Source: Candidatus Nanopelagicales bacterium (lineage in GTDB: Bacteria; Actinomycetota; Actinomycetes; S36-B12; UBA5976). Taken from it: a stretch of DNA of 41,005 nucleotides. The translations under genes were made by a program, and so were the position numbers. The stretch is taken from NCBI GenBank assembly GCA_016463095.1, contig JAEMSA010000011.1, positions 1 to 41,005 on the forward strand. The letters are read 5' to 3'. How positions within the stretch are numbered: the first letter of the stretch is position 1; each line of letters opens with the position of its first letter. Below, piece by piece: positions 1 through 41,005 of this stretch. The notes under the pieces are model-generated. The model worked only from the letters and a program-made list of their open reading frames with translations, did not search any database and was not told where the DNA came from.

Positions 1-537
1 TTATTACTTTTATTTGGAGTGGTAGCAGGAACACAAACTGAATTATCATTTAGACCACGAATAACTTTAGTAATTTTTGTAATTATCGTGGCACTAGTAA
101 TTGTCGCATTTTCTATTTCTTCTTTCAGAAATTGGGTTATCAATCGTGCTAAACCAATATTTAATCAAGTCGGCCCAACCCTGGCCACAATTGCGCAACA
201 ACCTCAAAGATTATTAATAAGTTTGGTCTCATCACTTGCTTTAAATAGTGCCTACATTATGGCTTTTTATGCATCCCTTCATGCTTTCGGAAGTGAAATT
301 TCTTTATCAGTAGCAGCCTTTGTTTATCTTGCTGGAGCAACTCTTGGTCAAGCAGCTCCCACTCCCGGTGGTATTGGTGCAGTGGAAGCAGCTTTGGTTG
401 CTGGACTTACCGCAGTTGGAGTGGCTTCGGGAATGGCATTATCTGGAGTGTTGTTATATCGGGTAGTCACTTTTTGGTTACCAGTTATTCCGGGCTGGTA
501 TAGCTTTGCAAATCTGCAAAGCAAAAATCTGTTATAG
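1..537 (+). CDS. C-terminal fragment of a multi-pass membrane protein of the lysylphosphatidylglycerol synthase TM / UPF0104-like family (truncated by window edge)
   Basis: Frame is open from base 1; hydrophobic segments and the motif AGATLGQAAPTPGGIGAVEAALVAGLTAVG typical of this family. Confidence 0.75.
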   Translation, partial: LLLLFGVVAGTQTELSFRPRITLVIFVIIVALVIVAFSISSFRNWVINRAKPIFNQVGPTLATIAQQPQRLLISLVSSLALNSAYIMAFYASLHAFGSEISLSVAAFVYLAGATLGQAAPTPGGIGAVEAALVAGLTAVGVASGMALSGVLLYRVVTFWLPVIPGWYSFANLQSKNLL

Positions 538-639
538 CAATAGTTTTTCGTTAGAATCTAGTCATAATTTAAATACCTAAGAATGAAATCATTATCTCGC
601 AAATTCTTTTGTTCTACATACGATTAGACTGGAAATATC

Positions 640-1275
640 ATGGGATCAAACTCAAAAGAATTAAAAACTGGTATCGAGCATGTGAAATCAGTCTGTCCAC
701 ACTTAAAGAAAATAATTGCAGTTAGCGACGTATGTAATCTTAAACCTCAAGAACAATCAGTTAATTCATACTTTGAATCCTTAGTTAGATCAGTGATTGC
801 TCAACAAATATCTTCAACGGCGGCTTCAACCATAATTCAAAGAGTAAGAAAAATTTCTAACAACAACATCACTCCCCGAGTGTTAGTAAATAGAACTGAA
901 ACACAATTACGTAAAGCAGGTTTATCTGCCTCCAAAGTCAAAACAATTCATGGTTTAGCAAATGCTCAATTGAATAAGGAAATTAATTTAGCCAACTTAG
1001 CTGATGCCTCTAATGATGAAGCAGTAGCGATGCTCAGTTCTCAATGGGGCATTGGCAGATGGACTGCAGAAATGTTTTTAATGTTCACCATGGGAAGACT
1101 TGATGTTTGGCCAGTTGGTGATTTAGCGGTTAGAAGAGGGTGGCAAATTGTGCACGGTTTAAAAGAAATGCCTAACGAGAAACAAATGGAACCTTTAGGA
1201 GATCCGTTTTCTCCCTATCGCTCTATTGCTGCTTGGTATTGCTGGAGGGTTCTTGAACCACAAGAGCCTTGGTGA
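640..1275 (+). CDS. DNA-3-methyladenine glycosylase II-like (HhH-GPD superfamily)
   Basis: ORF with VIAQQIS, LRKAGLSASKVKTIHGLA, GIGRWTAEMFLMFTMGRLDVWPVGDLAVRRGW (HhH-GPD motif). Confidence 0.88.
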   Translation: MGSNSKELKTGIEHVKSVCPHLKKIIAVSDVCNLKPQEQSVNSYFESLVRSVIAQQISSTAASTIIQRVRKISNNNITPRVLVNRTETQLRKAGLSASKVKTIHGLANAQLNKEINLANLADASNDEAVAMLSSQWGIGRWTAEMFLMFTMGRLDVWPVGDLAVRRGWQIVHGLKEMPNEKQMEPLGDPFSPYRSIAAWYCWRVLEPQEPW

Positions 1276-1301
1276 TGAATTGACGATAGGTTTGGAATCA
1301 A

Positions 1302-2075
1302 ATGTTTAATAAATCACAGATTCAACTAAAAACTCCTGAACAATTCGCGATAATGAGAAAAGCTGGACGAGTAGTAGCCCTTTGTTTGGCAGAAATTAAT
1401 TCTGCAATTAAACCTGGCATGACCACACTTGAACTTGATTTAATTGCTAGAAAAGTCATGGAGAAAGAAGGAGCACAGCCATCTTTCTTGGGATATCACG
1501 GTTATCCCGCTGTGATTTGTGTTTCAATAAATGAAGAAGTTGTTCACGGAATTCCCGATGAAAAAAGATTTATTAACGATGGTGATCTAGTTAGTGTGGA
1601 TTGTGGTGCAATTATTGACGGCTGGCATGGGGATGCCGCCATCACAATTGGTGTGGGAAACGTTAAAGCAGAACATCAAAAACTTAGCGATATCACAAAA
1701 GAGGCGTTACAAATCGGGATCAATGCTGCCTTACCCGGTAAACATATCGGTGATATTGGATTTGCTATTGAAAAATTTGTGAGAAGTCATCAAGGTTTGC
1801 AAATTGGTATTTTGGAAGATTATGTTGGCCATGGCATTGGAACAGAAATGCATATGGCACCAAGTGTGCCAAATTATGGCAAAGCTGGATCTGGACCTGA
1901 ATTACAAGTTGGTATGGCTATAGCAATTGAGCCAATGTTAGTTTTGGGTAACAATAAAGTTCATGTCTTAGAAGATGAGTGGACAGTGGTTTCTAGTGAA
2001 GGATCTTTTGCAAGTCACTGGGAAAATACCATTGCAATCACTGCAAATGGCCCAGAAATTTTAACAAAATTATGA
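1302..2075 (+). CDS. map: Type I methionine aminopeptidase
   Basis: KTPEQFAIMRKAGRVVA, VCVSINEEVVHGIP, DCGAIIDGWHGDAAIT, YVGHGIGTEMHMAPSVPNYG. Confidence 0.95.
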   Translation: MFNKSQIQLKTPEQFAIMRKAGRVVALCLAEINSAIKPGMTTLELDLIARKVMEKEGAQPSFLGYHGYPAVICVSINEEVVHGIPDEKRFINDGDLVSVDCGAIIDGWHGDAAITIGVGNVKAEHQKLSDITKEALQIGINAALPGKHIGDIGFAIEKFVRSHQGLQIGILEDYVGHGIGTEMHMAPSVPNYGKAGSGPELQVGMAIAIEPMLVLGNNKVHVLEDEWTVVSSEGSFASHWENTIAITANGPEILTKL

Positions 2076-2584
2076 CCGAGCAACAAAAATACAGAGTCGT
2101 AAAGAAATTCATTGATTTTGAAATTCGTGATTATGAACCGTGCTTAATTGCTGAAGTAATTGTCGATGGTTCAATGAATCAGGCAGGCAGCTACGGATTT
2201 CGTCCACTCTTTAATTACATTTCCCAAAATAGTATTTCAATGACTGCCCCAGTTATTCAGATCCCAGTCAAAAAAGGCCAGTGGAAAATATCATTTGTTA
2301 TGCCACATGGTTCAGATATTTCAAGTTTGCCGATTTCTAAGAATTCAGATGTTGAAATTAAACAAGTACCGCAAGGATTTTATGCGTGCTTAAAATTTTC
2401 TGGAAATTACGCAGAAATAAAACTAGAGAAAAATCTGAAATTGTTAAAGAGCGCCTTGGTTAGAGAGTCAATCATTGAAATAGGCAATGAAAATAATTGG
2501 CGAAGCGCAAGATTTGATCCACCTTTTAAACCATCTTTTTTAAAAAGAAACGAAATTCATATTCCAATCAATTGGAACAATTAA
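2072..2584 (+). CDS. SOUL-family heme-binding protein
   Basis: FEIRDYEPCLIAEV, SMNQAGSYGFRPLFNYISQNSISMTAPV, FVMP, FSGNYAEIK, ARFDPPFKPSFLKRNEIHIPI; start overlaps the map stop (ATGA). Confidence 0.88.
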   Translation: MTEQQKYRVVKKFIDFEIRDYEPCLIAEVIVDGSMNQAGSYGFRPLFNYISQNSISMTAPVIQIPVKKGQWKISFVMPHGSDISSLPISKNSDVEIKQVPQGFYACLKFSGNYAEIKLEKNLKLLKSALVRESIIEIGNENNWRSARFDPPFKPSFLKRNEIHIPINWNN

Positions 2585-3144
2585 ACACTAAGAGCTGTTT
2601 TAATCTTTCCTTCAACTTCACTAACTGAACCCATGCCATCAACTTTTATCAATATGCTGCGGTTCTTATATTCTGTTAACAAAGGTGCTGTTGATGAAGC
2701 ATAAACTTCTAATCTTTTTGTGATAACTTCTTTGGTGTCATCAATTCTTCCCTGTTCTTGCGCGCGCTTTAATAGTCTTGCTACCACCACGGGAACATCT
2801 ATAGTTAGTTCTAATACTTTTTCAATTTTTTGAGATTTCTGAGCAAGAATCTGGTCTAAGAAATTAACCTGCTCGATTGTTCTTGGGTATCCATCTAGTA
2901 AGAAACCATTTTTTGCATCATCCCAGGTAAGTCTGTCTTCAACAATTCTGTTGGTAACTTCATCCGGAACATACATTCCTTTATCATAAAAAGCTTTTGC
3001 TTCAAGTCCTAAAGCAGTTTCATTTTTCATATTTTCGCGAAAAATATCTCCGGTTGAGATGTGAGGAATATTAAGTGTTTTTGAAATATTTACTGCTTGT
3101 GTGCCTTTGCCCGCACCAGGTGGGCCCATAATTAATAGGCGCAT
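2581..3144 (-). CDS. adk: Adenylate kinase
   Basis: MRLLIMGPPGAGKGTQA P-loop, HISTGDIFRE, FLLDGYPRT. Confidence 0.97.
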   Translation of the reverse strand: MRLLIMGPPGAGKGTQAVNISKTLNIPHISTGDIFRENMKNETALGLEAKAFYDKGMYVPDEVTNRIVEDRLTWDDAKNGFLLDGYPRTIEQVNFLDQILAQKSQKIEKVLELTIDVPVVVARLLKRAQEQGRIDDTKEVITKRLEVYASSTAPLLTEYKNRSILIKVDGMGSVSEVEGKIKTALSV

Positions 3145-3148
3145 TTAA

Positions 3149-4468
3149 TTAAATTGTTGGATTTTGCTTTAAGAAGCCTTCATAGCTTCTTTGTTGTAAC
3201 TGACTTTCAATTTGTTTCACAGTGTCCAAACCAACACCGACCATGATTAACAAACTGATTCCACCGAATACGAATCTATCTCCCACACCCAGTGCACCAA
3301 ATGCAATGAATGGAATTACGGCAATAATTGTCAAATAGGTTGATCCTGCAGCCATCAGTCTTGATAACACATATTTCAAATATTCTGCAGTGGGATTTCC
3401 AGCGCGAATTCCAGGTATGAATCCACCATATTTTTTCATGTTTTCGGCAACTTCTTGGGGATCAAAAGTGATTGAAGAATAAAAATAGGCAAAGAAAACA
3501 ATCAGTAACGCATAGGTAACTATGTAAGGAGCTTCGGTTCCATTTTGGAAATTACGTGAAATCCATTGTGCCCAAGGACTTTGAGAATTAGAAAGTTGTA
3601 CCAAAAGTGAAGGAATATAAAGTAAAGAGGAAGCAAAAATTACTGGAATAACTCCAGCCATATTAACTTTTAATGGAATATAAGTAGAAGTTCCTCCGTA
3701 GGACGCTCTTCCCACCATACGTTTGGCGTACTGAACAGGAATTCTTCTTTGCGCTTGTTCCACAAAAACTACCCCAGCAATAATTGCGATTCCCACAACT
3801 ACTGTGGCAATAAATGTGAAAAGACCGTTGATGGTTAATATTGCGGCAAATTGGCTTGGTACAGAGGAAATAATTGAGGCGAAAATTAATAATGACATGC
3901 CATTACCTACACCGCGTTGGCTAATTAATTCACCAAACCACATAACCAGTGCAGTACCAGCAGTCATTGTTAACACCATTGAAATCATCACCGGTAAAGT
4001 TTGATTTGGAATAATGTCGTTGGGACAACCTCTTAATAATTGTCCAGGAGTTCTAGCTAAAGCTAAAATCGAAGTAGCTTGCAAAAGACCTAAACCAATA
4101 GTTACATAACGGGTGTATTGAGTGATTATTGCTTGACCTGATTGGCCTTCTTTTTTTAACATTTCTAAACGTGGAATAACAACAGTCAACAACTGGATAA
4201 TGATCGAAGCGGTGATGTAGGGCATAATTCCTAGGGCAAAAACACTTAGTTGCAGTAATGCTCCACCAGAAAATAAGTTAATAACTCCATAAAGAGAGTC
4301 ACCTTCTACTAATTCCACACACTGTTGAATTGCAGGATAGTCAACTCCAGGTGTTGGAATTGTGGTACCTAAACGATAAAGAGCAATCATGCCCAGAGTG
4401 AACAAAATTTTGCGTCGTAAATCAGGAGTGCGAAAAGCATCCGTTAACCACGCAAAATTTAAGTTCAA
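3149..4468 (-). CDS. secY: Preprotein translocase subunit SecY
   Basis: Ten-TM SecY pattern; FALGIMPYITASIIIQLL, GMSLLIFASI, FDPQEVAENMKKYGGFIPGIRAG. Confidence 0.97.
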   Translation of the reverse strand: MNLNFAWLTDAFRTPDLRRKILFTLGMIALYRLGTTIPTPGVDYPAIQQCVELVEGDSLYGVINLFSGGALLQLSVFALGIMPYITASIIIQLLTVVIPRLEMLKKEGQSGQAIITQYTRYVTIGLGLLQATSILALARTPGQLLRGCPNDIIPNQTLPVMISMVLTMTAGTALVMWFGELISQRGVGNGMSLLIFASIISSVPSQFAAILTINGLFTFIATVVVGIAIIAGVVFVEQAQRRIPVQYAKRMVGRASYGGTSTYIPLKVNMAGVIPVIFASSLLYIPSLLVQLSNSQSPWAQWISRNFQNGTEAPYIVTYALLIVFFAYFYSSITFDPQEVAENMKKYGGFIPGIRAGNPTAEYLKYVLSRLMAAGSTYLTIIAVIPFIAFGALGVGDRFVFGGISLLIMVGVGLDTVKQIESQLQQRSYEGFLKQNPTI

Positions 4469-4477
4469 AACTAACTC

Positions 4478-4918
4478 CTAAAGAGCTTTAATTGATCCGC
4501 CTGCAGCGGCTATCTTGCTGCTAGCTGATTCACTAAATTTGTCAGCCACCACAGTTACTTTGACAGTAATTTCGCCAAAACCTAACACTTTAACTGGTTG
4601 ACCTTTTCGAATTGCGCCAACTTTAACTAAAGATGCAGGAGTAACTTCGCCACCTTGGGGAAACAGTCTTGAAATATCAGAAACGTTAACTACCTGATAT
4701 GTAATTTTGTTTGGCGGGGTGAAACCGCGCAGTTTTGGTAAACGCATATGTAATGGCATCTGGCCACCTTCAAAAGCGGCAGAATAGTTACGACGCGCAC
4801 CAGATCCTTTGGTACCACGTCCTGCAGTTTTACCCTTACTTGCTTCACCGCGACCTTTACGATTCTTGTCCTTTTTAGCACCAGGTGCTGGACGAAGATG
4901 ATGAACCTTTATTGACAT
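4478..4918 (-). CDS. rplO: 50S ribosomal protein L15
   Basis: [37 protein letters not shown]; spc gene order. Confidence 0.97.
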
Positions 4919-4920
4919 GG

Positions 4921-5103
4921 TTACTTAACCTCCTCAACGGTTACTAAGTGGGCAACGCTTCTCAGCATTCCACGAAACTCTGGGCGATCAGGTTTAACTG
5001 ATTGAGAACCAATTTTTCCCAAACCTAAAGTTTTCAAAGTATCTAATTGGATTTTTGTGCCACCAATAGATGATTTGATTTGTTTAATTTTGAATGATGA
5101 CAT
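4921..5103 (-). CDS. rpmD: 50S ribosomal protein L30
   Basis: [36 protein letters not shown]; start trimmed to MSSFK. Confidence 0.94.
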
Positions 5104-5104
5104 A

Positions 5105-5722
5105 TTAAACACCAGCTTTTTCTGCAGCTTGTGCTTTTAAGATTGCTGCTGGAACAACATGTTCTACTGGTAGACCACGTCTTGCGGCAACTTGTTCTGG
5201 TCTTTCTAGTTTCTTTAACGCATCAACTGTGGCATGAACCACGTTAATTGCATTTCCTGAACCTAAAGACTTTGTTAATACGTCATGAATTCCGGCTGCT
5301 TCCAAAACTGCACGCACAGGTCCACCAGCAATTACACCGGTTCCTGGGGAGGCAGGACGAAGCATCACAATTCCTGCTGCTGCTTCACCTGTTATTGGAT
5401 GAGGAATAGTTCCTTGCACTCGAGGAACTTTAAAGAAAGATTTTTTAGCTTCTTCAACAGCTTTTTGAATTGCTTGTGGCACTTCACGTGCTTTGCCATA
5501 ACCAATACCAACCATGCCATTGCCATCGCCCACCACCACAAGTGCTGTGAATGCGAAACGACGTCCACCTTTCACAACTTTTGCTACACGGTTAATGAAA
5601 ACCACTCGTTCAATGAACTGTGATTTTTCTTTTTCACGAGCTCCGCCTTCATTTCTTTCGCGACGTTCGCGACGATTTGGGCGTTCTTCTGTGCCGTTTA
5701 GATTAGATGTCTTTGCAGCCAT
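5105..5722 (-). CDS. rpsE: 30S ribosomal protein S5
   Basis: [42 protein letters not shown]. Confidence 0.97.
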
Positions 5723-6096
5723 TAGAAAGTAAGACCTCCTTCACGTGCACCATCAGCTAAAGCAGCGACTCGTCCGTGGTACTTGCGTCCGGCGCGATCA
5801 AACACAACATCTTTAATGCCAGCAGCAGTTGCACGTTCTGCAACTTTTTTACCAACAATTTTTGCTTGTGCTGTTTTATCTCCTGCAATACCTTCTTCAA
5901 TTGAAGATGCGTATGCCAAAGTTTTTCCACTCAAGTCATCAATTACTTGGACACTGACATTTCTTAAAGATCGAGTCACAACTAGACGTGGCTTTAGTGT
6001 TGTGCCAGTAATTTTCTTTCTTACTCGAATATGTCTTCTTCTTCTCGAAGCTGACTTTTTACTTAAATTTTTGCCAGGTCTGGTGAATCTACTCAT
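5722..6096 (-). CDS. rplR: 50S ribosomal protein L18
   Basis: [61 protein letters not shown]. Confidence 0.97.
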
Positions 6097-6099
6097 TAG

Positions 6100-6639
6100 T
6101 TACTTACCAGCCTTTCCAGCTTTACGTCTAATAACTTCGTTATCAAATCGGATACCTTTACCTTTGTAAGGATCTTGTTTGCGAAGTTTTCGAACCTTTG
6201 CGGCAGTTTCTCCCACGGCTTGTTTGTCAATACCGTGAATTTGAAATCTGGTTGGTGATTCAACTTTGAAGGTAATTCCTGCTGGTGCAGGAAATATCAC
6301 TGGGTGTGAATAACCAAGTGCAAATTCTAAATCATTTCCTTTAGCTGTCACTTTGTAACCAGTTCCCACAATTTCTAAGGTTTTGAAATAACCGTCGGTT
6401 ACCCCTTTAACCATGTTGGCTACTAAAGATCTAGACAAACCATGAAGTGCTTTGTTTTTGGTTTCTTCAGTTGCTCTGTGTAGTGAGTAGGTGCCATCTT
6501 CGTTTTTCTTAATAGAAATAGCATCAGGCAAATCAATACTCAATTGACCTTTTGGTCCTTTAACATCTACTTTGGTGCCGCTGATGTTAATTTCTACACC
6601 ACTTGGCACAGTTACTAGTTTTTTACCGACTCTAGACAT
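6100..6639 (-). CDS. rplF: 50S ribosomal protein L6
   Basis: [34 protein letters not shown]; start trimmed from ORF. Confidence 0.96.
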
Positions 6640-6644
6640 TTTGT

Positions 6645-7043
6645 TTACCAAACGTAGGCAAGGACTTCTCCGCCTACGCCTTTCTTGGATGCTTGTTTGT
6701 CAGTTAATAAACCAGTTGAAGTAGAAATGATGGCAATACCAAGTCCACCTAATACTTTGGGCAAGGTGTCATTCTTGGCATAAACGCGTAAGCCTGGGCG
6801 AGAAACTCTTCGCAAACCAGAAATTGATCTTTCACGACTTGGGCCGTATTTAAGATCTAACACTAAACTTTGTCCAACTTTGGCAGGTTCAGCTTTCCAA
6901 CTTTGAATGTAGCCTTCTGCTTTCAAAATTTCAGCAATATTTTTCTTAATTTTGGAATAGGGCATCGCAACAGAATCATGGTGTGCTGTGTTTGCGTTAC
7001 GCAAACGTGCCAACATGTCAGCGATCGGATCTGTCATTGTCAT
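6645..7043 (-). CDS. rpsH: 30S ribosomal protein S8
   Basis: [44 protein letters not shown]. Confidence 0.97.
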
Positions 7044-7112
7044 GGCTTTTTAAGCCTTTCTCGATGTGGTTTCTGATTCCAGTTGAATCAGACCTTCAGC
7101 GTCTTGTTTTTC

Positions 7113-7298
7113 TTACCAACTGCTCTTGGTAATACCTGGTAGTTCACCTTTGTGTGCTTTGTTTCTGAAACAAATACGACACAAGTTGAATTTTCTATAA
7201 ACTGCACGTTGTCTTCCACAAGCTCCACAACGTGTGTAGGCCCTAACTTTAAATTTTGGGGTGCGTTGTTGCTTTTGCACAATCGCAGTTTTTGCCAT
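7113..7298 (-). CDS. rpsZ: 30S ribosomal protein S14, zinc-binding type Z
   Basis: [61 protein letters not shown] with two CxxC motifs. Confidence 0.96.
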
Positions 7299-7301
7299 TG
7301 G

Positions 7302-7868
7302 TTATGCCTCCTTGAAAGGAAAGCCGAGCAATTTAAGTAAAGCTCGTCCTTCTTCGTTGTTGTTTGCGGTGGTTACCACTGTGATGTCCATACCGCGTGG
7401 GCGATCAATTGAATCTTGAGGAATTTCAATGAACACAGATTGTTCTGTTAAACCAAATGTGTAGTTTCCTCTGCCATCAAATTGTTTTGGGGAAAGACCA
7501 CGAAAATCTCTGATACGTGGCAAACCCACAGCTAAAAGACGATCTAAGAATTCCCACATACGGTCACCACGAATGGTTACGTGTGCTCCGATTGGTTGGT
7601 GTTCGCGCAGTTTGAAGTTAGCAATTGACTTAGTCGCTTTAGCAACTGCCGGTTTTTGACCGGTGATGATTGTTAAATCTCTTACTGCACCTTCAATAAG
7701 TTTGGAATCTTTTGCAGCCTCACCAACACCCATGTTGACCACAATTTTTGTCAGACGTGGAACTTGGTTAACATTTGTGAAACCGAATTCTTTTTGTAAC
7801 GCTGGAGCAATTTCTGCTGCATAGCGTTGCTTCAAACGAGGTGTGGTTTTTGTTTGAGTAGTAGTCAT
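7302..7868 (-). CDS. rplE: 50S ribosomal protein L5
   Basis: [51 protein letters not shown]. Confidence 0.97.
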
Positions 7869-8231
7869 TTAGATTTCCTTTCCGGTACGTGCCGAAACGC
7901 GAACAAGTCGGGTTGAAACATAAGTTGTGCCATCGGCACGCTTCTTTTCAATCTTGTCTCTACGACGTCTAACTCTGGTTGGCTTGTTATCACTTGGATC
8001 AACCACCATCAAGTTACTGGCATCAAGTGGTGCTTCAATTGTTAAAATTCCACCCACAGCAGCGCCACGTTCTGACTGTGCTGCTTTAGTGTGTTTTTTT
8101 ACTCTGTTAATTCCTTCAACAGTGACCAGACCTTGGATTGGGTCAACTTTTAATACTCGACCTGTTGTACCACGATCTTTACCACTAATAACTTGAACTA
8201 AATCACCTTTTTTAATGTGCAGGGAAGCCAT
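7869..8231 (-). CDS. rplX: 50S ribosomal protein L24
   Basis: [25 protein letters not shown] (KOW). Confidence 0.96.
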
Positions 8232-8600
8232 TTACAACACCTCCGGTGCTAGTGAAATAATTTTCATAAACTTTTTGTCACGAAGTTCGCGACCAACGGG
8301 ACCAAAAATACGGGTACCACGTGGTTCGCCATCTTCTTTCAAAATTACAGCTGCGTTTTCATCAAAGCGAATGTATGAACCATCTGGTCGGCGAACTTGT
8401 TTAACAATTCGCACCACAACAGCTTTAACAACTTCACCTTTTTTAACGGCACCACCTGGAATGGCATCTTTAACTGAGCAAACGATGACATCGCCAATAC
8501 TTGCGTAACGTCGATGAGAACCGCCCAGCACGCGAATACACAGAAGCTCTTTGGCTCCGGTGTTGTCAGCGACTCGAAGTCGTGACTCTGATTGAATCAT
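8232..8600 (-). CDS. rplN: 50S ribosomal protein L14
   Basis: [44 protein letters not shown]. Confidence 0.97.
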
Positions 8601-8617
8601 TTTTTTTCGCCTGCCCT

Positions 8618-8884
8618 TTACTTAGCTTTTTCTATGATGCTGACCATGCGCCAACGTTTAGTTGCAGAAAGTGGTCTTGTTTCCATTAACAAAACACGAT
8701 CCCCAATTCCTGCTTCGTTCTTTTCGTCATGTGCTTTAAATTTCACGGAACGGTTCACAACTTTTCCATAAAGAGAATGTGTGTACTGTTCTTCTAATTT
8801 CACAACAATGGTTTTATCCATTTTGTTGGAAACCACAATTCCTTCACGTGTTTTACGGTCGTTTCTTTCTACAGTTTTACTCAT
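8618..8884 (-). CDS. rpsQ: 30S ribosomal protein S17
   Basis: [43 protein letters not shown]. Confidence 0.96.
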
Positions 8885-9114
8885 GCAGCACCTTCTGTAT
8901 CAACAGGAGTAATTCCCAGTTCGCGTTCACGCAAGATTGTGTAAATGCGAGCAATTTCGGTTTTAACTGTGCGCAAACGACCATGGTTTTCTAATTGACC
9001 GGTTGCTGATTGGAAACGTAGGTTAAACAGTTCTTCTTTGGCATCTTTCAATTTCTTTGCCAAGTCTTCATTTGTTTGACCACGAAATTCTTGTGTTTTA
9101 ACTGCTTTAGCCAT
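8881..9114 (-). CDS. rpmC: 50S ribosomal protein L29
   Basis: [54 protein letters not shown]. Confidence 0.96.
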
Positions 9115-9534
9115 TTATCCCTCCACCAAATCTCTTGTAACGATTCGACATTTCATAGGTAGTTTGTGCATTGCTCTTTCCAAAGCTTGGCGTGCCACTT
9201 TGTCGTCAGGAAAAGTAACTTCAAACATCACGCGACCTGGCTTGATATTTGCTACCCACCATTCAGGTGATCCTTTACCAGAACCCATTCGAGTTTCAGC
9301 AGGTTTTTTGGTGATGGGACGATCTGGATAAATATTGATCCAAACTTTTCCGCCACGTTTCAAATGTCTAGTCATAGCAATACGTGCAGCTTCAATTTGT
9401 CTGTTGGTGACATAGGCAGAAGTCAAAGCTTGTAAACCGTAATCGCCAAATTCAACTTTTGTGCCACCTTTTGCTTTACCAGTTCTTCTAGGGTGGTGTT
9501 GTTTTCTGTGTGCAACTCTTTTAGGAATCAACAT
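9115..9534 (-). CDS. rplP: 50S ribosomal protein L16
   Basis: [51 protein letters not shown]. Confidence 0.97.
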
Positions 9535-9536
9535 GA

Positions 9537-10322
9537 TTATTCAGCTGCTCCTTCTGTTGGCGCGGCTGCTTTTTCAGCTGTTTCTTTCTTAGGTTTTCTA
9601 GGAGCTCTGGTTTGCTTGGCTGCTTGGGCAGCTTGAGCTTGTAAGCGATCTTGTTGTTGACGAGCTTCTTTTTCAGCTTTGGTAACAGGAGCATCACCCT
9701 TGAAAATCCAAACTTTGCAACCAATAAGTCCAAAAGTTGTTAACGCTTCGTGGAATCCGTATTCGATGTTGGCACGAAGTGTGTGCAATGGAACGCGTCC
9801 TTCACGATAAAACTCGGAACGACTCATTTCTGCTCCACCTAAACGACCAGAAACTTGAACTCTAATTCCTTTAGCGCCACCTTTAAGAGCTGATTGCATA
9901 CCTTTTCTCATCGCACGACGGAAAGAAACACGTGATGCAAGTTGTTCGGCAACACCTTGGGCAACTAATTGGGCATTAACTTCAGGGTTTTTAACTTCTA
10001 AAATGTTTAACTGAACTTGTTTGCCAGTCAATTTTTCTAAGTCAATACGAATACGGTCTGCTTCTTGACCACGACGACCAATAACAATTCCGGGGCGGGC
10101 GGTGTGAATATCAATACGAACTCTTTCACGGGTTCTTTCAATGTCAACATGTGAGATTCCAGCACGTTCCATGCCAGCAGTTAACATTTTACGAATTAAA
10201 ATATCTTCTTTAATGTAATCTTGGTAGCGCTCACCTTTTTTGGTTGAATCAGCAAACCATTTACTGGTGTATTCAGAGGTATATCCCAAACGGAAGCCAT
10301 GTGGGTTAACTTTTTGTCCCAT
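9537..10322 (-). CDS. rpsC: 30S ribosomal protein S3
   Basis: [30 protein letters not shown] (KH domain); Ala/Lys-rich C-terminal tail. Confidence 0.97.
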
Positions 10323-10864
10323 TACTTAGTGCCTCCTTTGGTGGTTTTCTTTGCAGCAGTCTTTTTAGTGGTGGCTTTTTTCGCTGCAGCTTTTTTGGCT
10401 GGGGCAGCTTTTTTAGCAACCGGAGCAGTGGTCTTTGCCACAACTTGAGTTTTAACTGTTTTGACAACAACTTCTTTAGTCTTGGGCTTATTTGATCTGC
10501 GACCTGGTTTTCTTCTAGGAGCAGAACCAACTGGTTCCAAAATTAAGGTGATGTGAGAAGTTCTCTTACGAATTGCATACGCACGTCCTTGAGCACGGGG
10601 ACGAATTCGTTTCATAGTTGGACCTTCGTCAACAAAAGCTTCTGCTACATAAAGAGTTGTGGGATCAACCTTTTGATTATTTTGCGCATTAGCCATGGCA
10701 GATTTCAAAACTTTGCCTATCGGTTCTGATGCAGCTTGATCAGCAAAACGCAACACTGCTTGTGCTTCACGCGCTGAAAGTCCGCGAATTAAATCAACTA
10801 CGCGTCTTGCTTTCATTGGTGTCACACGAACAAATCGTGCTGATGCTCTTGATTCCATTGTCAT
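10322..10864 (-). CDS. rplV: 50S ribosomal protein L22 with long Ala/Lys-rich C-terminal tail
   Basis: [32 protein letters not shown]; core followed by [30 protein letters not shown]. Confidence 0.96.
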
Positions 10865-10870
10865 AATCCC

Positions 10871-11158
10871 TTAGTCGCCCTTAGTGACTTTTTTATCGTC
10901 ACCCTTAATGTGTCCACGGAAAGTTCTGGTTGGTGCAAATTCACCAAGTTTATGACCGACCATTTGTTCTGTCACAAAAACTGGAATATGTTTTTTTCCA
11001 TCATGAACTGCGATGGTGTGTCCTAACATGTCAGGAATGATCATGGAACGTCGTGACCAAGTCTTGATAACGTTTTTAGATTTCTTTTCATTTTGATCAT
11101 TCACTTTTTTTAACAAGTGAGTGTCAACAAATGGACCCTTCTTTAAACTTCTACCCAC
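10871..11158 (-). CDS. rpsS: 30S ribosomal protein S19
   Basis: [47 protein letters not shown]. Confidence 0.97.
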
Positions 11159-11160
11159 GA

Positions 11161-12006
11161 TTATTTTCCACCTCTAGCTTTATTTGCTGGTCGACGACGA
11201 ACAATAAATTGTTGTGAAGCTTTTTTAGGTCTACGAGTACGACCTTCTGGTTTACCGGAAGGGTTAACTGGATGTCGTCCACCGGAAGTTTTTCCTTCTC
11301 CACCACCGTGAGGATGGTCGACCGGGTTCATAACCACACCACGAACGGTTGGTCGAACACCTTTCCAACGCATACGTCCTGCTTTACCCCAGTTGATATT
11401 TGATTGTTCAGCGTTACCAACTTCGCCAACTGTGGCACGACATCTCACATCAACGCTTCTAATTTCACCTGATGGAAGTCTTAGTTGTGCAAGTTGACCT
11501 TCTTTAGCAACAAGTTGAATACTTGCTCCAGCTGAACGTGCCATTTTTGCTCCGCCACCTGGTTTTAATTCCACGGCGTGAATAACAGTTCCTACTGGAA
11601 TATTTCTTAGGGGCAAATTGTTTCCTGGTTTGATGTCTGCACTTGGACCGGTTTCAACTGCATCATTTTGTTTCAGTTTGTTTGGTGCCAAAATGTAGCG
11701 CTTTTCTCCATCAGCAAAGTGAAGCAATGCAATACGTGCAGTTCTATTTGGGTCATATTCAATGTGAGCAACAGTTGCTGGTACTCCGTCTTTGTCTAAA
11801 CGTTTGAAATCAATTAGACGATAAGCACGTTTGTGTCCGCCACCTTGATGGCGAGTAGTAATTCTTCCTTGGTTATTTCTGCCACCTTTGGAATGAACTG
11901 GTCTAACTAAAGATTTTTCTGGGGTGGAACGTGTTGTTTCGGAGAAGTCAGCAACTGAGGCACCACGGTTTGATGGTGTGGTTGGCTTTAATTTTCTAAT
12001 ACCCAT
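11161..12006 (-). CDS. rplB: 50S ribosomal protein L2
   Basis: [54 protein letters not shown]. Confidence 0.98.
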
Positions 12007-12025
12007 TAGTTATCTCAACTCCCCT

Positions 12026-12325
12026 TTAAGCACTTGGCGCATTGAAGATGTCAATTCGATCGCCTTGCGCAAGGGATACGATTGCTCTTTTGGTGTCTGA
12101 TCTTGATCCTTCACCAAAACGAGTGCGGTAAGTTTTACCTTTTCTATTAAGTGTGTTAACACTCAAAACTTTTACGTTGAATAATGCTTCAACAGCTTGT
12201 CTAATTTGGGTTTTGTTGGCATCTTTCTTAACCACAAATGTGTATTTGTTTTCATCCAAAAGTGAGTAACTCTTTTCAGAAACAACTGGGGCAATTAAAA
12301 CATCTCTCAATAAGTTTTTATCCAT
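12026..12325 (-). CDS. rplW: 50S ribosomal protein L23
   Basis: [46 protein letters not shown]. Confidence 0.97.
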
Positions 12326-13006
12326 TTAGGCACCAACTTCTGCATCAGTAGCGCGACCAACAGCACTTGCTGATTTACCGGTGCGCGGACCACTCAAGAA
12401 TTCATCCAAAGCAGTTTTTGTGAAAACAAGATCGTCAGCAACCAAAACGTCGTAAGTATTTAGTTGACCAGGTGAGACCACGTGCATATCGTTAACGTTT
12501 CTCAAAGAAAACCAACCAATTAATTCATTAAGTGAAACGATTACCAAAACTTTTTTGCCTTTAGCAATATTTCTAACGGCTTGTACACCTTGTTTGGTAG
12601 ATGGCTTGTCGCCTTCCACAATTGCACTCAAAACATGAACATGGTTTTCGCGAGCTCTGTCACTTAAAGCAGAGCGAAGTGCTGCAGCTTTCATTTTCTT
12701 AGGGGTTCTTTCGGAATAATCACGAGGCACGATGGAGTGAACGTGTCCACCACCAGTCCATTGTGGGGAACGAATAGAACCTTGACGAGCGTTACCAGTT
12801 CCTTTTTGTTTGTAAGGTTTTTTACCGCCACCAGAAACTTCGCTGTGTGATTTAGTTTTTTGTGAACCTTGGCGAGCAGCAGCTAATTGTGCAGTTACCA
12901 CTTGATGCATCAAAGGAACATTAACTTGAACATCAAAAATTTCTGCAGGCAAATCAACAGAGCCTGAAGCACTACCTTGAGGAGTTGTTATTTGTACTGA
13001 AGTCAT
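12326..13006 (-). CDS. rplD: 50S ribosomal protein L4
   Basis: SGGGKKPYKQKGTGNARQGSIRSPQWTGGGHVHS. Confidence 0.97.
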   Translation of the reverse strand: MTSVQITTPQGSASGSVDLPAEIFDVQVNVPLMHQVVTAQLAAARQGSQKTKSHSEVSGGGKKPYKQKGTGNARQGSIRSPQWTGGGHVHSIVPRDYSERTPKKMKAAALRSALSDRARENHVHVLSAIVEGDKPSTKQGVQAVRNIAKGKKVLVIVSLNELIGWFSLRNVNDMHVVSPGQLNTYDVLVADDLVFTKTALDEFLSGPRTGKSASAVGRATDAEVGA

Positions 13007-13668
13007 TATTTTTTACCTGCCTTGACTTGTGTTTTGGCAGCAGATCTAACAAGAATTAATGAACCAATTGGTCCGGGTACAGCACCTTTAATAAGTAGTA
13101 AACCATTTTCGGCATCAACTTTTGCCACAGTCATATTGATTGTGGTGATGCGATCTGAACCCATACGTCCAGCCATTTTGATACCTTTGAAAACTCGACC
13201 AGGTGTGGCACATGCACCGATAGAACCTGGAGATCTGTGTTTTCTTTCCACACCGTGTGAAGCGCGCAGTCCATGGAAACCGTGTCTTTTCATTACACCG
13301 GCAAAACCATGTCCGCGTGAAGTTCCGGTGACATCAACTGCATCTCCTGCAGTAAATACATCAGCATTTAATTCTTGACCAACTGTGTAGTTGTTGGCAT
13401 CTAGTGTTCTTAATTCAACAAGGTGTCGTCTTGGGGTAACTCCAGCTTTAGCAAAATGACCTTGTTCAGGTTTGTTAACTTTTCTAGGATCAATTTGTCC
13501 AAAAGCTAATTGCACAGCTGAGTAACCATCTTTTTCAGGGGTTCTAACAGTGGTGACAACATTTGGACCAGCTTTAATAACGGTTACTGGTACCACCTTG
13601 TTTGATTCATCCCAAACTTGTGTCATGCCTAGTTTTTCACCAAGCAAACCTTTAACGTTTCTGTCCAT
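13006..13668 (-). CDS. rplC: 50S ribosomal protein L3
   Basis: [47 protein letters not shown]. Confidence 0.97.
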
Positions 13669-13685
13669 TGTTAGTCACCTACCTT

Positions 13686-13994
13686 CTATAACTTGATTTC
13701 AATATCTACACCGGCTGGAAGGTCCAGACGCATTAGTGAATCAACAGTCTTTGGAGTTGGATCCAAAATGTCGATAAGTCTTTTGTGTGTGCGCATTTCA
13801 AAATGCTCACGTGAATCTTTATATTTAAATGGTGAACGAATAACCACATAAACATTTTTCTCAGTTGGAAGTGGCACCGGTCCAGCAACTTTTGCACCAG
13901 TTTTGATCACAGTTTCGACTATCTTCTTGGCAGAAGAGTCAATGACCTCATGGTCGTAAGCCTTTAGCCTGATACGGATCTTTTGTCCGGCCAT
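13686..13994 (-). CDS. rpsJ: 30S ribosomal protein S10
   Basis: [25 protein letters not shown]; upstream AAGGAAGG as ribosome binding site. Confidence 0.97.
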
Positions 13995-14043
13995 CGGTTT
14001 CGCCTACCTTCCTTACTAGTTTCGGTTGGTCTTACTTTTTTGG

Positions 14044-14080
14044 TTTCAAGCGGAACAGGTTTTACCCATCCCGCTTGAAA
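14044..14080 (-). other. Long hairpin in tuf-rpsJ intergenic / rpsJ leader RNA
   Basis: Minus-strand RNA UUUCAAGCGGGAUGGGU-AAA-ACCUGUUCCGCUUGAAA: 17 bp continuous pairing (3 G-U) with a 3-nt loop; no U-tract downstream. Confidence 0.75.
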
Positions 14081-14098
14081 GTCAAATGTGATTGTTAA

Positions 14099-15289
14099 TT
14101 ACTTAACAATCTTTGTTACACGTCCTGCACCAACAGTGCGTCCACCTTCGCGAATTGCGAAGCGAAGACCGTCTTCCATGGCGATCGGTTGAATTAACTC
14201 GACCTTCATTTCAGTGTTGTCTCCTGGCATAACCATTTCGACACCGTTTGGTAATTCACAAACACCAGTCACGTCAGTTGTACGGAAGTAGAACTGTGGA
14301 CGGTAGTTATTGAAGAATGGAGTGTGACGTCCACCTTCGTCTTTGCTCAAGATGTAAACCTGAGCTTCGAAGTTGGTGTGTGGTGTTGAAGTTCCTGGTT
14401 TAACAACGCACATACCGCGTTCAACATCTTCACGCTTGGTTCCACGAAGTAACAAACCAACGTTTTCGCCAGCTTGACCTTCGTCAAGAAGTTTGCGGAA
14501 CATTTCGATACCGGTAACGATAGTTTTTTGTGAAGTTTCGCGGATTCCCACGATTTCAACTTCTTCGTTAACCTTTACTTGTCCTCTTTCAATACGACCA
14601 GTAATAACTGTTCCACGACCTGTGATCGTGAAAACGTCTTCAACTGGCATCAAGAATGGCTTCTCGATTTCGCGTACTGGAGTTGGGATAAATGTGTCAA
14701 CCGCAGTCATTAATTCCATGATTGATTCTGACCATTTAGCATCGCCTTCTAGAGCTTTCAAAGCAGAGATGCGAACAATTGGAGTATCTTTTCCAGGGAA
14801 TTCGTACTTGGTTAGAAGTTCTCTAATTTCTTCTTCTACAAGTTCTAACAAATCTGGATCTGCTGTGTCGCACTTATTCAATGCAACAACAACTGCAGGT
14901 ACACCAACTTGACGTGCCAACAAAACGTGTTCTTTTGTTTGTGGCATCGGTCCGTCAGTTCCTGCAACAACAAGAATTGCGCCGTCCATCTGTGCTGCAC
15001 CAGTAATCATGTTTTTGATGTAGTCAGCGTGGCCCGGGCAGTCAACGTGTGCATAATGACGTGCTTCAGTTTGGTATTCGACGTGTGCAATCGAAATGGT
15101 GATACCGCGTAGACGCTCTTCAGGAGCTTTGTCAATTTGGTCGAACGGAGTAAATGGATTTACATCCGGATATTTGTCGTGTAGCACCTTGGTAATCGCC
15201 GCGGTCAATGTGGTTTTGCCGTGGTCGATGTGGCCGATGGTGCCGATATTTACGTGCGGTTTTGTCCGCTCGAACTTGGCTTTTGCCAC
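14099..15289 (-). CDS. tuf: Elongation factor Tu
   Basis: [52 protein letters not shown]. Confidence 0.98.
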
Positions 15290-15362
15290 TTTGCTTCTCC
15301 TTTGACCTGCGTTTTTCTATCCCGACAATTAGCAGTTTGCTAATTGCGCGGTTCTTTCTTTC

Positions 15363-17462
15363 TTACTCGCCGCGAACCTTGGCAACAATTTCTTGCGAAA
15401 CTGCAGCGGGTACTTGCGCGTAAGAATGAAATTGCATTGAGTAACTTGCTCGTCCTTGTGTTTTGGAACGCAAGTCACCTACATAACCAAACATTTCGCT
15501 TAAGGGCACAAGAGCTTTAACAACACGTGCGCCTGCTCTTTCGTCCATAGCTTGAATTTGGCCACGACGGGAATTCAAATCTCCAATTACTTCACCCATG
15601 AAATCTTCAGGTGTTACAACTTCAACATCCATCATTGGTTCTAACAAAACTGGATTAGCTTTTCGAGCAGCTTCTTTAAATGCCATTGATCCAGCAATTT
15701 TGAAAGCTAATTCTGAAGAGTCAACATCGTGGTATGCGCCATCTTGCAAAGTAACTTTGATGTCAACCATTTGGTAACCGGCTAGTACCCCGTTAACCAT
15801 TGCTTCTTGAGCACCGTCATCAACTGAAGGAATATATTCTCTAGGAATTCTTCCACCAGATACTTTGTTAACGAATTCATAACCGCCACCTTCAGTGGTG
15901 TTTGGTTCGATATCAACAATTACGCGGGCAAATTGTCCAGCGCCACCAGATTGTTTCTTGTGGGTGTAATCAACTTTTTCAACTTTTTTAGTAATAGTTT
16001 CGCGATATGCAACTTGTGGTTTACCAACGTTTGCTTCAACTTTAAATTCACGTTTCATGCGATCTACCAGAACTTCTAAGTGAAGTTCACCCATTCCACC
16101 GATAATTGTTTGACCGGTTTCTTCATCTCCACGAACATGGAATGTTGGGTCTTCTTCAGCAAGTCTTTGAATTGCTGTGGCAAGTTTGTCTTGATCGTTC
16201 TTGGTCTTTGGTTCGATTGCTACGTGAATAACTGGATCCGGAAAGTCCATTGATTCAAGAACAACTGGTTTATCTTGATCACAAAGTGTGTCACCTGTAG
16301 TGGTGTCTTTCAATCCCATAACTGCCACAATCAAACCTGCAGTTGCTGAATCTCTTTCTTCACGTTTGTTGGCGTGCATTTGATAAATCTTGCCAATTCT
16401 TTCTCTTCTATCTTTTGTAGCATTCAACACAGATGTTCCTGGTTCTAATTTTCCAGAATAAATTCGAATGTAAGTTAATTTTCCAAGATGAGGATCACTC
16501 ATGATTTTAAAAGCTAGTGCTGAGAATGGTTCATTTTCTGAAGGTGCTCTATCAATTTCAACGGAAGGATCTCCTTGCTTAAAGCCTTTGATGGCTCCAA
16601 CTTCTAATGGGCTAGGTAGATATCTAACAACTGCATCCAACATTTGTTGTACACCTTTGTTTTTAAATGCAGAACCCATGATTACTGGAACTACTGAGAA
16701 ATTAACTGTGCCTTTACGAATTGCGGCAATTATTTGCTCTCTGGATGGTTCTTTTTCTTCCATGAATAATTCCATAATTGTTTCATCAATGTCAGCAAGT
16801 TTTTCAATCATTTCAGCACGCTTAACTTTTGCTTCAGCTAACATATTTGCAGGAACTTCTTGGGTTTCAAATTCGTCGCCCTTATTTGCTTCAAGATCCC
16901 AAACATAAGCTTTCATATCGATCAAATCTACGATTCCAGCAAATTCACCTTCGGTTCCAATTGGAAGTTGTAACAACACAACTGGGGCGTGCAATCTTTC
17001 AATCAACATTTCATAGGTGCGGGTATAAACAGCACCGGTTCTATCTAATTTATTAATAAAGGCAATACGTGGAACTTTGTAACGATCTGCTTGGCGCCAT
17101 ACGGTTTCTGATTGTGGTTCAACACCAGCAACACCGTCAAACACTGCAACGGCACCGTCTAGTACTCGAAGTGATCTTTCAACTTCAACTGTGAAATCTA
17201 CGTGACCTGGTGTGTCAATGATGTTAATTAAATGGTCATCCCAAGTACAAGTTGTTGCTGCAGAAGTAATAGTGATACCGCGTTCTTGTTCTTGTGGCAT
17301 CCAGTCCATAGTTGCGGCACCATCATGAACTTCACCAATTTTGTAATTAACGCCTGTGTAGAAAAGAATTCGTTCAGTAGTTGTAGTTTTGCCCGCATCA
17401 ATATGAGCCATGATGCCGATATTGCGCACCGTAGCTAAATCAAGCTGCGTATCTGTTGCCAC
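15363..17462 (-). CDS. fusA: Elongation factor G
   Basis: [64 protein letters not shown]. Confidence 0.98.
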
Positions 17463-17485
17463 TGTCTTCTTTTCCTTTTCTTTAA

Positions 17486-17956
17486 CTACCAGCGATAGTG
17501 AGCAAATGCTTTATTTGCTTCAGCCATCTTGTGGGTGTCTTCGCGTTTCTTTACAGATGCACCTAAACCATTTGAGGCATCTAAAATTTCATTCATCAAT
17601 CTGTCCATCATTGACTTTTCTCTACGTTCGCGTGAGAAATCTACTAACCAGCGCAGAGCTAATGCTGTTGCGCGAGCAGGTTTAACTTCAACTGGAACTT
17701 GGTAAGTTGCACCACCAACACGACGTGATTTAACTTCAACAGTTGGTTTAATATTTTCTAAAGCTTTTTTCAAAGTGATAATTGGATCGTTGCCACTTTT
17801 ATCTTTGGTTCCGTTTAATGCACCATAAACAATTGATTCTGCCGTTGATTTTTTACCACGAGATAAAATCTTATTTACCAATTGAGTAATTAATGGGGAT
17901 GAATAAACTGGATCTGAAACTAATGGGCGCTTTAGCGCAGGACCTTTACGTGGCAT
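17486..17956 (-). CDS. rpsG: 30S ribosomal protein S7
   Basis: [47 protein letters not shown]. Confidence 0.97.
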
Positions 17957-18330
17957 TAGCTTTTCTCTTTCTTTGCGCCATATCGGCTTCGTGATTGTTT
18001 ACGATCTTTTACACCTTGTGTATCTAGAGAACCACGAATAATTTTGTAACGAACACCTGGAAGATCTTTAACACGGCCGCCACGAACTAAAACGATTGAA
18101 TGTTCTTGCAAGTTATGTCCAACACCTGGAATGTATGCAGTGACTTCCATACCGGAAGATAAACGAACACGTGCAACTTTTCTTAAAGCAGAGTTTGGTT
18201 TTTTGGGAGTTGTTGTATAAACGCGTGTGCAAACACCACGGCGCTGAGGTGAACCTTTAAGCGCTGGTGTTTTACTCTTCGCCGATTTTTCTTGGCGACC
18301 CTTGCGTACGAGTTGTTGAATCGTAGGCAC
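17956..18330 (-). CDS. rpsL: 30S ribosomal protein S12
   Basis: [51 protein letters not shown] start. Confidence 0.98.
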
Positions 18331-18506
18331 GCAGTTACTCCAGTTTCTCTTTGGTACTGAAATTTCTTTCGATCTAGCTGAAAGTCAGCGATCAAATACG
18401 TGGGGCAAATAACCCTTTTGCACTTGAGACGCGAGACACCAATTTACGCAATGGTCACGGCACGCCCGACATCGGGGGTCGGGTTCCTAGGCGCTAGCCT
18501 CAATTT

Positions 18507-18935
18507 GTGCTAAAGAGAGTCCTGTTGCTATTAACTCTTTCCCTCACAGTTTCGGCTTGTAATCAAGTGTCCCCAACTACTCAAAGTGCCTCAAATGCAG
18601 ACATATATGTAGTCAATTGCGTGACTTTTGAGCAAAAGCCAGTCGAATTAGTTCTTTATTGTGCCGATGCGGGTCAAATATTGAATGAAATCTCATGGGC
18701 TAGCTGGGCATCAACAAATGCTATCGGCGTAGGAACCTCCACAACTAATGACTGTGAACCAACTTGTGTGGAAGGAACCGACGTTGTTTCGGCAGTGGAA
18801 ATTAAATTAACTGCACCTATTACCGGTAAATCTGGCAAAAGTGTTTTTAGTAAGGTTGAAATTCAATATGACAAAGTACAACCAAGTGGTGTGATGGATG
18901 AAGTACTTGATTTACCGACAGATGTTTTTAATTAG
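18507..18935 (+). CDS. Small secreted lipoprotein of unknown function
   Basis: GTG-started ORF; signal peptide MLKRVLLLLTLSLTVSAC with VSAC lipobox; LVLYCADAG...ISWASWAST...NDCEPTCVEGT cysteine motif. Confidence 0.75.
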   Translation: MLKRVLLLLTLSLTVSACNQVSPTTQSASNADIYVVNCVTFEQKPVELVLYCADAGQILNEISWASWASTNAIGVGTSTTNDCEPTCVEGTDVVSAVEIKLTAPITGKSGKSVFSKVEIQYDKVQPSGVMDEVLDLPTDVFN

Positions 18936-20247
18936 GAAAAACTAGTCTGATTCGAAGACCGTTAAACACAGAGTCTTCTAAAAATATTTGGCCATTGTGT
19001 TTATCAACAACGGATTTAATGATGCTCATTCCTAAACCAAATCCCCCGGTATCTCTAGATCGTGATTCATCTAGTCGGGAAAATCTCTCAAAGACTTGAT
19101 TTCTGGCACTAGGTGGTATTCCTGGTCCAGCATCATCAATAATTATCACTGTGTTGCTGTCACTTTGTTTTATTACCACTTCAACATTTGAATCAACGGG
19201 GGTATGGCGCAAAATATTTTGTGAGATATTTGAAAAAAGTTGTCTCATTGAATCTTCGTCACAGCGGATTAATGCCTTAGCATCACCTTTAAATACCACA
19301 TTCCTATTTGAATTATTTGAAGTTAAGTCTTTAAAATATTCTTCAATAATTTCTCTGATGTCTAAGGATTCGTAGGTAAGGGATGCCACAGAATCTGCTT
19401 TGGTTAAAGTTAGCAAATCTTTAACCAGTCTTTCCATTCTTAAGCTTTCTGTTTCAATTCTTGAAGCTGCCCTATCTCGCTGGTCTTGATCAATATTTTC
19501 TTTTTGCAAAATTTCTGAATAACCCCTAATCACGGTAAGAGGGGTTCTAAGTTCATGTGATGCATCTGAAACAAATTGTCTTAAAGCCAGCATCATTTTA
19601 TTAATAGCTAAAGATAATTCCCCAAATTCTGTGCCACTTTTTGCCCCAGGCATATTCCTTGAAAAATCACCTTCTGCAACTGCATGTGCGACATCAACCA
19701 TTTGGATAACTGGTTTGAAGAATCTACTCACAGTAAACCAAGCAAGAATTCCACTTAGTAGAGAAATTATTATTGCCGCAAAAGCTGTGTTAGTTAATAC
19801 TTCCCCGGTTGCCCTTCGAGACTCTTTCAATGAAGCAGCCAAAACATAAATTTCATTGGTGCGACCTTGAAATGCTAAAACTCTATAGAAATCTTTATCT
19901 CTCACTGTGATTATTTTGGTACTTGCTTCAAACACTTGAGCAGGAGTTAATTGTGGAAATACGTCATCGTCATCGTTTATGCCTGCGGATCTAAGAATTG
20001 TTAAAGATCCATCTGCCTCAAATCGCGCAATGGAAATATAGGAATCGGCTAAACCTCTGGCTGGGGAAAGTGTTTCGCCACGTAATTCTTTCAAAAGTCT
20101 TGGTTGGCTTATAGAGGTAATTAGTGCATTATCAATTGAGTCGCTAAATGTTTTTTGCGCATTATTCACCGCAATGCCGCCAAGTGCAAAAGTTGGTATT
20201 GCAGACAATACGGCTGTTAAAATTGAAATTCTTGTCCTAAGTTTCAT
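18928..20247 (-). CDS. Two-component sensor histidine kinase (TM sensor, HAMP, HisKA, HATPase_c)
   Basis: FVSDASHELRTPLTVIRGYSEIL H-box; IDDAGPGIPPSARNQVFERFSRLDESRSRDTGGFGLGMSI N/G boxes; two TM segments flanking an extracellular domain. Confidence 0.93.
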   Translation of the reverse strand: MKLRTRISILTAVLSAIPTFALGGIAVNNAQKTFSDSIDNALITSISQPRLLKELRGETLSPARGLADSYISIARFEADGSLTILRSAGINDDDDVFPQLTPAQVFEASTKIITVRDKDFYRVLAFQGRTNEIYVLAASLKESRRATGEVLTNTAFAAIIISLLSGILAWFTVSRFFKPVIQMVDVAHAVAEGDFSRNMPGAKSGTEFGELSLAINKMMLALRQFVSDASHELRTPLTVIRGYSEILQKENIDQDQRDRAASRIETESLRMERLVKDLLTLTKADSVASLTYESLDIREIIEEYFKDLTSNNSNRNVVFKGDAKALIRCDEDSMRQLFSNISQNILRHTPVDSNVEVVIKQSDSNTVIIIDDAGPGIPPSARNQVFERFSRLDESRSRDTGGFGLGMSIIKSVVDKHNGQIFLEDSVFNGLRIRLVFPN

Positions 20248-20957
20248 TTGGCTTCAATCTGGTAGCCAATACCACGCACAGTTCGTATGTATGCGCTATC
20301 TCCTAATTTTTTTCTTAAGTAAGAAATATATGTGTCAAGTACTGCTCCATCCGTTGCAAAATCTAGCCCCCACACCACACTTAGAATTTGTTCTCTCGTT
20401 AAAACTCGTCCAGAATTTTCCATCAGATATTGCAATAATTTAAATTCAGTTGGTGAGGTTTCAATTTCTTTATCATTAACACTCACTCGATAATTTAAAA
20501 TATCTAAAGATATATTTCCATTTACTAATACATTTCCCTCAGTAGGCTTATTCTTGGATCTTCTTAAAACTGCTGCCACTCGCATAAGTAGTTCTTCTAA
20601 ACCAAAAGGTTTGGTAACAAAGTCGTCTGCACCTAACCCAAAACCAATTGACTTATCATCTTTTTGATCTCGTGCAGTTAAAACAATTATGGGAATATTG
20701 TTATTTTCATTTCTCAGTTTTTCTATTACGCCGAAACCATCTAATTGAGGCATATTTATATCAAGGATTACTAAATCGGGTTTTTCTTCCCTAATAAGTC
20801 TTACAGCTTCCATGCCATGTTTGGCAGAAATAGTTTCATAACCATTCATGCGTAGAGCATCTTGCAATAGATCATTAAGTGACGTCTCGTCTTCTGCTAC
20901 CAGAATTCGAGCTAGGGAGTTAGTCACGGTTACTAATCTATTCGCTTTAGTTTGCAA
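20244..20957 (-). CDS. OmpR/PhoB-family response regulator (start may be further downstream)
   Basis: RILVAEDETSLNDLL...PDLVILDINMPQLDGFGV receiver; C-terminal winged helix LTREQILSVVWGLDFATDGAVLDTYISYLRKKLGD...IRTVRGIGYQIE. Confidence 0.94.
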   Translation of the reverse strand: MQTKANRLVTVTNSLARILVAEDETSLNDLLQDALRMNGYETISAKHGMEAVRLIREEKPDLVILDINMPQLDGFGVIEKLRNENNNIPIIVLTARDQKDDKSIGFGLGADDFVTKPFGLEELLMRVAAVLRRSKNKPTEGNVLVNGNISLDILNYRVSVNDKEIETSPTEFKLLQYLMENSGRVLTREQILSVVWGLDFATDGAVLDTYISYLRKKLGDSAYIRTVRGIGYQIEAK

Positions 20958-20979
20958 GATGCTCTACAAGCCACCGGTT

Positions 20980-21558
20980 TTAGTAAGTCAGTGATGCAGT
21001 TTGGGCGGTTCCCAAATCAGCACCACGATGACTTCCTAATTTTCCTACCCAGGCTGCTTTGGCTGCCTTGATTGCATCAGCTTGAGCTTGGGTGATGGTG
21101 CTATTAGAAACCAAGGAAGTAAGAACTTCGTCTCTAATTACTGTGATGTCTTCTTTTGGAAGAGCACGCAGTGCGGTCTTAATTGATGTTGCTTCAGCAG
21201 TAGTTATAGTTCCTGCTGTTACAAGATCTCTAATTGATTTTTTAGTTGTTGCTGCAGCTTTAACTGCATTTGCTTTTGTTTGAGTCAAGGTTGAATTGCT
21301 AACTAAACCTGTTAAAACTGTGTTTAATTTAGTTACAAACTTGGCATCAAGCTTTGTTTTCATTGCTGCTTTAAAAGCATCAGCTTGTGTTTGGTTAATC
21401 GTTCCAGCAGTAACAAGAGATGCGATTGCGCCACCTCCGCGGTTACCTTCACCTCTGCCGCCGTTTCCGCCACCATGGTTAGCGAATGCTGCAGAAGAAG
21501 TTGAAGCAATTAGTCCAGTAACAACTAAAGCTGCTAGTACAGTTCTTTTCTTGATCAT
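20980..21558 (-). CDS. Secreted protein with four LV-x(3)-T-[IL] helix repeats arranged as a 64-aa duplication
   Basis: Signal peptide MIKKRTVLAALVVTGLIASTSSAAFA; Gly-rich linker; repeats LVTAGTINQTQADA / LVSNSTLTQTKANA / LVTAGTITTAEATS / LVSNSTITQAQADA. Confidence 0.85.
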   Translation of the reverse strand: MIKKRTVLAALVVTGLIASTSSAAFANHGGGNGGRGEGNRGGGAIASLVTAGTINQTQADAFKAAMKTKLDAKFVTKLNTVLTGLVSNSTLTQTKANAVKAAATTKKSIRDLVTAGTITTAEATSIKTALRALPKEDITVIRDEVLTSLVSNSTITQAQADAIKAAKAAWVGKLGSHRGADLGTAQTASLTY

Positions 21559-21625
21559 TTTTTCCTCTTTCTGTTGTCTTGCCTTACTTAAACTTTGATG
21601 GGCTTACCCTTAAATCATCTAAAAC

Positions 21626-21649
21626 TATTCTGAGAGTTTCCTGAGAATA
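21626..21649. promoter_or_regulatory. Candidate OmpR-family operator: CTGAGA direct repeat at 11-bp period, flanked by TATTCT/AGAATA dyad
   Basis: TATTCTGAGAGTTTCCTGAGAATA; CTGAGA at 21630-21635 and 21641-21646, between the divergent secreted-protein and ndh genes. Confidence 0.45.
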
Positions 21650-21699
21650 AGTGCCATTTTAAGTCGCCCATCCCTCACAAATCAGCCATAATTAGATAT

Positions 21700-22905
21700 A
21701 TGAGAGTTGTAATTGTCGGAGCAGGCTTTGGTGGACTTGCTGCTGCGCGAAAACTTTCTCAGCAAAAAGATGTAAATGTCACAGTGGTAGATAAACATCC
21801 TTACCAACTTTTTTCTCCCCTGCTTTATCAAGTAGCAACAGGTGGACTACCTGAAGATGACATTGCTTATCCAGTACGAGCAGCTATTCCTGGAGTTAGC
21901 TTTCGAAAAGGTGAAGTAACAAAGGTAAATAGTAATTCCAAATCCATTATTTTGGCTGATCAATCAACTATTGAATATGATCATTTAGTTTTAGCCACCG
22001 GAAGTACTGGCACCACCTTTGGTGTACCTGGTGTGCAAGAAAATGCTTTGCAAATGAAATCAATTTTGGAAGCCCGTGTAATCAAGAAACAATTGCTGGG
22101 CATGTATGAAGAAGTTGAAGCAGGACATAAACCCAAAGAATCTCTCAAAGTAGTTGTGATTGGCGCGGGTCCTACCGGTGTTGAAGTTTCCGGTGCAGTG
22201 GCTGAATTACAGAAAAGTATGAAACATGAATTTCCTAATATTTACAAAATGGCTTCAGTAACTTTAGTTGAAGCTGGCCCCAGAGTTTTACCAATGTTTC
22301 ATGAAAAATCTTCCAAACATGCCCAATCTGAATTAGAAGAAATTGGGGTATCTGTTAAAACTAATTCAGCTGTTGATCGAATGTATGAAACCGATGTTCA
22401 CTTAAAGAGTGGTGAAATTCTTTCTGGTGGAACTCTCATTTGGGCTGCAGGTGTTGCGGCGTACCAAACTTGGACTTCCCTTGGTGAAACAGATCGATCT
22501 AATCGAATCAAGATAGATGAGAATCTTCAAACCAGTGCAGGAATTTTTGTGATTGGTGATGGTGCTCATTTGCAATTCAAGGGAAACCCTCTTCCCATGA
22601 TCGCACCGGTTGCTTTACAAATGGGCAAACATGTTGCTAAACAAATAATAAGTTTAAAAAACAATAAACCTTTAAGCCCGTTTAAATACACCGATAAAGG
22701 ACAAATGGCCACAATTGGCAGAAGAAGAGCTGTGGTGGAAATGCCTGGTGGGTTAAGAATGCATGGAACAATTGCTTGGTTAACCTGGTTAGCGCTACAC
22801 GTTTTCTATTTAGCTGGGGGAAGAAATCGAATCAGTGTTATTGCTGATTGGATGTGGAATTACATTGCCTGGGGTGTTGGCCCTCGACGAACTGTTATTG
22901 ATTAA
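21700..22905 (+). CDS. ndh: Type II NADH dehydrogenase / FAD-dependent pyridine nucleotide-disulfide oxidoreductase
   Basis: VVIVGAGFGGLAAARKLS; VVVIGAGPTGVEVSGAVAEL; FVIGDGAHL; C-terminal amphipathic WLTWLALHVFYLAGGRNR. Confidence 0.9.
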   Translation: MRVVIVGAGFGGLAAARKLSQQKDVNVTVVDKHPYQLFSPLLYQVATGGLPEDDIAYPVRAAIPGVSFRKGEVTKVNSNSKSIILADQSTIEYDHLVLATGSTGTTFGVPGVQENALQMKSILEARVIKKQLLGMYEEVEAGHKPKESLKVVVIGAGPTGVEVSGAVAELQKSMKHEFPNIYKMASVTLVEAGPRVLPMFHEKSSKHAQSELEEIGVSVKTNSAVDRMYETDVHLKSGEILSGGTLIWAAGVAAYQTWTSLGETDRSNRIKIDENLQTSAGIFVIGDGAHLQFKGNPLPMIAPVALQMGKHVAKQIISLKNNKPLSPFKYTDKGQMATIGRRRAVVEMPGGLRMHGTIAWLTWLALHVFYLAGGRNRISVIADWMWNYIAWGVGPRRTVID

Positions 22906-22907
22906 AT

Positions 22908-22940
22908 AAAAAGACCCCCGAATTTTCGGGGGTCTTTTTT
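22908..22940. terminator. Bidirectional intrinsic terminator between convergent ndh and rpoC
   Basis: aaaaagacccccgaattttcgggggtctttttt: long GC stem flanked by A-run/T-run. Confidence 0.95.
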
Positions 22941-22949
22941 AGTTCTTAA

Positions 22950-25900
22950 TTATCTTTGATTTGCACCTGAGTCATAATCATCCAAAGGCACAGCTTGTCC
23001 GCCACCTACCCCAAATGAGGTGTAATCAATATCGTCATAACTTGACATTGAGGCATACATTGCTGCTTTTGCTTCTTCAGTTGGTTCAACTCGAACATGT
23101 CGGTAACGAGGCAAACCAGTTCCAGCTGGAATTAGTTTTCCAATGATCACGTTTTCTTTTAGACCAACCAGTGAATCTGATTTTTCGTTGATAGCAGCAT
23201 CAGTTAGAACACGGGTGGTTTCTTGGAATGAGGCAGCAGACAACCATGATTCAGTTGCAAGTGATGCCTTAGTGATACCCATAAGTTCTGGTCTTCCTGA
23301 ACCTGGTTTACCACTTTCTTGCACAACTCTTCTGTTTTCGGTTTCAAATATTACGCGATCAACCAATTCACCTGGCAAAAGATTTGCGTCTCCTGATTCG
23401 ATGATTGTTACACGGCGAAGCATTTGGCGAACAATTACTTCGATGTGCTTATCGTGAATGCTTACACCTTGGGAGCGATAAACTTCTTGCACCGCATTTA
23501 CTAAGTGAATTTGCACTTCACGAGGTCCAAGTACTCGAAGGACTTGTTTTGGATCAACGGCACCAACAACTAGTTGATGACCAACTTCAACTGCTTGACC
23601 GTCTTCCACCATTAAACGAGTTCGCTTAGAAACTGGGTAAGCAACTTCTTCAGCGCCATCATTTGGAATAACGACAATTCTTCTAGTCTTGTCAGTTTCT
23701 TCAATACGAATACGTCCCGCTACTTCACTTATTGGTGCCACACCTTTAGGGGTGCGTGCTTCAAATAATTCAACAACACGTGGCAAACCATGCGTGATGT
23801 CTGCACCTGCTACACCACCGGTGTGGAAAGTACGCATTGTTAATTGTGTTCCTGGTTCACCAATTGATTGAGCAGCAATAATTCCTACTGCCTCGCCCAC
23901 ATCAACTAACTTGCCACTGGCCATGGAGCGGCCGTAACAACGAGCACAAGTTCCTAGTTTAGATTCGCAAGTTAAAATTGAGCGAACCCTAATTTCAGTA
24001 ACACCGTCTCCAATAAGTTCATTAATTAAACTCATTGATAATTCATCATCACGATGAGCAAGTGTTTCTTGGTTAATTTTGACTTCATCAGCTAACACAC
24101 GGGATGCAACTGTGGTGTCAACAAATTCAACTGCACGAGTGACTTTGTCTTGGCCAATTTCTCCAATAATTACTTTGAGACCACGATCAGTTCCACAATC
24201 TTCTTCTCTAATAATTACGTCTTGGGCAACATCAACAAGACGACGAGTTAAATAACCAGAATCTGCGGTACGAAGTGCGGTATCTGCCAAACCTTTACGA
24301 GCACCGTGTGTGGAAATGAAGTATTCCAACACTGATAGGCCTTCGCGGAAGTTTGATTTAATAGGGCGAGGAATAATTTCACCTTTTGGATTTGATACCA
24401 AACCGCGCATACCTGCAAGTTGTCTGATTTGCATCATGTTTCCACGTGCACCAGAGTGAGCCATCATCCAAACCGGGTTTGAAATAGGGAAATTCTTTTC
24501 CATTGCATCAGCAATTTCTGCAGTTACTTTGGTCCAGATATCAATTAATTCTTGGCGGCGTTCAGCATCAGAAATCATGCCTCGTTCAAAATTCTTTTGG
24601 ACTTTTGCTGCCACATCTTCAGCTTTCTTCAACAACGCATCTTTACTTGGTGGTTCCAGCACGTCATCGATAGAAATGGTGACACCACTTCTGGTTGCCC
24701 AGCGGAAACCTAATTCTTTCAAAAGATCAAGAATTTGTGCCACTTGAATTTTTGGATACTTTTCAGTTAATTCAGTAACAATTGCGCCAAGTTTTTTCTT
24801 GTCAACCACTGAATTAATGAATGGATAATTATCTGGCAACGCTTCATTGAATAAAGATCTACCTAGCGTTGTTTTCATAGTTAAAGGTTTACCAAATGAC
24901 CAACCTTTTGGTGTTACATGTTCGTGAGGTGGGTAAACATTTCTCAATCGGATTGTGATTTCTGATTGCAAATCAAGTTCGTGACGGTCAAAGGCCATCA
25001 CAGCTTCGGCCACTGAAGAGAAAATTCTTCCTTCACCTTTAGCACCAGCTGTTTGAAGTGTTAGGTAATAAATTCCCAACACCATGTCTTGGGTTGGTGT
25101 GGTAATTGGTTTACCTGAAGCTGGAGACAAAATGTTGTTCGAAGACAACATCAAAATACGAGCTTCAGCTTGAGCTTCTGGGGAAAGTGGTACGTGCACA
25201 GCCATCTGATCACCGTCGAAGTCTGCGTTAAATGCAGTACAAACCAAAGGATGAATTTGGATTGCTTTACCTTCAATTAATAGTGGCTCAAATGCTTGAA
25301 TACCTAAACGATGCAAGGTTGGGGCACGGTTAAGCATTACTGGATGTTCAGTAATTACTTCTTCTAATACATCCCACACCACCGCACGAGATCTTTCCAC
25401 CATGCGCTTGGCAGATTTAATATTTTGGGCATGGTTTAAATCAACCAGACGTTTCATCACAAATGGTTTGAACAGTTCTAGTGCCATTTGTTTTGGTAAG
25501 CCGCATTGGTGCAGCTTTAATTGTGGACCAACCACGATTACCGAACGGCCTGAGTAATCAACACGTTTTCCAAGCAAGTTTTGACGGAAACGTCCTTGCT
25601 TACCTTTCAACATGTCAGACAAAGATTTCAACGGACGATTTCCTGGTCCTGTGACTGGGCGACCACGACGACCGTTATCAAACAACGCATCAACTGCTTC
25701 TTGTAGCATTCGACGTTCGTTGTTGACAATAATTTCTGGTGCACCAAGGTCTAACAATCTTTTTAAACGATTGTTTCTGTTGATTACACGACGATACAAA
25801 TCGTTGAGATCTGAGGTGGCAAATCTTCCACCATCAAGTTGAACCATGGGGCGAAGATCTGGTGGGATAACTGGAATGGCATCGAGCACCATTGAAGCTG

Positions 25901-26825
25901 GTGAATTGGTGGTGGCATCAAAAGCGTTAATTACTTTAAGTCTTTTTAGGGCACGTGTTTTCTTCTGACCTTTACCTGAATGCACTAATTCCTTCAACAA
26001 TGCTGCTTCGGCAACTAGATCAAAGGTTTCTAAACGACGTTTGATTGCGGCAGCACCCATACCACCAGTGAAATAGCGACCGTATCTATCGCGCATTTCG
26101 CGATACAACATTTCGTCACCTTCAAGATCTTGCACTTTTAGGTTTCTAAAACGATCAAAAACTGAAGCTAGGCGGTCGATTTCAGCATCAATTTTTCTGC
26201 GAATTGAGTTCATTTCACGTTCTGCTGATTCTTTTACTTTACGTTTTTGATCAGACTTAGCACCATCTTTTTCTAATGCTTTTAAGTCTTCTTCAAGTTT
26301 TTTCGCACGAGCATTGATGTCAGCGTCGCGACGATTGGTAATTTTCTTCTTTTCAGAATCAAGTTTTGCTTCTAAAGATGGCAGATCTTCGTGACGTGCA
26401 TCTACATCAACGTCTGTGATCATGTAGGCGGCAAAATAAATAACTTTTTCTAAATCTTTTGGTGCTAGGTCAAGTAGGTAACCTAAACGTGAAGGAACAC
26501 CTTTGAAGTACCAAATATGTGTTACTGGTGCTGCTAATTCAATGTGACCCATTCTTTCGCGACGAACTTTTGCACGTGTTACTTCAACACCGCAACGTTC
26601 ACAAATGATGCCTTTGAATCGAACACGTTTGTATTTACCGCAATAACATTCCCAATCACGGGTTGGTCCAAAAATCTTTTCGCAGAACAAGCCGTCTTTC
26701 TCTGGCTTTAATGTTCGGTAGTTAATGGTTTCAGGTTTCTTAACCTCACCATGTGACCAGCTACGAATATCTGTTGCAGAAGCTAGGCCGATACGTAATT
26801 CGTCAAAGTTGTTTACATCTAACAC
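22950..26825 (-). CDS. rpoC: DNA-directed RNA polymerase subunit beta'
   Basis: [16 protein letters not shown] catalytic motif; [21 protein letters not shown] zinc site; [15 protein letters not shown]. Confidence 0.98.
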
Positions 26826-26854
26826 TTTTCTTTTTCCGCCCTTTTCCTAGTTTC

Positions 26855-29800
26855 TTAAACTTCTTCTACAGAACTTGGTTCACGACGAGATAAGTCGATA
26901 CCTAGTTCTTCTGCTGTTCTGAATACGTCTTCATCTGTGTCACGCATTTCAATTGCTTTACCGTCACCTGACAAAACTTCAACGTTTAGTCCTAGTGATT
27001 GCATTTCTTTAACAAGAACTTTGAAGGATTCTGGAATTCCAGGTTCTGGAATATTTTCACCCTTCACAATTGCTTCGTAAACTTTTACTCGACCTAGTAC
27101 GTCATCTGATTTGATGGTTAATAATTCTTGTAGTGCGTATGCAGCACCGTATGCTTCCAGGGCCCAAACTTCCATTTCCCCAAATCTTTGACCACCAAAT
27201 TGTGCTTTTCCACCAAGTGGCTGTTGGGTAATCATTGAGTATGGACCAGTTGAACGAGCGTGGATCTTGTCGTCAACCAAATGGAGAAGTTTCAAAATGT
27301 ATTTGTATCCAACTGCAATTGGCATTGGGAATGGTTCGCCACTTCGTCCGTCAAACAGACGAGCTTTTCCATTTGCCCCAATTAAACGTTCACCGTTTGA
27401 AGATGGAAGGGAAGCTGTCATCAAGCCAGTTATTTCAGATTCTCTAGCCCCATCAAATACTGGTGTGGCAAGTTTGGTGTTAGGTGGAACTTTTCTCATG
27501 TTGTCTGGAATATTTTCGGCCCACTTTGGACTGCCTTCAATGTCCCAACCAGATTTAGCTAACCAACCTAAATGGAATTCCAAAACTTGACCTAAGTTCA
27601 TACGGCCCGGAACTCCCAGCGGATTTAACACAATGTCAACAGGTGTGCCATCTTCTAGGAAAGGCATATCTTCGGCAGGAAGAATTTTTGCAATAACACC
27701 TTTATTACCGTGGCGTCCGGCTAACTTGTCACCTTCAGTAATTTTTCTTTTTTGAGCGATGTAAACGCGAACGATTTGGTTAACACCTGGTCCCATTTCA
27801 TCATCGTGTTCACGATCGAAAACTTTGATGTCAATAACAGTTCCGCTTTCACCGTGGGGAACTTTCAAAGATGTGTCTCTTACTTCACGAGCTTTCTCAC
27901 CGAAAATTGCGCGTAACAATCTTTCTTCAGGTGTTAATTCTGTTTCACCTTTGGGGGTAACTTTTCCAACCAAAATGTCACCCGGTACAACCTCAGCACC
28001 AATGCGGATCACACCTCGTTCATCCAAATCGGCTAAAACTTCTTCAGAAACGTTTGGCAAATCTCTAGTAATTTCTTCGGCACCTAGTTTGGTATCGCGT
28101 GCATCAATTTCGTGTTCTTCAATGTGAATGGAAGTTAACACGTCATCTTGAACAAGTCTTTGATTCAAAATGATGGCGTCTTCGTAGTTGTGGCCTTCCC
28201 ATGGCATGTATGCCACAAGTAGGTTTCGACCCAGTGCCATTTCTCCACCATCGGTACATGGACCATCAGCCAAAACTTGTCCAGCTTTAACTTTTTCGCC
28301 TTCTTTAACAATTGGCTTTTGGTTATAAGAAGTTCCTTGGTTTGATCTACGGAATTTTTGAACTTTGTAAGTAGTAGCAGATCCATCTTCGTTAGCCACA
28401 TCAATTGTGTCTGCACTTATTTCTGAAACCACACCAGCTTTTTCAGAAACAACTACGTCTCCAGCATCAACTGCGGCACGATATTCCATACCAGTTCCAA
28501 TTAAAGGTGCTTCAGTTCTAATTAAAGGTACAGATTGACGTTGCATGTTAGAACCCATCAACGCACGGTTGGCATCATCGTGTTCTAAGAACGGAATCAT
28601 GGCAGTGGCAACGGACCAAACTTGGCGTGGAGAAACATCCATGAAATCAACTTCTTCAGGTAAAACAAAATCAACATCTCCGCCTTTACGGCGTACCAAA
28701 ACTCTTTCTTCAGAGAAAGTTCCATCAGCAGCTAACAGAGCGTTTGCTTGGGCAATAACGTGACGATCTTCTTCATCAGCGGTTACATAAGAAATTTGGT
28801 TAGTAACTTTACCTTTTGTTACTTTGCGATAAGGGGTTTCGATGAAACCGAATTCATTAACGCGAGCGAAAGAAGAAAGTGAACCAATCAAACCAATGTT
28901 TGGACCTTCAGGAGTTTCAATTGGACACATTCTGCCGTAATGAGAAGGATGCACGTCACGAACTTCAAAACCTGCTCGCTCACGTGAAAGTCCACCCGGA
29001 CCAAGTGCTGACAAACGACGTTTGTGAGTTAAACCAGCTAATGGATTTGTTTGATCCATAAATTGTGACAATTGGCTGGTACCAAAGAATTCTTTAATTG
29101 AGGCAACAACGGGACGAATGTTGATCAATGTTTGTGGCGTAATTGCTTCCACGTCTTGAGTTGTCATTCTTTCTCTTACAACTCTTTCCATACGAGATAA
29201 ACCGGTACGAATTTGGTTTTGAATTAATTCGCCAACAGTTCTTAATCTTCTGTTTCCAAAATGATCAATATCATCAATTTCCACAACTGTTTTACCACGT
29301 GTTTTATTTAATTCAGTAACACCGGCATGCAATGCGGCAATGTATTCAACTGTGTCACAAATATCATCAACAGTTAATGTGTTTTGTTGTAATGGTAATT
29401 GTGAACCAAGTTTTCTACCAACTTTGTAACGACCAACTTTTGCTAAGTCATAACGCTTGGCATTGAAATAATAATTATTAAGCAGGTTTCGACCACCCTC
29501 AATTGTTGGTGGTTCACCTGGTCTCATCTTGCGGTAAAGATCAACTAAAGCTTCTTCTTGAGTTTGTACAGAATCTTTTGCAAGTGTGTCAAGGATTGTT
29601 GGATACTTAGCAAACTTTGTAGCAATTTGATCAGCAGTTAAACCAAGTGCTTTTAGCAATACTGTGGCTGATTGTTTACGTTTACGATCTAGTCGAACTC
29701 CAACTAAGTCTTTCTTATCAACTTCAAATTCTAACCATGCTCCACGGCTAGGAATAACTTTTGCTGTGAAAAGTTCTTTGTCAGTGGCTTTATCAATTGA

Positions 29801-30307
29801 CTTTTCAAAATAAACACCAGGTGAGCGAACTAGTTGTGAAACCACAACTCTTTCAGTTCCATTAATTACAAATGTTCCCTTGTTGGTCATGATTGGGAAA
29901 TCGCCCATGAATACTGTTTGTGACTTGATTTCACCAGTTTCATTGTTCATAAATTCTGCTGTAACGAATAATGGCTGAGCGTAAGTTACGTCTTTATCTC
30001 GACATTGTTCAACTGTGTATTTAGCAGGTTCAAATCTGTGATCACGGAAAGACAGGGACATAGATCCTGCCAGATCTTCAATTGGTGAAATTTCTTCAAA
30101 TATTTCTGTTAAACCAGAAGTTGTTGGTACATCAGTTCTGCCTGCATCAAGTGCGGTCTTTACTCGTGTTTGCCATTTTTCATTACCCATTAACCAATCG
30201 AATGATTCGATTTGTAAATCTAGAAGATTTGGAACCTCAAGTGGTTCTTTAATTTTTGCAAAAGATAAACGCTGATTCTTTCCTGAAGCTTTGGCTGAAG
30301 ATGCCAA
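26855..30307 (-). CDS. rpoB: DNA-directed RNA polymerase subunit beta
   Basis: [68 protein letters not shown]. Confidence 0.98.
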
Positions 30308-30420
30308 GTGGCGTCCTTTCGTCGGAAGGGCACATTACAAACTTTTGGTCGCAAAACAAAACGAGCCCTTGCGGGCTGGAATTTGGGATGCAAAATAAAA
30401 GCATACCTGCAAGCTGCTTG

Positions 30421-30450
30421 CTTGTAACACCCACCTACCCACTTCGTCAA
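30421..30450 (-). promoter_or_regulatory. Candidate sigma70-type promoter for rpoBC
   Basis: Minus strand TTGACG - 18 nt - TACAAG in the 190-nt gap upstream of rpoB. Confidence 0.4.
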
Positions 30451-30497
30451 GTTTGTGGGGCTCATGGGACTAATTGTTATGCGCTCGAGACCTCTTC

Positions 30498-32069
30498 CTA
30501 GAGAAAAGGGTCACTTACTCTCCACACCACGTTTCTATCCTCTACTTTGCCGGCGTGAGCAAGAACTGGGTTGGCGTCATCTCTTTTTTGCCAATCATTC
30601 AAAGCTAAAGACCGAGAGATTCCTGCCATTGTTAAGTAGTCCAACTCTTGGTCCTGCCAGTGCACCTGTCCTACATGATCAATCACAGTGGAAGCAATGG
30701 CTATGCCATTGTCTTCTTTTACTATTTCTAAAACTCTTGCTTGTTGGGGCCAATCAATATGTGATGCGGTCGTTAATTCCAAAAACGTTGATCCATCTTG
30801 CCTGGTGTGAATTCCAGCTGCATGGCGGTGCACATGTCCTGCTATCCAAACAATCAAGTTTTTATGTTGATAGAGCTCTTGTAATAACTCGTCTCTTATC
30901 ACTCTTCTTGGGGCATTTACTGGGGCGTAATCATTTATTAAAGTTGGGGACGGATGATGTGACAACAGCACACAATATTTATCTTTAGCTTCTATGAGTT
31001 TTTCTTTAAGCCAAGCTAATTGTTGCTCATCAATTGATCCTTGCCAACCACCATGTGGATTAACTGTGTCAAGTGAAATCAGTCTTAAGTTTGCTAAATC
31101 ATGAGACCAGTAAGCAGTATTATTTGAGACGTTTTCTTTAGTAAAACCATGTCCTAGCGGATTTCCACCTGAAGATAAATGCGCCTCAGCAAATGTTCCT
31201 GGGGTATTGAATGCTCGCATTTGATCCTCAGTGATTGATGCTGTTTCTGATCCTGAAGTGATGGGATATTTAATTGGCCCTACTTCACCAATTGCATTGG
31301 AAATCACATCTGGTAACTCAGAATCTTTAGCTAATTCAACTACTCGGGTAGAACCAGTAGAAATATCAGTCATTAATTGATTTGGGGTAACCGTGCCATA
31401 GACCAGTTGATCATGGTTTCCAAAGGTTGCAAACCAAGGAGCATTTAAACCTTGTGAAGTAAAAGCTGCTCTTGCTTTTGCAACCAAACCTTTGATAATT
31501 GGAAAACCAAATTTTGAAATTGGTCGGTCAAGTTCTTTTCCTACCGGTGCACCATCTGGATGCCAATAATTTTCATCGTATTTAACGTTGTGGGAACCAA
31601 CCCATTCAGATTCTTTTCTGTTGCCAGAAACTGGTTCCACTTTTCCACCATTTAATGCACTTAGATACCAACTGGTTTCATTTTGTTGTGCATTATCAGT
31701 CATATCCCCGGTAACAACCACAGCATCGATGGGAGCGTTAGTTAGCGGACCTAATTTTAATTCATTCATGGCATCAACCATTGCTGCAACAACTTGAGTA
31801 GTCAAAATTTCTTGAGGTCGATAACTTCCTATATGTCCAAACACTTCGCGCCACTTACTATCTGGGTCACACAATCGATCCAAATATTCAATTCTTGATG
31901 GTGACTCTGGATCACAAACATGTAGATCAGAAAAATGGCCTAACACAGCCAAGACTTTGCCTTGCGGCAAATCGTTGAAATGTGCCTCGCCCGCTGCTTT
32001 GATTACATTTCTCCAACCTAAATTGTTGGTTTCGCCGTGACTAAATGTTGACTTATCAGTTCTTGTCAT
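30498..32069 (-). CDS. Calcineurin-like metallophosphoesterase (resembles actinobacterial TIGR03767/PPA1498-type)
   Basis: LGHFSDLHVCDPESPSRIEYLDRL, VVTGDMTDNAQQNE, FATFGNHDQLVYG, LLSHHPSP, WIAGHVHRHA metallophosphoesterase motifs. Confidence 0.9.
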   Translation of the reverse strand: MTRTDKSTFSHGETNNLGWRNVIKAAGEAHFNDLPQGKVLAVLGHFSDLHVCDPESPSRIEYLDRLCDPDSKWREVFGHIGSYRPQEILTTQVVAAMVDAMNELKLGPLTNAPIDAVVVTGDMTDNAQQNETSWYLSALNGGKVEPVSGNRKESEWVGSHNVKYDENYWHPDGAPVGKELDRPISKFGFPIIKGLVAKARAAFTSQGLNAPWFATFGNHDQLVYGTVTPNQLMTDISTGSTRVVELAKDSELPDVISNAIGEVGPIKYPITSGSETASITEDQMRAFNTPGTFAEAHLSSGGNPLGHGFTKENVSNNTAYWSHDLANLRLISLDTVNPHGGWQGSIDEQQLAWLKEKLIEAKDKYCVLLSHHPSPTLINDYAPVNAPRRVIRDELLQELYQHKNLIVWIAGHVHRHAAGIHTRQDGSTFLELTTASHIDWPQQARVLEIVKEDNGIAIASTVIDHVGQVHWQDQELDYLTMAGISRSLALNDWQKRDDANPVLAHAGKVEDRNVVWRVSDPFL

Positions 32070-32126
32070 GGAAACAATTTAACTCTTAAAAAGCTATATT
32101 TATCAAGCCCGTTACCCAAGCGAGTA

Positions 32127-32166
32127 ACAAAAATAATAAAGTCCTTGGGCATTGCTACCCAAGGAC
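32127..32166 (-). terminator. Intrinsic terminator downstream of doxX-like gene
   Basis: Minus strand GTCCTTGGG-TAGCAATG-CCCAAGGAC followed by TTTATTATTTTTG. Confidence 0.9.
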
Positions 32167-32184
32167 CCATTTAATTGATTTTCT

Positions 32185-32598
32185 TTAGAACAGTGTGGTG
32201 TTACTTAACACAAATCCTACGGTTTCGCCATGTTTTGCGAAAATGTAGAAGAAGGCAAGTGCTGCACCAGCTAATGCGATGTCTTTGTTGAAGGCAATCA
32301 TTTCATTCATCTTTGCCATTGCATCTGTTTCTTTCCAGTATGGGTGCATTAGGAAAGCAGTTGGTATTAAGAAGATGAAAATTAATAGAGCACCAAGGTC
32401 TGCGTAAAAACCAAGTGCAATGTATGCAGCGCCAAGCAAAATCATTAAACCGCTAATGATTGTTGCAGCTTTTGCTGCAGGTACACCCTTAGAAGATGCA
32501 TAACCTGCCATTGCTGCGGTTTGACGAAGATGACCAATTCCTGAACCGATGAACAATAGTGCAAAAAATAAACGACCTACTAATAATGCTACTTCCAT
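32185..32598 (-). CDS. DoxX-family membrane protein
   Basis: MEVALLVGRLFFALLFIGSGIGHLRQTAAMAGYASSKGVPAAKAATIISGLMILLGAAYIALGFYADLGALLIFIFLIPTAFLMH; four TM helices; start trimmed. Confidence 0.85.
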   Translation of the reverse strand: MEVALLVGRLFFALLFIGSGIGHLRQTAAMAGYASSKGVPAAKAATIISGLMILLGAAYIALGFYADLGALLIFIFLIPTAFLMHPYWKETDAMAKMNEMIAFNKDIALAGAALAFFYIFAKHGETVGFVLSNTTLF

Positions 32599-32701
32599 TT
32601 TATTAATTCCTAACAGTTTTATTTCTTTGATGATCAATTTGACCATCTTGGTAAGGATAAACCTTCAAACAACAATTAGTAGTTTTATTCGCACCATGTC
32701 T

Positions 32702-32750
32702 TAAAAAACAAGAATCCCCCAAGAACAGTTTGTGCTGCTCGTGGGGGATT
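32702..32750 (-). terminator. Intrinsic terminator downstream of rplL
   Basis: Minus strand AATCCCCCA...TGGGGGATT stem followed by CTTGTTTTTT. Confidence 0.93.
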
Positions 32751-32770
32751 TCTTTGCAAACGTTTTGCTA

Positions 32771-33160
32771 TTACTTGACTGTTACTTTTCCGCCTGCAGA
32801 CTCAATTAGTTCTTTTGCTTTGTTTGCAGTTTCTTTGTTAACTTTTTCAAGTACTGGCTTTGGTGCACCTTCAACTAGATCTTTTGCTTCTTTTAGACCT
32901 AAGTTGGTAAGTGTACGAACTTCTTTAATAACTTGGATTTTCTTGTCTCCGCCGTCTTCTAAGATGACATCGAATTCATCTTGTTCAGCAGAACCTGAAT
33001 CTCCGCCTGCGCCGCCGCCAGCTGGTGCTGCTGCGACTGCAACTGGAGCTGCAGCTGTTACGCCAAATGTTTCTTCAAACAATTTAACGAAATCTGCAAG
33101 TTCAATCAAAGTCATTTCTTTGAAAGCACTTAATAAATCATCTGTTGCTATTTTTGCCAT
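32771..33160 (-). CDS. rplL: 50S ribosomal protein L7/L12
   Basis: [19 protein letters not shown]; Ala/Gly hinge; [38 protein letters not shown]. Confidence 0.98.
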
Positions 33161-33182
33161 TTTATTTTCCCTTTTCCTTTAT

Positions 33183-33704
33183 TTAGTTCTCTTGAGATTT
33201 CTGTTGCTGCAATGCACCTAAAGCTCTTGCGGTCTTGGCTAATGGAGCGGCTAACAAGTACACAGCTTGTGAAAGCGATGCATTCATTGCTCCAGCTAAT
33301 TTCGCAAGGATAACTTCACGTGATTCAAGATCTGCCAGACGAAGAATTTCTTTGGCTGAAAGTACTTTGCCATCCATGTATGCACCCTTAATAACAAGTG
33401 CAGGATTATCTTTAGCAAAATTCTTTAAACCTTTTGCGGATTCAACTGCGTCACCTTCGATGAATGCAATGGCACTTGGGCCTTTTAACATTTCATCTAA
33501 ACCTTCGACACCAGCAGCTTTTGCAGCCAAACGAGACAAAGTATTTTTAACAACTGAGTAAGTTGTTGTAGGACCCAATGCGCGACGCAATTCTTTTAAT
33601 TGCGTAACGGATAGTCCGCGGTACTCGGTCATAACAGTTGCAGTTGATTTACGGAAGTTTTCCGTCATCTCAGCTATAACTGCGGACTTTTCAGCAGTCG
33701 CCAT
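33183..33704 (-). CDS. rplJ: 50S ribosomal protein L10
   Basis: [46 protein letters not shown] start trimmed because the upstream ATG lies in the leader terminator. Confidence 0.96.
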
Positions 33705-33757
33705 TGAGGCTCCCTCTTCTTTTATCAGGCTAGTTTTTACTATCACCTTTGAGAAAT

Positions 33758-33786
33758 AAAAAAACCTGATGCGCATATGCACCAGG
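33758..33786 (-). terminator. Terminator/attenuator inside the rplJ leader
   Basis: Minus strand CCTGGTGCATATGCGCATCAGG + TTTTTTT, 54 nt upstream of the rplJ start. Confidence 0.85.
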
Positions 33787-33910
33787 CTAAGAAGACAAAT
33801 TAATTTGTCTTTTCAATCTTGATCGCACCTGCGCAGGTTCTCAAATTTCTTTGAGGCTTAGTTTCAAAGAAGTTTTACCTTCTTTGAAAACCAGCGGTCT
33901 TCGGCTTCTT
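33758..33910 (-). promoter_or_regulatory. Ribosomal protein L10 leader RNA (structured 5'UTR of rplJ-rplL)
   Basis: Minus-strand GCCGAAGACCGCTGGT kink-turn-like element followed by several perfect hairpins and a terminator. Confidence 0.7.
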
Positions 33911-33924
33911 ACTTTTCCTAGATT

Positions 33925-33959
33925 ACCCCTGCTTGTAAGTAGTACTTATCTGCAGGGGT
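33925..33959 (-). terminator. Hairpin downstream of rplA (possible terminator or processing site; no clear U-tract)
   Basis: Minus strand ACCCCTGCAGATAAGTACTACTTACAAGCAGGGGT. Confidence 0.5.
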
Positions 33960-33985
33960 GAATCTAAAGAAATCTTGGTGAGGAT

Positions 33986-34693
33986 TTAGTCCTCGGTCTC
34001 ACTTGATCCTGAAGCGCCAACTTCAACAGGAATTCCAGGTCCCATAGAAGAAGACATAACAGCTTTTTTGATGTAGCGACCCTTTGTTGAGGATGGTTTT
34101 GCTCTAGCAATTTCATCAAGAGCTGCGTTGTAATTTTCAGCTAATTGTTGTTCTGAAAATGAAGAACGACCGATTGGGAAATGTAGGTTTGAATTCTTAT
34201 CAATTCGGAATTCAATTTTTCCACTTTTAATATCGGTAACTGCTTTAGCAACATCCATAGTTACTGTGCCAGTTTTTGGGTTAGGCATTAATCCACGAGG
34301 TCCTAGAACTTTTCCTAGTCGACCAACTTTTCCCATTAGATCTGGTGTGGAAACAACTGCGTCATAGTCGGTGTATCCACCAGCTACTTTTTCAATTAAG
34401 TCATCACTACCAACTTCATCAGCACCAGCTGCTCTTGCTTCTGCTGCTTTGTCGGCGTTTGCGAAAACGATTACGCGTGCGGTCTTTCCGGTTCCGTGGG
34501 GCAACAAGACTGTGCCACGAACCATTTGATCGGCTTTTTTAGGATCGACACCTAAAGCCATTGAAACTTCAATGGTGGCATCGAATTTAACAGTAGTAGT
34601 TTTTTTCGCTAAAGCTGCTGCTTCTAGCGCAGTGTGCACCTTGTCGCGATCAACTAACTTTTCTGACTCTCTATATTTCTTGCTGCGTTTCAT
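33986..34693 (-). CDS. rplA: 50S ribosomal protein L1
   Basis: [48 protein letters not shown]; start trimmed. Confidence 0.97.
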
Positions 34694-34790
34694 TTGCCTG
34701 CTCCTTATTGATTGCAGTTTGTGGTTTTGATGAGCCCGCAGAGGCTCTCCCACTCTTAAAAGACAATTTGTCCTTTAAGAAATCTTTTTC

Positions 34791-35222
34791 TTAGTCGACG
34801 ACTGTGATTCCCATTGAACGAGCTGTTCCTTCGATGATGCGTGATGCAGCTTCGATGTCATTCGCATTCAAATCAGCCATCTTTACGTTTGCAATTTCTT
34901 TTACTTGAGACTTAGTAACTTTGCCAACTTTTGTGGTCAAAGGATTACTTGTGCCTTTTTCAATTCCAGCTGCTTTTAATAGCAATCTTGCTGCTGGAGG
35001 AGTTTTGGTAACGAAAGTAAATGAACGATCTTCATAAACAGTAATTTCAACTGGAATTACTTGTCCACGGTGTTGTTCAGTTGCTGCGTTGTATGCCTTA
35101 CAGAAATCCATGATGTTCACACCATGTTGACCCAATGCAGGTCCTACTGGTGGTGCTGGATTTGCTTGACCGGCCACAATTTGTAACTTTATGAAACCGG
35201 ATACTTTTTTCTTAGGTGCCAT
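34791..35222 (-). CDS. rplK: 50S ribosomal protein L11
   Basis: [37 protein letters not shown]. Confidence 0.98.
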
Positions 35223-35239
35223 TTTATTTTCCCTTTTTA

Positions 35240-36076
35240 CTAGTTCTTTTGAATCTGACTAAAGCCGAGTTCAACTGGTGTTTCTCGTCCGAAGATTTCG
35301 ACCAGACCAGTTACTTTCTGTGAATCAATGTTGATTTCAGAAACTGTTGCTTGCAATGTGGCAAATGGTCCATCAACAACTGTGACAGAATCTCCCACTG
35401 CAAAATCAAGTACTTGAACTTCGCGCACAGTTGTGGTTTGCCCAGTTGTGGCAGAAACAATTCGTTTCTCAATTCTTGGAGCAAGAATTGCCACTACTTC
35501 TTCTAGTTTTAATGGTGAAGGAGTGTGAGCATGACCAACGAAACCTGTTACTCCTGGAGTGTGTCTTACCACTCCCCATGAATCATCAGTTAATTCCATA
35601 CGAACTAAAACATAACCGGGAAATTTATTTCTTTTAATTTGTTTTCTGGTTCCTGCTTTAATTTCTGTAATTTCTTCAATTGGAACTTCAACTTGGAAAA
35701 TGTAATCTTCCATATTTAAGGAAATAATGCGGTTTTCTAAGTTTGTTTTAACTCTGTTTTCTAAACCTGCATAAGAATGGATCACAAACCAATCACCGGC
35801 TTGTAATCTCAAAGAAGATGCAAATGCAACTACTGGATCAACTTCTTCGGCTGGTGTTTCCTCAACTTCTTCAATAACTTCTGTAGTTACTACTTCTTCA
35901 ACTGTCACTTCTTCGACTGGTTGTTCAAAGTTTGGTGAATCGTTAACAATTGGATCAAGAACTTCTGGGGTCTCAACGGTGGAAGCAGAAAACATGTCAG
36001 CTACGGCAACAGATGCATTATCTGGTGCAATTGCAGGTTTAATATCTTCAACGTGCGAGAACGGAGATTCAGTCAC
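35240..36076 (-). CDS. nusG: Transcription termination/antitermination protein NusG with acidic N-terminal extension
   Basis: [56 protein letters not shown] domain [24 protein letters not shown]. Confidence 0.96.
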
Positions 36077-36089
36077 AGTTTTCCTTTTC

Positions 36090-36326
36090 CTAGTTTCCGA
36101 AAATTCTTAAAGTTATTTGAGTGAAAGTAAAATCAAGTGCAGCAATGATTAATGCCACGATTACTACGAAAACTAAAACAATGATGGTGTAATTAATTAG
36201 TTGGCGTTGAGTTGGCCAAACCACTTTCTTTAATTCAGAAATTACATCGCGAATAAAATCACGAGTTCTTACAAAAGGATTTTGACGCGCGCCAACATCA
36301 GTTGCGTTAGCAAGTTTGTCAGTCAT
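36090..36326 (-). CDS. secE: Preprotein translocase subunit SecE
   Basis: [43 protein letters not shown]. Confidence 0.95.
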
Positions 36327-36369
36327 ACTTCGTCCTTTTTCTTTTTGTTTTGTACTAGAGATTCTTTTG

Positions 36370-36442
36370 CAGGGGCGACAGGATTTGAACCTGCAACCAC
36401 CGGTTTTGGAGACCGGTACGCTACCAGTTGCGCCACACCCCT
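36370..36442 (-). tRNA. tRNA-Trp (anticodon CCA)
   Basis: Minus strand AGGGGTGTGGCGCAACTGGTAGCGTACCGGTCTCCAAAACCGGTGGTTGCAGGTTCAAATCCTGTCGCCCCTG; cloverleaf with 7-bp acceptor stem. Confidence 0.96.
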
Positions 36443-36588
36443 AAGCGCACCAAAAGCTGCCGATCACGCTTAAAAGATAGGCATTCCTCGCACAGCGTCT
36501 TCACGCCTGAACGAGTTTACGCCGACACAGTATTTATCAGTCCTAGTGGGTGAAGCCTCGAGGAGAAGTGCCTGACAACATTGGGTTT

Positions 36589-37782
36589 ATGAGCAAAGAA
36601 ATCTCCGAGCGAGTCCAGGCCATTGCCGAATCGGCAACTCTGGCAGTTGACGCAAAAGCCAAAGCCTTAAAGGCAGCTGGTCGTCCTGTTATTGGTTTTG
36701 GTGCTGGTGAACCAGATTTTCCCACACCTGTTCACATCGTGGAAGCTGCGCAAAAAGCAGCAACTGAAGTTACTAATCATCGTTATTCACCAACTCCAGG
36801 TTTAGCACCACTTAGAGAAGCAATTGCAAAAGCTGCCACCAGAGATGATGGTTACGAAATAACTGCTGATCAAGTTGTTGTCACAAACGGTGGCAAGCAA
36901 GCAATCTTTAACACCATGGCAACACTTATTAATCCTGGTGATGAAGTTTTATTACAAGCACCATATTGGGTTACATACCCTGAAGCCGTGCAAATATTTG
37001 GTGGCAAACCTGTAGTGATTAATTCAGATGAAACCACTAATTACAAAATAAGTGTTGCGCAATTAGAAAAAGCTTGCACCAGTAAAACCAAACTACTGAT
37101 TTTTTCATCACCCTCAAACCCAACCGGAACTGTTTACACCCCGGAAGAAGTAAAGGCAATTGGACAATGGGCCGTCTCAAAAAATATTTGGGTTATGACC
37201 GATGAAATCTACTTGCATCTAATTTATTCAGGGTCAAAATTTTCTTCAATGCCTGGACTTGTTCCTGAATTGAGAGAAAAATGCGTAATAATCAATGGAG
37301 TAGCAAAAACTTATGCCATGACAGGTTGGCGAGTGGGTTGGACTATTGGACCAAAAGAATTCACTAAAGCATCAATAAATTTACAGTCTCACATGACCAG
37401 CAACGTAAACAACATTGCTCAACAAGCAACAATTGCTGCTTTAAATGGTTCCCAAGAAGTATTAAAACCAATGTTAGATGCGTTTGCTAAACGTCGTGAC
37501 ACCATTGTAAAAATGTTAAACGAAATCAAAGGTGTGGTTTGCCCTGAACCAGGTGGAGCTTTCTATGTCTACCCTTCTGTTAAAGGTTTGATAGGAAAAA
37601 CAGTTAATGGAAAAACAATTAATTCATCCCTAGATTTGGCAAACATTGCTTTAGAGGAAGTAGATGTTGCCTTAGTTCCAGGTGAAGCATTTGGGACACC
37701 TGGATATGTGCGAATGAGTTATGCCTTAAGCGACAAAGATCTCGTCGAGGGTATTACTAGATTACAAAAATTATTTGCTTAA
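36589..37782 (+). CDS. aspC: PLP-dependent aminotransferase, aspartate aminotransferase type
   Basis: [51 protein letters not shown] (PLP lysine); ORF opens at 36550, start chosen by family similarity. Confidence 0.92.
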
Positions 37783-38792
37783 ATATTTAAAATTCTTGGC
37801 TCAATAGTTAATGCTATTCCAAATTTTTGCAAGACTCCTGATGTAATTAAATTCGCCAGCTCAATCACATCTTCTGCTGTGGCATTTCCTGAATTAGCAA
37901 TTGCCAAGGTGTGCTTACTTGAGATCATGGCACCACCATGTCTAAATCCTTTTTCAAATCCAGCTTGTTCGATTAACCAGGCAGCGCTGGTTTTTACTTT
38001 CCCCGATTGGTTTTCATACCTTGGAGCATTAGTTGGAACTTTATCTTTTTCCATAATTGGATTAATAAAAAATGAGCCAACACTGAAAGTGTCATGATCA
38101 TTTGCATTAAGAATCATGCCTTTGGAATTTCTAATTTCAAGAATAGTTTTACGTAAATCTTTAATTGATACAGCTTGTCCTGGATTGATACCTAATGATT
38201 CTGCCACTTGTGGGTAGTTAGTTATTTTTGAATTCTTATCTCTTTTTAATCTAAAAGTAACATTTTCGATAATAAATCTTGACGTTAAGTTTTTAAGAAT
38301 AGAGAATCTGTAACTAAATTTAAGATCTTCATTTGTCAAAATTCTTGATTTACCAGTTGTTCCATCCACTAGCTGGACAGATTTAATAGAAGAATTAACT
38401 TCTGTTCCATAAGCACCTATGTTTTGAATCGGAGAAGCTCCCACTGTTCCTGGAATACCTGAAAGAGTTTCCACACCACTTAAACCTTGATCAACTGCAT
38501 CTGCCACAAAGTCATCCCACAACATTCCAGCGCCAGCATTTATTTCAACAAAGTCTCCATCAGTTTTTGCCGCAGAGTTAACCAATTGCATAAATGCAAT
38601 TGGTGTTTTAATTTCATGATCTGGGGCAACAATATTGCTTCCCCCACCAAGTACAAAGAAGTCTTGATTTCCATATTCGTGTACAAAATCTTGAATATCT
38701 GATGGACTCTGAATTTCACAAACAGTTGTTGCTAATCCACCAACTCGAAGTGTGGTGTGATCTGAAAGTTTGAATCCTTTGAGTTGTCTCAT
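37779..38792 (-). CDS. murB: UDP-N-acetylenolpyruvoylglucosamine reductase
   Basis: [59 protein letters not shown]. Confidence 0.95.
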
Positions 38793-38814
38793 GTTGATTA
38801 TGTTATTTCAACGA

Positions 38815-39741
38815 CTATCGTCTTGGACTCAATATTTGAGTTTTGCCTCGATAGTTTTGCAAGATACGGTCGTAGGTTTTCTTGGACTCTTTTTCTCTAT
38901 ATTCAATATCAGAATCGTGGTAGCCGTGATGTCTTTTTTGTTCTACCGGCAAAGTATTTCCTAGGGCTACTAATTTATGCCCTTTACTTCTTAATTCTAG
39001 AGACCATTCAAGATCTGCATTTCGATAAAATTTAGCTTTGGAGTTTGCCGGTATTTCTTGGGCTATTTTTGTTTTAATTGCGAATAAATAACCTAACAAA
39101 ATATCTACTTCGCCTTCTCCTTTGTCTTCAACGCTTCGCCATTCATCATCTATTTTGACCAATGACCCTTTCCATCCTGCGGCAACAAACTCATCATCTA
39201 TTTGGTTTATAAGCGGAGTAATTGCATCACCACTAATGATTGAACTTAAATCCATCACCACACTAAATTCAGCTGGGTTTAATTCGATTAATTTATTTAT
39301 TGAATTTGCCCATCCGGCTTGTTCTAAAGTCTGGGAGGTGTGAAGAGCGACTAAATTTTGATTTGTTTTTTCTGTTTCAGCTAAATAGTTTCCAACTAAT
39401 TCTTTATTCCCTAAATCAAGGGCTAGAATTGAAGCATCTTTGGGCATAAATTTAAGCAATGCATTTATGCACTCTTTAGTATCTTCTAGCCAACCATCAA
39501 TTACTAAGCAGACTGTAACTTTCTGATTTAAACGATTAGGTTTGAGTTTTAAACTTGCTAAATTCTCAAAAACTTCAAATGGTGGTTTGATAACTAATTC
39601 ATATCCTCCAGGGTTATCTTTAATCACATAGCCTAAATCTGAAATTTTATCGCGTAACTGATCAGATAACGCAAAATCTTTATTCGCACGAGCTTGAATT
39701 CTTTGCTCAGCTAAGTCAATAACTTCTTTAGGGGCGGTCAT
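38815..39741 (-). CDS. Two-domain protein: N-terminal CysRS C-terminal-like helical segment plus GT2-like glycosyltransferase-fold domain
   Basis: IDLAEQRIQARANKDFALSDQLRDKISDLGYVIKDNPGGYEL matches the CysRS C-terminal motif; the remainder has a GT2-like layout (GYLFAIKTKIAQEI, NADLEWSLELRSKGHKLVALG, HHGYHD). Confidence 0.7.
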   Translation of the reverse strand: MTAPKEVIDLAEQRIQARANKDFALSDQLRDKISDLGYVIKDNPGGYELVIKPPFEVFENLASLKLKPNRLNQKVTVCLVIDGWLEDTKECINALLKFMPKDASILALDLGNKELVGNYLAETEKTNQNLVALHTSQTLEQAGWANSINKLIELNPAEFSVVMDLSSIISGDAITPLINQIDDEFVAAGWKGSLVKIDDEWRSVEDKGEGEVDILLGYLFAIKTKIAQEIPANSKAKFYRNADLEWSLELRSKGHKLVALGNTLPVEQKRHHGYHDSDIEYREKESKKTYDRILQNYRGKTQILSPRR

Positions 39742-39744
39742 AGT

Positions 39745-40173
39745 TTAAGAAAGTTGAACTATTATTAAGGATCTACCTAAAACTTTTGTGCCATTGCAAC
39801 GAGCTTCCACTGCAATCTTTACTAAATTATCTGCCATTTTTTCTTCAATTTTTGCCCCAAATTCTACGTCTGTTCCTTTACCGTCATTTGGCACAACTAC
39901 TGGAGCAGAGAATTTAACTGAAAAACTTTTCACAGCAGTTATATCTTTTACCCAGTTGGTAACCACTCGACTTGCTACACCCATGGTTAGCATTCCGTGG
40001 GCAATAATGTCAGGCAATCCCACAGATTTTGCAAACGATTCATCCAAATGAATTTTGTTGTGATCTCCTGATGCATTTGCATATTTCACTAAATCTTGGC
40101 GTTGATAGTTATGAACAATCTTAGGTAATTCAAATCCAACTTCAACGTCACTGTATTTAATTACCACGGACAT
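39745..40173 (-). CDS. MaoC-family (R)-hydratase/dehydratase, HadB-like
   Basis: LVKYANASGDHNKIHLDESFAKSVGLPDIIAHGMLTMGVASRVVTNW hydratase 2 motif. Confidence 0.9.
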   Translation of the reverse strand: MSVVIKYSDVEVGFELPKIVHNYQRQDLVKYANASGDHNKIHLDESFAKSVGLPDIIAHGMLTMGVASRVVTNWVKDITAVKSFSVKFSAPVVVPNDGKGTDVEFGAKIEEKMADNLVKIAVEARCNGTKVLGRSLIIVQLS

Positions 40174-40589
40174 TAGTTGTCCGTTCCGCGAGCAATAAGT
40201 GTTGCCTTTAAGGTTGCTACTTCGTTTCCTGCTGCATCCTTAACATCACTTCTAATAGTGATGAAATCATTGCCAACTTTTGATTTGATGTCTTCAATAG
40301 TGGAGATGAAAGATAATTCATCTCCTGCTTTGACCGGTTTCTTATATTCAAAACTTTGTTCACCATGAACGACTTTGCTGTAATCAAGGCCAAGTTCAGG
40401 ATCAAATAGGGCAGCTTCCATAGCTCCCATTTGAATGGAAATTAAGAAAGTTGGTGAGGCATAACCTTGTTTGACATAATCATTGTTATCACCAATGGCG
40501 TCACTGAATGCATTGATTTTTTCTTGATCAACTTTAAAAGTTTCTAAAGAAGGATAGGACCTGTTTAGAAACGCTAAGTTAAGTGCCAC
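40173..40589 (-). CDS. MaoC-like / FAS1-like dehydratase N-terminal domain protein, HadA-like
   Basis: FSDAIGDNNDYV...ASPTFLISI...VVHGEQSFEYKKPVKAGDELSF; paired with the HadB-like gene. Confidence 0.88.
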   Translation of the reverse strand: MALNLAFLNRSYPSLETFKVDQEKINAFSDAIGDNNDYVKQGYASPTFLISIQMGAMEAALFDPELGLDYSKVVHGEQSFEYKKPVKAGDELSFISTIEDIKSKVGNDFITIRSDVKDAAGNEVATLKATLIARGTDN

Positions 40590-40619
40590 AGATTATTGAA
40601 AGAAGTTAGCTAAAAGTTC

Positions 40620-40784
40620 TTAGCGTGTTTCTTTATGTTCTGTGTGCTTGTTACAACGTGGACAAAACTTCTTAACTTCCAAACGATCTGGATCGTTACG
40701 ACGGTTTTTCTTTGTTATGTAATTGCGTTCTTTGCAATCAGCACAAGCCATAGTTATTTTTGGACGTACATCACTCTTTGCCAT
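40620..40784 (-). CDS. rpmG: 50S ribosomal protein L33 (Cys4 form); absent from the supplied ORF track because it is only 54 aa
   Basis: Own translation: [54 protein letters not shown]. Confidence 0.96.
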
Positions 40785-40818
40785 TTACCTATCCTCTCTT
40801 AACACTTTTTTCTACTTG

Positions 40819-40891
40819 TAGCGGAGGCGGGAGTTGAACCCGCGACCCAACGATTATGAGTCGTTTGCTCTGCCACCTGAGCTACTCCGCT
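40819..40891 (-). tRNA. tRNA-Met (anticodon CAT, elongator-type)
   Basis: Minus strand AGCGGAGTAGCTCAGGTGGCAGAGCAAACGACTCATAATCGTTGGGTCGCGGGTTCAACTCCCGCCTCCGCTA; paired position 1-72. Confidence 0.93.
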
Positions 40892-40914
40892 TTGCTCTTG
40901 GATCATTCAACCCG

Positions 40915-40987
40915 AGCCCCAATGCGGAATCGAACCGCAGACCTTCTCCTTACCATGGAGATGCTCTACCATCTGAGCTATTGGGGC
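40915..40987 (-). tRNA. tRNA-Thr (anticodon GGT)
   Basis: Minus strand GCCCCAATAGCTCAGATGGTAGAGCATCTCCATGGTAAGGAGAAGGTCTGCGGTTCGATTCCGCATTGGGGCT. Confidence 0.96.
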
Positions 40988-41005
40988 TGAGCGACTGTCA
41001 AGATA

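Follow-up and report, generated by a model that had tools for sequence, protein, structure and literature searches.

A conserved actinobacterial protein joins a CysRS-type anticodon-binding module to a GT2-like domain with an altered DxD motif

In the complex of Escherichia coli cysteinyl-tRNA synthetase (CysRS) with tRNACys (PDB 1u0b), the anticodon-binding domain comprises CysRS residues 403–461, and Arg423, Arg427, Trp432 and Asp436 contact G34 of the tRNA (PMC12684709, citing Hauenstein et al., 2004). Synthetase-type anticodon-binding domains also occur outside synthetases, as in human DALRD3, which contains an anticodon-binding domain and, by guiding METTL2 to tRNA-Arg, directs tRNAs to modification in the anticodon loop (PMC7237682). 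Here, we describe a protein from a Candidatus Nanopelagicales bacterium (Actinomycetota) in which a module that shares the α-α-β-β fold, the sequence and the G34-contacting residues of the CysRS anticodon-binding domain (PF23493, 1u0b) is instead placed N-terminal to a transferase, without the synthetase catalytic domain. The arrangement differs from DALRD3 in the type of domain (DALR in the human protein), in that DALRD3 is a separate subunit, and in that DALRD3 serves methylation rather than a putative glycosylation (PMC7237682).

The gene lies in a window of 41,005 nucleotides (contig JAEMSA010000011.1, positions 1–41,005). A preliminary description of this window, made from the sequence alone, had placed it between hadB-like and murB genes, and we confirmed the coordinates of the open reading frame (ORF) and both neighbours (Table 1). 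With 3 nt between the hadB-like MaoC gene and the ATG, and 22 nt between the stop codon and the murB gene, the three genes look like an operon. The order on the minus strand is tRNA-Thr, tRNA-Met, an rpmG-like ORF of 54 aa, the hadA-like gene, the hadB-like gene, the fusion gene and the murB-like gene; an aminotransferase gene is convergent to this strand, and tRNA-Trp, nusG and rplK-like genes lie beyond it. The names murB, rpmG, nusG, rplK and aminotransferase are presumptive, read from the sequence and, for MurB, also from general knowledge. The window's NusG-like ORF (35240–36076) bears an acidic N-terminal extension, and the NusG of family f54 (L081, 3378–4646, minus strand) carries about 250 aa ahead of its NusG domain.

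Table 1. Features of the fusion gene and its immediate neighbours; positions refer to the window.
Feature	Position	Strand	Remarks
Fusion CDS	38815..39741	-	308 aa; CysS_C module and GT2-like (GT-A fold) domain; ATG at 39741, stop at 38815
CysRS-type anticodon-binding module, residues 1-52	39586..39741	-	helices 5-19 and 23-35, strands 38-43 and 46-51
Residues 14-42, containing R14, R18, F23, D27, D42	39616..39702	-	aligned to E. coli CysRS R423, R427, W432, D436, D451
GT-A/GT2-like domain, residues 75-308	38818..39519	-	profile and structure matches
DxD site, residues 164-172 DLSSIISGD	39226..39252	-	reads D-x-S(-x5-D), family-conserved
Residues 239-247 YRNADLEWS	39001..39027	-	corresponds, as judged by eye, to the ED base motif of GT2; Y239, R240, D243 invariant (44/44)
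HadB-like MaoC dehydratase	39745..40173	-	immediately upstream of the fusion gene
HadA-like dehydratase (FAS1_DH_region)	40173..40589	-	upstream of the HadB-like gene
MurB-like gene	37779..38792	-	immediately downstream of the fusion gene; seed for the neighbourhood scan

The first ~50 residues had been read as the C-terminal motif of CysRS, and both profile and structure searches bear this reading out. As a single sequence, the window protein scored 21.4 bits against Pfam CysS_C (PF23493; E = 2.7e-4), just missing the gathering score of 23; the window copy passed the CysS_C cut-off in the genome search, and 33 of 44 homologues matched the model (best E = 1.1e-11). The CysRS structure 3tqo was matched significantly by the window protein alone (E = 2.8e-4) and by the family profile (6e-9, positions 6–49). 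Residues 1–52 folded alone gave a pLDDT of 87.8, and the top PDB match of this model in Foldseek was 1u0b (TMq 0.78, rmsd 1.5 Å, 38% identity, probability 1.00), with an E value of 3.4e-3 that is modest, the piece being short. A class I catalytic domain (tRNA-synt_1e) was not found in the fusion protein but occurs in both genuine CysRS that this genome encodes. Fused copies invariably have an aromatic residue, in most cases Trp, at position 38, which is mixed in CysRS. The UVR hairpin of UvrB, UvrC and ClpC is likewise a helical hairpin with an aromatic and R-D signature; unlike the module, it has neither equivalents of R14, R18 and D27 nor the two strands. Residues, fold and profile counts together rule out that the module is a UVR hairpin: only one of 44 members matched PF02151 (E = 0.0021), a UvrB hairpin appeared only at rank 13 in Foldseek (TMq 0.59), UvrB-type hairpins cover the helices only, and the hairpins of UvrC-like and Clp-like proteins encoded in the same genome are devoid of R14, R18 and D27 counterparts.

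In the alignment, the window protein has R14, R18, F23 and D27 at the positions of CysRS R423, R427, W432 and D436. Of the rows with the module, R14 is kept in 36/36, R18 in 36/37 and D27 in 37/37, residue 23 is aromatic in 37/37, and D42, the counterpart of CysRS D451, is found in 36/37. Within the same phylum, 61 fused copies and some 60 C-termini of CysRS had nearly the same conservation profiles; the CysRS set includes one row (L059) that is a frame-broken fused copy. Retention of the G34-contacting residues in fused copies strengthened the idea that the module could bind tRNA. This pattern supports, short of proof, the view that the module may have retained an RNA-binding surface, by which it could bind tRNA; the conserved charged residues could instead serve folding.

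A search for the same two-domain architecture across actinobacteria, as the preliminary description had proposed, found it in dozens of genomes falling into two deep clades. Of 148 genomes sampled in the window's order, 50 carry the protein, including nearly all listed f6 genera that were sampled and several f1 genera, but not the g5 and g8 genomes. Genomes sampled elsewhere in the window's class, outside its order, yielded only weak matches of CysRS size. Other classes of the phylum also carry the protein; in the class of G108 it occurs in 22 of 27 genomes and in all eight of good quality, and the class of G086 comprises three genomes only, so its search was uninformative. A tree of the GT domain only, rooted at its midpoint, follows host families (11 changes, against a minimum of 10); both of its main clades are mostly fused, and presence of the module changes five times. 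The fusion is inherited vertically in two deep clades, and its origin before their split, followed by about five losses of the module, is the simplest reading of this tree, though no proof. Since the GT motifs stay intact in copies that have lost the module, the latter is an accessory to the function of the GT domain. D109, an Asp expected to bind uridine, is missing from 5 of 9 module-less rows versus 3 of 59 fused rows. Its absence is frequent among module-less copies (L012, L015, L055, L058 and L063), an observation that is suggestive only. An apparent tendency of D109 to be lost together with the module, spotted post hoc, gave a Fisher p of 6e-4 and was not significant when kinship was counted (median p 0.25).

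In every scanned member of the window's order, hadB lies directly upstream of the gene, with hadA next to it wherever the flank reaches; hadAB also adjoin the gene in families f27 and f54 and lie near it in f24, and are the sole neighbours common to both clades. A downstream murB is confined to the window's order; an ECF sigma gene lies downstream in f24 and f27, and a convergent ftsH in f22, f57 and f61, in which the scan found neither hadAB nor murB next to the gene. In these last three families (L075, L078, L079 and others), a gene for a cyclic-nucleotide-binding domain is also near, a different conserved context. A copy with 96% identity and the same hadA-hadB-gene-murB order was seen in L061 (CAMATO010000023.1, titled Bifidobacterium breve), a probable misassigned MAG. 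The link to envelope synthesis raised in the preliminary description draws on gene neighbourhood only: adjacency to hadAB is deeply conserved, adjacency to murB limited to one order. Adjacency to hadAB could hint at a link to lipid metabolism or at mere inherited synteny.

These surroundings fit an explanation that we consider a strong contender, if short of an even chance, namely that the protein is an envelope- or lipid-linked GT2 enzyme whose CysRS-derived hairpin does not bind tRNA and now serves as a structural element or in contacts with other proteins. Envelope substrates are common for GT2 domains, the nearest folds in the PDB include TarP and GlfT2, the module is dispensable, and UVR-type hairpins take part in protein-protein contacts. 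The hadA-hadB-gene order, found in the window's order where flanks reach and in f24, f27 and f54, with murB following in the window's order, agrees with this explanation, and it counts against docking on tRNA that the most conserved neighbours are hadA and hadB rather than RNA-modification genes, as does the loss of the module, about five times, from proteins with intact GT motifs. However, the G34-contact residues are kept at CysRS levels over deep divergence, which a mere spacer or contact module would not need, and the families f22, f57 and f61 lack any adjoining hadAB or murB. We favour docking on tRNA, to which we give about the same weight as to a structural role of the module.

The remaining ~250 residues had been assigned a GT2-type fold, an assignment upheld by profiles and structure. 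Glycos_transf_2 (PF00535) was found in 39 of the 44 members (best E = 1.5e-17), though the window copy alone did not reach it. The AlphaFold model (pLDDT 95.6, pTM 0.90) found TarP, SpsA, GalNAc transferases and GlfT2 as best PDB matches in Foldseek, and the top 50 were mostly GT2/GT27-type enzymes. The domain shares with GT2/GT-A enzymes (PF00535; SpsA, TarP, DPM synthase, GalNAc-T) the fold, the order of motifs and an invariant Asp where the base is presumed to lie; it differs from them in having D-x-S for DxD and AD for ED, and its identity to solved structures is 10–16%. By member count, the closest curated GT2 model was that of the mycofactocin glycosyltransferase MftF (TIGR03965; 25/44, best E = 8.2e-18), yet that model is without a CysS_C module, and membership was ruled out, as two members scanned scored 42.1 and 33 bits over a partial profile only, versus an equivalog cut-off of 280. 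A characterised GT2 family with such an N-terminus was not found in the searched libraries. With the CysRS match significant as well, neither of the two outcomes named as refutations in the preliminary description was obtained. No membrane-like segment was detected in the fusion protein.

The preliminary description had further suggested that a degenerate DxD motif altered or abolished the metal chemistry. The altered motif is real, but it is a fixed trait of the family: D164 is present in 43/44 rows, Ser occupies position 166 in 39/44 (rarely His), and the second Asp of DxD in 0/44. Other GT residues are likewise conserved (D172 in 42/44, D213 in 43/44, H271 in 43/43, besides D87 and residues Y239, R240 and D243, all invariant), and D243, assigned by eye as the putative base, would fall into the xED region of GT2 enzymes. 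Among close relatives, dN/dS was 0.01–0.17 for the module and 0.05–0.11 for the GT part, indicating purifying selection on both. These low ratios in both halves, together with the retained GT motifs, argue against a dead gene, and the family-wide D-x-S and purifying selection rule out a degenerate copy.

We also consider it improbable that the protein is a pseudo-glycosyltransferase that has lost GT catalysis and acts as an adaptor for tRNA or protein. The family-wide replacement of the second DxD Asp by Ser, rarely His, and the missing D109 (5/9 module-less and 3/59 fused rows) would agree with such a role, but a dead pocket would not need the retained D164, D172, D213, D243 and H271, nor would it be expected under the strong purifying selection seen on the GT part. 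From the sequences, loss of catalysis in the GT domain looks unlikely.

The genome encodes two full-length cysS genes elsewhere, G000:C64 (L086, 1477–2862, minus strand) and G000:C24 (L085, 1480–2895, minus strand), answering a check that the preliminary description had put forward; both products score above the TIGR00435 cut-off and are of different types. The fusion as the genome's sole CysRS is thereby ruled out. In this small, streamlined genome, one of the two CysRS genes lies beside an rRNA methyltransferase-like gene, the other beside a VanW-domain gene. The host genome also encodes a full TGT and, given that the module contacts residue 34 in CysRS itself and that animals attach sugars to Q34 (PMC12518689), the protein might be a queuosine glycosyltransferase that decorates Q34 like the animal mannosyl- and galactosyl-queuosine enzymes. 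We regard this as very improbable, because searches of three genomes that carry the fusion (G012, 94% complete, G008 and G015) revealed no TGT, an argument tempered by their being drafts of 77–94% completeness, many g5 genomes have TGT but no fusion, and tRNACys has the anticodon GCA, not GUN. That the ORF is a chimera due to misassembly or a wrong start codon can be dismissed even though the window's genome is fragmented into 87 contigs, as dozens of separately assembled genomes contain fused homologues, 25–97% identical, with the same junction.

Based on these results, we tentatively suggest, while rating it below an even chance, that the fusion is a soluble, probably catalytic GT2-like (GT-A) transferase whose CysRS-type module docks on a G34-containing tRNA. 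The N-terminal module would place the enzyme on the anticodon loop of such a tRNA, with tRNACys (GCA) as the first candidate, and the docked GT domain would either modify that RNA or have an activity gated by tRNA. As the altered DxD suggests, binding of the sugar donor would involve a shifted metal site or no metal at all. It is somewhat doubtful, as a more specific proposal, that an actinobacterial family of tRNA-docked glycosyltransferases glycosylates tRNACys or another G34 tRNA, or that the state of the tRNA gates its activity on an envelope or lipid substrate.

We found no description of a CysS_C-GT2 architecture or of a hadAB-linked gene of this kind in the open-licence literature, and the combination of CysS_C and GT2 was absent from the searched domain libraries. 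Both domains are known and their combination is apparently undescribed; such proteins may already have UniProt entries with generic names. Should the module bind tRNA, the family would represent a bacterial glycosyltransferase that tRNA directs or regulates, tying sugar transfer to translation or cysteine status, and a synthetase anticodon domain would have been reused in a conserved enzyme family. Even without tRNA binding, the family stands as a conserved enzyme of two domains that seems not to have been described; it belongs to abundant freshwater-type actinobacteria, has its GT2 metal motif altered throughout and is present in most members of another class.
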